Assembly: GCF_030159895.1 (NCBI RefSeq)
Contig: NZ_BSNI01000002.1
Coordinates: 1,080,306 to 1,144,305, forward strand
DNA length: 64,000 nucleotides
Direction: 5' to 3'
Source: Maritalea porphyrae
GTDB lineage: Bacteria; Pseudomonadota; Alphaproteobacteria; Rhizobiales; Devosiaceae
The position numbers were made by a program, and so were the translations under genes. The notes beneath the pieces are model-generated. The model was not told the origin of the DNA. It did not search any database and worked only from the letters and a program-made list of their open reading frames with translations. Below, piece by piece: positions 1 through 64,000 of this stretch; the stretch's first letter is position 1; every line of letters begins with the position of its first letter.

Positions 1-1
1 C

Positions 2-286
2 TCAATTCGTGAGATGGATGAGATGACCCAGCACAATGCGGCTTTGGTTGAAGAAACCAATGCAGCGATTGATCAGACAGAAAGCCAAGCTTCTGAACTT
101 GATCGGGTGGTGGAACAGTTCCGCATTGATGGTAGTCAAGCGCCTGCACAATCTCAAGCAGACGACTATGACCAAGCACCTCAGAATGCGCCTCAGCAAG
201 ATGCGCGTGGGCTGCAGCAAACTGCCGCTAAGGCATATCTGAGCCATGGCAACGCTGCGGTGAAAGAGCCAGATGAAGAATGGTAG
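2..286 (+). CDS. Methyl-accepting chemotaxis protein, C-terminal end (partial)
   Basis: This is the last 94 codons of a chemoreceptor whose start lies outside the window; the frame is open from base 2. The visible part is the end of the MA signalling domain ([20 protein letters not shown]), then a Gln/Ala-rich linker and the tail AKAYLSHGNAAV. Both segments closely match the end of the complete chemoreceptor at 35627-38149, so the two are paralogues. This copy ends in DEEW, without the terminal aromatic tether residue of its paralogue (EWKEF). A bidirectional terminator follows about 30 bases after the stop. The ligand cannot be inferred because the sensor domain is missing. Confidence 0.93.
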   Translation, partial: SIREMDEMTQHNAALVEETNAAIDQTESQASELDRVVEQFRIDGSQAPAQSQADDYDQAPQNAPQQDARGLQQTAAKAYLSHGNAAVKEPDEEW

Positions 287-318
287 AGCGCTCGTTTAGC
301 ATGGATAGAAGTCGACAA

Positions 319-356
319 AAAGCCCACCAGATATTCCTGGTGGGCTTTGGTTTTTT
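319..356. terminator. Rho-independent terminator, probably bidirectional
   Basis: A perfect 12-bp stem (319-330 with 337-348, AAAGCCCACCAG against CTGGTGGGCTTT) has a 6-base loop and is followed by a T-rich run. A-rich sequence on the 5' side would supply the T-run for the minus strand. It lies between the convergent chemoreceptor and the small secreted-protein gene, so it can serve both. Confidence 0.88.
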
Positions 357-373
357 CGAATATTGCTTGCGAC

Positions 374-712
374 CTAGTTGCTCAAAACTTCTGCTGAAGT
401 ACTGACCATAAACACGCGTTTGAATTTGAAACGCGGCGCGGGTTTTGTTTTTCCGCGAACAACGCCTGCTGACGTGGCAACCTTGCATTTGCTCGCGACA
501 CATTCTGTGCCACCCCAATCACCTTCGCACCATCCATCTTCGCCATAGGTACCTGTTTTGCCCTTATTTGGGCCTGAGGTAACTGTGCATTTTTCACCCG
601 CTGTCAGCGCAGCTTGCGGCGCGGCGACACTTGCGCCAGAACTGGCGGCTATCAGGATTGCTGTTGTCATAAGAACGGATACGATTTGTGCGGTGTTGCG
701 TGAAACTGACAT
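374..712 (-). CDS. Small secreted protein of unknown function
   Basis: A 112-residue product. Residues 1-31 look like a signal peptide, with a hydrophobic core around 10-28 and cleavage likely near ASVAAP. The mature part carries four cysteines, in a GEKCTVTSGPNKGKTG segment, a DGWCEGDWGGTEC segment and an SKCKV segment, then a basic Lys/Arg-rich tail. This fits a small disulfide-stabilised exported protein. The start is supported by AAGGGAG five bases upstream. I do not recognise the family. It is divergent from the secreted repeat protein at 945, so the two may share a regulatory region. Confidence 0.72.
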   Translation of the reverse strand: MSVSRNTAQIVSVLMTTAILIAASSGASVAAPQAALTAGEKCTVTSGPNKGKTGTYGEDGWCEGDWGGTECVASKCKVATSAGVVRGKTKPAPRFKFKRVFMVSTSAEVLSN

Positions 713-849
713 CTAATTACTCCCTTTTCAAAATATTGTCCTCTTCTACAAGTCCACATCTGTTTAAGGGCTGAAGCCTGCGTTCATTTTACATTCAGCC
801 GTTCTGCACTAGCTGCGCGCGTTCACTTCTTTCAGTCGAAAATTCACAT

Positions 850-864
850 GAACCGTACATGAAC
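850..864. promoter_or_regulatory. Candidate alphaproteobacterial LexA-type box (GAAC-N7-GAAC)
   Basis: GAAC at 850-853 and 861-864 are separated by exactly seven bases, the reverse complement of the GTTC-N7-GTTC operator known for alphaproteobacterial LexA. The repeat extends to ACATGAAC at 846 and 857, an 11-bp direct repeat. It lies 80 bases ahead of the repeat-protein start. Chance predicts about one such match per orientation in 64 kb, so this is only a candidate. The rest of 713-944 holds no gene that I can see. Confidence 0.3.
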
Positions 865-944
865 TCCATGTTCAATGCGGCCTCAGGGCAGCTTGCCTAC
901 AAAGGGGAGGACACTAGGGAACACATAACGATTGGGAGATCAAA

Positions 945-1889
945 ATGACTTGGAATATCAAACGCGCTTCAGCCGCTATCGCCTTACTAACAGCAACACT
1001 CATCAGCGGAAACGCTATCGCATCACCGCAGGTAGTTGTGCCGCTAAATGGAGACTTCACCATTCAGCAAAAGAGCAATGGCCGATTTGTCGATGCGCAT
1101 GAAGGTTCAAATGACAATTCGGTTGTCACAAGAAACAAACAATCCAACACAACACAGGTTTGGACATTCAAACCGCTTGGCAACAACATCTATACAATTC
1201 AACAAAAGAGCAATGGGCGCTTTATGGATGCCCATGAAGGTTCAAATGATAGTTCAGTAGTGACGCGCGCAAAGCAAAACAACGCCACCCAACGTTGGCG
1301 CTTGGTACTTCAAAACAAAGACACATACACGCTTCAACAAATGAGCACCGGACGCTATTTAGATGCGCATGAAGGATCAAACGACAACTCCGTTGTTACC
1401 CGACCACCGCAAAACAACTTGACCCAACACTGGATTGTCAAAAAAGCGGTTGCGCCGAAACCGCAACCAACAGGCACAATTGTTGGCGAATTCACCATTC
1501 AGCAAAAGAGCACAGGGCGCTATTTAGATGCGCATGAAGGTTCAAACGACAATTCAGCCGTTACCCGCCCGCCACAGCTTAATCAAACTCAAGTGTGGGT
1601 ACTACGCCTACTTGGAAACAACACCTATACCATTCAGCAGAAGAGTTCAGGCCTATATCTTGATGCGCACCAAGGTCCAACAAGCTATGATATTGTGACC
1701 CGCCCAATGCAAAACAATATGACCCAAAAATGGATTATGACTTCCCTGGGCAACAAAACCTACACCATCAAGCAAAGAAGCACTGGTCGATTTGTAGATG
1801 CTCATGAAGGGTCAAATGACAATTCTGCAGTCACCCGCCGCGCACAAAACGACAACTCTCAACGTTGGATCATCGTCAGCGCAGAATAA
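945..1889 (+). CDS. Secreted six-repeat QxW protein, probable double beta-trefoil lectin
   Basis: A 314-residue protein with a signal peptide (residues 1-27, cleavage near NAIA-SP) and six near-identical repeats of about 45 residues, beginning near 38, 83, 128, 183, 228 and 273. Each has the pattern YTIQQKSxGRyxDAHEGSND, then VTR and a closing Q-x-W (QVW 71-73, QRW 116-118, QHW 161-163, QVW 216-218, QKW 261-263, QRW 306-308). Three repeats per beta-trefoil gives two domains, joined by a Pro-rich linker at about 168-180. This is the architecture of ricin-B-type carbohydrate-binding folds. Repeat 5 departs from the others (DAHQGPTSYD). No catalytic domain is present. The start has GGGAG just upstream. 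The ligand is unknown. Confidence 0.8.
   Translation: MTWNIKRASAAIALLTATLISGNAIASPQVVVPLNGDFTIQQKSNGRFVDAHEGSNDNSVVTRNKQSNTTQVWTFKPLGNNIYTIQQKSNGRFMDAHEGSNDSSVVTRAKQNNATQRWRLVLQNKDTYTLQQMSTGRYLDAHEGSNDNSVVTRPPQNNLTQHWIVKKAVAPKPQPTGTIVGEFTIQQKSTGRYLDAHEGSNDNSAVTRPPQLNQTQVWVLRLLGNNTYTIQQKSSGLYLDAHQGPTSYDIVTRPMQNNMTQKWIMTSLGNKTYTIKQRSTGRFVDAHEGSNDNSAVTRRAQNDNSQRWIIVSAE
1056..1889 (+). repeat. Six tandem coding repeats, period 135 bp
   Basis: The six protein repeats of the lectin-like gene are also visible in the DNA: units start near 1056, 1191, 1326, 1491, 1626 and 1761, with a 30-base linker insertion between units 3 and 4. GATGCGCATGAAGG and close variants recur in most units. The similarity suggests recent internal duplication or gene conversion. 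Confidence 0.8.
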
Positions 1890-1902
1890 TAAACGACCAT
1901 TT

Positions 1903-2589
1903 CTAACTTAGAATAAAGTCAGCGGCCGCCCTCGCATGTAGGGCGGTCGTATCATATGTGGGGATGGGGCTGTCATCGTCACCAATCAGCATTGTAATCT
2001 CAGTGCAGCCCAATATCACGGCTTCCGCACCGCGAGTTTGAAGCTGGTTAATTGCGTCAACATAGACCTGTCGTGATTGTTCGCGAACAATCCCTTTGCA
2101 CAGCTCCTCATAAATGATGCCCGACAAGTTCGTCCTATTCACTTCCGGTACCAAAACGTTGAGACCTTTGGCCTGCAGGCGATCGCGATAGAAGGGCATT
2201 TCCATTGTGAAGGCAGTGCCCAGCAAACCAACATGTTCAATGCCGTCTGCTAGCAATGCATCCGCTGTTGGATCAGCAATATGCACAAAGGGTAATTCAA
2301 CCGCCTCTTCGATCCGGTTCGCCACATTGTGCATCGTATTGGTCGCAAGAAATAGCCCGTCGGCGCCTGCTGCATCTAGCCGTTTAGCACTTGCCGCCAT
2401 TTCGTTGCCCAGCCCGTCCCAGTCGTGGTTCGCTTGCATTTCAGCAATGGGTGAGAAATTTACGGAATGTAGAAGAATCGGGGCGGAATTTAACCCACCT
2501 TTCCGCAACGAAATCTCTTTGTTTATTGCCGCATAATATAGAGCTGTAGACTCCCAACTCATGCCACCAATAAGGCCAATAGTTTTCAC
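1903..2589 (-). CDS. Aspartate/glutamate (broad amino acid) racemase, YgeA-like
   Basis: A 228-residue cofactor-independent racemase resembling E. coli YgeA (start KTIGLIGGMSWES, motifs ATNTMHN and LGCTEI). Classical Asp/Glu racemases use two cysteines; here the first position is Thr83 and the second Cys195. From memory this matches the Thr83/Cys197 pair of the E. coli L-Asp/Glu-specific enzyme, so an asymmetric active site is likely. The GTG start at 2589 is preferred: it sits one base after the rppH stop, has AAGGA upstream, and gives the family N-terminus. A longer frame would add a non-homologous leader. It is the last gene of the run and likely translationally coupled to rppH. Confidence 0.85.
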   Translation of the reverse strand: MKTIGLIGGMSWESTALYYAAINKEISLRKGGLNSAPILLHSVNFSPIAEMQANHDWDGLGNEMAASAKRLDAAGADGLFLATNTMHNVANRIEEAVELPFVHIADPTADALLADGIEHVGLLGTAFTMEMPFYRDRLQAKGLNVLVPEVNRTNLSGIIYEELCKGIVREQSRQVYVDAINQLQTRGAEAVILGCTEITMLIGDDDSPIPTYDTTALHARAAADFILS

Positions 2590-2590
2590 G

Positions 2591-3112
2591 CTATGCAGTT
2601 TCCTTTGGACCAATATGGGAGAACATGGCAAGCAAGTCCTCATAGACTTTGCGCTTGAACGGCACGATCAGGTCCGGCATTTCAGAAAGCTCTTTCCATG
2701 CCCACGCGCTAAACTCGGCTGGATGCGCCCCGTTCGCTGGGCGTTTTACATTGATCTCGCCTTCATCGCCAACAAATCTCATCGCAAACCAATCCTGCAC
2801 TTGCCCACGATATTTGCCCTTCAAACCTATGCCCAACAACTCGTCCGGCAAATCATAGTAAAGCGGCTCTTTGGTGCGCTCGATCATCTCAACCGATTTG
2901 ATGTTGGTTTCTTCGTATAATTCACGGATTGCGGCTTCGGCAGCAACTTCTCCCTTGTCGATCCCACCTTGCGGCAATTGCCAAATATATTTTGAAAACT
3001 CTTTGTCTTGGGGTTTGCGTTTAGCGGCAAAGACTTTGCCTTCCTTGTTAAACAACACAACTCCAACACACGGCCGATATGGCAGCTGTTCGCGCAAAGC
3101 AAAATTAGACAT
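2591..3112 (-). CDS. rppH: RNA pyrophosphohydrolase
   Basis: A 173-residue Nudix hydrolase that removes pyrophosphate from the 5' end of triphosphorylated mRNA and so triggers decay. The Nudix box lies at about residues 49-71 (GGIDKGEVA through RELYEET), preceded by the family signature IWQLPQGG. The N-terminus LPYRPCVGVVLFN is typical of RppH/IalA. The ATG at 3112 is chosen because GGA lies seven bases upstream; a GTG at 3124 would overlap the preceding gene. It is one base downstream of the polysaccharide deacetylase-like gene and one base upstream of the racemase start, so the three are probably co-transcribed. Confidence 0.95.
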   Translation of the reverse strand: MSNFALREQLPYRPCVGVVLFNKEGKVFAAKRKPQDKEFSKYIWQLPQGGIDKGEVAAEAAIRELYEETNIKSVEMIERTKEPLYYDLPDELLGIGLKGKYRGQVQDWFAMRFVGDEGEINVKRPANGAHPAEFSAWAWKELSEMPDLIVPFKRKVYEDLLAMFSHIGPKETA

Positions 3113-3113
3113 C

Positions 3114-4289
3114 TTAAGTTCCACTATTGTTAGTATAAAGTGCGCTCAAAGGCACAAGTATAATGCCTTTATCTTCCAAAGTTTGTGACCACTCTGTCAG
3201 TGTTCTTACCGATATTGGCAGCACAGCAGCAATGCCGATGGCATGGCCCTTTTCGCGAGCACGGTTCTCCAAACGGGTGAGCTGCTCTAAAATCTTGTTG
3301 CGTGTCGGATTGTCATCTAGCGTCAAATCAGCAACGGCAAATGCGGTGCCGGATCGTTGCGCCAATTGTGGCGCAACAGAGCGGTTCGAAGAGCCATCAT
3401 CAAAATAGGCGAGCCCACGCAATGCAATTTCTTCCATGATTGGTTCGAAGTCGCCGCTTGAAGATGTGAATTTAGCGCCCATGTGATTGATGATGCCGGT
3501 ATAGCCTTCAATGCGGGACATCAACCAATATAGGCGGTCCAAATTTGAACGCGCAGATTGACCTACTAGCAATGTTTGCGGACCCGGATCATTTTGCGGA
3601 TAGTCGAATGGCTCAAGCGGCACCTGCAGCATAATCTCGTGCCCACCTTCGCGGGCGCGCTTTGCAACTTCAGCACCAGATTTGCCATAAGGCGCGAACG
3701 CAAGAGTGAAGTCATCCGGCAACCGATCAATGGCGCCGATACTACCATCCTTGGAAAGTCCCAAACCTGTCACAACCACTGCGATGAGTGGCTTTCCGTC
3801 AGCAGAATCAAGTGTAATCGAAGGTCGTGCATAAACTTCTAATGGGCGATCACCATTGCTCGAAACCTGTGGAATATAGCCGTGCTGGCTTTGCTCCAGC
3901 ATGTCTTTGCGCGCAGAAACGAACGCGTTTTCGCCATCATCTTCGGGAAGATCATCTGTGCTAACAACCAGCTGGTCTGCATCGGCTGCTTGATCAACGA
4001 CAACAGGCGTTTGGTCTTCTGCTGTATTGTCTGCATTTTCATTTTCAAGAGTTAGGTTGCGGGCAAGTTCATTGCTATCAACGACTGAGTTGACTTCCAC
4101 ATCGGCGACCGGCCGACCGCCCTCTGGGTTGTCAACCAGGAGCATCCAGGCAATTGGTGCACCAAGAACCAACGCAAAAAGGCCGAGCGCAATCGGAACC
4201 ATCGGCAATTGGGGTAAATTGCGCGTCGGTTCACTTTGCTTGGGTTGTCCGCGACGACGACCCAAGGGTTTGTCCAGCTTGTCGATCAT
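3114..4289 (-). CDS. Divergent polysaccharide deacetylase family protein (YibQ/DUF610)
   Basis: A 391-residue membrane-anchored envelope protein. There is a short basic cytoplasmic N-terminus (GRRRGQPKQ), one transmembrane segment at about 31-52, an acidic low-complexity spacer to about 130, and a C-terminal domain with PLIAVVVTGLGLSKDGSIGA, MLQVPLEPFDYPQ and GIINHMGAKFTS. These are hallmarks of the divergent deacetylase (YibQ) family. Its place directly after ctpA and envC is the usual alphaproteobacterial order and points to a role in cell-wall remodelling. The substrate is not known, and metal-ligand conservation cannot be judged by eye. Confidence 0.88.
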   Translation of the reverse strand: MIDKLDKPLGRRRGQPKQSEPTRNLPQLPMVPIALGLFALVLGAPIAWMLLVDNPEGGRPVADVEVNSVVDSNELARNLTLENENADNTAEDQTPVVVDQAADADQLVVSTDDLPEDDGENAFVSARKDMLEQSQHGYIPQVSSNGDRPLEVYARPSITLDSADGKPLIAVVVTGLGLSKDGSIGAIDRLPDDFTLAFAPYGKSGAEVAKRAREGGHEIMLQVPLEPFDYPQNDPGPQTLLVGQSARSNLDRLYWLMSRIEGYTGIINHMGAKFTSSSGDFEPIMEEIALRGLAYFDDGSSNRSVAPQLAQRSGTAFAVADLTLDDNPTRNKILEQLTRLENRAREKGHAIGIAAVLPISVRTLTEWSQTLEDKGIILVPLSALYTNNSGT

Positions 4290-4349
4290 TTGCCGCCTTT
4301 GCTTTGATCCTGATCGTTCAGTGGCCTTTGGTGCTTACCTTCGTTGTCG

Positions 4350-5669
4350 CTATTCCTCTGATTTGGGGGGATAGGCCTCGTTTGTTTCCACCCCATTGAT
4401 CAGGTCAACAGCGAATTTGAGTTGATTGTCTTTGTCTGGATCGCCTGGAACATAAACCGATGAACCGGTTGTCGCTTCGCTTTCGGTACCACCATCAATA
4501 TGGCCCTCAAGCGCGGCTTCGCCAATAATCTCGTCACGTCCCTGCAATTCTTCTGGCACGTCTTGGAAGACTTCGATGTCTGGGGTAATGCCAGCTGCCT
4601 GAATGGACCGGCCACTTGGCGTGTAATAGCGTGATGTGGTCAACCGCATTGCGCCGTTCGCGCCTAGCGGAATAATGGACTGAACAGAACCTTTGCCGAA
4701 TGAGCGCGTACCAACCAATGTCGCGCGTTTGTGGTCCTGCAATGCACCTGCAACAATTTCTGAAGCAGACGCAGAACCACCATTGATCAGAACGATCAAC
4801 GGAATGTCGGCGATCAGCTTGTCCAAGTCATCAGCATTCGCATCATAGCGCGTGTTCTCATCGTCAGTGCGACCGCGCGTTGATAGGATATTGCCGCGCG
4901 CCAGGAAGGCATCAGAGATGTAAACGGCTTGATCAACTAGGCCACCGGGATTGTTGCGCAAGTCAAGGATCAAACCCTTTAGATCGTCGCCCAGCTCTTC
5001 ATGTAGCTCACGAATGCCATCTTCAATGCCTGCATAGGCTTGCCCGGTGAACCGAGCTAAACGCACAACCCCGACATTTTCGCGCACGGATGTGCGAACC
5101 ACACGGAATGTGATTATGTCGCGGGTGATCTTGATATTGACCGGTTCATCAACGCCTTCGCGGATAATTGTCAGTTCAATATCGGTTCCAACTTCACCGC
5201 GCATTTTGTCAACAGCTTGATCGAGCGAAAGCCCGCGCACTTCAACGCCATCTAATTCAACGATGAAGTCGCCGGCCAAAACACCTGCGCGTGCCGCCGG
5301 TGTTTCATCGATGGGCGACACGACCTTGATCACTTCATTCTCCATGATCACTTCAATTCCAAGCCCGCCAAATGTGCCCTGAGTGTCTTCGCGAACATCT
5401 TCAAAATTATCCGGATCGAGATAGCCAGAGTGTGGATCCAATGATGTCAGCATGCCCTGAATAGCCGCGCGAACCAGCTCGCGTTCATTAGGTGCGTCAA
5501 CATATTCTTCACGAATGCGATCAAAAATTTCGCCGAATAGGTTTAGTTCTTGATAGACCTCATCGTCGCTTAACGGGCCCGCGGCCTCTTCTTGTGCTTG
5601 AGCGCCAGTTGCGCCAACAAGAACTAAAACAAGGGTCAACCACAGTGCTTGGAAAATACTAGATTTCAT
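4350..5669 (-). CDS. ctpA: C-terminal processing peptidase, S41 family
   Basis: A 439-residue periplasmic serine protease. A signal peptide (cleavage near residue 25, AQA) leads to the mature protein. A PDZ domain covers about 98-175 (FGGLGIEV, GDFIVELDGVEV). The catalytic S41 core contains LRNNPGGL, the nucleophile Ser301 in GGSASASE and the base Lys326 in SFGKGSVQ; the 25-residue Ser-Lys spacing fits the Ser/Lys dyad of the family. An acidic C-terminal tail follows. The gene starts three bases after the envC stop, indicating one transcript. In relatives, CtpA cuts envelope proteins including cell-wall hydrolases, consistent with the neighbouring hydrolase activator. Confidence 0.95.
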   Translation of the reverse strand: MKSSIFQALWLTLVLVLVGATGAQAQEEAAGPLSDDEVYQELNLFGEIFDRIREEYVDAPNERELVRAAIQGMLTSLDPHSGYLDPDNFEDVREDTQGTFGGLGIEVIMENEVIKVVSPIDETPAARAGVLAGDFIVELDGVEVRGLSLDQAVDKMRGEVGTDIELTIIREGVDEPVNIKITRDIITFRVVRTSVRENVGVVRLARFTGQAYAGIEDGIRELHEELGDDLKGLILDLRNNPGGLVDQAVYISDAFLARGNILSTRGRTDDENTRYDANADDLDKLIADIPLIVLINGGSASASEIVAGALQDHKRATLVGTRSFGKGSVQSIIPLGANGAMRLTTSRYYTPSGRSIQAAGITPDIEVFQDVPEELQGRDEIIGEAALEGHIDGGTESEATTGSSVYVPGDPDKDNQLKFAVDLINGVETNEAYPPKSEE

Positions 5670-5672
5670 TTT

Positions 5673-7010
5673 TTACCCGTTTTGCGTTGTATTTCGAGTG
5701 GTCGCCCACCAGTCAGAAGGGTCCATCGGCTCACCTTCTTGTCGAAGTTCAATATATAGCGTTGGTCGGGAGTTACCAGCACTGGTCGCGATTGTTTGAG
5801 AAATTGTGCGTTTGCCCATAATCCCAACTGGTTCTCCCATCAGAACAAACTGCCCAAGTTCAACATTTGTCTGCGCCAGACCGGCGAGCAATATGTTGTA
5901 GTTTTGCCCAACGTTTAAAATGACAATTTGGCCATAATTAAGGTAAGGGCCCTGATAAAGCACCCAGCCATCTGCTGGCGCAACAACCTGCGCTTCAGCG
6001 CGCGTGACGATAAATGTGCCCTGAGAAATGCCACCAAACCCGTCATTGTTGCCAAACTCGATGACGCTCACGCCGTTCGTTGGCGGCACCAAGTGGCCTT
6101 TGCCCAGTTCAAATGGAAATGCAGGTTGTGTTCGGTTCGTATCAGCCAGCGCAAGTTGGATCGCTTCATTTTCTAGCTGTACGCCAACATCAAAACGCGG
6201 CGTTTCATCCGACTGTCGCGCGGCTTCATTTGCTTCTGTTACGGATTGAACTTCTTCTTCGAGCACTTTGAGTAATTGATTCAGCGACTTAGCGCGGCTG
6301 GCCAAAAGCTCAGCCTCGCGCTGTTCCGCGTCTAAAGCTTGACTTGCCCGCTCCACGCCTTCTTTTCGCGCTTCAATGAGCACTGCAATGCGTAGCTTTT
6401 CTTCTCGCAATATATTGAGGTTCTCGCGCAGTTCCGTTTCTTCTGCTTCAACCTGCTGTTTAATGTCCAAAAGCGCGTCAAGTTCGATCCGGATCGCATC
6501 TGCGCGGTTACTCAATTGCGGTAGTATGGATGATAGCAAAAGCGCAGCGCGTGCCGACTTTGTGGCGTTGTTTGGTTCAACAATTAGGGCAGGGGGCGGA
6601 TTGCGCCCGATAATTTGCAGCGCTGTCAGTAGCGTACCGATTTCGCTGTTTTCCAGGTCCAATGTCGCCTTGATGCTGTTTTCCTCGGCCCGCAGTTCCG
6701 CCATGCGTTCGGAGATGGCAGTTACTTCGATTTCAGCTAGTTTTACCCGTTGCGCCGATGCAATTAGCGCAGCGGTTTGTTGGCTCCGGTCGCCTTCCAT
6801 ATCGGCAATTTCTTTGCGCAAACTATCAATCCGCTCAGTGCTGATATTGATGGTTTGCTCAACGCGTTCTAATTCAGTCCGCGCGTCTTCGGCAGTTTGT
6901 GGGTCCACGAACTGCGCCCAAACTGGCCCAACAATGCTGGCGCTGAACATGCCGCAGACGAGCAAGCTGCGCAAAATCAGTTGTGAAAACAAAGCACGAG
7001 CCAAACTCAA
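5673..7010 (-). CDS. Murein hydrolase activator, EnvC family
   Basis: A 445-residue periplasmic protein: signal peptide (about 1-32), a long coiled coil (about 38-275), and a C-terminal LytM/M23-like domain (about 320-435). The zinc-binding His and Asp residues of active M23 peptidases are missing: NNDGFGGIS stands where an HxGxD motif would be, YNILLAGL replaces the HxH strand, and PTLYIELR replaces the final HLHFE-like strand. A catalytically dead activator of amidases is therefore likely. The start is TTG with AGAGG four bases upstream; no ATG is available near the signal peptide. It is followed at three bases by ctpA. Confidence 0.9.
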   Translation of the reverse strand: MSLARALFSQLILRSLLVCGMFSASIVGPVWAQFVDPQTAEDARTELERVEQTINISTERIDSLRKEIADMEGDRSQQTAALIASAQRVKLAEIEVTAISERMAELRAEENSIKATLDLENSEIGTLLTALQIIGRNPPPALIVEPNNATKSARAALLLSSILPQLSNRADAIRIELDALLDIKQQVEAEETELRENLNILREEKLRIAVLIEARKEGVERASQALDAEQREAELLASRAKSLNQLLKVLEEEVQSVTEANEAARQSDETPRFDVGVQLENEAIQLALADTNRTQPAFPFELGKGHLVPPTNGVSVIEFGNNDGFGGISQGTFIVTRAEAQVVAPADGWVLYQGPYLNYGQIVILNVGQNYNILLAGLAQTNVELGQFVLMGEPVGIMGKRTISQTIATSAGNSRPTLYIELRQEGEPMDPSDWWATTRNTTQNG

Positions 7011-7104
7011 ATGACCTCTGGGCGCGAAAATAGAACCGAATCAGTGCATTCAATCTAGCAAATAGAAATGTATTTTTGTGATTTTGTTGGTCGATATTGG
7101 CCGA

Positions 7105-7587
7105 CTATTCGCGGTGATAAGGATGTCCGCTCATAATGGTGATCGCACGATATATTTGTTCGCACAAAAGCGCCCGCACAATCTGGTGCGGCCAAGTGAG
7201 CGGTGAAAAGCTCAAAACGAGATCCGCACGCTTGCGAATGCTTGGATCAAGCCCATCCGGCCCTCCAATGATAAATGTGCATTGGCGGGTGCCATCGTCG
7301 CGAAACTGTCCGAGTTTTTTTGAAAAATCTGGGCTGGAAATGCTGCGGCCCCGTTCATCCAAAACGATCAGTTTTGACCCTTCAGGGCAACACCCAATTA
7401 GCTGCTCTGCTTCTTGGGCTTTGCGTTGCGCCGCATTGTCCTGCCGCGCCTCGCCAAATTCGTGAATATCAAAGCCAGAAAAGCCTAATTGCTTGCCCGC
7501 GCCCTTTGCGCGGTCCAAATAGCGATCAACCAGCTCCCTCTCTGGGCCGGACTTTAGCCGACCAATAGCGGCAACCGAGATGCGCAT
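7105..7587 (-). CDS. rlmH: 23S rRNA (pseudouridine1915-N3)-methyltransferase
   Basis: A 160-residue SPOUT methyltransferase (old name YbeA) acting on helix 69 of 23S rRNA in the assembled ribosome. Visible features are the N-terminal MRISVAAIGRLKSGPE, the knot segment LIVLDERGR, FIIGGPDGLDPSIRKRADL, and the invariant C-terminus PHQIVRALLCEQIYRA ending GHPYHRE. The length is normal. It starts three bases after the rsfS stop, the usual rsfS-rlmH pairing. The 94 bases before envC show no gene. Confidence 0.97.
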   Translation of the reverse strand: MRISVAAIGRLKSGPERELVDRYLDRAKGAGKQLGFSGFDIHEFGEARQDNAAQRKAQEAEQLIGCCPEGSKLIVLDERGRSISSPDFSKKLGQFRDDGTRQCTFIIGGPDGLDPSIRKRADLVLSFSPLTWPHQIVRALLCEQIYRAITIMSGHPYHRE

Positions 7588-7590
7588 ATG

Positions 7591-7977
7591 TTAGGCGTTC
7601 TCACCGGGGAAATCTGCGGACCACATTTTTTCGATATTGTAGAACTCGCGCACTTCAGGTCTGAATATGTGGACGATTACGTCACCGCCATCTACCAATA
7701 CCCAATCGCACTGTGGCAAGCCTTCAACTTTTGGGCGACCAAAGCCAGCCTCGCGCATGGCGCGCTGCAACTGGTCCGCAATCGCACCCACATGACGGTT
7801 TGATCGGCCAGAGGCAACGATCATATAGTCGGCAAGGCTGGATTTCTGACGAATATCAATCTGCACAGTTTCTTCCGCCTTGGCGTCTTCCAAGACAGTA
7901 GAAACAAGATCGATAAGATTAATGTCAGGCTGGTTTTTTTGGGCCTTAGCGCCCTCTTGATGGGTTGTCGGCGTCAT
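7591..7977 (-). CDS. rsfS: Ribosomal silencing factor
   Basis: A 128-residue RsfS/Iojap protein that binds ribosomal protein L14 and blocks subunit joining when nutrients are scarce. The core runs from the IDIRQKSSLADYMIVASGRS segment through GLPQCDWVLVDGGDVIVHIF to REFYNIEKMW. A Gln/Lys-rich N-terminal extension of about 18 residues precedes the domain. It lies between nadD and rlmH, the common arrangement. The 133 bases between it and nadD hold no supported gene. Confidence 0.97.
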   Translation of the reverse strand: MTPTTHQEGAKAQKNQPDINLIDLVSTVLEDAKAEETVQIDIRQKSSLADYMIVASGRSNRHVGAIADQLQRAMREAGFGRPKVEGLPQCDWVLVDGGDVIVHIFRPEVREFYNIEKMWSADFPGENA

Positions 7978-8110
7978 CCGCGAGCAACCATATAAGACAA
8001 TGATGAAACCATGTCGGTTCGTTTGGTCCTTTTAAAAAACAACGCGGACTGTCGCCCGCTCATTGAGTTGATTATGCGCTTTTTGGCGCGTTTTTTCAAG
8101 TCTGATCCAA

Positions 8111-8743
8111 TCAACGCTTTGGCGCACCGCCATTGCGTATTTGGGTAGAGGATAGGTCGCTCATGATGCCATGCATGTAAACCCACGCAGGAGCCTGAAG
8201 GTCCGCCAGGCGATGGGCGTCACTTTCGTCAATTCGGTCACCCGAAAGGGCGATTGCCGTTTTGGAGAATGGCGCTTGCCGCGCGTCACCAGGACGCACA
8301 TAAACAGCCATCGGCATCATATTCGCAATCTCGCGCCAGCGTTCCCATTTGTGGAAACTCGAGAGATTGTCTGCACCCATGATCCAAACAAATCGTCGAT
8401 CGGGCAAGCTTTTGGTTAAAAACTCAAGCGTATCAAACGTATATTTGAAGCCATGTTCTGCTTCAAAGCCTGTTATCCGAACACCAGGATGGTCAACAAG
8501 TTTTTGTGCTGCGGCAATACGTTCCGCAAGTGGCTTAAGTTCCGAGTGATCCTTTAATGGGTTGCCGGGTGAAACAAGCCACCACACTTGATCGAGACCG
8601 AGCCGCTTCAAGGCTTGGCGCGATACCAAGCGATGCCCATCATGCGGCGGGTTGAAGCTACCGCCAAAAAGACCGATACGCATGCCAGGCGCAGAATGTG
8701 GCAACACATCAGTGCGTGCATTGTCTAAGAATATGGTGCTCAC
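8111..8743 (-). CDS. nadD: Nicotinate-nucleotide adenylyltransferase
   Basis: A 210-residue enzyme that adenylates nicotinate mononucleotide in NAD synthesis. It has the nucleotidyltransferase motif [11 protein letters not shown] at about 28-38, the [14 protein letters not shown] segment, and the second nucleotide-binding motif SSTQIR near the C-terminus. The start is GTG at 8743, overlapping the proA stop (GTGA), which implies coupling. An internal ATG at 8683 would still include the catalytic motif but discards a 20-residue leader that I recall from relatives. Confidence 0.95.
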
Positions 8744-10026
8744 GGGCGTGTTTGACCTGTGCCATGCACCAGATATTTGAAGCTGGTAAGCTGCTCAACG
8801 CCTACAGGGCCACGCGCATGCATTTTGCCCGTCGCAATGCCAATCTCTGCGCCCATGCCAAATTCACCACCATCTGCAAATTGCGTCGATGCGTTGTGCA
8901 TCACAATTGCTGAATCAACTTGCGCAAAAAACGCATCAACCGATTGGTCGTCTTCGGCGATTATCGCTTCGGTGTGGCCAGATGAGTATCGCTGCACATG
9001 CGCAATCGCTTCGGCTGTATCACCCACAATTTTCACGGAAAGGATCGCGTCTAAATATTCGGTGCTCCAGTCCTCTTCGCTTGCTGGTGCAGCATCGGCA
9101 TAAAGCGCGCGCACCGCGTCGTCGCCGCGAATAGCGCAGCCTTTGGCCGCAAGCGCAGCGCATAATTGCGGCACCAAAACATCTGCAACGTCGCGATGGA
9201 CCAACAATGTCTCGGCAGCCCCGCAAATGCCTGTTCGGCGCATCTTTGCGTTCAATACAATCTGCTCAGCCATTTCTAGGTCAGCGCTTTTGTCCACATA
9301 GACGTGGCAAATGCCTTCGAGGTGAGAAAAAACAGGCACTCGTGCTTCCTCTTGGACGCGCGCCACAAGGCTCTTGCCGCCACGCGGCACAATTACATCG
9401 ATATTGCCCGAAAGACCTTTGAGCATTTCTCCAACCGCGGCGCGATCTGTTGTTGGCACCAACTGAATGGCCGTTTTTGGCAGGCCCGCTTTTTCCAAAC
9501 CAAATTGCAGTGCCTCATGAATGGCACGGGAGGAGTGGTAGCTATCCGAACCGCCACGCAAAATCACGGCGTTGCCTGATTTCAGGCACAGCGCACCCGC
9601 ATCGGCAGTAACGTTTGGGCGGCTTTCAAATATAACCCCGATCACGCCGAGCGGCGTGCGCACGCGGTCAATTTTCAGTCCATTCGGCCGCTCAATTGTG
9701 GCGATGGTTTTGCCCACCGGATCATCAAGTTCAGCGATGGCGCGTAAACCATCCGCAATCGCATCAATTCGCTCGTCATCAAGCGTCAATCGATCAAGAA
9801 AGGCGGCGGTCATGCCTTTGGCCTTGCCCGCCTCAATATCCTGCTTGTTTGCTTTAAGGATTGCATCTTTGCTGACCCGCAACTGATCCGCTGCGGCTGT
9901 CAGCGCTAGGTTTTTTTGGTCTGGGGTTGCCGTTGCTAAAGCGCGCGCAGCTTGTTTTGCAGCGCTACCAAGCTCTTGCATCACTGCAGCAACATCGTCC
10001 TTTGACTGTGAAACCATTGCACTCAT
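8740..10026 (-). CDS. proA: Gamma-glutamyl phosphate reductase
   Basis: A 428-residue NADPH-dependent reductase that converts gamma-glutamyl phosphate to glutamate semialdehyde in proline synthesis. Typical segments are [49 protein letters not shown], the catalytic cysteine region [15 protein letters not shown], and [20 protein letters not shown]. The ATGA overlap with proB upstream and GTGA overlap with nadD downstream indicate a tightly coupled proB-proA-nadD unit. Confidence 0.97.
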
Positions 10027-11177
10027 TGCGCTTGTCCCTCCAACTCAACTCCGGTCAGCACCAGATTGTCCCGATGCACCAATTCAGTACGGCTGACAGG
10101 CCCCAGAATTTCAACTATGTCTTGGGAGCGTTTGCCGATTATTCTTTGTGCCTCACTGGCGTCAAAGCTTGCAAGTCCGCGCGCCGCTTCGCCGTTCGAT
10201 TGATCAAAGATCGCCACTGCGTCCCCTCGCTGAAACTGTCCTTCAATCTTAGTCACACCAATTGGCAATAGGCTGCGACCAGAATTCAGCGCTCGCAAAG
10301 CGCCATCATCGATGATCACTCGTCCCGTTGGAATAGAGGCCATAATCCAGTTTTTGCGCGCAGCTCTTGGAGTATTGCTGGGCACAAAATAACTGTGCTT
10401 GCCACCTTCAAAAAGTGCTTTGAGGGGATGCAGTTCATGCCCTTTGCAAATCACCATTGCGGTGCCTGCATTCACAGCCATCTTTGCCGCTTCGACTTTT
10501 GTCACCATGCCACCGCGCGATAAGTGACTGGCGGCACCACCGGCCATCGCTTCTATTTGCGATGTTATGCGGTCAATAATGGGTAGGTGCTGCGCATTGG
10601 GATCAAGATGGGGCGGTGCGGTGTATAGGCCATCGATATCTGAGAATAAGATTAGTCCGTCCGCCTCGATCATAGTAGCAACGCGCGCGCTCAAACGATC
10701 ATTGTCGCCATAGCGGATTTCGCTTGTCGCAACGCTGTCATTTTCGTTGATGATCGGTACCGCGCCCATTTCCAACAATGTGTTGATTGTGGTACGCGCA
10801 TTTAGGAAATGCCGACGTTGTTCGGTGATGTTAGGGGTCACCAAAATTTGCCCTGTGACCACATTGTGAGCACCTAACGCATCGCGATAGGCTTGTGATA
10901 ATGCGATTTGACCTACAGAAGCGGCCGCTTGGCTTTGATCTAGCGTCAAGCTTTCCGCAGTCAAACCCAGAATACGTCGCCCGAGCGAAATTGCACCCGA
11001 GCTCACAATGAGAATTTCAACGCCCCGCGCCTTAATCTCCGCTATGTCTGCTGCAAGGCTTTCAAGCCATGGTTTGCGCAACTGACCCGTTTCCCCATCT
11101 ACCAAAAGCGCTGAACCGATTTTGATGGTCAAGCGCTTAAAGCTATTGGCGGAGAGGGGAGAAAATTGCGATGACAT
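10023..11177 (-). CDS. proB: Glutamate 5-kinase
   Basis: A 384-residue kinase for the first committed step of proline synthesis. It has an N-terminal amino-acid kinase domain ([65 protein letters not shown]) and a C-terminal PUA domain (about 285-370). The ATG at 11177 gives a normal length, four bases after the obgE stop; a TTG at 11204 overlapping obgE is the alternative. Neither has a strong ribosome binding site, so translation may depend on coupling with obgE. Feedback inhibition by proline is expected from the family. Confidence 0.95.
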
Positions 11178-11181
11178 GATT

Positions 11182-12225
11182 TTAGGGCGTCCAAGTCTCG
11201 TCAAGTGCCGCCTTGGCTTCGTCTTCGGCTTTTTGCTTTACCGCATCCATGGTGCCAATGACCTTATATAGCACTTGGTCGGTATTGAGATGGCTCACTG
11301 CAGAAATCGCCAAAACCTCGCCGCCGGACGCCTCACGCAACGCGGCGAGCTTTTCATCCCGGTCGTCGTCGCTTAGAGCATCGACTTTGTTAAGCGCTAG
11401 GATCTCTTGTTTTTCGTCCAACCCATGGCCGTATGCTGCCAACTCACCACGAATGGTTTTGTAAGCGCCTACAACATCTTCTTGGGTACCATCCACCAGA
11501 TGGATAATCGACCTTGTGCGTTCGATATGCCCAAGGAACCGATCACCGATGCCAGCGCCTTCATGCGCGCCTTCAATTAACCCCGGAATATCCGCCAACA
11601 CAAAATCGCGTTCGCCAATTTTAACGACGCCCAAATTCGGATGTAGCGTAGTAAATGGATAGTCTGCAATTTTTGGCTTTGCGGCAGAAACAGCGGACAG
11701 AAATGTCGACTTGCCCGCATTGGGAAGTCCCACAAGCCCCGCATCAGCAATCAACTTCAAACGCAACCAGATCCATTTGTCAGTGGCCTCAAGGCCCGGA
11801 TTGGCATGGCGCGGAGACTGGTTGGTGGAGGTTTTAAAGTGCATATTGCCAAAACCACCATTGCCTCCTTCAAGCAAGACTATTTCTTGGCCGACTTCTG
11901 TCAAATCAGCAATCAGTGTCTCATTGTCTTCTTCAAAGATTTGCGTTCCAACAGGCACCTTCAAAATCACGTCTCGGCCATCAGAGCCTGTACGTTGTCG
12001 GCCCATGCCGTGGGTGCCAGTACCTGCTTTGAAGTGCTGTTTGTATCGATAGTCAATTAGAGTGTTCAGGCCGTCAACGCACTTGACAATAATGTCGCCT
12101 CCGCGACCACCATTGCCACCATCGGGGCCGCCAAATTCCACATACTTCTCTCGCCGAAATGACACAGCGCCTGCGCCGCCTGCACCGGATCGAATGTAAA
12201 CTCTAGCTTGGTCGAGAAACTTCAT
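11182..12225 (-). CDS. obgE: Obg family GTPase, ribosome assembly
   Basis: A 347-residue essential GTPase of 50S subunit maturation. The glycine-rich Obg fold occupies residues 1-158 ([26 protein letters not shown]). The G domain has G1 GLPNAGKST at 166-174, G3 [14 protein letters not shown] and G4 ALNKVD, and a short Ala/Glu/Lys-rich C-terminal tail ends the protein. It lies downstream of rpmA and the acetyltransferases, as in many alphaproteobacteria where rplU-rpmA-obgE form one unit. Confidence 0.97.
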
Positions 12226-12254
12226 TTATCTAACTCACGCGGGTCACCAACGCA

Positions 12255-12788
12255 CTATTGCGTAAGGGCGACAAACGCTTCCTTTTTTAGTTGCGTATCG
12301 ATATGCGGCAAATCGACGTTTTGTGCAAGGCAATGTAGGGTGCTGCGGCCTACTTCTTCAAATCCGAACTTCTTTTGAATAGCCAAAGAAGCGGCGTTGT
12401 GTTCAAAAACGCCCGATTTAATATATGTCGGATTTGCAACCTCAAACATCCATTTGATTACCGCTGCGCACGCTTCGCTCATATACCCTTTGCCCCAATG
12501 CAAGGGGTCGAGATAGTAGCCAAGTTGTGGCACTTTGCCCTGTAAACCAAAACCTGTCATGCCACAAAACTGATTGTCTTTATCGATGATTGAGAATTTT
12601 TGGTCAAAGGGATCCGTTGCACCGCTGATGCGCTCTAGGTACTCAATTGCACCATTTTCAGGGTAAGGATGGGGCACGCGGGACAGATTTTTCGAGACTT
12701 CCAAGTCTTCCAAAATCCGCTGCATACGCGGGGCATCACTTGTGTTTGGCGTGCGCAAAAATAGGCGCTGGGTTTTCAGTTCGGGCAT
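12255..12788 (-). CDS. GNAT family N-acetyltransferase (RimJ/RimL type), copy 1
   Basis: A 177-residue acetyltransferase with the N-terminal ELKTQRLFLRTP strand typical of the RimJ/RimL group, the strand GYYLDPLHWGKGYMSEA carrying the acetyl-CoA-binding loop, and the C-terminal NAASLAIQKKFGFEEVGR. It is related to the next two genes and starts eight bases after the stop of copy 2. The substrate (a protein N-terminus, an antibiotic or a small amine) cannot be assigned from sequence. Confidence 0.85.
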   Translation of the reverse strand: MPELKTQRLFLRTPNTSDAPRMQRILEDLEVSKNLSRVPHPYPENGAIEYLERISGATDPFDQKFSIIDKDNQFCGMTGFGLQGKVPQLGYYLDPLHWGKGYMSEACAAVIKWMFEVANPTYIKSGVFEHNAASLAIQKKFGFEEVGRSTLHCLAQNVDLPHIDTQLKKEAFVALTQ

Positions 12789-12796
12789 AATATTCT

Positions 12797-13333
12797 CTAA
12801 TGAATAGGCGTGAAGTTATCGCGACGAAGTAAGGTGACAACAATAGGGAGTTCTTTTCCTTGCGCCATGCAGATACGTTGCTCTGTGCGCACATCTTTGA
12901 ACCCAAGCTTATATTGAATTGCCAATGACGCTGGATTGAAGGTGTACGCACCGGAACTCACCTCGTTCACTTCTGAATGTGTAAATAGCCATTCAAGCAA
13001 GGCGCTTGCTGCCTCACTCATCAAACCCTTTCCCCAATAGGGTACATCGATATAGTAGCCCAGCTCAGGCACGGTTTGACCTTCATCCAAATCAAGAGCG
13101 ACCACGCCACAGTACTTGTCATTATGATCGAACATGGCAAGGGTCGTATCTTCAATGATTTCCGTCGGCCCGTTGCGAGAAATCCAATCCTTTAACGTCT
13201 CTCGTGGCAAGGGATACTCGACGCGCGACAAGAATTTGGAAATCTCGTAATTGTCCAAGACAGAATGAATGGCGTCCGCATCACTCAATAGAGGCGGACG
13301 CATAACCAGTCGCTGGGTTCTAATCTCAACCAT
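12797..13333 (-). CDS. GNAT family N-acetyltransferase (RimJ/RimL type), copy 2
   Basis: A 178-residue paralogue of its neighbours, with start VEIRTQRLVMRPP, acetyl-CoA loop YWGKGLMSEAASALLEW and tail NPASLAIQYKLGFKDV. The ATG at 13333 shares its A with the TGA of the preceding gene (TGATG), giving stop-start coupling; a longer reading would start inside the neighbour with a non-homologous leader. Substrate unknown. Confidence 0.85.
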   Translation of the reverse strand: MVEIRTQRLVMRPPLLSDADAIHSVLDNYEISKFLSRVEYPLPRETLKDWISRNGPTEIIEDTTLAMFDHNDKYCGVVALDLDEGQTVPELGYYIDVPYWGKGLMSEAASALLEWLFTHSEVNEVSSGAYTFNPASLAIQYKLGFKDVRTEQRICMAQGKELPIVVTLLRRDNFTPIH

Positions 13334-13896
13334 CACTCTGCTGCTTCTTGTAGGTATCCAGCATCGCGGGCAGGGCGAGTGAATGTCCACACGTCTGCGC
13401 CATCATGCTGGCCACAACCCACTTGTTCTCCGGTGACTTCAAAACCGACTTTTTCCAAAAGCGCTTTGGACGCAAGATTGGACTTCAAGCAGCGCGCATG
13501 CAATTCAAGCTCAGGTACTGCAATGTCGAACTCATCCATCAAGGCACCTATCGCTTGGCTGCCAATGCCTTGGCCCCAAAACTCTTCTCCAAGCCAATAA
13601 CCCAGCTCACCCTGGCCGTCGGCATTTTGCGCAATGCCAACAACGCCCATCATCGGGCCTTTGCGTTTGCAGATCGCCCACACGCGTTCGTCAGTGCCGT
13701 TCGCATGGTCATTGATAAAGTAGAGCCCATCTTCTGACGTGTAAGGATGTGGCAAACGAGCGAGCACATCCGCTAGCTTTTTGTTGTTGGCCAATTGAAC
13801 CAGATCTGCCAAGTCAGCAAGCTCAATTGGCCGAAGTTCCAAAGTGTCTGTCAAAAACCGTAAAGGCAATGCCCTGTAAATTGTGTTGAATGTCAT
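13333..13896 (-). CDS. GNAT family N-acetyltransferase (RimJ/RimL type), copy 3
   Basis: A 187-residue acetyltransferase and first of three tandem copies. It has TLELRPIELADLADLVQLA, GELGYWLGEEFWGQGIGSQA (acetyl-CoA loop) and NLASKALLEKVGFEV. It is more divergent than the other two and has an extra C-terminal segment (GAD, VWTFTRPARDAGY). A GGAG lies upstream of the start. The rpmA terminator-like hairpin (13914-13946) sits just ahead of it, so the three genes may be read through from the ribosomal operon or have a weak promoter of their own. Confidence 0.83.
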   Translation of the reverse strand: MTFNTIYRALPLRFLTDTLELRPIELADLADLVQLANNKKLADVLARLPHPYTSEDGLYFINDHANGTDERVWAICKRKGPMMGVVGIAQNADGQGELGYWLGEEFWGQGIGSQAIGALMDEFDIAVPELELHARCLKSNLASKALLEKVGFEVTGEQVGCGQHDGADVWTFTRPARDAGYLQEAAE

Positions 13897-13913
13897 TGTT
13901 CCGCTCCAAAAGT

Positions 13914-13946
13914 AAAAAGGGGAGCCGGTTTCCCAGTTCCCCTTTT
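13914..13946 (-). terminator. Rho-independent terminator after rpmA
   Basis: On the minus strand AAAAGGGGA (13938-13946) pairs perfectly with TCCCCTTTT (13914-13923), loop of about 14 bases, followed by T residues. It lies 85 bases after the rpmA stop and about 18 bases before the first acetyltransferase start, so it probably limits read-through from rplU-rpmA. Confidence 0.75.
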
Positions 13947-14030
13947 AAAAACTCTTTTGAAGCTTTTTGCGGTAACTTTTCCGCCGGGGTTCTTTGAGAA
14001 ACCGGCGGGAGAGTTATGCTTAATCCGCCG

Positions 14031-14297
14031 TTATTCTGCTGCCTCTTGAGGCATCACAGATACAAATGTCTTATTGTTGCGACGTGTCGAGAAGGTCACC
14101 TTGCCTTCTACGAGCGCAAAAATTGTATGATCTTTGCCAAGACCTACATTTTCACCTGGGTGCCACTTTGTGCCGCGCTGACGCACGAGAATGTTGCCTG
14201 GAACGACGCTTTCGCCACCAAACTTCTTCACGCCGAGACGACGACCAGCTGAATCACGACCGTTACGGGATGAACCGCCTGCTTTCTTATGTGCCAT
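14031..14297 (-). CDS. rpmA: 50S ribosomal protein L27
   Basis: An 88-residue L27, with N-terminus [15 protein letters not shown] near the peptidyl-transferase centre, followed by [27 protein letters not shown] and [10 protein letters not shown]. No N-terminal cleavage extension of the Firmicute type is present. It lies 17 bases after rplU and shares its promoter. Confidence 0.98.
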
Positions 14298-14314
14298 TTG
14301 TCAGTCTCCTACTC

Positions 14315-14908
14315 TTATTCGCCAGCCAAAAGCGTTTTTGCTTGGCTAATCCAGTCTTCACGTTCAATGCGGCCTTTAAAGTTTAGCTCTGCATCTACGC
14401 GTTCGATTTCTTTCGCATCAAACTCAGCAACTTGTTTCAAAGAAGTGATGCCCAAAGCATGCAATTTCTTTTCCAAAGCTGGGCCAACGCCCGAAATCAA
14501 TTTCAAATCGTCTTTTGCAGCTGCAGCAGGTGCTTCAGACTTTGCTTCTGCCTTAGCAGCTGGCTTTTTAGCCGCTTTAGCTTTTGGCTTCGCGCCACCT
14601 GTCAAAATGTCAGTAATTTTCACAACTGACAGATTTTGGCGGTGACCCGCTTTACGGCGATAGTTTTGACGACGCTTCTTTTTGAAGACGACGATTTTCT
14701 TCGCACGCTTTTGTTCAACCAACTCAGCTGCAACAGTTGCACCTTCCACAAGTGGAGTGCCAATTGTTACATCGCCATCAGCGCCAACCATCAATACTTC
14801 TTCAAATACGACAGCGTCGCCTGCTTCGGCGTTGAGTTTTTCAATTTCCAAGACGTCATCAGCAGCAACTTTGTACTGCTTGCCGCCTGTTTTGATCACA
14901 GCAAACAT
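14315..14908 (-). CDS. rplU: 50S ribosomal protein L21 with C-terminal helix-hairpin-helix extension
   Basis: A 197-residue protein. Residues 1-103 are ordinary L21 ([40 protein letters not shown]). An Ala/Lys-rich linker (about 107-133) then leads to a helix-hairpin-helix-like domain ([34 protein letters not shown]). The same extension is familiar from other Hyphomicrobiales L21 proteins, and a similar module occurs at the end of alphaproteobacterial NuoE. The ATG at 14908 is chosen because the L21 fold starts exactly there; the open frame upstream is leader. Confidence 0.96.
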
Positions 14909-15268
14909 ATCATTTCCTTTTTGAGCGTTCTCGCTCTGTTGTGTCACGCTGTGCGGCGCCGACATTTCAGTCGATCTTTTGATTCCTCTATAGTGAGAAA
15001 TCGGCCTTAAGCTGTGCATTCTACAAACAAAATTGCGCGCACTGATGCCAGCACGCGTCAAATTTGAACTGGTTTATGATGGAGAACGGCCCTTGAGTCA
15101 AGCAAGGGCTGGCTTTTTTGCGTTTTTTTGCTGCAGTCGAGATGCAAAAAAGTGACATTTCGGCGTCATGGCGCAAGCCGAATAATTTGTGTCTTGTTAT
15201 GACATGGTTTCGACACCATCTGCGTAAATATAACGACAAGCGATACCGTGCAGGCAAAAATCAAAAAT
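14909..15268. other. Gene-free region holding the rplU leader and promoter
   Basis: About 360 bases between rplU (minus) and a small membrane-protein gene (plus). Apart from the candidate rplU promoter and the palindrome overlapping it, I see no supported gene. Frames open here lack ribosome binding sites and have implausible composition. The rplU leader would be about 155 bases, long enough for autoregulatory RNA structure, but I can name no specific fold. Confidence 0.6.
15073..15101 (-). promoter_or_regulatory. Candidate sigma-70 promoter of rplU-rpmA
   Basis: On the minus strand TTGACT (15101-15096) and CATAAA (15078-15073) are separated by 17 bases, five and four matches to the vegetative consensus. 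The -35 is inside CTTGACT, a sequence common at strong alphaproteobacterial ribosomal promoters. A palindrome (GCCCTTG ... CAAGGGC, 15090-15110) covers the -35. Confidence 0.6.
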
Positions 15269-15571
15269 ATGACCGATAAAAACGAAAGCCGGCTTCACCG
15301 GCAATATGATCGCTTAGAGAAAGTAGCACCTACGCCTTTTGCGAGGTTTCTACATTGGTTGCGCAACCCCTATGCCCGTCTCGTGCGCATACCTTTGGGC
15401 ATATTATTTGTCATTGGCGGCACGCTCAGCATTTTACCGTTGCTAGGTATTTGGATGCTGCCGTTGGGCTTATTACTTTTGGCAATTGATTTGCCGCTTT
15501 TGCGTGGGCCGGTTGCGAACTCGATTATTCGCATTCGCAGATGGTTAGAAAACTATCGGCGTAAGAAGTAG
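15269..15571 (+). CDS. Small inner-membrane protein of unknown function
   Basis: About 100 residues: a charged N-terminus (TDKNESRLHRQYDRLEK), two hydrophobic segments (IPLGILFVIGGTLSILPLLG and MLPLGLLLLAIDLPLL), and an Arg/Lys-rich C-terminus (IIRIRRWLENYRRKK). This predicts a hairpin membrane protein with both ends cytoplasmic. Similar short proteins occur in alphaproteobacteria without assigned function. The start is uncertain: ATG at 15269 or GTG at 15248, neither with a clear ribosome binding site. A terminator follows 14 bases after the stop. Confidence 0.75.
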   Translation: MTDKNESRLHRQYDRLEKVAPTPFARFLHWLRNPYARLVRIPLGILFVIGGTLSILPLLGIWMLPLGLLLLAIDLPLLRGPVANSIIRIRRWLENYRRKK

Positions 15572-15584
15572 GTGTCCAACAAAA

Positions 15585-15606
15585 AAGGGGGCGAAATCGC
15601 CCCCTT
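15585..15606. terminator. Bidirectional rho-independent terminator
   Basis: A 10-bp perfect stem (AAGGGGGCGA with TCGCCCCCTT) with a two-base loop is flanked by an A-run on the left and a T-rich stretch on the right. It lies between the convergent small membrane-protein gene and the ABC permease, and fits termination in both directions. Confidence 0.85.
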
Positions 15607-15627
15607 GATTTTGACAATTTGTTCGTA

Positions 15628-16551
15628 TCAACGACCACGAATACGTGGATCAAGTGCATCGCGTACACCGTCGCCGATATAGTTGATGGACAAAACAACC
15701 AGCGAAATCATAACGCCGGGCCAAACAACGCGAATAGGTGTCACGGTCATAAAGCTAGTGCCATCAAACAACAGGCGTCCCCATGTTGGGAAATCTGATG
15801 GAAAGCCCAATCCCAAAAAGCTTAGAGCGCTTTCAGTGATAATAGCGTTCGCAATACCCAAAGTCGCCGAAACCATCACCGGGCTTAGAACGTTTGGGAA
15901 AATATGACGCCAGATTGTGGTCCACGATTTTGTGCCGATTGAACGGGCAGCAAGAACGAATTCGCGTTCCTTCAGGGCCAGCACTTCACCACGCACGATA
16001 CGGGCGGTGTTCATCCAGCTGGTGATCCCGATCACAAAAACGATCAGCATAAATATGCCCATTTCGGGGCCAAATGCCTGACGAAGCGGATCACGGAACA
16101 ACATGATGATCACAAGCAACAGAGGCAGCAATGGCAATGCGAGGAACAAGTCTGTTGTCCGCATCAAAATGCCATCGAGCTTTTTAAAGAAGCCAGCAAC
16201 AACGCCAACAAGAGTGCCCAAGACCAGGGATAACCCCATCGCAAGTATGCCAACGGCCAAGGTGATACGGCCGCCCGCAAGAATTTGCGCGAACATGTCG
16301 CGGCCCAAATTGTCGGTTCCCATTGGGTGCGCAAATGTTGGGCCCAAATTCTTGTTGCGAATGTCCAGGAATTGAGGATCAACGGTATGGATGAATGGTC
16401 CAAAAACCACGACCAAAACGATCGTCATGAACACAATGGTGCCGGCAACACCGCCTTTGTGTTGTACGAATTGCCGCCATACATCGCCCCAAAGGGTGCG
16501 TTGCGCGCCGAGTTTGGTGGTGTCGGCGGTGGATACAGCTTGATCAGTCAT
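15628..16551 (-). CDS. Peptide-type ABC transporter permease (DppC/OppC family)
   Basis: A 307-residue inner-membrane permease with about six transmembrane segments. It has the N-terminal VWRQFVQHKGGVAG helix, the family signature HPMGTDNLGRDMFAQILAGG, and the ATPase-contacting EAA loop LAARSIGTKSWTTIWRHIFP. The tail INYIGDGVRDALDPR is typical of DppC. It overlaps the DppB-like gene by eight bases and is the last gene of the importer operon. The substrate class (di/oligopeptide, nickel or opine) is not resolved. Confidence 0.93.
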   Translation of the reverse strand: MTDQAVSTADTTKLGAQRTLWGDVWRQFVQHKGGVAGTIVFMTIVLVVVFGPFIHTVDPQFLDIRNKNLGPTFAHPMGTDNLGRDMFAQILAGGRITLAVGILAMGLSLVLGTLVGVVAGFFKKLDGILMRTTDLFLALPLLPLLLVIIMLFRDPLRQAFGPEMGIFMLIVFVIGITSWMNTARIVRGEVLALKEREFVLAARSIGTKSWTTIWRHIFPNVLSPVMVSATLGIANAIITESALSFLGLGFPSDFPTWGRLLFDGTSFMTVTPIRVVWPGVMISLVVLSINYIGDGVRDALDPRIRGR

Positions 16552-17557
16552 AGCGGATCCTCGGGTCTAGCAGGCCGTACACAATGTCGGCAATCAAATT
16601 GAAAAGGACGATCAGCACAGCAAACATAAAGGTCAATGTTTGCACCATTGGAATATCCGCACCTTGAATGCCGATAATCAACAATTGGCCAAGTCCATTC
16701 ACGCGGAAGATCTGTTCAGTGATAATCGCGCCGGAGAAAATTGTCGGAATGCCCAAAGCAATCACAGTCACAACCGGAATTAGCGAGTTGCGCAACACGT
16801 GGGTCAAGATTACGACTTTTTCACTCATACCTTTTGCACGAGCGGTGCGCACATAATCTTGGCTCAAATTGTCAAGCATTGATGCACGCATAAATCGGCT
16901 GATCTGAGCTGCGTTGTAGAACGCGAGAACTGTCACCGGCATGATCATTTGCTTAATCTGTTGCCAGAAAGTGCCAAGGCTGTTCACTTCCAAAGTCGTG
17001 TCATATACCGAGGGGAACCAGCCCAATTGCACTGAGAAAATCACAATCAGCAGTGGTCCTGTAAAGAATGTCGGCACCGAGAAGCCAACCATTGATACAA
17101 ACGTACCGACTTGGTCGAACCATGAATATTGTTTGTAGGCAGAGATCACGCCAATCGGCACCGCAATCAAAATGCCAACGACATATGAAAGACCCACAAC
17201 CCAAAGGGTTTGCGGCATACGCTCCATAATGGTGTCCATCACCGGACCGCGGGTCGCAAAAGAAACGACGCGGGTGCGCGCTTCGCCACCACCAAAGCTA
17301 AAGCCAAACATTTGTTCGATGGCATGCAGGGGTTCATTGATGAAGAACTGTTGAAGCCATTTCAAATAACGAATTGGCAATGGCTCACCCAAGCCGAGTG
17401 CAATGCGGATTTTCTCGCGCACCTCGGCAGGAATTGTCAGCGGCAAATTGCCAGTTGGATCACTTGGCGCCAATGCCAAGATTGCGAAAATAATGAAGCT
17501 GATCACTATCAGCGTCGGTATCGCAAACAATAGCCGCCTAAGCGTATAGTTCAGCAT
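16544..17557 (-). CDS. Peptide-type ABC transporter permease (DppB/OppB family)
   Basis: A 337-residue permease starting MLNYTLRRLLFAIPTLIVIS, with a large periplasmic loop after the first segment (about 40-120), the EAA loop YVRTARAKGMSEKVV, and C-terminus IVYGLLDPRIRYD. It pairs with the DppC-like gene (8-base overlap) to form the transmembrane channel. A stem-loop separates it from the binding-protein gene upstream. Confidence 0.93.
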   Translation of the reverse strand: MLNYTLRRLLFAIPTLIVISFIIFAILALAPSDPTGNLPLTIPAEVREKIRIALGLGEPLPIRYLKWLQQFFINEPLHAIEQMFGFSFGGGEARTRVVSFATRGPVMDTIMERMPQTLWVVGLSYVVGILIAVPIGVISAYKQYSWFDQVGTFVSMVGFSVPTFFTGPLLIVIFSVQLGWFPSVYDTTLEVNSLGTFWQQIKQMIMPVTVLAFYNAAQISRFMRASMLDNLSQDYVRTARAKGMSEKVVILTHVLRNSLIPVVTVIALGIPTIFSGAIITEQIFRVNGLGQLLIIGIQGADIPMVQTLTFMFAVLIVLFNLIADIVYGLLDPRIRYD

Positions 17558-17611
17558 GAAATGTCCCCGAATAAACTCTTATTGTTGAGCCACGTTTGTG
17601 GCTGGGGCAAT

Positions 17612-17637
17612 GCCCGCAATCCAAATGGATCGCGGGC
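17612..17637 (-). other. Intercistronic stem-loop between binding-protein and permease genes
   Basis: GCCCGC(A)ATCC (17612-17622) and GGATCGCGGGC (17627-17637) form an 11-bp stem with an AAAT-type loop. In the minus-strand RNA the one imperfect position becomes a G-U pair, so folding favours the operon transcript. With no T-run it is more likely an mRNA-stabilising hairpin that raises binding-protein yield over permease than a full terminator. Confidence 0.6.
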
Positions 17638-17662
17638 AGAGCATTTTTAGATAATCAAAAGA

Positions 17663-19363
17663 CTATCGTGTCCACTCTTCAGCATATGCCAATTCTGAAT
17701 CCCAAGGGTTCAGTTCAACATTGCCAAGTTTGTTTGAGTGAGCTGACACGCGACCACGGTGAATAAGTGGAATCATCACATATTCTTGCATCAGCATGTC
17801 GTTCATTTTCTTCGCCATCGCAGCACGATCTTCCAAAGAAGCTGTTTGAGCCATTTCTTTGCTCAAAGCATCATACTCTTCTGAACAGAAGCGAGGCATG
17901 TTGTTACCAATCCACTGGTTCGCAGGAGATGGGATTTCTGAACATACCCAGTTGCCCATATATGCTTCAGGGTCTGTGCCATCGAAGTTGTTTGTGTACA
18001 TTTCGATATCAGCAAAGAACTTCTGGAACGTATCTGGAGAAGACTGGTCACCACCAAAGAACACAGCAGCGTCGATGTTGCGCAATTCGGTTTCAACACC
18101 GATTTGTGACCACATCTGCTTGATCAAAGCTTGTGTGCCCTGACGAACTGAGTTGGTTGATGTTTGGTACAGAATTGACAAACGAACGCCGTCTTTAGCG
18201 CGGATGCCGTCGCCACCTTTTGCCCAACCTGCATCGTCAAGAAGCTTGTTGGCTGCGTCGATGTCTTGTGTTTTACATGCATCGTTTGCAGTTGAAGCGT
18301 AAATAGCAGGCGCAGGAAGCACGTTACATGTTACCTGACCAGCTGGGCCGTAACCCGCATCAACAAGGATCTGACGATCAATTGCCAATGACAGAGCTTT
18401 ACGCACATTGATGTCGCTCAAGAATGGGTGTGGTCCACCTTCTACAGTACCACGAAGGTCGCCCAAAGCAGGATCTGGGTTAGTCAATTGAACCATCAAA
18501 CGCTCAACTGAAGTACCAAACGCTGAAACAACCTTACCTTTACCAGCAGCTTCCATTTGTGAAAGAATTTCAGGCTCTACCTGAAGGTTCCACGCATAGT
18601 CGAACTCGCCAGTTTCAAGTACTGAACGCGCAGCAGAAGCTGCGTCACCGCCACCTTTAAACACAGCTGTTGCGAATGCAGGCTGGTTTGGATCGCGGTA
18701 GTTCTCGTTTGCAGTGTAAGTGATCACGTCGTTCGCACGGAACTCGTTCACCTTAAATGGACCAGTACCAATTGGGCCGAAGTTAGCTTCTGAACACTCA
18801 GGAGCTTTTGCACCCATACAGTCTTTAAACTGTGCTTCTTGGATCACTGGAGATGTTGCACCAACAAATGGGCCATATGGGAATGGCTTAGCAACTGAGA
18901 AGTTAACACGAACAGTGTGATCGTCCAAAGCTTCTACGCTTTCAACATCTGCAAAGTTCGAAGCCGCGTTACAGCCGCCTTCTGGGTGCATACAATAGTT
19001 TGCTGAGAACACAACGTCGTTTGCGGTAAACGCAGAACCGTCTGACCACGTAACGCCTTTTTTCAGCTTCCAAGTGATTGATCTCAGATCAGCTGCAACA
19101 CCACCATTTTCCACTGTTGGAATTTCTTCCGCCAATGTTGGGTCCATTGAGCCGTCTGGGCGATAGTTTGCCAATGGCTCAAGGATCAATGATGAAGCAT
19201 CAATGTCCTTTGTGCCGCCTGACAAAAATGGGTTCAGAATGGATGCAGCTTGCCAATATACGATATTGAGCTGACCAGCTGAACCGCGTTCTGCTTGTGC
19301 GGCCGTAGCAGCAAAGCATGATGCTGCCGCAGTCGCCAGAACGAGGGTTTTAAGTTTACGCAT
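17663..19363 (-). CDS. Peptide-type ABC transporter substrate-binding protein (SBP family 5)
   Basis: A 566-residue periplasmic binding protein with a signal peptide (about 1-24, ending TAAQAERG). The family-5 core is clear: LEPLANYRPDGSMDPTLAEE, WKLKKGVTWSDGSAFTANDV, IGTGPFKVNEF and FLSDINVRKALSLAIDRQIL. The start has AGGAGG six bases upstream, a strong site fitting high expression. It lies between the ATPase pair and the permeases. Sequence alone does not fix the ligand; oligopeptides are the default. Confidence 0.93.
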   Translation of the reverse strand: MRKLKTLVLATAAASCFAATAAQAERGSAGQLNIVYWQAASILNPFLSGGTKDIDASSLILEPLANYRPDGSMDPTLAEEIPTVENGGVAADLRSITWKLKKGVTWSDGSAFTANDVVFSANYCMHPEGGCNAASNFADVESVEALDDHTVRVNFSVAKPFPYGPFVGATSPVIQEAQFKDCMGAKAPECSEANFGPIGTGPFKVNEFRANDVITYTANENYRDPNQPAFATAVFKGGGDAASAARSVLETGEFDYAWNLQVEPEILSQMEAAGKGKVVSAFGTSVERLMVQLTNPDPALGDLRGTVEGGPHPFLSDINVRKALSLAIDRQILVDAGYGPAGQVTCNVLPAPAIYASTANDACKTQDIDAANKLLDDAGWAKGGDGIRAKDGVRLSILYQTSTNSVRQGTQALIKQMWSQIGVETELRNIDAAVFFGGDQSSPDTFQKFFADIEMYTNNFDGTDPEAYMGNWVCSEIPSPANQWIGNNMPRFCSEEYDALSKEMAQTASLEDRAAMAKKMNDMLMQEYVMIPLIHRGRVSAHSNKLGNVELNPWDSELAYAEEWTR

Positions 19364-19469
19364 GTAGTTCCTCCTGGTTACTTACTAAAACCTTGTTTTT
19401 ATTTTCATTTGAGCCAAGTTTGTCTCGGCTTCACGGCGCTCGATCGTAAGTTGAACCGAGCATCGTATT

Positions 19470-20453
19470 CTATTCAGCATAGTGACAAGCGACAAAGCCG
19501 CCATCACCAATTTTGCGCCATTCGGGGTCATCCACGAAGCACTTGTCTTTTGCGACAGGGCAACGTGTGGAAAAACGACATCCTTTTGGCGGGTTCGCCG
19601 GGCTGGGTACATCACCTTGCAAGACAATGTGCTCACGGGTTTTTTCGACTTCAGGGTCCGGCACCGGCACCGCAGACAACAAAGCTTTTGTGTATGGGTG
19701 CTTCGGATCTTTATAAAGCTGCTCTTTGGGCGCCAGTTCAACAATGCGTCCCAAATACATAACAGCCACACGGTCAGCGATATGGCGCACCATGCTCAAA
19801 TCATGAGAAATGAACAAATAGGTGAGGCCCATCCGCTCTTGAATATCTTGCAGCAAGTTTACAACTTGCGCCTGGATCGACACATCGAGCGCTGCAATTG
19901 GCTCGTCGCAAACAATAAAGTCCGGCTCAAGTGCCAAAGCACGTGCGATGCCAATTCGTTGTCGTTGGCCGCCAGAAAACTCATGTGGGTAGCGGTTTAC
20001 GAAATCGGGGTTCATGCCCACGGATTCTAGAAGACTTTTCACCTTCTCGCGCTGCTCTTTTGAGGACATTTTCGTGTGCTCAATCAGCGGCTCGGCAATA
20101 ATATCGCCCACGGTCATACGCGGGTTCAAACAAGCTTGAGGGTCCTGGAAAATCATTTGCATGCGAGGGCGTATATCGCGCAAATCGCCTTTATTTAGAC
20201 CAGCAATATCTACGCCTTCAAAGTCAATGCGACCGTCAGTCAGCTCATATAGACGCAGCATTGCGCGTCCAGCTGTCGATTTTCCGCAACCGCTTTCGCC
20301 AACAAGGCCCAATGTCTCGCCGCGCTTAATCTCAAAATTAAGACCATCGACGGCTTTTACAGAGCCAACCTGACGACGAAAGATGCCGGAATAGATTGGG
20401 AAGTGAACTTTTAGGTTTTCCGCTCTTACGAGAGTTTCGGCATTAGCTGGCAT
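19470..20453 (-). CDS. Peptide-type ABC transporter ATP-binding protein (OppF/DppF family)
   Basis: A 327-residue ATPase with Walker [10 protein letters not shown], signature [15 protein letters not shown], Walker [13 protein letters not shown], switch histidine in YLFISHDLS, and the OppF-type C-terminal domain with a cysteine cluster ([17 protein letters not shown]). The ATG at 20453 is preceded by a near-perfect AAGGAGG nine bases upstream and overlaps the end of the OppD-like gene by 11 bases; a longer upstream reading is an out-of-phase artefact of that gene. It works as a heterodimer with the OppD-like ATPase. Confidence 0.94.
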
Positions 20454-21423
20454 GGCGCGGCGCCTCCTTCTCAACATCCCACCAGCAAGCAACATCATGA
20501 ACGCCTTCAATGCGTTCAAGGGCAGGGTTTTCTTTGTGGCAGCGGTCAAATGCGTGTTCACATCGCGGTGCGAATGGGCAAGAGGTTGGCGCAGCACCAA
20601 GATTTGGTGGTGTACCGCGAATGCTCTTCAAACGTTCTTCACCACCATCTTCAGATGGCAGGGTTGCCAACAATGCGCGCGTATATGGGTGCAATGGCCG
20701 TTTGTAGAGGTCATCAACTTTGGCATGCTCGACGACAAAGCCGCCATACATCACCACAATACGATCGGAAATGCCGGCCGCGACGCCAAGATCATGCGTG
20801 ATCCAAACGATCGCCATGCCCAATTTCTTACGCAGGTCTTTAATCAGTTCAAGAATTTGTGCCTGAATGGTCACATCAAGCGCTGTGGTGGGTTCATCGG
20901 CAATTAAGATTTGAGGATCACACGCTAACGCAATCGCGATCATTACACGCTGCCGCATGCCACCTGAGAATTGGTGAGGAAAATCATCCAATCGGTCCGC
21001 CGCGCCTGGAATTCCGACCAATTCTAACAACTCGATAGCGCGCTTGCGCGCCTCTTTTTTGGAAAGCCCTAAATGTTCTTTCAAGGGCTCCATGATTTGG
21101 AAACCGACATTGAACACTGGGTTTAGCGATGTCATAGGGTCTTGAAAGATAAAGCCGATTTTGCCGCCGCGAATTTCGCGCAACTCCTCAAGCTCCATTT
21201 GCAAAAGATCTTTGCCATCAAACATCACTGTGCCTGATGCAATTTCTGCAGGCGGAATAGGCAACAGCTTCAAAAGCGACATCATCGTCACGCTTTTGCC
21301 AGATCCACTTTCACCAACTACACTTAATAACTCACCCTCCTCAAGATGAAAGCTAATGCCGTTTACAGCATGCACAACGCCATCTTGAGTGTGGAATACG
21401 GTTCTTAGGTCCGTAACGTCCAA
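20443..21423 (-). CDS. Peptide-type ABC transporter ATP-binding protein (OppD/DppD family)
   Basis: A 326-residue ATPase with Walker [10 protein letters not shown], signature [15 protein letters not shown], Walker [14 protein letters not shown]-loop VWITHDLGV, and a C-terminal zinc/FeS-like cysteine cluster ([20 protein letters not shown]). It is the first gene of the operon (D-F-SBP-B-C). The start is odd: the first conventional codon is TTG at 21423 with no well-placed ribosome binding site. The frame stays open upstream, where an ATT at 21435 has a G-rich site (AGGGGGG) about seven bases ahead and would restore a KPVLDV-type N-terminus. Confidence 0.92.
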
Positions 21424-21477
21424 TACCGGCTTAATAGCCCTTCCCCCCTCGGAATATTTATTTTTTTCGAAAACAGT

Positions 21478-21487
21478 ATCGTACGAT
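21478..21487. promoter_or_regulatory. Perfect 10-bp palindrome in the divergent promoter region
   Basis: ATCGTACGAT is a perfect palindrome within the A/T-rich 290 bases between the divergent peptide-importer operon and the beta-propeller gene. It could be an operator half for either unit. No regulator gene is adjacent. The rest of the region shows no gene. Confidence 0.3.
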
Positions 21488-21722
21488 CAAAAAAATTCAA
21501 GGACAAAAATGTCTTACAATCCATCAAATTGATGCTTGCCAACTTTAGGTAAAGGTGCATTCATTGATTGGTTGAACCATTTTTCGGCAATCTAGTTGCT
21601 GAACATGTTCAATACGAAGCATGTCCTTTGTTTCGTAAAGCTTTGATTGTTTTTGGCAAAAATGACAGGGTATCGCTCAATACTTCAGTCGCATTCATTT
21701 TGTCATTGTGGGAGGAACTATA

Positions 21723-24700
21723 GTGGCGTCCAAGCAGAATAATCTCGAACCGCATGAACAATGTCCCTTTGGCAGCAAAGATCTTGTGAGCTCAGGGCTT
21801 AATTGGCGCTGCATTGGGCCACCGCGCGGCGGGCGAGTTGTTGCTGTTGCTGGCGATCCGACTAACCCAATGACTTATTATTTTGGTGCTTGCGCAGGCG
21901 GTGTCTGGAAGACAACGGATGGTGGCACTTATTGGGAGAATATTTCCGACGGCTACTTCAAAAGCGCGACAGTCGGCGCACTAACGGTCGCGCAGAGCGA
22001 CCCCAATGTGATTTACGCTGGTATGGGTGAAACGACCATCCGCATCGACGTTTCCTACGGTGATGGCGTTTATAAATCCACTGACGGCGGCAATAGTTGG
22101 ACCCATATGGGTCTTGAAGAAACACGGCATATCTCCGAAATCAGGGTGCATCCACAAAACCCAGATATCGTTTATGTTGCCGCATTTGGTCACGCATTTG
22201 GCAAAAATGCTGAACGCGGCGTCTATCGCTCAATCGATGGTGGTGAAAACTGGGATCTGATTCTACATGAAAATGACGGGGCAGGGGCGATCGACTTGGC
22301 GATGGACCCGAATAATCCTCGTCATTTAATCGCAACAACCTGGGAAGCGCACCGACATTTTTGGACGCTTTCCAGCGGCGGGCCGGGCAGTAAAATTTAT
22401 CGCTCCAAAGATGGTGGCGATACTTGGGAAGACATCACCAATCGCCCGGGCTTCGCGCAAGGTATGTTGGGTAAAATGGGCGTCGCCATTTCACCAGCCC
22501 AATCTGGTCGCGTGTGGGCGCTAGTTGAAGCAAAAGGCATTGAAGGCGCGCTTTATCGTTCTGACAATTTCGGTGACAGTTGGGAGCGGGTCAGTCCCAA
22601 TAGGGACCTTCTTCATCGTCCCTGGTACTATATGCATGTGTTCGCGGACACGACGGATCCAGACACAGTTTATGTCACCAATTACCAAATGTGGAAGTCG
22701 ACTGACGGCGGTCGCAATTTCGATGAGATTACCACGCCACATGGCGACAATCATGACTTGTGGATTGACCCGCAAAACAATCAGCGCATGGTGCAAGGCA
22801 ATGATGGCGGCGCCAACGTTTCTTTCAATGGCGGCCTAAGCTGGACAACGATCTACAATCAACCAACCGCACAATTTTACCGCATGGATATCGACAATCA
22901 ATATCCATATCGCTTGTACGCAACACAACAGGATAACACTTCAATTTCCGTCCCCTCGGCGACCGAGTGGGGGGCAATAACAATTGGTGACTGCACTTAC
23001 CCTGGGACAGGTGAAAGTGGTTTCATCGCGGTGCATCCAGATGATGCCAACGTTGTTTATGTTGGAGCCGTTGGATCATCTCCTGGGGGCAGCGGCGCGT
23101 TACAGCGCTACGACCATCGCACGCGTCAAAGCCAATTGATAAATGTATGGCCTGAGGAGAATACAGGTTATCGACCGCGCGATCTGAAATATCGCTTCGC
23201 TTGGACATTTCCAATCCACTTCTCGCCACATGACAGCGGCACCATCTATGTGGGCGGCAATCACGTCTTTAAAACCACCAATGAGGGCAAGAACTGGGAA
23301 GTCATTAGTCCAGATTTGAGCCTGAACGACCCCGATAAACTTGACTATTCAGGTGGTCCGCTGACCGGTGACAGTGCTGGGGCGGAGACTTATGCCTCGC
23401 TTTCTACATTTATCGAGTCAGTTCACAGGAAAGGCGAATTGTGGGCCGGTACTGACGATGGGCTAATACATGTCAGTCGCGATGGTGGGGCGAATTGGGA
23501 AAACGTCACCCCGTCGGATATGCCGGAGCTGAGCTACGTTGGCTCAATCGAGATATGCGCGCATAATCCAGACAAAATCTACTTTGCTGCAACGAGATTC
23601 AAACTGGACGACTATCGGCCCTATCTGTTTGTTTCTGATGATAGCGGCAAGTCGTGGCGTTCAATCAATGGCGACTTTCCGACAAACGAAATCACGCGCG
23701 TATTGCGCTCTGATCCTGTTTCGGACGATCTGCTATTTGTTGGCACAGAAACGGGCATCTTTTATTCGCTGGATGACGGTGAGCATTGGCAACGAATGCA
23801 GGGTGGTTTTCCTGTTGTGCCGGTCTATGACATTCAAATCAAGAACGAGGACGTGGCAGTCGCAACCCACGGGCGCTCATTCTGGATTGCAGATGACATT
23901 ACCCCCTTGCGTGAAATGGCGAAAAAGCACGAAGTCACACACGGCGAAATGCTTTTCAAACCGCGCGACACCGTACGTCAAAAGCTACATTGGGCAACCG
24001 GCGTGTTTGACGGCGATGGCAAGAACTATAGCCCAGCATTTGGCGTAGGCGGCACCACCTACCTTAAAACCATGAGCGATGGGCAAACCAAGAATGTCCA
24101 TTTGGACGTGGGTGAAAACCCACCAAATGGCGCTATCATTTATTATTGGTTTGATGAGGAACCTGAAGGGCGCGTCGCTTTGATCTTTAGAGATCACGAA
24201 GGCGAGCCGATCATTAAGTTCACCAACGACAAAGATGAAAAACCAAACAAGAAAGTGCCGACAAAAAAGGGCTTGAACTGTTTTGTGTGGGACATGCATT
24301 TGCCAGCCCCTACGGCATTTGATCCCAATCTTGTCGACAAGCCATACGAGCCTTTGGCAAAGTCTGGTGATGGACGAGGGCCGCGCGTCGCGCCAGGTAA
24401 TTATTTTGTGGAGTTGGACGCTGAAGGTGCCAAGCTTGAGCAGCCGTTTAAGATCATAAAAGATCCGCGACTTGATACCTCACAGGAAGATTTTGACGCA
24501 CAATTTGATGCGCTCTTAGAACTGCATGAAATTCAAGACAAACTACATCAGGGCGTGAATAATCTGCGTAGCCTGCGCAAACAAATGCAGGCGCTCAAAG
24601 GGAAGTTGCAACGTCACCATCAGGCGATTGCGGAAGCGACAGACAGCCTTATCGACCAATTCACTGAAATTGAGGGTACTTTGGTCAACCGTTTCAAAGA

Positions 24701-24935
24701 GACTCCCCGCGATGTGTTACGGCATCCAGCGGGCCTAGACGATACGCTTGGCGAATTGGCTTGGGTTATGTCGATTTCAGACCATGCGCCAACAAGCCAA
24801 GCACTCGAAGTGAGCGTGGACGTGCGCCAAAAAGTGGATGCACAACTGGAGGTGTTGCAGGGGCTGATTGATGGACCTGTCGCTGCGTTGAATGAGCAAA
24901 TTGAAGAAGCGGGAATTAAAACGATCTCCATATGA
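21723..24935 (+). CDS. Large Asp-box (BNR/VPS10-like) beta-propeller protein
   Basis: A 1070-residue protein whose first roughly 720 residues contain about ten Asp-box repeats of the S-x-D-x-G-x-x-W type (STDGGNSW, SIDGGENW, SKDGGDTW, SRDGGANW, SDDSGKSW, SLDDGEHW and others), each preceded by a DPxNPxxxY-type strand. This predicts one or two beta-propellers as in sortilin/VPS10-like and photosystem-assembly-like proteins. A beta-rich segment follows, then a helical C-terminus (about 900-1060, LHEIQDKLHQGVNNLRSLRK). There is no signal peptide or sialidase catalytic signature, so it appears cytoplasmic unless exported unconventionally. The GTG at 21723 has GGAGG eight bases upstream. It overlaps the MFS gene by four bases. 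Confidence 0.85.
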   Translation: MASKQNNLEPHEQCPFGSKDLVSSGLNWRCIGPPRGGRVVAVAGDPTNPMTYYFGACAGGVWKTTDGGTYWENISDGYFKSATVGALTVAQSDPNVIYAGMGETTIRIDVSYGDGVYKSTDGGNSWTHMGLEETRHISEIRVHPQNPDIVYVAAFGHAFGKNAERGVYRSIDGGENWDLILHENDGAGAIDLAMDPNNPRHLIATTWEAHRHFWTLSSGGPGSKIYRSKDGGDTWEDITNRPGFAQGMLGKMGVAISPAQSGRVWALVEAKGIEGALYRSDNFGDSWERVSPNRDLLHRPWYYMHVFADTTDPDTVYVTNYQMWKSTDGGRNFDEITTPHGDNHDLWIDPQNNQRMVQGNDGGANVSFNGGLSWTTIYNQPTAQFYRMDIDNQYPYRLYATQQDNTSISVPSATEWGAITIGDCTYPGTGESGFIAVHPDDANVVYVGAVGSSPGGSGALQRYDHRTRQSQLINVWPEENTGYRPRDLKYRFAWTFPIHFSPHDSGTIYVGGNHVFKTTNEGKNWEVISPDLSLNDPDKLDYSGGPLTGDSAGAETYASLSTFIESVHRKGELWAGTDDGLIHVSRDGGANWENVTPSDMPELSYVGSIEICAHNPDKIYFAATRFKLDDYRPYLFVSDDSGKSWRSINGDFPTNEITRVLRSDPVSDDLLFVGTETGIFYSLDDGEHWQRMQGGFPVVPVYDIQIKNEDVAVATHGRSFWIADDITPLREMAKKHEVTHGEMLFKPRDTVRQKLHWATGVFDGDGKNYSPAFGVGGTTYLKTMSDGQTKNVHLDVGENPPNGAIIYYWFDEEPEGRVALIFRDHEGEPIIKFTNDKDEKPNKKVPTKKGLNCFVWDMHLPAPTAFDPNLVDKPYEPLAKSGDGRGPRVAPGNYFVELDAEGAKLEQPFKIIKDPRLDTSQEDFDAQFDALLELHEIQDKLHQGVNNLRSLRKQMQALKGKLQRHHQAIAEATDSLIDQFTEIEGTLVNRFKETPRDVLRHPAGLDDTLGELAWVMSISDHAPTSQALEVSVDVRQKVDAQLEVLQGLIDGPVAALNEQIEEAGIKTISI

Positions 24936-26131
24936 GTGAGAGCAAAGAAGTAACTCAGAATTTGTGGCGTGTGACCGCCGCTGATTTTGTTGTGCGTACT
25001 GCATATCAGATGGGCAAAACGCCATTGCTGCCGCTATTTGCTGCTAGCATTGGCGCTGGACCATTATTACTTGGTTTTATTGTGTCAGTGTCCACCATGA
25101 CAGGTTTCTTCTTTAAACCAATTTTTGGGTTCTTGTCGGATCGCAACGGCCGCCGATTATGGATGCTCATTGGTATTGCGGTGTTTTCGTTGATGCCATT
25201 TCTTTATTGGTTGGTAGAAACACCGCAGCATTTAGTGGTGCTCAGGCTTTTTCATGGGTTGGCCACAGCCATTTTTGGGCCGGTCACCCTGGCATATGTT
25301 GCGGCATTGGCTGTCCAAAAGCGGGCGACCCGTCAAGGGTGGTTCGGCCTTGCCAGGTCCGGTAGTTATTTGATTGCACCCACAGCGGCAGCTTGGCTCT
25401 TGCAGTTCTTTTCACCAGAGATGGTTTTCTCGATTATCGGCGCGGTTAGCTTGGTTGCATTTTTGCCAGTTTTCTTTCTAACCGAGCATCGACGCCATGG
25501 TCCTGTATCCCGATCAAATGGAAATCCAATGACCACATTCTTACGCGCGGCCAAAACCGCCTCAAACTCGCCGGTACTTTGGTTTGCTGGGACAATGGAA
25601 ATGGCCATTTATGTGGCCACATACGCCATTAAAGCCTTTTTGCCGCTATATGCCCATTTGCAATTGGGCGTGGATTTGCTGACCGTTGGGTTGTTTTTCA
25701 CCGTGCAGGAGAGCCTAAACTTGCTGGCGCGTCCAATCGGCGGAAAGCTCGCGGATCATTTTGGTTTACGAAATACACTCGCTGTGGCCCTTTTGGTGTT
25801 GTCACTGGCAATGTCGATGCTACCTTTTGCCAGTACGGCAATGCAGTTCTTGTTGATTGCCGGGGCAATGGGGGCCGCTCTTGGCGTTAGCTTGCCCACA
25901 ATCATTGCGCTATATAGTCAGCATCTGCCCGATCAAAATTTGGGGCTCGGAATGGGGTTGCTTGGCACTATTCGCAATCTTGGCAAGATTGCAGGGCCGG
26001 TTGTCGGTGGGGCGCTGTTGGCATTTGCCACATATACAACGCTGTTCTCCGTCTGCGCTGCACTTATACTACTGCTCGCAATTACTATAACCTTCCGCAC
26101 CAGCCGTCAGGAAAACACTGATTTCATTTAA
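24932..26131 (+). CDS. Major facilitator superfamily transporter
   Basis: A 399-residue protein with about 12 hydrophobic segments and the MFS loop 2-3 motif GFLSDRNGRR, with a related motif in the second half (GGKLADHFGLR). The ATGA overlap with the beta-propeller gene makes the two translationally coupled, suggesting that the exporter or importer handles a compound linked to that protein. The substrate is not assignable. Confidence 0.9.
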   Translation: MSESKEVTQNLWRVTAADFVVRTAYQMGKTPLLPLFAASIGAGPLLLGFIVSVSTMTGFFFKPIFGFLSDRNGRRLWMLIGIAVFSLMPFLYWLVETPQHLVVLRLFHGLATAIFGPVTLAYVAALAVQKRATRQGWFGLARSGSYLIAPTAAAWLLQFFSPEMVFSIIGAVSLVAFLPVFFLTEHRRHGPVSRSNGNPMTTFLRAAKTASNSPVLWFAGTMEMAIYVATYAIKAFLPLYAHLQLGVDLLTVGLFFTVQESLNLLARPIGGKLADHFGLRNTLAVALLVLSLAMSMLPFASTAMQFLLIAGAMGAALGVSLPTIIALYSQHLPDQNLGLGMGLLGTIRNLGKIAGPVVGGALLAFATYTTLFSVCAALILLLAITITFRTSRQENTDFI

Positions 26132-26179
26132 TGTTTTCTGTGCGAACTTGTCGTTACTGCGTGAACTGCGTATAACAAT

Positions 26180-26989
26180 ATGGCAATTGATTCGAGGAGG
26201 GGTTCGTTGCGAGTTTCGCGACCCAGATATGTCGATGATGCGCTGTTTTACCATGATGGTTGGCGCACCGGACGTTATGGTCCTTTTCAGCTAAATTCAG
26301 TGTACCAGCCGATTTTTTGCACATCTGATACCTATGGCACGCCATGTGGGTTTGAGGGGCTGCTGCGGGTGAAGCATGAAGGCAAAATCATCTCGCCTTT
26401 GGATTTCTTTCCGCTCGTGCCCCAAGAGGATAAGTTCTTTATCGAATGGATGTGTCGCGCCATTCACATCTCAAATTTTCATCTGGTGCGCCAACCAGGG
26501 CAACTTCTTTTCGTAAATCTCGATCCAACAACTTTTACCAATGTTGCGCAGGCCGAATACGAGATTAAATTTATGGTAAAGCGCATGGAGGAGCTTGGGG
26601 TAAATCCTCAAGATTTCGTCTGCGAAGTTATCGAAGAAAAATCACAAGATGATCAGGTGTTTGCAAATATCATCGAATGCTTCAAAAGTTTTGGGATAAA
26701 AGTTGCCGTTGATGATTATGGCGTGCGTTTTTCGGATAGAAACCGTATCGAAAAATTGTCGCCGGATATCGTCAAACTCGACGGTTCTTGGTTCAAGTCG
26801 ATGCTTGAAACGCAACGCGGCAAACAACAATTGAAACGCACCATAAACGGTTTTGGCGAAAGCGATATTATGGTCATTGTTGAGGGCGTGGAAACCAAAG
26901 AGCAGTTAGATTTTGTTGAAGCGATTGGCGGCTGCGGCGTGCAGGGGTATTTGCTTGGTCGGCCACAAGGTGTTGCCGTACAGCCATAG
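26180..26989 (+). CDS. EAL domain protein, candidate c-di-GMP phosphodiesterase
   Basis: A 269-residue stand-alone EAL domain. Catalytic landmarks are present: EGLLR (EAL position), FVNLDP, CEVIEEKS, VAVDDYG, VKLDGSW, VEGVET and QGYLLGRP, so hydrolysis of cyclic di-GMP is plausible. No GGDEF, PAS or receiver domain accompanies it; the N-terminal 30 residues are not recognised. The start is ambiguous: ATG at 26180 lacks a ribosome binding site, while a TTG at 26207 has AGGAGG about seven bases upstream. It lies 1.6 kb before the chemotaxis genes, so a motility link is possible but unproven. Confidence 0.88.
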   Translation: MAIDSRRGSLRVSRPRYVDDALFYHDGWRTGRYGPFQLNSVYQPIFCTSDTYGTPCGFEGLLRVKHEGKIISPLDFFPLVPQEDKFFIEWMCRAIHISNFHLVRQPGQLLFVNLDPTTFTNVAQAEYEIKFMVKRMEELGVNPQDFVCEVIEEKSQDDQVFANIIECFKSFGIKVAVDDYGVRFSDRNRIEKLSPDIVKLDGSWFKSMLETQRGKQQLKRTINGFGESDIMVIVEGVETKEQLDFVEAIGGCGVQGYLLGRPQGVAVQP

Positions 26990-27000
26990 TTTTTGTCAGA

Positions 27001-27618
27001 TCACCACATCGTTTCCTTTGCGCGTTTTGCCCATCCTTCGTCATATGTTTTGCCGCCCACTGTGCCTTCGCTAAGATTGCTAAGCATTTCGCCAGCTGTT
27101 GGAAGAGACTTTGGATCGATATGGGTGTCTATGTCCCACAAACCTGCCCGCATGACCGCGCGTGCGCATTGGAAATAGACTTTGTCGATCGTTAGAACGA
27201 TGGCTGAGCGCGGCACTTTGCCTTCAACTTCAAATGAAGCAAGCAATTCAGGGTCTATGCTGACGCGCGCTTGGCCGTTCACACGTAATACGGTGTTGCT
27301 GCCTGGAATGAGAAACAAAAATGATGTGCGCGGATCGCGCACAATGTTGGCCAAGCTATCAATTCGATTGTTGCCCCGCCTGTCGGGCATGATCAGTGTT
27401 TTCTGATCCTGAACTCTAACAAAGCCAGGCTGGTCCCCACGGGGCGAGCAGTCAATTCCATCTTCAGATACGGTGGCGAGCGCTACAAACGGGGCTTTTT
27501 CAACAAATGGACGATAAACATCGTCAAGGTAGTCGATCTCTTTGACGATGGACGCTTGAGCTGGTGTGCCATAAATGCCGGCCAATTGTTCAACATCTAA
27601 AACAAAGCTCATATTCAT
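27001..27618 (-). CDS. PPOX-class flavin-dependent protein (pyridoxamine 5'-phosphate oxidase family)
   Basis: About 205 residues. It has the split-barrel flavin fold motifs FVALATVSEDGIDCSPRGD, LIMPDRRGNNRIDSLANI and TSFLFLIPGSNTVLRVNGQA, then ARAVMRAGLWD. This subgroup resembles the MSMEG_1061-like FMN-binding proteins. The start could be 27618 or 27612, both with a G-rich site upstream. It converges on the EAL gene with an 11-base gap. The substrate is unknown. Confidence 0.85.
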   Translation of the reverse strand: MNMSFVLDVEQLAGIYGTPAQASIVKEIDYLDDVYRPFVEKAPFVALATVSEDGIDCSPRGDQPGFVRVQDQKTLIMPDRRGNNRIDSLANIVRDPRTSFLFLIPGSNTVLRVNGQARVSIDPELLASFEVEGKVPRSAIVLTIDKVYFQCARAVMRAGLWDIDTHIDPKSLPTAGEMLSNLSEGTVGGKTYDEGWAKRAKETMW

Positions 27619-27849
27619 CCCCACTAAAAAATGCTGTTGCCGAGCCGTTCCTCAAAGTTGGTGTGCGATTCGGTGTGTGCCAATAAGAACCAATTATGGC
27701 GCAGTGGCTGGGTATTGAAAGGCAAAATCGGCCAAAAAACAGACCATTTTGCCTAGAATTTGGCCTTCTTCAAATATGGTTAGGAATTATTAAACAGTTC
27801 GCGGTGAAACTGCGCGAGAATGAATCGTGTATTTCGGGGGATGCCATTT

Positions 27850-28140
27850 ATGGCGGACATGCAAACAAAGCAGATCGAATTACCAGCAATCGCTGATATC
27901 GGCGCAGTTGATGAGCTGCGTGAAGAAATGCTTGAAGCACTAAATGCCGGCAACTTGGAAATCAACCTTGCAAAAGTTGAACGCGTTTCAACCAACGCAT
28001 TGTTCATGTTGCTCAGCGCTGCAAAAACAGCGAGCAACCACAATTATCAACTCTTGCTAAGCGCCCCGAGTGAACATTTTTCCTCTGCCCTTGAGACTTT
28101 GGGTTTGGAAAGCGCTTTTGCACCGTTAATGAAAGGATAG
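27850..28140 (+). CDS. STAS-domain chemotaxis protein, CheS-like
   Basis: A 96-residue single STAS-fold protein (IELPAIADIGAVDELREEML, LEINLAKVERVSTNALFML, LLLSAPSEHFSSALETLGLE). It is the first gene of the chemotaxis cluster, just before cheY and cheA. In Sinorhizobium meliloti a 97-residue protein in the same position, CheS, tightens binding of the sink regulator CheY1 to CheA; the match in size, fold and position suggests the same role. The ATG at 27850 follows GGGGG by nine bases; in-frame ATGs at 27820 and 27841 have poorer sites. An anti-anti-sigma function is less likely given the neighbours. Confidence 0.75.
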   Translation: MADMQTKQIELPAIADIGAVDELREEMLEALNAGNLEINLAKVERVSTNALFMLLSAAKTASNHNYQLLLSAPSEHFSSALETLGLESAFAPLMKG

Positions 28141-28147
28141 TCAGTTT

Positions 28148-28507
28148 ATGCGTGTACTCACGGTTGATGACTCCCGTACAATTCTTGCAATGCTACAGCA
28201 CACGTTGGCTGGCGCGGGATATGAAGTTCTTCAGGCTGAAAATGGTCAGGAAGGTCTTGATGTCTTGGGTGCAGAAAATGTCGATGTAGTTATTACTGAC
28301 ATCAATATGCCAGTAATGGACGGGATCGAGTTCATCAAAAATGTGCGGGCCTCTGGTCAATACCAAAGCTTGCCAATTCTAATTCTGACAACCGAAACAA
28401 GCCAAGATAAGCGCGATCAAGGTCGAGCTGCGGGCGGTACCGGTTGGATCGTGAAACCTTTTGATCCGGACAAGCTGCTCAGCGTGATCAAAAAGGTCTC
28501 TCACTAA
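28148..28507 (+). CDS. cheY: CheY-type response regulator, first copy
   Basis: A 119-residue single receiver domain: acidic pair VDDSR, phospho-acceptor Asp51 in TDINMPVMDG, switch Thr in LTTETS, and Lys in IVKPFDPDK. It has no output domain. Directly upstream of cheA and downstream of the CheS-like gene, it occupies the CheY1 position of rhizobial systems, where that copy drains phosphate from CheA. The second copy at 35034 would then be the motor-binding regulator. This division of labour is inferred from order only. Confidence 0.93.
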   Translation: MRVLTVDDSRTILAMLQHTLAGAGYEVLQAENGQEGLDVLGAENVDVVITDINMPVMDGIEFIKNVRASGQYQSLPILILTTETSQDKRDQGRAAGGTGWIVKPFDPDKLLSVIKKVSH

Positions 28508-28537
28508 TAATAAACCCCGAGTTGCGTTGGATGTGCC

Positions 28538-31012
28538 ATGAGCGAACTAGACGAATTTAAGGCTACCTACTTCGACGAATGTTCTGAACTGCTTACCGAA
28601 TTGGAAGAGCAGTTCATGGCAATTGAGGAAGGGGATCAAGACCCCGAACGCCTCAATGCTGTCTTTCGCGCAATTCACTCGATCAAAGGTGGCGCAGGTG
28701 CCTTCGGCTTTACAGGTCTTGTAGGATTTGCCCACAGCTTTGAAACACTTCTAGATTTCGTGCGTGATGGCCGCATTGAGATGAGCGAGAAAGTGCTCAC
28801 TCTTTGTATCCGTTCAAGCGATTTGGTTGCTGATTTTGTTTCAGCGGCACAAGAAGGACGCGAACTCGAAGACGGTTATGGTGCTGAGGAAAAAGCGGAG
28901 TTTGAAGCGCTTTGTAATCCTGACGGTGCCGAGGAAGAAGAGCCTGAGGACTTCGATATCGAGTTTACGCCAGTGATGGTGAATGTCGATGCCGATGCCG
29001 ACGCGCCAGCCGCTGAACTGCCTGATGACGAAGACGTTTTTGAAAGCCCGCCGCTCAACGCTGGCGCCGACACAGATCTTGGCGCAGCGCTCGATGATGC
29101 TGCAGACGATCTTTCAGACGCAGATGTGGTTTTTGCCGGTGACGGCACCGATGGCGCACCTGAATTCGGCGCAGCTGCCGACGCTTGGACACTGACATTT
29201 ACGCCACTTCCAGCGTTGTTTGAACGGGCAAATGACCCGCTCTTATTGTTCCGTGAACTCGCAATTGTTGGCGATTCACAGGTGAACGCGGATATTCGCG
29301 AAATCCCTGAATTGAACGACTTCGAGCCGTTCCACCCTTACTGTCAGTGGGTGATTACGCTTAAGGGCGATGACGTTACCGAAGAGCGCATTCGTGAAGT
29401 CTTTGAGTTTGTTGAAGGTGACTGTGAGATCGAAGTTACGCCACCAGGTGAACTTAGCGAGCGCCAGACATCAATTCTAGTCGGAGAAATTGGTCCGGCT
29501 GACGATCAAGCCGCAACCGAGCCTGCACCAGAGGTGCCTGCTGAAGCATCGGCCCCAGCACCTGCTCTAGAAGTTCCTGAAGCGCCTGCCGCTGCTGCCG
29601 ATGATGCCGGTGATGCGCCAAGCTTTGCTGACCTTGCTGGTGAGTTGGGTGTGGACATGGACGCCGCGCCAGAAGAGGCAAAACCAGAAGAACCTGTTGC
29701 TGAAAAAGCTGAAGCGCCAAAAGAAACAGCGCCAACACCACAGCCGCCAGCGTCCGAGCCAGCAGCAAAATCGACTGCACCCGCCTTTGGTAATGCGCCA
29801 GCAAAACCAAAAACGCCGGAAAAACCGCCGGTTCAATCCATTCGTGTGGACCTTGATAAGGTCGACCGCGTAGTGAATATGGTTGGAGAATTGGTTATTA
29901 CGCAGTCAATGCTCACCCAGCAGATGGATGAAACACTGCGCGACAAATACCAAGAGTTGGTGCGCGGTATTGAGGTATTGGCCCAAACCACTCGTGGCTT
30001 GCAAGATAGTGTTATGGCTATCCGTGCGCAGCCGGTTAAATCTGTATTCTCGCGTATGCCACGTCTGGTTCGCGAATTGGCGAATAAGACGGGCAAAAAG
30101 ATCAAGCTCGAGATGGTTGGTGAGAACACCGAAATCGACAAGACCGTTATTGAGCAATTGTCTGATCCGCTAACGCATATGATCCGCAACTCAGCCGACC
30201 ACGGTATTGAAAGTTGCGAAAAACGTACCGAGCGGCGTAAGCCGGAGCAGGGTACGATTACCCTTTCTGCCGAACAGGCAGGCGGTAACATTCTTATTAT
30301 CGTTGAAGATGACGGTGCGGGTATTAACCGCGAACGGGTCTTGGCCATCGCCAAAGAACGTGGTGTTGTTCCGCAAGACCAGACCCCATCTGATGAGCAA
30401 ATCGACAATTTGATCTTTGCGCCTGGTTTCTCAACGGCTTCAGAAATCTCAGATATTTCAGGACGTGGTGTGGGCATGGACGTTGTGTTGTCCAACATCA
30501 AAAAGATCGGTGGTTCGGTGCATGTGCGCTCAAATCCTGGTCGCGGCACCCGAATGACCCTTCGTCTTCCACTTACATTGGCTGTGCTTGATGTGATGTT
30601 GGTGTCTGTTGCGGGCTGTCCATATGTTGTGCCGCTGTCATCGATTGTTGAAACAATTCAAGCGGGTCGCGCAGAGTTTGGCAAAGTGCCGAGCGGTTCG
30701 CGATTGCTGCAAATCCGCGGTGAATATGTGCCGGTTGTTGATCTGGCCACACGCTTTGCAATGCACACCGATGCGGACGAAAATGAACGCTTCGTGGTCT
30801 TGTGCGAAGCAGAAGGTACTAACAAACTCGCGATCATTGTCGACGAAATTATCGGTCAACAGCAAGTGGTTATTAAGAGTTTAGAGGAAAACTATGAGCG
30901 TATCGACGGTATTGCCGGTGGTACAATCCTAGGTGATGGACAAGTGGCGCTCATTGTTGACGTCCAAGGGTTGAAGACAACTCGTGTAAATCATCGCAGT
31001 GCGGCGGCATAA
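28538..31012 (+). CDS. cheA: Chemotaxis histidine kinase CheA
   Basis: An 824-residue kinase. P1 is a histidine phosphotransfer domain with His47 in FRAIHSIKGGAGAFGF. An acidic linker is followed by a folded segment (about 215-310, including PFHPYCQWVITLKGDD) in the usual place of the regulator-docking domain, then a long Ala/Pro/Glu-rich linker (about 325-425). P3 dimerisation begins at SIRVDLDKVDRVVNMVGELV; P4 has N-box HMIRNSADHGIE, G1 DDGAGINRERV and G2 SGRGVGMDVV; P5 is a CheW-like domain (PYVVPLSSIVETIQ). The kinase couples receptor signals to the CheY and CheB proteins of this cluster. Confidence 0.97.
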   Translation: MSELDEFKATYFDECSELLTELEEQFMAIEEGDQDPERLNAVFRAIHSIKGGAGAFGFTGLVGFAHSFETLLDFVRDGRIEMSEKVLTLCIRSSDLVADFVSAAQEGRELEDGYGAEEKAEFEALCNPDGAEEEEPEDFDIEFTPVMVNVDADADAPAAELPDDEDVFESPPLNAGADTDLGAALDDAADDLSDADVVFAGDGTDGAPEFGAAADAWTLTFTPLPALFERANDPLLLFRELAIVGDSQVNADIREIPELNDFEPFHPYCQWVITLKGDDVTEERIREVFEFVEGDCEIEVTPPGELSERQTSILVGEIGPADDQAATEPAPEVPAEASAPAPALEVPEAPAAAADDAGDAPSFADLAGELGVDMDAAPEEAKPEEPVAEKAEAPKETAPTPQPPASEPAAKSTAPAFGNAPAKPKTPEKPPVQSIRVDLDKVDRVVNMVGELVITQSMLTQQMDETLRDKYQELVRGIEVLAQTTRGLQDSVMAIRAQPVKSVFSRMPRLVRELANKTGKKIKLEMVGENTEIDKTVIEQLSDPLTHMIRNSADHGIESCEKRTERRKPEQGTITLSAEQAGGNILIIVEDDGAGINRERVLAIAKERGVVPQDQTPSDEQIDNLIFAPGFSTASEISDISGRGVGMDVVLSNIKKIGGSVHVRSNPGRGTRMTLRLPLTLAVLDVMLVSVAGCPYVVPLSSIVETIQAGRAEFGKVPSGSRLLQIRGEYVPVVDLATRFAMHTDADENERFVVLCEAEGTNKLAIIVDEIIGQQQVVIKSLEENYERIDGIAGGTILGDGQVALIVDVQGLKTTRVNHRSAAA

Positions 31013-31034
31013 CGCTTAAGATTGAGAGGAAATC

Positions 31035-31514
31035 ATGGAAGCCATCGAACTCAACGAAAATGATCTTGAAGTTGGCGGTGCAAACTCCATTCAGTTGATT
31101 GCATTTTCAATTGGTGAGCAAGCTTACGGGGTCGAAATCACCACAGTTCGTGAAATTCGAGCGTGGAACGGTGCGACGCCACTACCAAATACAAAAGAGT
31201 TTGTGCGCGGGGTGGTCAACCTACGCGGCACGATCGTGCCGATCTTTGATCTTCGTGCTCGATTTGGCGCTGGCGTCACCGAAGCAACAAAAACCCATGT
31301 GGTTGTAGTGCTTGCGGTTGGTGAAAAATGGATCGGCATTTTGGTTGATGCGGTATCTGACATTTTGACGGTTCAAAAGAACGACATCCACCCTGTACCT
31401 GAAGGGGAGAATATGGATTCAGAACTGCTAAATGGCATCGTGACACATGATAGCCGGATGGTTGGTTTGATCGATTTGGAATCTGTCGTGGGCCAAACTG
31501 GCGAAGAAATCTAG
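31035..31514 (+). CDS. cheW: Chemotaxis coupling protein CheW
   Basis: A 159-residue CheW adaptor linking receptors to CheA: QLIAFSIGEQAYGVEITTVR, PNTKEFVRGVVNLRGTIVPI, WIGILVDAVSDILTV, GLIDLESVV. It follows cheA by 22 bases, with AGAGGA ahead of the start, and is closed by a strong terminator, so STAS-cheY-cheA-cheW form one transcription unit. Confidence 0.97.
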   Translation: MEAIELNENDLEVGGANSIQLIAFSIGEQAYGVEITTVREIRAWNGATPLPNTKEFVRGVVNLRGTIVPIFDLRARFGAGVTEATKTHVVVVLAVGEKWIGILVDAVSDILTVQKNDIHPVPEGENMDSELLNGIVTHDSRMVGLIDLESVVGQTGEEI

Positions 31515-31544
31515 ACGGTTAGAATTTCAAAATCAGAATGCAAA

Positions 31545-31569
31545 AAAAGCCCGGTTTGACCGGGCTTTT
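31545..31569. terminator. Bidirectional rho-independent terminator
   Basis: An 11-bp perfect stem AAAAGCCCGGT with ACCGGGCTTTT, three-base loop, with A-run before and T-rich sequence after. It ends the cheW transcript and, from the other side, that of the CheT-like gene. Confidence 0.9.
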
Positions 31570-31597
31570 GTTTTGCGGGAAATAAACTCCCCGCAAA

Positions 31598-31954
31598 TCA
31601 GAATAATTCGATGTCGTCGTGCTTCGCGCGACCGGCAATGCCAGATAGATTTGGCTTGCGCAACTCATCCAATGTCAACTCTGACCAAATATCTTTATGA
31701 TCGATATTTTCAGAAATGTCATCGATGACTTTTGCCATCAAACGCGCAGCTTTTGCGATATTATCAGATCGTTGTTGAATACGATCTTGTGCTTGCAAAG
31801 CAACCAGCATTTGTTGAATGGCGGTGCTACGTGCATCGTCACTATCGAGCTTGTTATTCATTAGAACGCCGAGGCTGTCGTTGATTTTGTCAATCATTTC
31901 AGCGGTTTGGCGTGCGGTCTCTTCCAATTCGACCGCTAACTTGTCCAAGGACAT
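31598..31954 (-). CDS. CheT-like chemotaxis protein with CheZ-type DxxxQ motif
   Basis: A 118-residue, mostly helical protein, unrelated at first sight to named Che families. A helix at about 46-75 contains AQDRIQQRSDNI, where Asp57 and Gln61 give the D-x-x-x-Q spacing of the CheZ phosphatase active site (compare FQDLTGQ in E. coli CheZ). S. meliloti CheT, encoded in its che operon, has the same kind of motif and acts on the sink regulator CheY1 and binds CheR. This gene is probably its counterpart, but it is inverted relative to the other che genes and divergent from cheD. The C-terminus KHDDIELF shares its last seven residues with CheD. The start has AAGGGGG upstream. Confidence 0.7.
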   Translation of the reverse strand: MSLDKLAVELEETARQTAEMIDKINDSLGVLMNNKLDSDDARSTAIQQMLVALQAQDRIQQRSDNIAKAARLMAKVIDDISENIDHKDIWSELTLDELRKPNLSGIAGRAKHDDIELF

Positions 31955-32113
31955 ACTAAAATTCCCCCTTTAACTTGCTCGCCCAATCTACAATTCAATT
32001 CCTAACTGCCACTTTCTTTTTTCTAAAAATAAGCGAATGTTCTCGTTGTGGTTAGCAGTTCACTAATAAATTCAGGGTTAGGGTGGTAGGCAAAAGTAAT
32101 ACAGGATGAATCA

Positions 32114-32695
32114 GTGACAGAATCGATCAGATCCCCTCGCGACATTCCACGTCAATCAACGGTGCAAGTTCATCAAGGCGATTGTCATGTGTCTGGCGAA
32201 CCGGAGACGGCATTCTCGACTGTTTTAGGCTCGTGTATTGCTGCCTGTGTTCGGGACAAAATTACCGGCGTTGGTGGAATGAACCATTTCTTGCTCGGGG
32301 TTCAATCCGATAGTTCTAAAGACAAATACGGTGAAAGCGCACGCTACGGCGCCTACGCTATGGAAGAATTGATCAACAAAGTCCTCACCCAGGGCTCTGG
32401 CCAACGAACAGAGTTGGAAATCAAAGTTTTTGGCGGTGGAAACATCAACCAAAAGATGGATGATGTTGGTGCCAAAAACGCAGCTTTTGTCCGCGGCTTC
32501 CTCGCGGCGGAAGGGTACAAAGCCGAAGCGGAAGATCTTGGCGGGACATATGCGCGGCGCGTTGTATTTCAGCCAGTTCCCGGCCGTGTTTTTGTCAAAC
32601 ACCTCGATAGCTCAGTAAATGATGGCTTGATCAAAGAAGAAATTTCAAAAGCCAACAAGCCAGTCGAAACTCACGACGATATCGAATTGTTCTAA
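32114..32695 (+). CDS. cheD: Chemoreceptor glutamine deamidase CheD
   Basis: A 193-residue CheD, which deamidates receptor glutamines before methylation. The core has VLGSCIAACVRD with nucleophile Cys41 and nearby Thr36, GGMNHFLL with His58, KVFGGGNI, and DLGGTYARRVVFQP. A tail after residue 160 ends in THDDIELF, whose last seven residues match those of the CheT-like protein encoded divergently next door. The start is GTG with AGGA seven bases upstream; an overlapping out-of-frame ATG opens only a three-codon frame (ATGAATCAGTGA) that ends across the GTG. Confidence 0.95.
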   Translation: MTESIRSPRDIPRQSTVQVHQGDCHVSGEPETAFSTVLGSCIAACVRDKITGVGGMNHFLLGVQSDSSKDKYGESARYGAYAMEELINKVLTQGSGQRTELEIKVFGGGNINQKMDDVGAKNAAFVRGFLAAEGYKAEAEDLGGTYARRVVFQPVPGRVFVKHLDSSVNDGLIKEEISKANKPVETHDDIELF

Positions 32696-33036
32696 GACGA
32701 CATTTTGTTATCATTTGGTTTACATCAGTGACCAATGGCAACGCTCTGTTAACCATTGCAAATTAGTCTCCGAATTTAGGTGGCGGCTCCATTTTGGAGT
32801 TGCGTTGCTGGAATTCGAGTTGCTCGCGCTGCCCAGAATTCCTGAATTTTTTGCACCATGTGCGTTTCATTTACCAAAAATAAGGGGTGTGAGACGACAA
32901 TAGGCGGCAATCGGCAAAAATATCGCCCGCAATGGGTGGCGGTTTGTTTGCCAATTTAGGAGTTGCAGACGATTAAGTTGGGCGCCAACTGAATTGTCTT
33001 TTTGTAGTCGAGCGTATCACAGGGGCCAGCAACATC
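32696..33036. other. Gene-free spacer before cheR
   Basis: About 340 bases between cheD and cheR with no credible coding frame. It holds small inverted repeats, CTCCATTTTGGAG near 32788 and AGTTGGGCGCCAACT at 32976-32990. The length suggests that cheR-cheB has its own promoter or a long leader, but I see no convincing -35/-10 pair. Confidence 0.5.
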
Positions 33037-33888
33037 ATGGATAGCGGTGAAATTTCTTTGTCGGATCGCGAATTCGAAGCGGTAAGAAACAAAGTATATG
33101 ATTTGGCAGGCATTTCGATGAGCGATGCCAAGCGCACCCTTGTTGTGTCGCGACTATCAAAAATTATCCGACGTTTGAACTTAGATACGTTTACAGCCTA
33201 TTTGGATCATTTGGATCGAAACGGGTCGGCTGATGAAGTTCAAGAGTTCATCAACGCGCTAACAACTAATCTCACTAGGTTCTTTCGTGAAGATCACCAT
33301 TTTGATCATTTGAACGACTATATTGGTGGTATCGTCAATGATCCGGCCAATCCAAACAAATCTCGACTGCGCCTTTGGTCGGCTGGTTGTTCTACCGGGC
33401 AAGAGCCATATACGATTGCGCTGAGCCTTTTGGCTGCGCATCCCAAACTAAAGACATGGGATTTCAAAATCCTAGCAACTGATATCGACACTAACGTTGT
33501 CGAAAAAGCAAAAACCGGCGTTTACAAAGCAGGCGACTTGTCTGGTCTGTCTCCTGAACGCGTAAAGCTTTTTGACCGCGATGGCGCCGGCAATGTGCGC
33601 ATTCCTGATCATGCTCGTTCAATAGTGACGTTTAAGTCGCTCAACTTGATGGAAGCTTGGCCAATGCGTGGGCCGTTTGACGCCATCTTCTGCCGCAACG
33701 TAGCGATCTACTTTAATAAGCCGACCCAAGAAAAAATGTTCACCCGCATGGGTGAGCTGCTTAAGCCAAACGCGTTTCTTTACATTGGGCACTCGGAAAA
33801 CCTCAATTCAGTTGCTGACAAGTTTAAGCTGGTTGGCAAAACCGTTTATCAAAACAAACTAGGTGCTAGCGCACGGAGTGCCGCATGA
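33037..33888 (+). CDS. cheR: Chemoreceptor methyltransferase CheR
   Basis: A 283-residue methyltransferase that adds methyl groups from S-adenosylmethionine to receptor glutamates. It has an N-terminal helical domain (DREFEAVRNKVYDLAGISMS) and a SAM-binding domain with RLWSAGCSTGQEPYTIAL, ILATDIDTNVVEKA and DAIFCRNVAIYFNK, then YIGHSENL. It overlaps cheB by four bases (ATGA). The receptor at 35627 ends in a W-x-x-F pentapeptide of the kind that tethers CheR in other bacteria. Confidence 0.97.
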   Translation: MDSGEISLSDREFEAVRNKVYDLAGISMSDAKRTLVVSRLSKIIRRLNLDTFTAYLDHLDRNGSADEVQEFINALTTNLTRFFREDHHFDHLNDYIGGIVNDPANPNKSRLRLWSAGCSTGQEPYTIALSLLAAHPKLKTWDFKILATDIDTNVVEKAKTGVYKAGDLSGLSPERVKLFDRDGAGNVRIPDHARSIVTFKSLNLMEAWPMRGPFDAIFCRNVAIYFNKPTQEKMFTRMGELLKPNAFLYIGHSENLNSVADKFKLVGKTVYQNKLGASARSAA

Positions 33889-34949
33889 TCAAAGTTCTCG
33901 TTGTTGACGATTCTGCACTTATTCGAGAAGTGCTTTCTTCGTTACTTTCCGCAGGTGATGACATCCATGTCGTCGGTACAGCTTGCGACCCAATTGATGC
34001 ACGAGGCAAAATTAAAACGCTTAACCCAGATGTGGTGACGCTAGATATCGAAATGCCAAACATGAATGGTTTGGCATTTTTGGAAAAAATCATGCGCTTG
34101 CGACCAACGCCAGTTGTGATGATTTCGACCCTCACACAAAAAGGTGCGCAAGAAACACTGCTTGCTTTGGAACTTGGCGCTGTCGACTTTGTTGCAAAAC
34201 CAGGTCACGACTTGGCTGGTGGTCTTGAGCAGTTTGGTCGGGAAGTGCGCGATAAAGTTATCGCGGCATCGCAATCAGATGTTCGTGGTCGTGCGATGGC
34301 ACGTCAACCTGCGCCAGAAAAAGCTACGCCAGCAACTCCGGTTGCGTCGGGCGCAAAGGTTTCATCAAATGCACTCATCGCAATTGGTGCATCAACCGGT
34401 GGTGTCGAAGCGGTGAAAACAGTACTTTCAGGTTTGCCAAAAGACTCGCCTCCTGTGGTGATTGCGCAGCATATGCCCGCAGGATTTACTGCTCGGTTTG
34501 CGCAGCGCTTGGATGAAACTTGCGCTTTGACTGTCGTTGAGGCCACCGAGAGATTGGTGCTGCAACCTGGTCATGCCTATGTTGCACCTGGTCACGCGCA
34601 TTTGCGTATTGAAAAGTCGTCTGGTCAATTGAAGTGCCGTCTGGGTGAAGATGGACCAGTTTCTGGTCACCGTCCGTCAGTTGATGTGCTGTTTGAATCA
34701 GTCTCCAAGCAGGTCGGAGCGGATGCTGTAGGTGCGATCTTGACGGGCATGGGGAAAGACGGCGCGAACGGCATGAAACTCATGCACGATACCGGAAGTT
34801 TTACAATTGGCCAGAGTAAATCATCGGCCCTGATTTATGGTATGCCGCGTGCTGCCATGGAGATGGGTGCCGTGGACGAAGAAGCGTCCGTAGAAAAAAT
34901 AGCAGCAAAGCTCATCAGCGCTTTGGAACGCCGTAAAGCTGCGGCATAG
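33885..34949 (+). CDS. cheB: Chemotaxis methylesterase CheB
   Basis: A 354-residue response regulator/methylesterase. The receiver domain has VVDDSALIRE and phospho-acceptor Asp54 in LDIEMPNMNG. A linker (about 130-160) leads to the catalytic domain with Ser170 in GASTGG, His196 in AQHMPAGF and the Asp of TGMGKDGANG. It removes receptor methyl groups when phosphorylated by CheA. It is translationally coupled to cheR. Confidence 0.97.
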   Translation: MIKVLVVDDSALIREVLSSLLSAGDDIHVVGTACDPIDARGKIKTLNPDVVTLDIEMPNMNGLAFLEKIMRLRPTPVVMISTLTQKGAQETLLALELGAVDFVAKPGHDLAGGLEQFGREVRDKVIAASQSDVRGRAMARQPAPEKATPATPVASGAKVSSNALIAIGASTGGVEAVKTVLSGLPKDSPPVVIAQHMPAGFTARFAQRLDETCALTVVEATERLVLQPGHAYVAPGHAHLRIEKSSGQLKCRLGEDGPVSGHRPSVDVLFESVSKQVGADAVGAILTGMGKDGANGMKLMHDTGSFTIGQSKSSALIYGMPRAAMEMGAVDEEASVEKIAAKLISALERRKAAA

Positions 34950-34974
34950 AGCATTGAGGGATTGGTAACTGTTA

Positions 34975-35034
34975 ATGGATAAGATCAGAACTGAAGTAAA
35001 TCGTATGTTTCCTGAAACTAGAGGCATCTGCTAA
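34975..35034 (+). CDS. Possible 19-codon leader frame coupled to the second cheY
   Basis: An ATG at 34975 opens a 19-residue frame (MDKIRTEVNRMFPETRGIC) whose TAA overlaps the cheY ATG as TAATG. Its own ribosome binding site is weak, while GAGG nine bases before the cheY start is adequate. It may be a coupling peptide or chance. Confidence 0.25.
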   Translation: MDKIRTEVNRMFPETRGIC

Positions 35035-35423
35035 TGCCCAAAGCAAGTTCGATGTGCGTTTTGATTGTTGATGACCAGCAATCAATGCGCGGTATTTGTA
35101 AATTCATCTTGAACCAGTTGGGGTTCAAGAACGTTGTTGAAGCCAAGTCTGGGCGCGACGCGTTGCTTAAACTCGAATCCGCAAATGTCGACCTGATTAT
35201 TTCAGATTGGAATATGGACGATGTTGACGGTTTGACCTTACTCAAGGTTATCAGAAAGCATCCGCGTACCTCTTCGATGCCTTTCATTATGGCCACTGGT
35301 CGTGGTGACAAAGAGCAAGTGAAGGAAGCAATCAGCTGTGGCGTGAATAACTATGTCATCAAGCCGTTTGATGCGGGAACGATGAAAAAGAAAATCGAAG
35401 CAGTTATTGGCGCTTTGAGTTAG
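35034..35423 (+). CDS. cheY: CheY-type response regulator, second copy
   Basis: A 129-residue single receiver domain with VDDQQSMR, phospho-acceptor in ISDWNMDDVDG, MATGRGD and YVIKPFDAGTM. The WNM motif resembles the motor-binding CheY of enterobacteria and the CheY2 type of rhizobia. It is therefore the better candidate for the regulator that binds the flagellar switch. It is closed by a UUCG-loop terminator, so cheD to this cheY may end here, before the chemoreceptor gene. Confidence 0.94.
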   Translation: MPKASSMCVLIVDDQQSMRGICKFILNQLGFKNVVEAKSGRDALLKLESANVDLIISDWNMDDVDGLTLLKVIRKHPRTSSMPFIMATGRGDKEQVKEAISCGVNNYVIKPFDAGTMKKKIEAVIGALS

Positions 35424-35450
35424 ACCAACCGCCAAATTACATACCAATTT

Positions 35451-35486
35451 AAGGCCTCTTTACTTCGGTAAAGGGGCCTTTTTATT
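35451..35486 (+). terminator. Rho-independent terminator with TTCG tetraloop
   Basis: The stem AAGGCCTCTTTAC (35451-35463) with GTAAAGGGGCCTT (35468-35480), one mismatch, is capped by a stable TTCG loop and followed by a T-run. It terminates the cheR-cheB-cheY transcript. Confidence 0.92.
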
Positions 35487-35535
35487 TAGATTTGATTCAG
35501 GAGTTCTGTTGTAGTCTTGGTAACCAACAATAATT

Positions 35536-35567
35536 GTTCGAACGCGCGGGGGTAATAGCGCTCGAAC
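35536..35567. promoter_or_regulatory. Inverted repeat upstream of the chemoreceptor gene
   Basis: GTTCGAACGC (35536-35545) and GCGCTCGAAC (35558-35567) form a 10-bp inverted repeat with one mismatch and a 12-base spacer, about 60 bases before the receptor start. A second small palindrome (CTCGTTCGAG) lies near 35603. It is a possible operator or leader hairpin; the regulator is unknown. Confidence 0.35.
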
Positions 35568-35626
35568 GAATTTGCGCGAACCGGCGCTGTATTATTGAAT
35601 TGCTCGTTCGAGGTGGAGAAGACTCG

Positions 35627-38149
35627 ATGTTAAAAAGTATGAAGTTGCCAACAATCAAGATTTCCCAGAAATTGCCAATGGTCCTCGTGGGGGCGGCGCT
35701 TTTTGTTGCACTTGGGGTAGGGCTTGTAAGCTACCGGGTCAGCGAATCCACCGTAAACCAAATGGCGGAGCAAAGATTGTCGACGATTGCGTCTATACGC
35801 GCTGAGTCGATGACCGGGTTGCTGGAAAATATGAAAACCGACCTGCTGAAAACCGCAGGTGACGGGGCATTGGGCAGCTCATTGAGCGAGTTGCGAAGCA
35901 CTTGGGAACAAGCTGACAAGAACCCGACAGCGTTTTTGCAAGAAGGTTTTATAACCAACAACCCTCACGCTGAAAACGAACGGCATCTGGCCAATACCGC
36001 TAAGCAATTCACAAACTACGATTTCTCGCATTCTCGCATCCACCCGAGCCTCTCCACTCAGGCGGTCAATGCGGGCTATCGTGACGTTTTGATGATTTCA
36101 GCGGATGGCGTTGTTGTTTATTCGGTGTTCAAGAATGTCGACTTTGCCACGCAGATTGAAGCGGGCACAATCCTAGATTCGCTCTACAAGTCAGCGCTTG
36201 AAGTACCAGAAGGCGAAGTTGCCTTCACAGATTTCGCGCCTTACGCAGCCTATAATGGCGCGGCGGCAAGCTTCATGGGCGCAAAGGTTCTCGATACAAA
36301 AGGCAATGTTGCAGGCGTCCTGGCATTTGGTGTGCCGATCGATACAATCGCAAACTTCGTTAGCCTGAAGAAGGGTCTTGGTGAAACTGGCGAAACACTA
36401 CTTGTAGGTGCAGACAATTTGCTTCGTGTAGATTCAACATTTACCGAAGAAAATGATCAATTCACAACAAGTTTTGAAGCCGAAGCAATTACCGCAGCAC
36501 TTGCCGGTGAGCAAGCGCAAAGCATCACCAGTGCTTACCGCAACGAAAAGATGCATGTTGAAGCAGTTCCTGTATCCTTCGCTGGTGTTAATTGGGCAAT
36601 GGTCGCTGTAGAAAGCTTTGCGGCACTTCACAAACCAGTTGAAGAAATGCGCAACATGATGCTGCTCGTTGGCGGCGGAACAATGTTGATAGCTGTCCTA
36701 GTTGGACTGTTCTTCTCCCGTACGATCACAGGCAATATCTCAAACCTCACCGCAACCATGCGCGATTTGGCTGAGGGTGACCTTGATGTTGAAGTGCGCG
36801 GATCTGATCGCACCGACGAGTTGGGCGAAATGGCACGCGCGGTTGAAGTGTTCCGTGAGAACGGTATCAAAGTGCTGCAAATGACCGAGGAAGAAAAAGA
36901 AGCTTCACAGCGTCGCGGTGTTGAACGTCGCAAAATGATGGAAGAGTTGCAAAACGCGTTTGGCGCGGTTGTTGATGCAGCTGTCGATGGTGACTTCTCG
37001 CAACGGGTTCAAGCTGAATTTCCTGATGAAGAACTCAACCGTTTGGCGCATGGCGTGAATAACTTGGTTGAAACTGTAGATCGTGGTGTTGGCGAAACGG
37101 CTAAAGTATTGTCAGCGCTTGCCAATACAGACCTTACGCAGCGTATGGAAGGCAACTACAAAGGCGCCTTCAAAAAACTGCAAGATGATACCAACCGCGT
37201 TGGTGAGCAGCTAACAGAAGTTGTTGGCAAAATCCGCACAACATCACGTGGGTTGAAAACCGCAACAGGTGAAATTCTTTCAGGTGCGAACGATTTGTCT
37301 GAGCGCACGACTCGTCAAGCCGCTTCAATTGAAGAAACATCGGCTTCAACTGAACAGCTCGCCGAAACCGTTCGAGACAACACAGAGCGCGCTCAGAAAG
37401 CTCAAGCTTCAGCAAGCGAAGCCCGCTCAGTCGCCGAACGCGGTGGCCAGGTGATGAACGAAGCGAACGAAGCGATGCAGCGTATCACAGCATCTGCTGC
37501 GAAAATCTCAGATATTATCGGCATGATCGATGATATCGCGTTCCAAACCAACTTGCTTGCGCTGAACGCTTCGGTTGAAGCCGCCCGCGCCGGTGAAGCT
37601 GGTAAGGGCTTCGCGGTTGTGGCCGTTGAAGTTCGTCGCTTGGCACAATCTGCGGCCGAAGCGTCTTCTGAGGTTAAAGTGCTCATCGAGCAGTCTGGCT
37701 CTGAAGTGAACAGTGGTACCAAATTGGTGGCGCAAGCAGCGCAGAACCTTGATGGCATCGTTGAATCAGTTCGCGGCGTTACGGCATTGATGGACGAGAT
37801 TGCAAGAGAAAGCAAAGAGCAGTCGAATTCAATCAATGACATCTCAATGTCAATTGCTGAGATGGATGAGATGACACAACGTAACGCATCATTGGTTGAA
37901 GAGACCAATGCAGCTATTGAGCAAACCGAGAGCCAGGCGAACGAGCTTGACCAGATTGTTGATGTGTTTGTCACTGATGGTGCAGCACGCCGCTCTTCGC
38001 AGTCGGTGCCCGCAGCTGATCCAGCACCGGCACCACAGCCGGCGACAGGTATTAAGGCATTGCAGCAAAAAGTTGCCACAGTCGCCAAGTCATACCTGTC
38101 AAATGGTAACGCGGCGGTCGACACAGACGCTGAATGGAAAGAGTTCTAA
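35627..38149 (+). CDS. Methyl-accepting chemotaxis protein with Cache-type sensor
   Basis: An 840-residue transmembrane receptor. TM1 lies at about 18-35, a periplasmic Cache-like sensor at about 40-335 ([38 protein letters not shown]), and TM2 at about 342-364. A HAMP domain follows, with a second HAMP-like stretch (about 440-530), then the signalling hairpin whose tip is [20 protein letters not shown] (about 633-655). The last five residues, EWKEF, fit the x-W-x-x-F tether that recruits CheR/CheB in other bacteria. The ATG at 35627 has GGAG eight bases upstream and places TM1 correctly; an earlier start at 35534 lacks a binding site. It is a paralogue of the receptor at the left edge. Confidence 0.95.
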
Positions 38150-38177
38150 AACTCTGCCTACAAAGACTTTTGGAATT

Positions 38178-38207
38178 AAGGCGGCCCTTTGGTCGCCTTT
38201 TTCTTTT
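38178..38207 (+). terminator. Rho-independent terminator
   Basis: The stem AAGGCGGCC (38178-38186) with GGTCGCCTT (38191-38199) has one G-U pair and a four-base loop, followed by a T-rich tail. It ends the chemoreceptor transcript, in a convergent gap with the DUF4424 gene. Confidence 0.88.
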
Positions 38208-38227
38208 CTCAACACCAGCTAATCATT

Positions 38228-39220
38228 CTAGTAATCGCGGTAGCCTTGCGTTACCGCCATCACAATGTCTTGGTTTGGTGTGTAGTTTTCAGCTTCAAAC
38301 CTAAACTGGGTTGGCGCAATTTTTGTCAGTTTGCCGTCCCAGCACAATGTCACGATGTTGCGCGGGTCAGACTTGTCCAGAGTGAGCCGGAAATTGCCAA
38401 TCGTTCCTGCCCAATTATTGCCGGTTTGCAGGATGTAGCCCACTTCACTTATGAGCGGGTTGGCGATCTTGGCATTTATCTTCTCAAGTGCATTCCATTC
38501 GCCTTCGCTGGCGCAAAACTCTTTCTGGAAGTAAGCTTTGAAGCTCCAGTCGTCATAGGTGACGTCGCCTGCGAAAAACTGGCCGCCAATTATTGGCGCA
38601 TAGCTATGGTCGACCTGCACAGCCACATTCGGTTCGAAGGTATACTGCCAAACATAGTATATTTCGGTTGTCCAGGCGCGTCGTTCATATCCATCGGCGT
38701 CTTTAACCAGCAATTTTTCTTGCCTTAGTTCATCCAACAAAACGACATTTTTCACGTCGTCATATTCGTTATCAAAACCAAAACTCCAGAAATCGTCAAA
38801 CGGCGCGAGCGGCAGACCACGTTGTTTGAAGAAGTCAGTAACGTTGCGACCATCGTGTGATTTTATGTTGATGATCTCACGTGGTTCGATGGCAACGCCA
38901 TCGATTTTGGTGGTGAAGTTGATAAATCTTGTGTCCGCAAAATGCTCTGGGTAGCTTTCATAAACGCTCTCAGCCGTAATCTTGGGCAATGGGAACGCTA
39001 CAGTTAGGTTGGCTGGCGATCCGGTAATGTTTTTGTAGACATAACTCACCTTCACCAGGTCTTTGCTGACATAGAGGTCTTCGCTGAGCATACGCACCTT
39101 GTCAGTTTTTTCTAATACAATGCCGCCAGCCGATATTTTTGCCGAACTGTCATTTGCAACTGCATTGCCGTTTGCAGCCAGCAGACAGGCCGTAAAAATT
39201 GCAAGACTCTTTGTGCGCAT
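38228..39220 (-). CDS. Exported DUF4424-type protein
   Basis: A 330-residue protein with a signal peptide (about 1-22, NAVANDSS). The segments ISAGGIVLEKTDKVRMLSED, LVKVSYVYKNITGSPANLTV and VAFPLP are the characteristic start of DUF4424 proteins, which are periplasmic or outer-membrane-associated and of unknown function. The mature part is beta-rich, with VWQYTFEPNVAVQVDHSYAP and DKSDPRNIVTLCWDGKL. It is monocistronic, with a stem-loop in its leader. Confidence 0.8.
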   Translation of the reverse strand: MRTKSLAIFTACLLAANGNAVANDSSAKISAGGIVLEKTDKVRMLSEDLYVSKDLVKVSYVYKNITGSPANLTVAFPLPKITAESVYESYPEHFADTRFINFTTKIDGVAIEPREIINIKSHDGRNVTDFFKQRGLPLAPFDDFWSFGFDNEYDDVKNVVLLDELRQEKLLVKDADGYERRAWTTEIYYVWQYTFEPNVAVQVDHSYAPIIGGQFFAGDVTYDDWSFKAYFQKEFCASEGEWNALEKINAKIANPLISEVGYILQTGNNWAGTIGNFRLTLDKSDPRNIVTLCWDGKLTKIAPTQFRFEAENYTPNQDIVMAVTQGYRDY

Positions 39221-39290
39221 GATTGTCTCCCTGTTTTTTTAAGATTGGCACAGGGCGCCGGTTTGGCAAATGATAAAGGTCAAACAAATA

Positions 39291-39318
39291 CACCCGACCT
39301 TTTGTAAAGGCCGGGTGC
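39291..39318 (-). other. Stem-loop in the leader of the DUF4424 gene
   Basis: CACCCGACCTTT (39291-39302) and AAAGGCCGGGTG (39307-39318) form a 12-bp stem with a four-base loop. The single imperfect position is A-C on the plus strand but G-U in minus-strand RNA, so the fold favours the DUF4424 leader, about 70 bases before its start. It may be a regulatory or stabilising hairpin; no long T-run is present. Confidence 0.4.
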
Positions 39319-39491
39319 GTGTTCAAGCCCACGAAAGGAAAGGGGGAGTGGGCCCGATAAGATGTCGTTTTAGGCAGGTGACATCGTGACATTAACATGA
39401 TTTTTATAATCATGTTTAAATTGATTTGCAAGAGCCAATTGTAATTATGCGCCAAATGTCCCATTTGAATTGAGTTCAGAAAGCGAGACAG

Positions 39492-39857
39492 ATGAATTCA
39501 TTTAAACGGACAATGTGGCTGAGTGCTGGGCTTATCAGCTTCGGACTTGGGTTTGTCGGTGCCTTTTTGCCACTTTTGCCGACCACCCCCTTTATGTTGT
39601 TGGCGGTTTTTTGTTTCGCACGAAGTTCGGATCGGCTGCATAATTGGTTGGTAAACCATCCACAATTTGGCCCCGCAATCCAAGATTGGAATGAACGAGG
39701 TGCCATTGCGCCGCGCGTAAAAGTCATAGCAGTGCTTTCAATGCTTGCAGTGCTCGCAATTAGCTATGTGGTGGGTGTGCCTATGCACGTGGTCATCATT
39801 CAAATCGTCACATTGTGCGCTGTTGCAACCTTTATCCTTACTCGACCATCATCGTAA
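39492..39857 (+). CDS. DUF454 (YbaN-like) inner-membrane protein
   Basis: A 121-residue membrane protein with the DUF454 signature LGFVGAFLPLLPTTPFMLLA, FCFARSSDRLHNWLVNHPQF and WNERGAI, and two more hydrophobic segments near the C-terminus. Its biochemical function is unknown. The start has an upstream AGAAAGCGAG. It immediately precedes the malate synthase promoter; its last bases overlap the left arm of the operator palindrome. Confidence 0.9.
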   Translation: MNSFKRTMWLSAGLISFGLGFVGAFLPLLPTTPFMLLAVFCFARSSDRLHNWLVNHPQFGPAIQDWNERGAIAPRVKVIAVLSMLAVLAISYVVGVPMHVVIIQIVTLCAVATFILTRPSS

Positions 39858-39882
39858 TTCCATAATGTGGAATTGCATTCCA
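39856..39882. promoter_or_regulatory. Overlapping palindromes, probable IclR-type operator for glcB
   Basis: AATTCCA-TAATG-TGGAATT (39856-39874) and TGGAAT-TGC-ATTCCA (39868-39882) are two perfect palindromes sharing one arm. The second closely resembles the E. coli IclR operator core (TGGAAA/TTTCCA with a short centre). It lies six bases before the -35 of the glcB promoter, and a further TGGAAT half-site occurs at 39922. An IclR-family gene follows glcB, making it the likely binding protein. Confidence 0.65.
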
Positions 39883-39887
39883 TTTTG

Positions 39888-39915
39888 TTGACAGGTTCAA
39901 ATTTTCCTCTATTCT
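39888..39915 (+). promoter_or_regulatory. Candidate sigma-70 promoter of glcB
   Basis: TTGACA (39888-39893, a full consensus match) and TATTCT (39910-39915) are separated by 16 bases. The start codon follows 28 bases later, with GGGAG in between as a ribosome binding site. Confidence 0.65.
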
Positions 39916-39943
39916 CTGCGGTGGAATAAACGGGAGAATTTGA

Positions 39944-42112
39944 ATGGCTGATACCTACATCCAATATGGAACACTAAAAGTTGCACAACCCTTGGCGGAC
40001 CTTGTCACGGATAAGGTGTTGGATGGTTTGCCCCTTACAGCAGATCAGGTGTGGGCGTCATTTGAAAATATCCTCAACAGTCTTGGGCCTCGTAATCGCG
40101 AGTTACTTGCATTCAGAGAGACACTGCAAGCCAAGATTGACGAATGGCACAAAGCCCGCGCGGGCAAGCCAATTGATCAAGGCGAATACCAAGCCTTTCT
40201 CAAGGAGATTGGCTACTTAGTGCCTGAAGGCGGCGATTTCAAAATCGCAACCCAAAATGTAGATCCAGAAATTGCAAAAGTTGCTGGGCCACAACTTGTT
40301 GTGCCGGTTATGAATGCGCGCTTTGCACTAAATGCCGCAAACGCACGCTGGGGCAGCCTTTACGATGCCTATTACGGCACTGACGCTATTTCACAAGAAG
40401 GCGACCTCGCACCAGGCAAGGGTTATAACGCAAAACGCGGAGACGCCGTTATTGCTGCCGCCGCGGCATTTTTGGATGAGGCTGCTCCACTTATTAACGC
40501 AAAGCATGGAGATGTCATTCGCTATGAGATCTCAAATGCTAATCTCGTGGCCAAGCTTGAAAGTGGCGAAACACAACTTGCAGATCCGTCACAATTCTTG
40601 GGCACGCGCGACAACAAGGGCGCACTTGGCATTTTGCTTAAAAACAACGGTTTGCACATTGAAATTGTCATAGATCCGAGCGATCCAATTGGCGGGCAAA
40701 GCAGGGCCGGCGTCAAAGACATCAACGTTGAATCAGCGATGACTGCCATTCAGGATTGCGAAGATTCTGTCGCTGCAGTGGACGCAGAAGACAAAGCGGC
40801 AGTCTATGGCAACTGGTTGGGGCTAATGAAGGGCGATCTTTCTGCCAGCTTCCAAAAGGGCGGCAAAACGATGACCCGCGCACTCAATCCAGATTTGGCA
40901 TTTGAAGGGAAAAACGGCGAAGCCATTTCGCTGCCTGGGCGATCCTTGCTTTTGGTGCGCAATGTTGGTCACCTGATGACCATTGACGCGGTTCTAGATA
41001 AAGATGGCAATGAGGTGCCTGAAGGCATGCTCGATGCGCTGATGACCGTTTTGTGCGCGATGCATGATCTGAAAAAATCAACAGGCATCCGCAACTCTCG
41101 CGCCGGCTCGATCTATATTGTGAAGCCGAAGATGCATGGTCCTGACGAGGTCAAACTCGCCAATGATTTGTTCAACTTGGTCGAAGATGAGCTTGGCCTT
41201 GCGCGCCACACAGTCAAAATTGGCGTGATGGATGAAGAGCGCCGCACGACCGTAAACTTGAAAGAGTGCATCCGTGCCGTAAAAGACCGGATTGTGTTTA
41301 TCAATACGGGCTTCCTTGATCGGACCGGCGATGAAATTCATACCTCAATGCAAGCAGGCCCCGTTCTGCCAAAAGGCGTCATCAAAGGACAGCCTTGGTT
41401 GGCTGCCTATGAAGACTGGAATGTCGACAATGGCTTGGAAACGGGTTTTTCCGGCACCGCGCAGATCGGCAAAGGCATGTGGGCAATGCCTGATGAAATG
41501 GCGGAAATGGTTGTACAAAAGATCGGCCACCTAAACGCCGGTGCAAACTGCGCTTGGGTGCCATCTCCAACGGCAGCAACGCTGCACGCCATGCATTATC
41601 ATCAGCTCAATGTGTTCGATCGCCAAGCTGAACTGGAAAAACGTGCCAAGGCCAGCCTCACTGACATTCTGACACCGCCATTGCTTGCTGGCCAAAACCT
41701 TTCATCAGAAGAAGTCTCCGCTGAACTGGAAAACAATGCGCAAGGCATTCTGGGATATGTCGTTCGCTGGATCGACCAGGGTGTTGGCTGTTCAAAGGTG
41801 CCGGACATTCATGATGTTGGTTTGATGGAAGACCGCGCAACTTTGCGTATTTCTTCTCAGCACATTGCAAACTGGCTGGAACATGGTTTGGTTAGCAAAG
41901 ACCAAGTGATGGACGCAATGAAGAAAATGGCAGCTATTGTTGATCAACAAAATGCCGGCGATCCGCTTTATCGTCCAATGGCAGGGGACTTTGATGCTTC
42001 AATCGCCTTCCAAGCGGCTTGTGATTTGGTTTTTGATGGCGTGAACCAGCCAAGCGGTTACACCGAGCCAATTCTGCACCAGCGACGCAAACAAGCCAAA
42101 GCTGCCGCCTAG
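39944..42112 (+). CDS. glcB: Malate synthase G
   Basis: A 722-residue enzyme condensing glyoxylate with acetyl-CoA to give malate, the second step of the glyoxylate shunt. Length and motifs are typical of the G isoform: [57 protein letters not shown]-like stretch (here [19 protein letters not shown]), [37 protein letters not shown]. It is controlled by an apparent IclR-type operator upstream and followed nine bases later by an IclR-family gene, a local regulatory pair. No isocitrate lyase gene is in the window. Confidence 0.97.
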
Positions 42113-42121
42113 TCACCAAAG

Positions 42122-42922
42122 ATGGCGCAAGTGGCAAACAAAGAGCAATCAAAAGGCAGCGTGCAGTCACTCAACCGCGCGCTTGCCCTTTTGCAATTGC
42201 TCGCCGAGCATCCAGATGGTCTTACCTTGGCTGAGATTGCGCCATTGGCGGAATTGGCGCCATCAACAACCCACCGCTTGCTTTCGAGCTTGCAGGCGTT
42301 GGATTTTGTTAGTTTTGAAACCGACACAAATCGCTGGTTTGTCGGGTTGGCGGCATTTCGAGCTGGAGCGGGATATTTGCGACGCCGCGATCATATCGCG
42401 ACGGCGCGCCAAACCATGCGCGAATTGGTGGCGCAAACGGGGGAAACTTCAAACCTAGCGGTTGTGAAAAACGCAACATTGACCTTCGTGGCGCAAATCG
42501 AATGTAATGAAGCGATGCGCATGGCGGTGCCGCTGGGCGCGCGCGGGCCGCTTCACGCAAGTGCGGTTGGCAAGGCAATTCTAGCATTTAGCCCAAGCCC
42601 ACAACGTGACAATACGATTGGGCAAATTGAGTTTTTTAGCCTCACGGAAAAAACCCACGGGACGGTTGAACAATTGCGTGCCGATTTTCAGCTCATTCGA
42701 GCGCGCGGCTACGCAATAGATGACGAAGAGCAATCCATTGGGCTTCGGTGCATCGGCGCACCAATATTTGATGAATTTGGCGAGCCAATATTCGCGGTGT
42801 CAATTTCGGGGCCCACCGTTCGGGTGAAAGCTGAGAAAGTAGAAGAACTTGCCGACTATGTGATGGCTGCTGCGCGACATATTACGGACCAAATTGGTGG
42901 CATTGCACCGCGCGCGAATTGA
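42122..42922 (+). CDS. IclR family transcriptional regulator
   Basis: A 266-residue regulator with an N-terminal winged helix (about 15-75, VQSLNRALALLQLLAEHPDG, STTHRLLSSLQAL) and a C-terminal effector domain (TSNLAVVKNATLTFVAQIEC, GPLHASAVGKAILAF, GYAIDDEEQSIGLRCIGAPI). It is nine bases downstream of glcB, and IclR-like palindromes lie at the glcB promoter, so autoregulated control of the glyoxylate shunt is the natural reading. The effector could be glyoxylate or a related acid. Confidence 0.92.
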   Translation: MAQVANKEQSKGSVQSLNRALALLQLLAEHPDGLTLAEIAPLAELAPSTTHRLLSSLQALDFVSFETDTNRWFVGLAAFRAGAGYLRRRDHIATARQTMRELVAQTGETSNLAVVKNATLTFVAQIECNEAMRMAVPLGARGPLHASAVGKAILAFSPSPQRDNTIGQIEFFSLTEKTHGTVEQLRADFQLIRARGYAIDDEEQSIGLRCIGAPIFDEFGEPIFAVSISGPTVRVKAEKVEELADYVMAAARHITDQIGGIAPRAN

Positions 42923-43080
42923 CATTGAGTTCACAAAAAGTTGTTGGTAGCCGGTTGTAAAATTCTGCACTGTTGCCAAAACGCAGTATCAAACATTTCT
43001 GTTTTGCGTTATGTGTCGACCAACTCAAGAATAACCGACCGGAGGTGGAACCATTTCCGGCCAGCTAGATTTAGTGTGTT

Positions 43081-43782
43081 ATGATTAAACAAATTAACCG
43101 CCGACAATTCCTCGCGCTTGGTACAAGTGCTGCGGCAACATCTGTGCTTGCTGCCTGTGGTGCTTCAGGTTCTGCTGAGTTGCGCGCTGCAAGCTTTCGC
43201 GATCAACAGCGTGCAGATTTAATGCGCTATGCCGCCATCGATGATGGTGAGTTCACAATTCCTGCAATTCCGGGTAACCGCATTGAGCGCCAATATTGGC
43301 GTCAAGTCGTCGATGATCCGTTTGGCGAAGTGCCAGGTACAATTGTTATCGACACACCAAACCGCTTCCTTTACCTCACCATGCCAGACAACAAAGCGAT
43401 GCGGTATGGTATTGGCGTTGGCAAAGCAGGCTTTGAATGGTCTGGCCGCGCCACCGTGCAAATGAAACGCCGTTGGCCAACATGGACGCCGCCGCGTGAG
43501 ATGATTGAGCGTGTGCCTGAGCTGGAAAAGTGGGCTAAGGGACAGCCTCCGGGGTTGGACAATCCCTTAGGTGCACGCGCGCTTTATATTTTTATGAATG
43601 GTCGCGATACACTTTACCGCATTCATGGTTCACCTGAATGGTGGTCAATAGGTTCAGCAGCTTCTTCTGGCTGTATCCGCTTGGTCAACCACGATATTGT
43701 TGACCTGTACGGTCGCGTGACCAAAGGTGCGCCGATCGTCGTAATCCCCGACAATCGTGTAACACCTGGCGCAGTTGCCTAA
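43081..43782 (+). CDS. L,D-transpeptidase (YkuD family), Tat-type lipoprotein
   Basis: A 233-residue protein. The N-terminus NRRQFLALG is a twin-arginine-like motif, and LAAC ending at Cys26 is a lipobox, so it is probably a membrane-anchored periplasmic lipoprotein. The YkuD domain has IVIDTPNRFLYL, GIGVGKAGFEWSG, catalytic His182 in YRIHGSPEWWSIG and Cys198 in SSGCIRLVNHDI. It would form 3-3 crosslinks or attach proteins to peptidoglycan. The ATG has no close ribosome binding site; a strong GGAGGTGG lies about 33 bases upstream, an unusual distance. Confidence 0.92.
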   Translation: MIKQINRRQFLALGTSAAATSVLAACGASGSAELRAASFRDQQRADLMRYAAIDDGEFTIPAIPGNRIERQYWRQVVDDPFGEVPGTIVIDTPNRFLYLTMPDNKAMRYGIGVGKAGFEWSGRATVQMKRRWPTWTPPREMIERVPELEKWAKGQPPGLDNPLGARALYIFMNGRDTLYRIHGSPEWWSIGSAASSGCIRLVNHDIVDLYGRVTKGAPIVVIPDNRVTPGAVA

Positions 43783-43786
43783 ACGA

Positions 43787-44647
43787 TCACTCGTCAGCGC
43801 GGTGATGCTTCAAAAACGTTGCCGCGCTTTGCACAATCTCTGGGTCGATATCGCTCACCAGTTTTTCATCGCGCCCTTTATAGTCAATATTGGACAACAC
43901 ACATTGCATGATCGCAATGCGCGCCCGTCGTTTGTCATTTGAGCGAATGATCGTCCAAGGCGCATGTTTGGTGTCCGTTCTATCCAACATGCGATCACGC
44001 GCTTCACTATATTCATCCCACATGCCTAAAGCTTTGCGATCAATCGGGCTAAGCTTCCATTGTTTTAGCGGGTCATGGCGACGGGCGTGAAAGCGTTTCC
44101 ATTGCATTTTTTCGCCGATATTGAGCCAGAACTTAAAAAAGTGGATGCCTTCATCAACGATCATGCGCTCGAACTGCGGCGCCTCGGTCAAGAACTTTTC
44201 AGTTTGCTCAGCTGTGCAAAACCCCATGACGGGTTCCACCACCGCACGATTGTACCAAGAGCGGTCAAACAAAACTTGTTCCCCTCTTGTAGGTAAGTGT
44301 TTGGCATAACGCTGGAAATACCATTGGCCTTGCTCGCGCTCAGTTGGTTTAGACAGCGCAATTGTGCGGCTTTGGCGGGGGTTGAGATAGTTGAGATAGC
44401 GACGGATTGAGCCGCCCTTGCCAGCCGCATCGCGACCTTCGAACAAGGCGGCTACACGTCCACCTTCAGCGCTTAGATGACTTTGCAACTTCACCAATTC
44501 AATCTGCAAAGCCAACAAGGTCTTTTCATATTTTTTGGTGTCTAGCTTCTTTTCGTAAGGATAGTTGCCGCTCTGGAATGCGCCTTCGTCGATTTCTTTG
44601 TTCAGTTTTGGATCATCTAAATCAAATGGGGCAGGGCGATCGGCCAT
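43787..44647 (-). CDS. ppk2: Polyphosphate kinase 2 (class I)
   Basis: A 286-residue single-domain PPK2 that moves phosphate between polyphosphate and nucleoside diphosphates. It has Walker A FEGRDAAGKGGS (71-79), LNPRQSRTIALSKPTERE, the Walker B/lid LFDRSWYNRAVVEPVMGF, and HFFKFWLNIGEKMQWKRF. It is divergent from phoR, so the two start regions face each other across 160 bases, linking it to phosphate-limitation control. It converges on the transpeptidase gene with a 4-base gap. Confidence 0.95.
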   Translation of the reverse strand: MADRPAPFDLDDPKLNKEIDEGAFQSGNYPYEKKLDTKKYEKTLLALQIELVKLQSHLSAEGGRVAALFEGRDAAGKGGSIRRYLNYLNPRQSRTIALSKPTEREQGQWYFQRYAKHLPTRGEQVLFDRSWYNRAVVEPVMGFCTAEQTEKFLTEAPQFERMIVDEGIHFFKFWLNIGEKMQWKRFHARRHDPLKQWKLSPIDRKALGMWDEYSEARDRMLDRTDTKHAPWTIIRSNDKRRARIAIMQCVLSNIDYKGRDEKLVSDIDPEIVQSAATFLKHHRADE

Positions 44648-44807
44648 AAGGTTCCTACTTTTGGATTGCTAGATTGCGTGTGTGAATAGTGTTATAGCTT
44701 TGAAAGTAAAGTCAAACATCTGTCGCATCAATTTTACATTAAACGTGTAAACGTGTTTGCTTCAAATTTGCTTTCGCTTTCGGTTCAAAATTTCAAGCAT
44801 TGTAATC

Positions 44808-46094
44808 ATGGGGTCTAATTCAATCGATAATCCAACTGAAGTGCAACGCTGGCGCGATCGTTTCTACGCCGCGCGCTGGGTGCTTATTACCTGCGTTCTC
44901 GTATTTGTCGGTCTTTATGCGACAGGCAAACTTGGCTTTGTTGATGCGCTGCTGGCGTTCTCCTTGATATTCCTTGCAACCATTGCAGTGCCACGCCGCG
45001 CGCGGCTAATGCGCAACGAATTGCCAATGAACAAAAAGAATAGCATTTGGCCCGACATTTCTCTTAAACGTTTCGCCGAGTCTCTTGCTGACCCTTGTCT
45101 GATTGTCGATCGTCGCGCCATTCTGCGTTATCGAAATAATGCCGCAGCGAGCGAGTTCCCGGCTTCAACTGTTGGCGACCCACTGGCGTTTTCCCTTAGA
45201 AATCCAACGTTTTTGAACACAATTGATCAAGCAATATCTGGCAACAAGCGTGTGACGGGAGAGTTTCATGAAACGGTGCCTGCTGACAGCTGGTACCAAA
45301 TATCCGTAACACCGCTCGAAGCAAAAAAACCGGGCGTCGCCCCAAGCAAGAGATCTGAGCTTTTGGTTGTCTCAATCGTCAATCAAACAGCTCAACGCAT
45401 ACACGATCAGATGCGCGCCGACTTTGTGGCTAATGCCAGTCACGAATTGCGTACGCCTTTGACGTCGCTCATTGGCTTCTTGGACACATTGCGTGGTCCG
45501 GCTGCTAACGACCCTGCCGCGCGCGAAAAGTTCATGGGCATCATGCATACCCAAGCTGAGCGTATGTCGCGCTTGATTGACGATTTGCTTTCGCTCTCTC
45601 GGATCGAATTGCGCCAGCACATGCGCCCGACAGATAAGGTTGATGTTGCCACTATCTGCAAAGAGGCTATTGAGCTTTTGCAGCCGCAGGCCAAGGAAGA
45701 AGACATCACAATCAGTTTTGACAAGGTTGTTGAAGAAGCAGTTGTTTCAGGGGATCGGAACGAATTGATGCAAGTGATGACCAACTTGGTCGAAAACGCC
45801 ATCAAGTATGGCACAAGCGGCAAAAAGGTAGATGTGCGTATTGTGCCATGCAATCTGCACACCAATCACAAGTTGCGTATTGAAGTGCAAGACTACGGCC
45901 AAGGCATCCCCGCTGAACATGTCCCACGCCTAACAGAACGATTCTATCGCGTGGACGCTGAATCTTCGCGCCGCAAGAAGGGTACGGGCCTTGGCCTGGC
46001 AATCGTAAAGCATATTATAGGACGCCACCGCGGCGACTTGCAGATTTCATCGCGAGTCGGTGAGGGCACCAAGGTCAGCATCTGCCTATCGTGA
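44808..46094 (+). CDS. phoR: Phosphate regulon sensor histidine kinase
   Basis: A 428-residue kinase with two N-terminal transmembrane segments (about 22-40 and 44-61), a PAS-like region (about 85-185), a dimerisation domain with His212 in DFVANASHELRTPLTSLIGF, and a catalytic domain with N-box LVENAIKYGTSG, G1 DYGQGIP and KGTGLGLAIVKHIIGRH. The ATG at 44808 places the membrane segments normally; an earlier TTG at 44757 would add a Phe/Ile-rich leader. It is followed by pstSCAB-phoU-phoB, and PhoB is its partner. Confidence 0.94.
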   Translation: MGSNSIDNPTEVQRWRDRFYAARWVLITCVLVFVGLYATGKLGFVDALLAFSLIFLATIAVPRRARLMRNELPMNKKNSIWPDISLKRFAESLADPCLIVDRRAILRYRNNAAASEFPASTVGDPLAFSLRNPTFLNTIDQAISGNKRVTGEFHETVPADSWYQISVTPLEAKKPGVAPSKRSELLVVSIVNQTAQRIHDQMRADFVANASHELRTPLTSLIGFLDTLRGPAANDPAAREKFMGIMHTQAERMSRLIDDLLSLSRIELRQHMRPTDKVDVATICKEAIELLQPQAKEEDITISFDKVVEEAVVSGDRNELMQVMTNLVENAIKYGTSGKKVDVRIVPCNLHTNHKLRIEVQDYGQGIPAEHVPRLTERFYRVDAESSRRKKGTGLGLAIVKHIIGRHRGDLQISSRVGEGTKVSICLS

Positions 46095-46165
46095 CATAAT
46101 GTGTCACAAACATGCGTTACTCACAGAAAGTTTCGGAAATAAACGTTATATTTCAATTGGATATA

Positions 46166-46221
46166 CTGTCATCTAATTGTCATTTAACTGACATAAAACG
46201 TCATTGTCGCCGCCATATTGT
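46166..46221 (+). promoter_or_regulatory. Four-unit PhoB box and -10 of pstS
   Basis: CTGTCAT (46166), TTGTCAT (46177), CTGACAT (46188) and CGTCAT (46199) repeat every 11 bases, separated by A/T-rich four-base spacers (CTAA, TTAA, AAAA), the classic PhoB box. A TATTGT element at 46216-46221 stands 11 bases after the last unit as a candidate -10, with no consensus -35, as expected for a PhoB-activated promoter. Confidence 0.88.
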
Positions 46222-46327
46222 GCGCCCAGTTCGATCAGCTAGCCCAGCCAAAGGAAAAGCGGGCCAGCATTAAGAAGATCGGCTGATAGTTTTATGTTTC
46301 GAATGTGAGCTCTGAAAGGCAGACATC

Positions 46328-47329
46328 ATGAAATTCGCCACTTACGCAAGCGCAGCAGCAATTCTCGTTGCTAGCTCATTGGCAGCTACCGGCGCGCAAG
46401 CCCGCGACCAAATCTCAATTGTTGGTTCATCAACAGTATTCCCATTCGCTACAGCGGTTGCTGAGCGTTTCGGTCAAACCACTGACTTCCCAACACCAGT
46501 TGTTGAATCAACCGGTTCAGGCGGTGGCTTGAAACTGTTTTGTGAAGGCGTTGGCGAAGGCACACCAGACATCACCAATGCTTCACGTCGCATCAAAAAC
46601 AAAGAGATCGACAAATGTAATGCCAATGGCGTGACAGCTGTTGAAGTTAAAGTCGGCTTTGACGGCATCGTTCTTTCAAACGCAAAGTCAGGTGCTGACT
46701 TGAACGTAACGCGTGAGCAAATCTTCCTAGCATTGGCTAAGAACGTTGTGGTTGACGGTGAAGTTGTTGCGAACCCATATACATTCTGGTCAGATATCGA
46801 CCCATCTCTTCCAGCTGAGCCAATCGAGGTTCTTGGCCCTCCACCAACATCAGGCACACGCGATGCGTTTGTTGAACTTGTGATGGAAGAAGCCTGCCAA
46901 GAAGGCATCGAAGAAGAAGCATGTTCAGAAATTCGCGAAGATGGCGCGTTCATCGACGCTGGCGAAAATGACAACCTGATCGTTCAGAAGCTTGAAGCGA
47001 ACCCTTCAGCATTCGGCATCTTCGGTTTCTCATTCCTTGATCAAAACGCTGACAAGATCAAAGGCGCAAATGTTGATGGCGTTGAGCCAACATTCGACGC
47101 TATTGCGGATGGCGACTACCCAGTTTCACGTTCACTATTCTTCTATGTGAAAAAAGAGCATGTGGGTGTTGTTCCAGGCATCATGGAATATGTTGCGGAA
47201 TTCACAAATGAAAATGCTTGGGGTGACGAAGGTTACCTTACAGAAAAAGGCTTGATCCCACTTCCAGAGGAAGATCGCGCCAAGTTTAAAGCAGACGCCG
47301 AAGGTTTGGTTGCTGCACAAAAGATGTAA
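46328..47329 (+). CDS. pstS: Phosphate ABC transporter substrate-binding protein
   Basis: A 333-residue periplasmic phosphate receptor with a signal peptide (cleavage near residue 25, AQA-RD). The phosphate-binding motifs are ISIVGSSTVFPFATAVAERF, ESTGSGGGLKLFCEG, DITNASRRI and GPPPTSGTRDAF. It has strong PhoB boxes upstream and an intercistronic stem-loop after the stop, consistent with high expression under phosphate starvation. Confidence 0.96.
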   Translation: MKFATYASAAAILVASSLAATGAQARDQISIVGSSTVFPFATAVAERFGQTTDFPTPVVESTGSGGGLKLFCEGVGEGTPDITNASRRIKNKEIDKCNANGVTAVEVKVGFDGIVLSNAKSGADLNVTREQIFLALAKNVVVDGEVVANPYTFWSDIDPSLPAEPIEVLGPPPTSGTRDAFVELVMEEACQEGIEEEACSEIREDGAFIDAGENDNLIVQKLEANPSAFGIFGFSFLDQNADKIKGANVDGVEPTFDAIADGDYPVSRSLFFYVKKEHVGVVPGIMEYVAEFTNENAWGDEGYLTEKGLIPLPEEDRAKFKADAEGLVAAQKM

Positions 47330-47345
47330 GAATCTTTAAGTTATG

Positions 47346-47374
47346 CACCGCCCCGACTTTACAAAGGGGCGGTG
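47346..47374 (+). other. Stem-loop between pstS and pstC, partial terminator
   Basis: CACCGCCCC (47346-47354) pairs perfectly with GGGGCGGTG (47366-47374) across an 11-base loop, followed by only three T residues. It probably attenuates read-through and stabilises pstS mRNA, so the binding protein is made in excess of the permeases. Confidence 0.7.
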
Positions 47375-47412
47375 TTTATGCTCGTTGAGGGCAAAATTAT
47401 TGGGGGCATGTC

Positions 47413-48804
47413 GTGCAAATCTGGCTCACCTTATTGGTCGTAATCGCCGCAAGTGGTGGTTTATTCTACACCGGTCGTAGCCGTGCCCTAGCCATCACCA
47501 ATGGTGATGCGACGACACTGCACTCAAAGCCCGCCTTCCACGGCGGCATGTTGCTGATTTGTGGCATTCTGCCTGCAGCATTTGTATTTCTTGTCTGGAC
47601 TTTTGTGTCGCGTTATTTCGCAGACGCATCCGTTGCAAGCTTGCTTGGCGAAGAGTTTAAGGCGCTGACCGAGCTTGAGCAGGGTGCATTCTTGCGGTCT
47701 GCATTTGGCTTTTCGCAAAGTCAGAACATTGGTGACGTAACCGCGGTCGAGCTCACTGCAATTGAAGGCTATCGCAACTTCTACAATTTCTCGAACCTTG
47801 TTGTTCAACTCATTATGGCTGGCTTGGTTATCGGTGGCGGCTATTTGGCTTGGCGCCAAATTCGGGTCGATCTGCGTGCACGTCAGTTTGTAGAAGGCGC
47901 TGTTTCAGCCGCGTTGATCGCCGCCTCTGGTGTCGCGATTCTCACAACACTAGGCATCGTTCTTTCGCTGATTTTTGAAAGCATCAACTTCTTCCAAAAA
48001 GTTCCGTTCTTTGACTTCTTGTTCGGCACACATTGGAGCCCGCAAAGCGCGTTTGAAGGTGTGGGGTCAGAAGCGACAGACCGAAATTCTGAAGTATTTG
48101 GCGCAATCCCAATTTTTGCAGGCACATTGCTGATCACAACAATTGCCATTTTGGTGGCAGCGCCGATTGGGCTCATGTCCGCTATTTACCTTTCAGACTA
48201 TGCAACACCGCGTGTTCGCGCCGCTGCCAAGCCAATCTTGGAAGTGCTAGCCGGTATTCCAACGGTTGTTTATGGGTTCTTTGCAGCGCTAACAGTTGCG
48301 CCGTTCTTGCGCAATTCAGGCGAAGCGGTTGGCCTTTCGGTTTCGTCCGAAAGTGCTTTGGCTGCAGGTCTTGTGATGGGGATTATGATTATCCCGTTTG
48401 TGTCGTCGCTTTCAGATGATGTGATCAACTCTGTTCCGCAAAGCCTGCGCGATGGGTCAGCTGGCCTTGGCGCCACGAAGTCAGAAACTATTCGCCGGGT
48501 TATTCTTCCCGCTGCGTTGCCTGGCATTGTGTCGGCCCTAATGTTGGCCATCTCGCGTGCAATTGGCGAAACAATGATCGTGGTGATGGCTGCAGGTCTT
48601 TCTGCAAACCTAACTGCAAACCCACTCGAAGCAGTGACCACCGTTACGGTACAAATTGTGACCTTGTTGGTGGGTGACCAAGAATTTGACAGTGCAAAAA
48701 CCCTCGCAGCCTTTGCGCTTGGCTTGGTGCTGTTCTGTGTAACCTTGATGCTTAACGTTGTCGCATTGCGCGTCATCCAGAAATATCGAGAGCAATATGA
48801 CTGA
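47413..48804 (+). CDS. pstC: Phosphate ABC transporter permease PstC
   Basis: A 463-residue permease, longer than the enterobacterial one because of about 180 extra N-terminal residues with two or three membrane segments. The core has IPIFAGTLLITTIAILVAAP, LEVLAGIPTVVYGFFAALTV, RDGSAGLGATKSETIRRVIL (EAA loop) and ISRAIGETMIVVMAAG. The long form is usual in alphaproteobacteria. It starts at GTG and overlaps pstA by eight bases. Confidence 0.94.
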   Translation: MQIWLTLLVVIAASGGLFYTGRSRALAITNGDATTLHSKPAFHGGMLLICGILPAAFVFLVWTFVSRYFADASVASLLGEEFKALTELEQGAFLRSAFGFSQSQNIGDVTAVELTAIEGYRNFYNFSNLVVQLIMAGLVIGGGYLAWRQIRVDLRARQFVEGAVSAALIAASGVAILTTLGIVLSLIFESINFFQKVPFFDFLFGTHWSPQSAFEGVGSEATDRNSEVFGAIPIFAGTLLITTIAILVAAPIGLMSAIYLSDYATPRVRAAAKPILEVLAGIPTVVYGFFAALTVAPFLRNSGEAVGLSVSSESALAAGLVMGIMIIPFVSSLSDDVINSVPQSLRDGSAGLGATKSETIRRVILPAALPGIVSALMLAISRAIGETMIVVMAAGLSANLTANPLEAVTTVTVQIVTLLVGDQEFDSAKTLAAFALGLVLFCVTLMLNVVALRVIQKYREQYD

Positions 48805-50635
48805 TTTGGCGGACGACAAATTGCAGCAATTTACCTCAGTTCATACCTCGGAAGAAGCGCGAGCCAGATTGGCCAAACGCTATCGCACGGAATCCTATTT
48901 CAAATGGATTGGGCGCGCAGCGATTGGCGTATCGGTTGGTTTCTTGTTGCTGTTGCTTTCTTCTGTGGTCGGCCAAGGTCTGCCAGCATTCACCTTCAAC
49001 TTTGTCAGCTTGCCATTCAACCTGACGGCTCAGAACCTAGGTACTGATGGTTCAGACTATGATGCCTTGAAGCAAGCCGACTATGATGGGATCATTCGTG
49101 ATGCAATTCGGGGTGAGTTCCCAGAAGTGACATCACGCAAAGGCAAACGTGCTCTTGGCGGCATATTGTCTTCCGGATCATCCGTTTATCTTCGCCAGCA
49201 AATCTTGGACGACCCATCGATTATTGGTTCGAACAAGCAGGTTGAAGTGCCGATTTCAGATTTTGCCGACCTATATCTAAAGGGCCAGATTTCGGGCAGC
49301 ACATATACTGACGGCAAAGCGAACCTAAAAATCGAAAATCAAGGCAAAGAATATCGCCTGATTGCAGATTCTCCGATATTCGCCGATGCTCTGGCCTCTG
49401 CTAAAACGCAACTAGGTGTTCAAGTCGCATCATTGCGCAACCAACAAGCCGGTGCCTTGCGCTCCAAAGCGAAGTTGGAAGGCGAAATTATAGCGCTGCA
49501 AGAGCGCTTGCCCAACACGACCGACGCCGCGGTGAAGGAGCGTTTGGAAAAGACGCTAGCGAAAACGGAAAAAGACCTAGCAATTTTGCTCAAGCGAATT
49601 GACGCTTTAGAAAAGCAGGCCGTTGCGCTGGATGAACGGATTGCGAATAAGGGATTGGGTGAAAATCTCACCGGCGAAATGCCTTCAAGCCTTTTATATG
49701 TTGGCGACAGTGTGCTGAAACTGACCTCGGTAACACCGAATACAGCAATGGCCGTGGCTTATCTGCCGTTGGACGAGACGGTTACTGAAGCCGCGAGCGG
49801 CACTTGGCGATTGCGCACATTGGATGTTGTTGAAGACAACCGCAAATTCTCAGACCAAGAGATTGTTTGGACGGACCAATTGGCCGAGCGCGGCTATGTG
49901 CGCAATGGCTTTAACTCGATCTTCTTCACCCGTGGCGCTAGCCGTGAGCCAGAAATGGCCGGTGTCTTGGGTGCGGTTATTGGTTCTGCCCTAACATTGA
50001 TCGTCACATTGGCGCTGTCATTCCCATTGGGCGTGGCCGCAGCGATATATCTTGAAGAGTTTGCCCCGAAAAACCGTTGGACGACCATTATTGAAGTGAA
50101 TATCAACAACCTTGCAGCGGTGCCATCCATTGTGTTTGGCTTGCTCGGTTTGGCGGTGTTCCTCAACTATTTCGAGCTCGATCGATCTGCGCCATATGTG
50201 GGCGGTATGGTGTTGGCATTGATGACATTGCCCACAATCATTATTGCTTCACGCGCTGCATTGCGCGCGGTGCCGCCTTCCATCCGCGAAGCGGCTTTAG
50301 GTATCGGGGCCTCCCGCTTGCAAACGGTAACCCATCACGTGTTGCCGCTAGCAATGCCAGGCATCCTAACCGGTACCATTATTGGTATGGCGCAAGCATT
50401 GGGTGAAACCGCGCCCCTCCTGATGATTGGTATGGTCGCCTTTGTGGTTGATGTGCCAGCGGCCTTCTCAGATCCCGCCACGGTCTTGCCCGTGCAGATC
50501 TTTATGTGGGCCGATTTCCCTGAACCCGCTTTCCAACAACGTACATCAGCTGCCATTATGGTATTGTTGGCGTTCTTGATTGCGATGAATGCCATTGCAG
50601 TTGTGCTGCGTAAACGATTTGAGCGTCGCTGGTAG
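48797..50635 (+). CDS. pstA: Phosphate ABC transporter permease PstA
   Basis: A 612-residue permease, about twice the enterobacterial length. After the first transmembrane segment (about 36-58) comes a large periplasmic insertion to about residue 390 with a coiled-coil stretch (about 198-291, rich in Lys/Glu/Ala). The permease core follows: VLGAVIGSALTLIVTLALSF, NINNLAAVPSIVFGLLGLAV, REAALGIGASRLQTVTHHVL and GMAQALGETAPLLMIGMVAF. The ATG at 48797 overlaps the pstC stop. Such long PstA proteins are common in this class. Confidence 0.93.
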   Translation: MTDLADDKLQQFTSVHTSEEARARLAKRYRTESYFKWIGRAAIGVSVGFLLLLLSSVVGQGLPAFTFNFVSLPFNLTAQNLGTDGSDYDALKQADYDGIIRDAIRGEFPEVTSRKGKRALGGILSSGSSVYLRQQILDDPSIIGSNKQVEVPISDFADLYLKGQISGSTYTDGKANLKIENQGKEYRLIADSPIFADALASAKTQLGVQVASLRNQQAGALRSKAKLEGEIIALQERLPNTTDAAVKERLEKTLAKTEKDLAILLKRIDALEKQAVALDERIANKGLGENLTGEMPSSLLYVGDSVLKLTSVTPNTAMAVAYLPLDETVTEAASGTWRLRTLDVVEDNRKFSDQEIVWTDQLAERGYVRNGFNSIFFTRGASREPEMAGVLGAVIGSALTLIVTLALSFPLGVAAAIYLEEFAPKNRWTTIIEVNINNLAAVPSIVFGLLGLAVFLNYFELDRSAPYVGGMVLALMTLPTIIIASRAALRAVPPSIREAALGIGASRLQTVTHHVLPLAMPGILTGTIIGMAQALGETAPLLMIGMVAFVVDVPAAFSDPATVLPVQIFMWADFPEPAFQQRTSAAIMVLLAFLIAMNAIAVVLRKRFERRW

Positions 50636-50670
50636 TCCCAGCATCGCGAAACCAAATTTGAAGGTTCGAA

Positions 50671-51477
50671 ATGAGTGTAGCAACCGATATTCTGCAGCCG
50701 AGCGTGAAAACGGCCAATGAAACCGTCAAAATGTCCGGGCGCAATGTGTCCGTTCACTATGGTGAAAAGCAGGCTTTGTTCGACGTCGACCTCGATATTG
50801 TCGCTAACCAGGTGATTTCGCTGATCGGCCCATCTGGGTGCGGTAAGTCGACCTTCTTGCGTTGTCTCAACCGCATGAACGACACTATCGACATTTGTAA
50901 AGTGTCTGGCGAAATCAATCTTGAGGGCCAAGACATTTACGACAAAGCTATCGACGTGGTGGAACTGCGCGCACGCGTTGGCATGGTTTTTCAAAAACCA
51001 AATCCATTTCCAAAGTCGATTTATGAAAACGTGGCTTATGGTCCGCGTATTCATGGCATGACCCGCACCAAAGACGAACTTGATGAAATCGTCACCTCAT
51101 CTTTGCGCCGCGCTGGTTTGTGGGAAGAGGTCAAAGACCGTCTTGATCAACCTGGTACTGGCTTGTCTGGCGGTCAGCAACAGCGTCTGTGCATTGCGCG
51201 CGCCATCGCAACAAAGCCTGAAGTTTTGTTGATGGATGAACCATGCTCGGCGCTTGATCCGATCGCGACAGCGATCATTGAAGAATTGATTGACGAACTG
51301 CGTGAAAATTTCACAATTGTCATCGTGACGCACTCCATGCAGCAAGCAGCGCGCGTCAGTCAAAAAACAGCATTTTTCCACCTCGGCAAGTTGATCGAGG
51401 AAGGTCCGACCGAGCAGATTTTTACAAATCCGCATCATAAGAAAACCCAAGATTACATTACCGGTCGGATCGGGTAA
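50671..51477 (+). CDS. pstB: Phosphate ABC transporter ATP-binding protein
   Basis: A 268-residue ATPase with Walker [30 protein letters not shown] (PstB-specific), signature [15 protein letters not shown], Walker [14 protein letters not shown] and H-loop [14 protein letters not shown]. It powers PstCA and is part of the complex that represses PhoR when phosphate is plentiful. Confidence 0.97.
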
Positions 51478-51502
51478 TATTTAGCGGCGAAAGGGCAGCA
51501 AA

Positions 51503-52207
51503 ATGGCCAACGCATCGAACGAACATATTGTAACGTCGTATGAAGACGAACTGACTGAACTCACCCGCGCCATCTCCGAAATGGGCGGCATGGTCGAAGT
51601 CGCAATTACCAACGCCACTCAAGCGCTGATCCGCGTGGATCATGAATTGGCCAAGAAAACATCAAAAGCGGACAAAGCAGTTGATGATATGCAGCGCTAT
51701 ATCGACGAAAAAGCGGTGTCCATGATCGCTCGCCGCCAGCCGATGGCCGGTGACTTGCGCCATATCGTTTCAGCTATTCACGTGGCCAACGATTTGGAAC
51801 GCGTCGGCGATATCGCCAAAAACTTGGCCCGTCGCGTGAAGCACATTGATAGCCAACGCGTATCCAAGCAGCTTTATAATGGTATTCGACACATGTCGGA
51901 TTTGGCGCTCGCGCAAATCAAACGCTCGCTCGATAGTTTTACATTGCGCGATGCGAACATTGCTTTGGATGTGTGCCGTCGCGATGACGAAGTTGATGCG
52001 CTCTATATCTCGCTGTTCCGTGAGTTTCTCACCTATATGATGGAAGACCCGCGCAACATCACCGATTGCACGCATTTGTTGTTCTGCGCCAAAAACTTGG
52101 AGCGCGCTGGGGACCACGCCACCAATATCGCAGAGGCCGCCTATTATTTGAAAACAGGCGAGAACCTTTATTACGATATTGAATCTGGCAAAGTTGATCT
52201 GCACTAA
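51503..52207 (+). CDS. phoU: Phosphate signalling protein PhoU
   Basis: A 234-residue helical protein with two PhoU repeats, each a three-helix bundle with metal-binding acidic motifs (HIVSAIHVANDLERVGDIAK in the first; HLLFCAKNLERAGDHATNIA in the second). It relays the transport state of Pst to PhoR. It follows pstB by 25 bases and precedes phoB by 32. Confidence 0.96.
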   Translation: MANASNEHIVTSYEDELTELTRAISEMGGMVEVAITNATQALIRVDHELAKKTSKADKAVDDMQRYIDEKAVSMIARRQPMAGDLRHIVSAIHVANDLERVGDIAKNLARRVKHIDSQRVSKQLYNGIRHMSDLALAQIKRSLDSFTLRDANIALDVCRRDDEVDALYISLFREFLTYMMEDPRNITDCTHLLFCAKNLERAGDHATNIAEAAYYLKTGENLYYDIESGKVDLH

Positions 52208-52239
52208 CCACTAGCGATTTGAAAACTGGATGACGAACT

Positions 52240-52941
52240 ATGGCGCCCTTCATCTTAATCGTTGAAGACGAGGCTGACCTTGCGGTCATGTTGCGGTACA
52301 ATCTAGAAGCTGAGGGCTACCGCGTAGCCAGCGCTGAAAGCGGAGACGAAGCTTCGTTGCAGCTGCAAGAAGAGCTACCAGACCTGATATTGCTCGACTG
52401 GATGTTACCTGGATTGTCCGGCATCGAACTCTGTCGTCGCTGGCGCACGAAAGAAGAAACGTCGCGCATCCCCATCATAATGATGACAGCACGTGGCGAA
52501 GAAGAAGAGCGTATTCGTGGCCTTGCAACAGGTGCTGACGATTATGTGGTGAAGCCGTTCTCCGTGCCTGAATTGCTCGCCCGCGTAAAAGCGCATTTGC
52601 GCCGCGCCAACCCAAGTTTAATGTCCACCAGCCTCAAATCTGGTGACATAGAGTTGGATCGTGAAACCCATCGGGTTAGCCGCTCAGGTAAAGAAATTCA
52701 CCTCGGCCCAACCGAATATCGTTTGCTCGAATACCTCATGCAAAGCCCAGGCCGCGTTTATAGTCGCGAACAATTGCTTGATGGCGTTTGGGGCCACGAT
52801 GTCTACGTTGATGAACGAACCGTCGATGTGCATGTGGGCCGCTTGCGCAAAGCCATCAACCGCGGTCGCGTCAAAGACCCAATCCGCACCGTCCGCGGCG
52901 CTGGCTATGCATTTGACGAAAAATTCGCGGTGGCAGGTTAG
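52240..52941 (+). CDS. phoB: Phosphate regulon response regulator PhoB
   Basis: A 233-residue OmpR-class regulator. The receiver domain has IVEDEADLA, phospho-acceptor Asp53 in LLDWMLPGLSG and VVKPFSVPELL; the C-terminal winged helix has GPTEYRLLEYLMQSPGRVYS and DERTVDVHVGRLRKAINRG. Its likely targets include the box ahead of pstS. Placing phoB at the end of the pst operon, distant from phoR at its start, is the common alphaproteobacterial order. Confidence 0.96.
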   Translation: MAPFILIVEDEADLAVMLRYNLEAEGYRVASAESGDEASLQLQEELPDLILLDWMLPGLSGIELCRRWRTKEETSRIPIIMMTARGEEEERIRGLATGADDYVVKPFSVPELLARVKAHLRRANPSLMSTSLKSGDIELDRETHRVSRSGKEIHLGPTEYRLLEYLMQSPGRVYSREQLLDGVWGHDVYVDERTVDVHVGRLRKAINRGRVKDPIRTVRGAGYAFDEKFAVAG

Positions 52942-52944
52942 AGA

Positions 52945-53331
52945 TTAAACCATCTCAATAAGCTGAATGAGATTGCCGCATGTGTCGTCGAACGTGGCGA
53001 TTCTGTATGCGCCGGCATCGGTAACCTCTTGGGTAAACTTCACGCCAAGATCCGCAAGCCGCTTGTGTTCTGCCGCCAAGTCATCGACTTGGAAGGATGC
53101 CAGAGGAATGCCATCGGCAACCAGCGCTTCGCGATAAGGGGCGACGGCGCGGTGGACGCTTGGCTCCAGCAGCAATTCTACTTCGCCGTCTTCGCCATTT
53201 TGCGAAACGGTCAGCCAGCGATATTCCCCTACTGGAATGTCGTTTTTGATCTTGAAGCCAAGAACTTCGGTGTAAAATTTTGCCGCCTTTTCTTGGTCAT
53301 CCACATAGACGCCTGTAATATAGATTTTCAT
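52945..53331 (-). CDS. VOC family (glyoxalase-like) protein
   Basis: A 128-residue vicinal-oxygen-chelate protein with two beta-alpha-beta modules: YITGVYVDDQEKAAKFYTEV and ASFQVDDLAAEHKRLADLGV, ending IATFDDTCGNLIQLIEMV. The Glu near the C-terminus is a usual metal ligand. The substrate is unknown. It converges on phoB with a 3-base gap. Confidence 0.88.
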   Translation of the reverse strand: MKIYITGVYVDDQEKAAKFYTEVLGFKIKNDIPVGEYRWLTVSQNGEDGEVELLLEPSVHRAVAPYREALVADGIPLASFQVDDLAAEHKRLADLGVKFTQEVTDAGAYRIATFDDTCGNLIQLIEMV

Positions 53332-53410
53332 GTTCCGGCTCCCCTACATTCGCAATTCATTGTGCAGCGCAGGGGCAGATAGTCAAATGCAGACTAGACC
53401 AAGCAACAAA

Positions 53411-53433
53411 AAACCGCCCCAAAAGGGCGGCTT
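53411..53433 (-). terminator. Rho-independent terminator after gcrA
   Basis: On the minus strand GCCGCCC pairs with GGGCGG(T) across a TTTTG loop and is followed by a run of six T. It lies about 30 bases past the gcrA stop. Confidence 0.85.
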
Positions 53434-53463
53434 TGCAATCTGTCGATCAACAATTAAAGATGC

Positions 53464-54027
53464 TTAGCTCTTCTTGCGACGATCAAGCGTATGGTAAGCG
53501 CGCTTGGAGTGGAACTCGCAATAAGGCTTGCCTTCGTCCGAATTGCGACCACAGAAGTGGAAATCATCATTGAGCGGATCGCCGATTGGCCACTTACACG
53601 TGGTTTCGCTAAGCTGCAACAGGCTGATGCGCTCTTCAACCGGAATGAAAATCTCAGCTTCTTGCGCAGTTGCAAGCGCCACATTGGCGTCAACTTCGGT
53701 GTTCATTTGCAAAGCGTTCGCGCCTGAAACAGGGGCATGAACCGTTTGGCGACGACGAGGCGTGCTTGAAGTGTTCCCGCTCACAGAACCACCAGTTGAA
53801 GCTGGTCTTCTCGGTGTTGAAGGACTAGCGCTCGTGCTGCGCGGCTTACGCGCACGTGGTGCTGATGGCGCAGGCTTTGCCCGGCCAGAAAGCTTCAAAC
53901 GGTGCACTTTGCCAATAACCGCATTTCGGGTCACGCCTTCGCCCAATTCTCCAGCGATTTGGCTTGCGCTAAGACCTTCCATCCATAGTTTTTTCAAAGT
54001 AGCTACGCGTTCATCAGTCCACGCCAT
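53464..54027 (-). CDS. gcrA: GcrA family cell-cycle regulator
   Basis: A 187-residue protein. The N-terminal GcrA helix-turn-helix is plain (AWTDERVATLKKLWMEGLSA, SQIAGELGEGVTRNAVIGK, VHRLKLSGR), followed by a disordered basic Ser/Pro-rich linker (about 55-105) and a C-terminal RNA-polymerase sigma-70-binding domain (CKWPIGDPLNDDFHFCGR, YCEFHSKRAY). In Caulobacter GcrA activates promoters carrying methylated GANTC sites. The ATG at 54027 has GGAGG six bases upstream; earlier in-frame starts add non-homologous sequence. A GAATC site lies 28 bases upstream of the start. Confidence 0.95.
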   Translation of the reverse strand: MAWTDERVATLKKLWMEGLSASQIAGELGEGVTRNAVIGKVHRLKLSGRAKPAPSAPRARKPRSTSASPSTPRRPASTGGSVSGNTSSTPRRRQTVHAPVSGANALQMNTEVDANVALATAQEAEIFIPVEERISLLQLSETTCKWPIGDPLNDDFHFCGRNSDEGKPYCEFHSKRAYHTLDRRKKS

Positions 54028-54232
54028 GAAGATCCTCCGCAAATAAGGCCAGATAGAATCCGATATCCCGCCAAAAAATGAGATTTTGGCAAACATACCA
54101 TCCATCGTATTAAGTGTAGGTCCGCCACACGACATCTCGTGCCCCTACTAGAAGCACTTTACCGGATCGGCTGAATCAAAGACAAGGGGCCAACAAACTT
54201 ATCCTCTTAAAAAATTGCTAATAATCCACCGA

Positions 54233-54254
54233 TTGGTCACCAAGACGTGACCAA
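54233..54254. promoter_or_regulatory. Perfect 8-bp inverted repeat upstream of the argD promoter
   Basis: TTGGTCAC (54233-54240), spacer CAAGAC, GTGACCAA (54247-54254). The 22-bp element ends 12 bases before the argD -35, a suitable place for an activator or a looping repressor. It does not look like the enterobacterial ArgR box; the cognate regulator is unknown. Confidence 0.5.
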
Positions 54255-54266
54255 AGGCTTGTCAGA

Positions 54267-54296
54267 TTGACAAATGGCCCTAACAAAAGGCATAAC
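54267..54296 (+). promoter_or_regulatory. Candidate sigma-70 promoter of argD-argF-hslO
   Basis: TTGACA (54267-54272, full match) and CATAAC (54291-54296, four of six) with an 18-base spacer. It leaves a leader of about 100 bases ending in the small hairpin before argD. Confidence 0.55.
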
Positions 54297-54403
54297 GAAG
54301 CGCAATAAGGCGTGCATCGTGATCAACGGGCACGTCTTCTTGTTTCACAAAATGTAAAATCCTCACACGCCAGCTATGGCGTTTTGCCTATTAGGAAAGA
54401 ACA

Positions 54404-55576
54404 ATGTCGGCTCTTTATAAGAATTACGCCCGGTCCGAAGTCGCCTTTGAAAGGGGCGAGGGCGTCCGACTATTCTCAACAACGGGCGATGAGTATTACG
54501 ATTTTGCGGGCGGCATTGCGGTGAATGTAGTGGGTCACGCGGACCCGCACGTGGTCAACGCAATCAAAAAGCAGGCCGAAAACCTTTGGCATGTGAGCAA
54601 TGTGTTCACGATCCCAGAAGCTGAAAAGCTTGCGCAACGGCTGGTGGATGTCAGCTTTGCCGATATGGCCTTTTTTACCAACTCAGGTGCTGAAGCAATG
54701 GAATGCGCGATCAAAACCGCGCGCCGCTACTTCTACGATTTAGGTGAACCCGACCGCTATGAAATTATCACGATGGAGGGTGCGTTTCATGGCCGGACAT
54801 TGGGCACGATCGCAGCAGGCGGTAATCCTTCCTACTTAGAAGGCTTCGGCCCCAAAGCTGAAGGCTTCGTGCAAGTGCCACGCGGGGATATTGATGCGCT
54901 CAAAAAAGCGATCACACCTAAAACCGCTGCAATTCTGTTTGAGCCAATCCAAGGCGAAAGCGGCATCAATATTTTAGACGTCGAGTTTTTGCGTGACGTA
55001 CGCAAATTGTGCGATGAGCACGGTTTGCTGTTGGTGCTCGATGAAATTCAATGTGGCTATGGCCGTACCGGCAAAATGTTCGCTTATGAATGGGCGGGCA
55101 TTGAGCCAGACATTATGGCTTTGGCCAAAGGTATTGGCGGCGGTTTCCCATTGGGTGCATGTTTGGCGACAGACAAAGTTGGTAGCGCCATGGTGCCCGG
55201 CACGCATGGTTCAACCTATGGCGGCAACCCGTTGGCTTGCACTGTGGGCAATGCGGTTTTTGACCGGGTTAGCGAAGAGGGTTTTCTTGATCACGTGCAA
55301 GAAATGGGCAAGCACCTTGCTTGGCACTTGCAGCAACTTGCGCAAAAATACCCAGACCAGATTGTGGAAATTCGTGCCAAAGGGCTAATGGTCGGCATTA
55401 AGGTTTCATCGCCTGTTGGTGATGTGGTTGCGGCCCTCCGGGATGCAAAGTTGCTCACGGTTGGAGCGGGTGACAATGTGGTGCGTATGTTGCCACCGCT
55501 CACTGTAACTAAAGACGAGATTGACGAGGCGATCCGACGAATGGATGCTGGCCTAAAGTCACTGGCCAGCGCTTAA
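54404..55576 (+). CDS. argD: Acetylornithine aminotransferase
   Basis: A 390-residue PLP-dependent class III aminotransferase converting N-acetylglutamate semialdehyde to N-acetylornithine in arginine synthesis. Landmarks are YDFAGGIAVNVVGHADPHVV, FFTNSGAEAMECAIKTARRY, GAFHGRTLGTIAAGGN, LLVLDEIQCGYGRTGK, the PLP lysine in ALAKGIGGGFPLGA, and PGTHGSTYGGNPLACTVGNA. It is followed 51 bases later by argF, as is usual in Hyphomicrobiales. Confidence 0.95.
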   Translation: MSALYKNYARSEVAFERGEGVRLFSTTGDEYYDFAGGIAVNVVGHADPHVVNAIKKQAENLWHVSNVFTIPEAEKLAQRLVDVSFADMAFFTNSGAEAMECAIKTARRYFYDLGEPDRYEIITMEGAFHGRTLGTIAAGGNPSYLEGFGPKAEGFVQVPRGDIDALKKAITPKTAAILFEPIQGESGINILDVEFLRDVRKLCDEHGLLLVLDEIQCGYGRTGKMFAYEWAGIEPDIMALAKGIGGGFPLGACLATDKVGSAMVPGTHGSTYGGNPLACTVGNAVFDRVSEEGFLDHVQEMGKHLAWHLQQLAQKYPDQIVEIRAKGLMVGIKVSSPVGDVVAALRDAKLLTVGAGDNVVRMLPPLTVTKDEIDEAIRRMDAGLKSLASA

Positions 55577-55627
55577 AACGCCCGCATTCAACTCTCAGAA
55601 TTAGACTTTTCAAAAAGGAAGCCCGTT

Positions 55628-56557
55628 ATGACAACGGCAGCAGTTAGACATTTTCTAGACATCAATGATTTCTCTAAAGAGGAATTGCGCAAACTTTTGG
55701 ATTTGGCCAAGGCGATCAAGTCGAAGCTGAAAGCTGGTGAAGAAACACCGCTTTTAAAAGGCAAAATCTTGGCGATGATCTTTGATCGTGAAAGTACCCG
55801 CACCCGCGTTTCATTTGATGTGGGCATGCGCCAGCTTGGCGGACAAACTCTGATGCTCACTGGCCAAGAAATGCAATTGTCACGCGATGAAACGATTGCC
55901 GACACAGCGCGCGTTATGTCCCGCTATGTGGACGCGATTATGATCCGCTTGCTCAACCACGATGATCTGCTCGAACTTGCAGGCGCTGGATCGATCCCAG
56001 TGATCAATGGATTGACGCGCATGTCGCACCCTTGCCAAATTATGGCAGATATTATGACTTATGAAGAGCATCGTGGTCCGGTAGACGGCATCAAGATTGC
56101 TTGGCTAGGCGACAGTAACAATGTGCTCGCCTCTTGGGTGCATGCAGCTGACATTTTTGGCTGTACCTTGAATATCGCCTGTCCTGAACAATATAGCCCA
56201 GACCAAGGCATGCAAGCGGATATCGCCAACGCAAATGGGCGCATCAAAGTGATGCGCGATCCAGCCGAAGCGATCAAGGATGTTGACTTGGTGATCACAG
56301 ATACATGGGTGTCCATGGGCGATTTGGATGCCAATATCCGGCGCGAAAATCTTGCGCCTTACCGTGTTGACGAAACTTTGATGGCAAAAGCAAAGCCAGA
56401 TGCACTATTTATGCATTGTTTGCCCGCGCACCGTGGCGATGAAGTCACTTCTGGTGTAATGGACGGGCCGCAATCTGTAGTGTTTGACGAAGCAGAAAAT
56501 CGTCTCCACGCGCAAAAGGCAGTTTTGGCGTGGGTGTTTGGAATTGAGGAGCTCTAA
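55628..56557 (+). CDS. argF: Ornithine carbamoyltransferase
   Basis: A 309-residue enzyme making citrulline from ornithine and carbamoyl phosphate. It has the carbamoyl-phosphate motif [71 protein letters not shown] and the ornithine loop [26 protein letters not shown] precedes the start. It overlaps hslO by one base (TAATG). Confidence 0.97.
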
Positions 56558-57558
56558 TGAGCGATGATTTTATGAAGGCAGTCGGCCTTGATCGTCCCGA
56601 AAGTGGGGACGACACGGTGCTGCCATTTGCTGTTGAAACGCTGGACGTGCGCGGGCGTTCCGTGCGTCTTGGTCCAGCCCTCGACGTTATTTTGCGCCGC
56701 CACAATTACCCAGCGCCAGTGGCGCGGGTTTTGGGCGAAGCAATTGTGTTGGCTTCTTTGATTGGGTCGTCGCTAAAGTTTGAAGGGCGCTTTATCCTTC
56801 AAACCCAGACCGATGGTCCCGTGAACCTAATCGTTGTCGATTTGCAGACGCCAAATGGCATCCGCGGATATGCACGGTTTGACGAAGAGGCTTTGTCCAA
56901 AGCGGCGGAAAAAGGTGAACTAGCGCCAGAGCAATTGCTCGGTAAAGGCACCATGGCGATGACCATTGACCAAGGCGAACACACCAGCCGCTATCAAGGC
57001 ATTGTCGCGCTTGATGGCTCTGGCTTGGAAGCGGTGGCACATAACTATTTCCAACAGTCAGAGCAAATCCCAACCATGGTGCGCTTGGCTGTTGCTGAAA
57101 TGCAGAACAAGGGTGATGTGCAGCCTAAATGGCGTGCTGGCGGCGTACTGGTTCAGCATCTGCCTGAACATGGTGGCCGCACCATGCCTGATCTGCCCGG
57201 CGATGGCGATCACCAAAACCCTGAAACCGCAGATGGTGACTTTGAAGAAGAAAATGGTTGGGTTGAAGCCAAGGCTCTGACCGAGACCATTGATGATTTG
57301 GAGTTGGTTGAACCGGACCTTTCGTCAGAACGCTTGTTGTTCCGCTTGTTCCACGAACAAGGCGTGCGTGTTTTTGAACCAATGGACATGGTCGAGAAAT
57401 GCGGCTGCGACGCGGACAAAATTGAATTGATGCTCGGTCAATTCAGCCAAGAAGACATTCAATCCATGATCAAAGATGGTGAGATCGAAGTGACTTGTGA
57501 GTTTTGCTCAACTCAATATTTCTTCAACCCGAACATGTTCGGCATTAACGAAGAGTGA
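56557..57558 (+). CDS. hslO: Redox-regulated chaperone Hsp33
   Basis: A 333-residue holdase activated by oxidative unfolding. The N-terminal domain has VRGRSVRLGPALDVILRRHN-like sequence (DVRGRSVRLGPAL), FILQTQTDGPVNLIVVDLQT and GTMAMTIDQGEHTSRYQGIV. The C-terminal zinc-thiol switch is intact: KCGCDAD then VTCEFCSTQYFF, the C-x-C and C-x-x-C pairs. An acidic insertion (about 205-245) is longer than in E. coli. Translation is coupled to argF. Confidence 0.96.
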   Translation: MSDDFMKAVGLDRPESGDDTVLPFAVETLDVRGRSVRLGPALDVILRRHNYPAPVARVLGEAIVLASLIGSSLKFEGRFILQTQTDGPVNLIVVDLQTPNGIRGYARFDEEALSKAAEKGELAPEQLLGKGTMAMTIDQGEHTSRYQGIVALDGSGLEAVAHNYFQQSEQIPTMVRLAVAEMQNKGDVQPKWRAGGVLVQHLPEHGGRTMPDLPGDGDHQNPETADGDFEEENGWVEAKALTETIDDLELVEPDLSSERLLFRLFHEQGVRVFEPMDMVEKCGCDADKIELMLGQFSQEDIQSMIKDGEIEVTCEFCSTQYFFNPNMFGINEE

Positions 57559-57652
57559 TCTAATCGACCGGTTCATTCCGTAACCTTTCCAAAGTTTCAT
57601 TTGTTGTAGTCGATCATCACGATTACCATTTGCACGAATTGGAATTGGGAAC

Positions 57653-59185
57653 ATGGACGGACCGGTCGAGATGCTACACAAAACGGGCAATCAAGAAGCT
57701 GAAACAGATGGCACGCCGAAGCCCAAGCGACGGCGTGTGTCGATTTTTGGCATTCTCTTTCGTGTTGTGTTGGCAATTGCCATTTTCGTCGGGGCTGGTT
57801 TTTACGCTCAGGTGATGATTGCGGACAAGCCCGAACCGCCTAAGCGCGAACCGCGCGAACGCACATTTACCGTGCAGTCTTTCCCCGCCCAATATGCCAA
57901 CTATCAACCAAGCTTAACCTATTTCGGCGAAGTAATCGCTGCGCGCAGTCTTGATGTGCGGTCGCAAGTTGCAGGCAAGGTCGTGCAATTGGCCGACAAT
58001 TTGGCTGTTGGCGGCTCTGTTGCTGAAGGCGAGCTGCTCGCAACCATAGATGACTTTACCTATCGTGGTGCGCTCACCGAGGCAGAAGCAAGCCTTGCCG
58101 AAGCAAAGTTCAGTTTGGCCGAAGCCAAAGAGCGATTGAACATTGAAAACGCAAATCTTGAATTCACGCGCAGCCAATATGATTTGTCGGTGCGCGATTT
58201 AGAGCGCGCTAAGTCGCTACTTGAGGGCGGTTCGATCACGCAAAAGACAGTCGATGATCGCGAGCTTTTGGTTTCACAACGCCAGCAAGCGGTCATTCAA
58301 CGTGAGAGCAATATCGTTATCCAGCAAGCGCAAGTTGATCGCCAAGAAGCATCGCTTGAACGCATTGAATGGCAAGTCGAGCGCGCGCAACGCAACTTAG
58401 ATGACACGAAGATTTTCGCGCCGTTTGATGGCATTATCACCGCAAACAATATTGAAGAAGGTCGCGTGATCTCCAACAATGAAGTGCTGGTTTCGCTTTA
58501 TGAAACATCTGCGCTTGAAGTGCGGTTCACCATGTCTGATCAGCAATATGGGCAGTTGGTGGCCGACGGGCTGATCGGTCGCGAGATTTCTCTTGAGTGG
58601 GAAGTGGAACCGCAACCTATTCTAGCGAAGGCTGTTGTTTCCCGCGTGGGCGCGCAAGTCGACGCAACCAAGGGCGGTGTTGAAGTCTTCGCCACAATCA
58701 AAGGCGACGACAATACCCAACTGCGGCCCGGTACCTTTGTTAAAATCGCTGTGCCCGGTCTGAGCTTTGAAAACGTATTGCGGGTGCCTGAATCCGCTGT
58801 TTACGACAACTCATACATATATGTGGACATTGAGGGGCGCATGGCGCAACGCAATGTTGAAATCGTTGCGCGCGATGGCGATCATCTTCTGATCTCAGCG
58901 CGTATTCGCCCTGAAACCTCAATTATCACCACGCGCATTGCCCAAGCTGGTGAAGGTGTCGCCATCATCAATGAAGGTGAACCAGCCCCGTCGCCATTTA
59001 CGCGACCAAATGCGGGCGATCGCCAGCAAGGTGGGCAACAAGGTGACGAAGGCCGCCCCAATGCCGGTGAACGCGGCGAAGGTGCCAATGCTGGTCAAGG
59101 CAATGGTGAACGCAATCCAAATCGGCCAAACCGCCGCCCAAATAACGGGACTGGCAGTGGCATAGCAACAACGCCGGGTAACTAG
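57653..59185 (+). CDS. RND efflux periplasmic adaptor (membrane fusion protein)
   Basis: A 510-residue adaptor: cytoplasmic basic N-terminus (PKPKRRRVS), membrane anchor at about 25-50, barrel-sandwich half (GEVIAARSLDVRSQVAGKVV), a long alpha-hairpin coiled coil (about 140-255), the second half (NLDDTKIFAPFDGIITANNI, VISNNEVLVSLYETSALEVR), a beta-barrel and a membrane-proximal domain. After about residue 445 comes a low-complexity tail rich in Gly, Asn, Pro, Arg and Gln with NAGDR/NAGER-type units, which is unusual. It is two bases ahead of the pump gene. No outer-membrane channel gene is nearby. Confidence 0.93.
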   Translation: MDGPVEMLHKTGNQEAETDGTPKPKRRRVSIFGILFRVVLAIAIFVGAGFYAQVMIADKPEPPKREPRERTFTVQSFPAQYANYQPSLTYFGEVIAARSLDVRSQVAGKVVQLADNLAVGGSVAEGELLATIDDFTYRGALTEAEASLAEAKFSLAEAKERLNIENANLEFTRSQYDLSVRDLERAKSLLEGGSITQKTVDDRELLVSQRQQAVIQRESNIVIQQAQVDRQEASLERIEWQVERAQRNLDDTKIFAPFDGIITANNIEEGRVISNNEVLVSLYETSALEVRFTMSDQQYGQLVADGLIGREISLEWEVEPQPILAKAVVSRVGAQVDATKGGVEVFATIKGDDNTQLRPGTFVKIAVPGLSFENVLRVPESAVYDNSYIYVDIEGRMAQRNVEIVARDGDHLLISARIRPETSIITTRIAQAGEGVAIINEGEPAPSPFTRPNAGDRQQGGQQGDEGRPNAGERGEGANAGQGNGERNPNRPNRRPNNGTGSGIATTPGN

Positions 59186-59187
59186 AG

Positions 59188-62100
59188 ATGGCCAAACAAC
59201 GCGCAAGAAATCTGCTCGAGATATTCGTCCGGCACAAAAACGCCGCCAATCTTTTGATGGTGTTGCTGATCTTGTTTGGCGTTTGGGGCATGTCCAAACT
59301 CAATCGTCAGTTTTTCCCTTCGCTTGAAGTGGGCGTGATCAACATCTCAATGAGTTGGTCAGGCGCTAGTGCTGATGACATCCGCAAAAACTTGCTGCAA
59401 GTGGTGGAACCCACCGTGCGGTTCTTGGATGGTGTGAAATCAATGTCCTCCACCGCCCGCGAAGGGCGTGGCACCATCACGCTTGAATATGAGCGCAATA
59501 CGGACATGCGCACCGCCGAAGCGCAGGCTGAAGAGGCGGTTGCTGCCATAACCAATTTGCCAGAAGATGCAGATGCGCCTGAAATTGACCGTCCGAAATT
59601 CTTCGACCCGATTGCCGATATTGGCATTTCTGGCCCATTCCCCGAAGCGACCTTGCGCAAATATGCGCGTGATATTCGGGACGGGCTGCTAGATGCAGGC
59701 GTCGATCGCGTTACTTTCACTGGCTATCGTTCGCGCGAAATCCGCGTGTTGGTCGACGATGCGAAATTGCGTCAGCTTGGCCTCACAACCGCTGACTTGT
59801 CCCGCATTATCGCTTCAAACACAGCGGACAAACCTTCGGGTACTTTGGAAGGGGATTTGGAAGCGCAAATTCGAGCGATTGCCAAAGACGTCAATGTTGC
59901 GGAACTTGCCAATTTAGAAATTCGCACCTCACCGACAGGCGAGAAGCTATTGCTTGGCGATGTCGCGACCATCGAAGACGGCTACGACAATGATCAGAGC
60001 GTCGGCTATATGCGTGGCCAGCAGGCGATCCAATTGTCAGTTTCCAGATCTGCTACTGCGGACACGGTGGAGAGCTTTGAAAAACTAAATGGCTATCTTG
60101 AAAGCATTAAGGGTGAACTGCCTGCGACGCTGCAAATCGAAGTGTTTAATGCAGCCGCCGAATTGGTTGAAGATCGCTTAGGTCTGCTTATCAAAAACGG
60201 ACTTTGGGGCATTCTTGGCGTACTCGTCATCCTGTTTATCTTCCTCGATTTCCGTATTGCTTTTTGGGTTGCCGTGGGCATTCCCGTATCGATTTTGGCA
60301 ACGCTTGGGGTGATGTATTTCACCGGCCAAACCATCAATATGATCTCGATGTTTGCGTTGTTGCTCACGCTTGGGATTATCGTGGATGACGCAATTGTGG
60401 TGGGTGAACACACAGCCACCCGATACGCTATGGGCGATAGTCGGCAAGAGGCGGCAATCGCTGGCGCTGGCCGCATGGCTGCGCCGGTTATCGCTGCATC
60501 CCTAACCACCATGGCGGCTTTCGGCCCGATCTTGCTGGTGGGTGATGTTATTGGGCAAATCCTGTCCGCCCTACCGATGGTTGTTATCGCGGTGTTGATC
60601 GCCTCGCTTATCGAGTGTTTCTTGGTGCTCCCGGGCCACTTGTCACACGCGTTACCACGCGAACGCAAAGCCCCTGGCTGGTTCCGTCGCAATTTTGATA
60701 ATGGCTTTGATTTCTTCAAAGAGAAGATTTTCGGGTTTGTCGCTGACCTAACATATCGTTGGCGCTACGCAACTGTTGCCTCAGCATTAGCGCTTGCCAT
60801 TGTCGGCGGTGCGTTGATTCCTGCGGGCAAGCTTAACTTTGAGTTTTTCCCGTCGGTTGAAGGCGAAACCGTCAACGTCACAGCGTTCTTCCAACCCGGT
60901 GTGCCGCAGGATGCCATGTACGGGCTGATCGACCAGCTCGACGATGCGGTGAAAAAGGTCGAAGCTGATCTCACCCCGGAAGGCGAGAGCCTAATCGTGA
61001 CGACTTTTGCTTCGTTGGATATGGAAAATGGCCGTGCAAATCTGTCGATTTTCCTCACGCCTGCCGAGGCGCGCTCTGTGCGCACCAACCAAATTGGTCG
61101 GGCAATTCGCGAGAACATCCCAACCATTGCTGGGGTCGATAGATTGTCAGTGCGCGAACCACGCGGTGGCCCTCCGGGGCGGGCAATCGACGTGCAGTTC
61201 TTCGGTGCAGAAACAGCGGTGCTCAAGCAAGCATCCGAAGAACTTCAGGCGATCCTAGAAGGGTTTGAAGGGGTGCAAGCCATTTCGGATACCCTGAACT
61301 ACGGCAAACCCGAATTGGTGTTGGAATTGACCCCACGTGGCCGCGCGCTTGGCTTCTCGCTTGATAGTCTGGGCTCGCAAATTCGTGACACATTTGAAGG
61401 CAATTTAGCCCGTCGCGTTGCCGAGGAAGAAGAAGAGATTTCCATCCGCGTTGAGCAAGTGTCCGACGCAACAGGTTCCGCTGCTTTGCGTGACTTGTGG
61501 GTCCGCTCAGACGCGGGCAACTTCGTGCCGCTGGCTGAAGTGGTTTCCTTTGCTGATCGTCAGGGCTTTAACCGCATCAACCGTGAAGAAGGCAAAACCG
61601 TTGTTTCGGTTCGCGCTGACACGGACACAACCATTGTGCAAGGTGCAGAAGTCATCGAACGTCTGCAATCGGATCACATGGACGCCATCGCGTCAAAATA
61701 TGGTGTCGAATATAGTTTTGGCGGCACGCAGGCTGAACAAAACGCCGCGTTTGGCGACCTTCAACTTGGCGGCCTGATCGCGCTTGGCATTATGTATGTC
61801 ATCATCTCATGGATTTTTGCCTCATACTTTGCACCCCTTGCGGTCATGCTGATCATCCCGTTTGGCGTCGTTGGCGCAATCTGGGGCCACTATATTATGG
61901 GCTATAGCCTCACCATCATTTCCATGATGGGCCTACTTGGGTTGGCCGGTATTTTGGTGAACGACTCCATTGTTTTTGTCTCGCGATTGCAGGAGCGCGT
62001 GCAAGAAGGCGACAGTTTGGAAAAAGCAGCGACGGGCGCGGCAAGGGACCGCTTGCGCGCAGTGCTTTTGACCTCGCTCACCACCATTGGTGGACTAACA

Positions 62101-62343
62101 CCGCTTCTGTTCGAAACAAGTCTGCAAGCGCAGTTCCTGATCCCCATGGCCATCACCATTGTGTTTGGCCTTGGACTAGCAACGACTTTGGTGCTGTTCC
62201 TTGTGCCTGCCTTTATCGGCATTGGCGCAGATATTGGCGCATTCTTTGGTTGGTTGTTCCTTCGAAAAGGCGCACCAACCTTCCGCGGGATGTTGCGCGG
62301 TGACCACCACACCGTGCCCCGCGGTCCTGAACTGGAGGGTTAG
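59188..62343 (+). CDS. RND family efflux pump, inner-membrane permease
   Basis: A 1051-residue pump with 12 predicted transmembrane helices and two large periplasmic loops. TM1 is followed by RQFFPSLEVGVINISMSWSG. The proton-relay region of TM4 is intact (TLGIIVDDAIVVGEHTATRY). The second half repeats the fold (FEFFPSVEGETVNVTAFFQP, LLGLAGILVNDSIVFVSRLQ, TSLTTIGGLTPLLFETS). It belongs to the HAE-type/AcrB-like group working with the adaptor upstream. The substrate is not predictable; no dedicated regulator is adjacent. Confidence 0.95.
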   Translation: MAKQRARNLLEIFVRHKNAANLLMVLLILFGVWGMSKLNRQFFPSLEVGVINISMSWSGASADDIRKNLLQVVEPTVRFLDGVKSMSSTAREGRGTITLEYERNTDMRTAEAQAEEAVAAITNLPEDADAPEIDRPKFFDPIADIGISGPFPEATLRKYARDIRDGLLDAGVDRVTFTGYRSREIRVLVDDAKLRQLGLTTADLSRIIASNTADKPSGTLEGDLEAQIRAIAKDVNVAELANLEIRTSPTGEKLLLGDVATIEDGYDNDQSVGYMRGQQAIQLSVSRSATADTVESFEKLNGYLESIKGELPATLQIEVFNAAAELVEDRLGLLIKNGLWGILGVLVILFIFLDFRIAFWVAVGIPVSILATLGVMYFTGQTINMISMFALLLTLGIIVDDAIVVGEHTATRYAMGDSRQEAAIAGAGRMAAPVIAASLTTMAAFGPILLVGDVIGQILSALPMVVIAVLIASLIECFLVLPGHLSHALPRERKAPGWFRRNFDNGFDFFKEKIFGFVADLTYRWRYATVASALALAIVGGALIPAGKLNFEFFPSVEGETVNVTAFFQPGVPQDAMYGLIDQLDDAVKKVEADLTPEGESLIVTTFASLDMENGRANLSIFLTPAEARSVRTNQIGRAIRENIPTIAGVDRLSVREPRGGPPGRAIDVQFFGAETAVLKQASEELQAILEGFEGVQAISDTLNYGKPELVLELTPRGRALGFSLDSLGSQIRDTFEGNLARRVAEEEEEISIRVEQVSDATGSAALRDLWVRSDAGNFVPLAEVVSFADRQGFNRINREEGKTVVSVRADTDTTIVQGAEVIERLQSDHMDAIASKYGVEYSFGGTQAEQNAAFGDLQLGGLIALGIMYVIISWIFASYFAPLAVMLIIPFGVVGAIWGHYIMGYSLTIISMMGLLGLAGILVNDSIVFVSRLQERVQEGDSLEKAATGAARDRLRAVLLTSLTTIGGLTPLLFETSLQAQFLIPMAITIVFGLGLATTLVLFLVPAFIGIGADIGAFFGWLFLRKGAPTFRGMLRGDHHTVPRGPELEG

Positions 62344-62462
62344 AAAGGGCTTAGTGCGTCAAGCGCCTCTGATTTGAGGTGGAAAGAAGCGATTGCGGCT
62401 GGTGGCGGGTAATGAGACCAATTCAGACATTGGTTCATAGTGTAAATCTGCGTGGACTCCGG

Positions 62463-62711
62463 TCAGCCCTTCGGGGTCTTATCATGTTTTTTCAACATTA
62501 GTAGTGCGCGACAAGTGTCAAATGCGACTACGAACGGAAAAACAACCAATAAAATGGCAAGCCCCGAGCCATATCGAGAGTTCCAACCCGATGCGACAAA
62601 TATATAGAACAACAAAACAACGAACCACATTACCATGGCGCGTACGTTGTTTTTGATCCTTGCTGGTGGATCGTTGGTCTTTCGCAAGTTTTTACTCCAA
62701 TCTACCTTCAT
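62463..62711 (-). CDS. Small two-span membrane protein of unknown function
   Basis: An 82-residue product with a basic N-terminus (KVDWSKNLRKTNDPPARIKN), two hydrophobic segments (VMWFVVLLFYIFVASGW and GLAILLVVFPFVVAFD) and a basic C-terminus. Composition and hydrophobicity look like a real membrane protein, but I recognise no family and the ribosome binding site is weak. It lies between the RND pump and the potassium transporter genes. Confidence 0.55.
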   Translation of the reverse strand: MKVDWSKNLRKTNDPPARIKNNVRAMVMWFVVLLFYIFVASGWNSRYGSGLAILLVVFPFVVAFDTCRALLMLKKHDKTPKG

Positions 62712-62810
62712 CCAATTCCCACTGTATCATCGCTGACAAGTGCGGATGTAATCATTTTGCAACCTCGTCCACTTTGCCGACATTCGAGTACCGCGCTAGC
62801 CTATCAGTTT

Positions 62811-64000
62811 TTAACTTCTCCAGAAGCGCGGCAAAAACACCACGATCACTGTGAAAATCTCCAAGCGCCCAACAATCATGCCGGTGGATAATAGCCATTT
62901 CGAGATATCGGGCAGGGATGAGAAATTGCCCGAAGGGCCAATGATGTCGCCCAGGCCGGGGCCAACGTTAGAAATGGCCGTGGCTGCGCCAGAAAATGCA
63001 GTTAAACTATCAAGTCCGGTGAGGCTAAGGGCCAGTGCAAGCACCATAAAGGCTGCGATATATAAGAAGATAAAGCTCATCACCGAGGCTGAAACATCGT
63101 CGGTCAAAATGCTTCCATTGTAGCGTTTCACAAATACGCCAGATGGGAATAATATTTCGCGCACATGTTGTTTGAGGTCTAAAAACAGCACTTGGAACCG
63201 AAAGATTTTGATGCCGCAACTTGTCGAGCCTGCGCAGCCGCCAATAAAGGTGATGATGAAAAAGGCCGACACGGCAAACCCGCCCCACTGGCCATAATCC
63301 GTGGTGGCATAGCCAGTGCCGGTCAATATGGAAATCACTGAAAACAGTGCGTGACGAACAGCGGTTTCGCCTTGCTCGATATTGTTCAGGATTTGGGTGA
63401 GCACCATGACAAAACTGAGCGCCAATATCAGCCCCATAAAGGTGCGCACTTGGCTATCGCGCAGCAACGGACGCCATGCGCCCTGCAACACGCCAACATA
63501 AAGCAAGAACGGCAGCGAACCCAAAATCATGAAGGTGATCGCTGTATAGTCGACCATCGCTGAATTGAACGCGCCGATTGAAGCATCGCGGGTGGAAAAG
63601 CCACCAGTTGCCACCGTCGTCATCGCGTGCACAAGCGCATCAAACAAAGACATGCCTGCCGCCCAATAGCAGATGGCACAAAGCAGGGTGAGCAGCAGAT
63701 AGATCGACATCATGCCCGAAGCGATTTGCGCCGCGCGCGGCAAAATCTTGTCCGGCGTGTCAAAGGCTTCGGCCTTAAACATCTGCATGCCACCAATTTG
63801 CAGCATGGGCAAAACGGCAACCGCCATCACGATGATACCCAAGCCGCCAAACCATTCAAGCAGGCCACGCCACAACAAAATGCCGGGCGGCAGATTATCG
63901 AGTCCGGTGATCACGGTGGCGCCGGTGGTGGTTAGCCCGGACATCGATTCAAAAAACGAGTCCGTATAGCTCAAGCCAAGTTCAGCCCAGTAAAAGGGCA
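62811..64000 (-). CDS. trkH: TrkH-type potassium uptake protein (partial, N-terminus outside window)
   Basis: 396 visible codons of a TrkH/KtrB-superfamily channel; the frame stays open through the window edge (PFYWAELGLSYTDSFFESMS), so the true start lies outside. Selectivity-filter regions are recognisable: ESMSGLTTTGATVI, TTVATGGFSTRDAS, SILTGTGYATTDYGQWGG and AISNVGPGLGDIIGPSGNFS. The invariant GGCAGSTSCGIKIFR is present, with the C-terminal LGRLE-type element as GRLEIFTVIV. It imports K+ together with cytosolic TrkA, which is not in the window. Confidence 0.95.
   Translation of the reverse strand, partial: PFYWAELGLSYTDSFFESMSGLTTTGATVITGLDNLPPGILLWRGLLEWFGGLGIIVMAVAVLPMLQIGGMQMFKAEAFDTPDKILPRAAQIASGMMSIYLLLTLLCAICYWAAGMSLFDALVHAMTTVATGGFSTRDASIGAFNSAMVDYTAITFMILGSLPFLLYVGVLQGAWRPLLRDSQVRTFMGLILALSFVMVLTQILNNIEQGETAVRHALFSVISILTGTGYATTDYGQWGGFAVSAFFIITFIGGCAGSTSCGIKIFRFQVLFLDLKQHVREILFPSGVFVKRYNGSILTDDVSASVMSFIFLYIAAFMVLALALSLTGLDSLTAFSGAATAISNVGPGLGDIIGPSGNFSSLPDISKWLLSTGMIVGRLEIFTVIVVFLPRFWRS

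Follow-up and report, generated by a model that had tools for sequence, protein, structure and literature searches.

A short C-terminal tail common to CheD and a CheT-like protein of Maritalea porphyrae as a predicted CheY-docking motif

The CheC-CheD-CheY system of Bacillus couples a CheY phosphatase to CheD and feeds back to the receptors (according to excerpts of PMC3579733). Of the two CheYs of S. meliloti, CheT is reported to promote the dephosphorylation of just one, and in A. fabrum FliM is reportedly bound about 5-fold better by CheY2 than by CheY1 (both from excerpts of PMC12654446, a review). Rhizobial CheY1 is described as a phosphate sink, and a 2021 review, in the sections available here, presents CheD and CheT as uncharacterised in rhizobia (PMC8429497). 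The C-terminal region of CheZ is the CheY-binding region (PMC7750401, excerpts).

The shared tail in the Maritalea che cluster

The locus compared here with these systems lies in a window of 64,000 nucleotides (contig NZ_BSNI01000002.1, positions 1,080,306 to 1,144,305); the closest named relatives are Maritalea (CheD identity 93% for L063 and 84% for L064). The cluster starts with a STAS-domain protein, CheS-like by position (27820..28140, plus strand; PF13466, 47.4 bits), followed on the same strand by CheY1 (28148..28507; PF00072, 95.6 bits), the CheA kinase (28538..31012; ORF of 824 aa), and CheW (31035..31514; ORF of 159 aa). The CheT-like gene (31598..31954, minus strand; ORF of 118 aa) and cheD (32114..32695, plus strand; ORF of 193 aa; PF03975, 86 bits with a cut-off of 25) are divergent; CheR (33037..33888; PF01739, 207.7 bits; PF03705, 57 bits), CheB (33885..34949; ORF of 354 aa), CheY2 (35034..35423; PF00072, 101.7 bits), and a chemoreceptor (MCP; 35534..38149) follow on the plus strand. 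CheA, CheW, CheB, and the chemoreceptor were named by sequence. In the window, the CheT-like gene has no CheY gene as a neighbour within 1.5 kb.

The sequence-only reading had both divergent genes ending in the same heptapeptide, and ORFs, strands, coordinates, and C-termini all proved to be as it gave them: in the ORF translations the CheT-like protein ends KHDDIELF (tail HDDIELF at 31601..31621, minus strand) and CheD, of the receptor deamidase family, ends THDDIELF (tail at 32672..32692, plus strand). A 24-base pattern for HDDIELF and a stop has exactly two matches in the genome (3,349,362 bases, 5 contigs), the CheT-like gene and cheD, and none in the reversed control. The looser pattern GANNTNGANYTNTTYTRR occurs at six places in the genome (reversed control, two): cheD, the CheT-like gene, three sites reading TGG in place of a stop, and C2:2556018, where no ORF of at least 20 aa stops. 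Among the 1,866,003 residues encoded by the ORFs of 80 CheD loci, [DE][ILVMA][DE][LFM][FW] occurs 154 times, 118 times at most two residues from the ORF end and 36 times elsewhere; the tail is thus more than chance.

The CheT-like protein has the DxxxQ signature D57-R-I-Q-Q61 (31772..31786, minus strand), with D57 and Q61 invariant in 30/30 family homologues. This motif, like the adjacent cheD, is a feature of CheT, and the protein is a candidate CheZ-type phosphatase, an activity that we infer. No Pfam or NCBIfam family matched it above cut-off; NF047973 (cut-off 200 bits) gave no match at E<=0.01 or 0.1, and neither did PF04344 (CheZ), whose sole match in the genome is another gene (C2:1335396-1335659). 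Like CheT of S. meliloti and A. fabrum (NF047973), it is a small DxxxQ protein encoded beside cheD; unlike it, the Maritalea protein has no NF047973 match and its gene is divergent from cheD. For CheD, no NCBIfam equivalog cut-off was reached (best 169.8, cut-off 223); T36, C41, and H58, which we take to be the Thr/Cys/His catalytic residues, are identical in 30/30 family sequences.

Conservation and carriers of the tail

Both genes are present, side by side, in all 30 family loci (own genome included). The CheD end IELF is invariant in 30/30, while most of the preceding linker columns are only 23-56% identical; the CheT-like proteins have the core in 30/30, with a final F in every case, preceded by L or F. 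Both proteins have the full heptapeptide in 2/30 loci, those of the own genome and a sister, and they agree over the last five residues in 5/30, so that the seven-residue identity is incidental and a core of four to five residues is the conserved unit. Of the short linear motif first proposed, the core stands, being strongly conserved in both families, and identity over the full heptapeptide is local; CheD and the CheT-like protein are otherwise unrelated, as had been held, no similarity being detected between the two families.

The motif is wider than first claimed: many Pseudomonadota have it on CheD, and several CheZ-like architectures carry it too. Among distinct CheD C-termini (distinct in the last 60 residues; profile E<=1e-10) the core [IVL]-[EDT]-[LF]-F, counted as [IVLF][EDTQ][LFM][FW] plus 0-2 further residues, is terminal in 137/168, internal in five, and absent from 26; 137/168 should not be read as a population frequency, as the routes to the loci were CheD similarity, PF03975, and the tail pattern, and the tailless CheDs were mostly sought out deliberately. 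Of 52 distinct CheT C-termini retrieved by the family profile, 51 end in the core and one has it internally. Carriers lie on contigs labelled alpha-, beta-, and gammaproteobacteria, and 17/17 further alphaproteobacterial CheDs end in the tail or a near variant (ITLF, VQLF).

Within the chosen sample the tail is near-exclusive to CheD and DxxxQ proteins. Distinct tailed ORFs other than CheD (110 aa or more, ending [DEGSN][IVLMFA][EDT][LFM]F) have a CheZ-type DxxxQ in 97/101 cases; the four others are GGDEF proteins (L193, L205, L228) and one receptor-like protein (L202). A loose DxxxQ regex finds 98/101, one being a chance match inside a GGDEF protein, and is also common in untailed ORFs (1,474/7,799) and untailed MCPs (80/114; MCPs being ORFs whose best BLAST hit was the window receptor); the strict form [LMVF]QF[QEGY]DxxxQ occurs in 26/101 tailed and 0/7,799 untailed ORFs (0/114 untailed MCPs within these), and for receptor-like proteins only this form has weight.

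The DxxxQ carriers comprise the Devosiaceae-type CheT family (48 members, 47 with [LM]QxQDRIxQ), rhizobial-type CheT (same order, NF047973-type CheT), Caulobacterales-type CheT-like proteins (including L128, labelled only 'bacterium'), small DxxxQ proteins, and receptor-like proteins. Both rhizobial-type CheTs that were scanned end GDFDFF; they score above the NF047973 cut-off (219.6 and 213.9 vs 200 bits), with alignments that reach the final profile position. Run against 240 genomes of the class, the same profile gave no match anywhere, controls included, a result that is uninformative on absence.

Candidate acceptors of the tail

With moderate confidence we read the tail as a short-form CheY-docking motif on phosphatase and deamidase, a short version of the CheZ/FliM peptide with CheY1 as the most likely acceptor. 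The peptides of CheZ and FliM are CheY ligands. In the sampled genomes, canonical CheZ proteins have ends such as QDDVDDLLSSLGF and similar sequences; alphaproteobacterial ends, own genome included, are NQDQVDAMF, SQSDIDAMF, and SQDDIDKLFG; FliM of the own genome has NQDEIDNLLGF. The tail resembles the CheZ (PF04344) peptide in being C-terminal, acidic around a hydrophobic core, with F at or near the end, and carried on DxxxQ phosphatases. The CheZ peptide ends VDDLLSSLGF or NQDQVDAMF, whereas the tail is shorter, has no S/N-Q lead, is also found on CheD, and, outside two alphaproteobacterial groups, goes with a Trp-type CheY. With the FliM motif it shares the acidic-I-acidic-hydrophobic core; the FliM motif is N-terminal, longer, and has its hydrophobic residues at +3/+4 after I, those of the tail being at +2/+3. 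Neither [S/N]Q-x-x-[I/V]-D-x-[L/M]-F nor D-x-LL-x-x-LGF fits the tail, which is shorter and without the Q lead; though outside the canonical pattern, it could function like such a peptide.

The two CheYs of the window differ in the residue three positions ahead of the conserved KP. In CheY1, the predicted acceptor, it is Trp100 (28445-28447), at a position that we equate with Tyr106 of E. coli CheY, in the peptide-docking face; the corresponding GW-x-x-KPF pattern (GGNTGGNTNRYNAARCCNTTY) has one site in the genome, within this CheY1. In CheY2, which by prediction would not recognise the short tail, it is Tyr107 (35352-35354). Across the sample the residue is Trp in 62/63 CheY1-class sequences; in the CheY2 class (n=67) it is Y in 57, V in 3, F in 2, and unread in 5.

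Canonical CheZ genes with a CheY-like gene within 1.5 kb have a Tyr-type nearest neighbour in 16/16 cases (7/23 have no such neighbour). The own genome holds a second pair of this kind outside the window, a CheZ (FQDLTGQ, ending NQDQVDAMF; the PF04344 match at G000:C2:1335396-1335659) adjoining a Tyr-type CheY (the pair at L304:7391-8029 and 8030-8458). For tailed phosphatases with a CheY-like gene at most 1.5 kb away (n=31), the nearest is of Trp type 13 times, the residue otherwise being V (8), Y (5), T (4), or M (1). One of the 18 non-Trp cases is L104; in the remaining 17 the phosphatase is a rhizobial-type or Caulobacterales-type CheT, with CheY2 or a third regulator as its closest neighbour of this kind. 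Leaving these two CheT types aside, 13/14 short-tailed phosphatases, the 13 representing 11 genomes, have a Trp-type neighbour; the association of CheY type with tail type (Fisher p about 1e-7) omits these 17/31 and ignores kinship. Among tailed-CheD loci holding CheA (n=94), a strict regex finds a Trp-type CheY in 68 and none in 26, of which L117 and L232 have the Trp in variant spelling, L107 and L140 have only other regulators, and 22 are stretches without a CheY1-class gene, often with short flanks, yet also L065 (18.8 kb) and L126 (12.5 kb).

A CheY or a CheC/CheX-like acceptor had been suggested from the sequence. CheY is the best-supported candidate, since 97/101 of the other tail-bearers are DxxxQ proteins and tail type tracks the type of the neighbouring CheY outside the two CheT groups; a CheC-like acceptor is unsupported, a search of the own genome with PF04509 (a profile of 38 positions) giving no match. 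We infer that the acceptor may be narrowed to CheY1 (Trp type) rather than CheY2. The CheY-docking reading is weakened by the CheT-CheR complex reported for S. meliloti, by the non-Trp neighbours in 18/31 cases, by the distance from the window CheT to any CheY gene, by the 26 tailed-CheD loci with no Trp-type CheY under the strict regex, by clusters that pair a tailed phosphatase with a tailless CheD, and by the tail on GGDEF proteins and L202.

That complex, in which both partners are still active (excerpts of PMC12654446), points to CheR, the chief rival acceptor. The tail would then be a variant of the receptor pentapeptide that tethers CheR (or CheB) and brings methylation, deamidation, and dephosphorylation into one complex, a reading that we consider unlikely and that nevertheless keeps real weight, since the DFDFF end of rhizobial-type CheT also fits the receptor pattern x[HFYW]xx[HFYW]. 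The tail and the pentapeptide (NWETF type) are alike in being five residues, C-terminal, and acidic, with a final F, and cheD and cheR are adjacent in many loci. The window receptor ends DAEWKEF, of the classical CheR/CheB pentapeptide type (codons 38132-38146), and of the 120 MCP-type ORFs in these loci 95 have x[HFYW]xx[HFYW] at the C-terminus; both window proteins depart from this pattern with I at -4. The receptor peptides have W at -4 (90/95) and mostly E at -2 (79/95), whereas the tail has I/V/L at -4 (136/137 in CheD) and L/F at -2 (L/F/M in 137/137 CheDs). The two codes are thus kept apart, which argues against a simple CheR/CheB tether, and such a tether would leave the DxxxQ of 97/101 other tail-bearers unexplained.

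Somewhat less probable again is docking on a scaffold of the array or the cell pole (CheA, CheW, or a polar landmark) that merely co-localises CheD and the phosphatases. It would also suit the three tailed GGDEF proteins, and CheZ of Azorhizobium has a polar localisation independent of CheA (PMC7750401, excerpts); the link between tail type and Tyr- or Trp-type CheY is not predicted by it.

Position bears on a further reading, that of a C-terminal degron or other free-carboxylate signal setting the turnover of both proteins. The extreme C-terminal position first described is true of both window proteins and of the 117/137 tailed CheDs that stop precisely at the final residue of the motif, as such a signal would have it; in 20/137 one or two residues follow, and in five more CheDs (L138, L300, L145, L162, L127) the motif lies 4-18 residues inside and may have an internal function. 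These trailing residues and internal copies argue against dependence on a free C-terminus, and we regard the signal reading as very improbable. Chance resemblance or recent gene conversion within one genome, to which the confinement of the full heptapeptide to 2/30 loci could be ascribed, is refuted by the comparative data, the core being kept in both families far beyond the genus.

The -L-F end also recalls the sliding-clamp motif QL[SD]LF. This candidate was set aside, since the tail lacks the initial Q and its carriers are almost all chemotaxis-type proteins.

CheC distribution, possible feedback, and further carriers

CheC (PF04509) is present in 10/12 genomes with only tailless CheDs (among the CheDs found in each) and in 5/33 with a tailed CheD, where internal motifs (G306, G228) and variants (G126, G158, G173) count as tailed and, in some genomes, only part of the CheD copies was read. 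The ten are made up of 9/9 (G152, G108, G090, G094, G148, G160, G097, G062, G140) and 1/3 among G184, G248, and G295. Fisher's test gives p of about 5e-5 with kinship ignored and G141 left out; this genome has a tailless CheD and no CheC, and with it the count is 10/13. The inverse distribution is consistent with the tail standing in for CheC as the connection from CheY to CheD. The five genomes with both tailed CheD and CheC argue against a strict rule, as do clusters in which a tailless CheD stands beside a tailed phosphatase, often ending ITFF (L245, L250-L253, L297, L298).

In Bacillus and, on the CheY-docking reading, in Maritalea, a CheY phosphatase and CheD are linked; in Bacillus CheC itself acts on CheD, whereas Maritalea has no PF04509 CheC and its CheD has a phosphatase-type tail. 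CheT and CheD would each hold the same response regulator by the tail, most likely CheY1, whose docking face has Trp where motor-type CheYs have Tyr. The tail of CheT would bring the phosphatase to its substrate and position the DxxxQ site; the access of CheD to receptors, or its activity, would then vary with the level of CheY1 and its phosphorylation, and CheD and CheT would compete for CheY1. The outcome would be a direct feedback from CheY to the deamidase, taking the role that CheC has with CheD in Bacillus. If so, the five-residue tail is a concrete, removable link between CheD and a response regulator, bacteria without CheC gain a direct loop back to receptor modification, and adaptation is tied to signal shut-off.

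In the literature searched, which was of partial scope, no account was found either of receptor-like proteins bearing a CheZ site or of a C-terminal motif that CheD and CheT have in common. On our best reading, what is new here is a CheY-docking-like short linear motif in proteins for which none was found described. A broader view, tentative and in our judgment somewhat more doubtful than probable, is that Pseudomonadota have two CheY-docking codes: a long one (CheZ, FliM) that would read Tyr-type CheYs, and a short one, [DE]-[IVL]-[DE]-[LF]-F, that would read Trp-type CheYs and be carried by CheT, CheZ-site receptor-like proteins, CheD, and some GGDEF proteins. By the short code CheY would gate deamidation in place of CheC and might steer c-di-GMP synthesis.

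None of ten tail-bearing proteins scanned against families matched a phosphatase family above cut-off, and the tail flags CheZ-site proteins that such scans leave unnamed as phosphatases. This may bear on counts such as that in PMC10782961, where chemosensory phosphatases are said to be missing from 811/871 genomes that have one CheY-fused CheA.

Receptor-like carriers with an MCP signalling domain above the Pfam cut-off (5/5 scanned) are L141:1900-3189, L126:3520-4755, L103:1402-2649, L133:11635-12699, and L138:11595-12695, each of which also has the tail and a DxxxQ site of CheZ type; resembling proteins, by sequence, are L208, L220, L221:9226-10413, L229:6645-7883, L250-L253, and L095. Several tailed receptor-like proteins adjoin a CheY gene. 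Those with DxxxQ are candidate receptor-phosphatase hybrids.

The tailed GGDEF proteins (L193:388-1518, ending GQDVELF; L205:439-1518, VGDVELF; L228:1276-2253, QDDIELF) come from three genomes, one of the order of Maritalea and two from other classes of the phylum. Their neighbourhoods, inspected by eye, contain no clear che cluster; a link from chemotaxis to c-di-GMP is possible.

FliM-like motifs were seen at the ends of other proteins as well. A CheZ-like ORF of 422 aa (L276:1495-2763) has two in tandem (ISQADVDKMFSQDDIDKLFG), and Caulobacterales CheY-like regulators encoded after the CheT-like ORF (L093, L107, L129, L132) have a FliM-like peptide at or near the end, e.g., LDQSDIDMLM and MSQDEINSLM, as if one regulator might dock on another.
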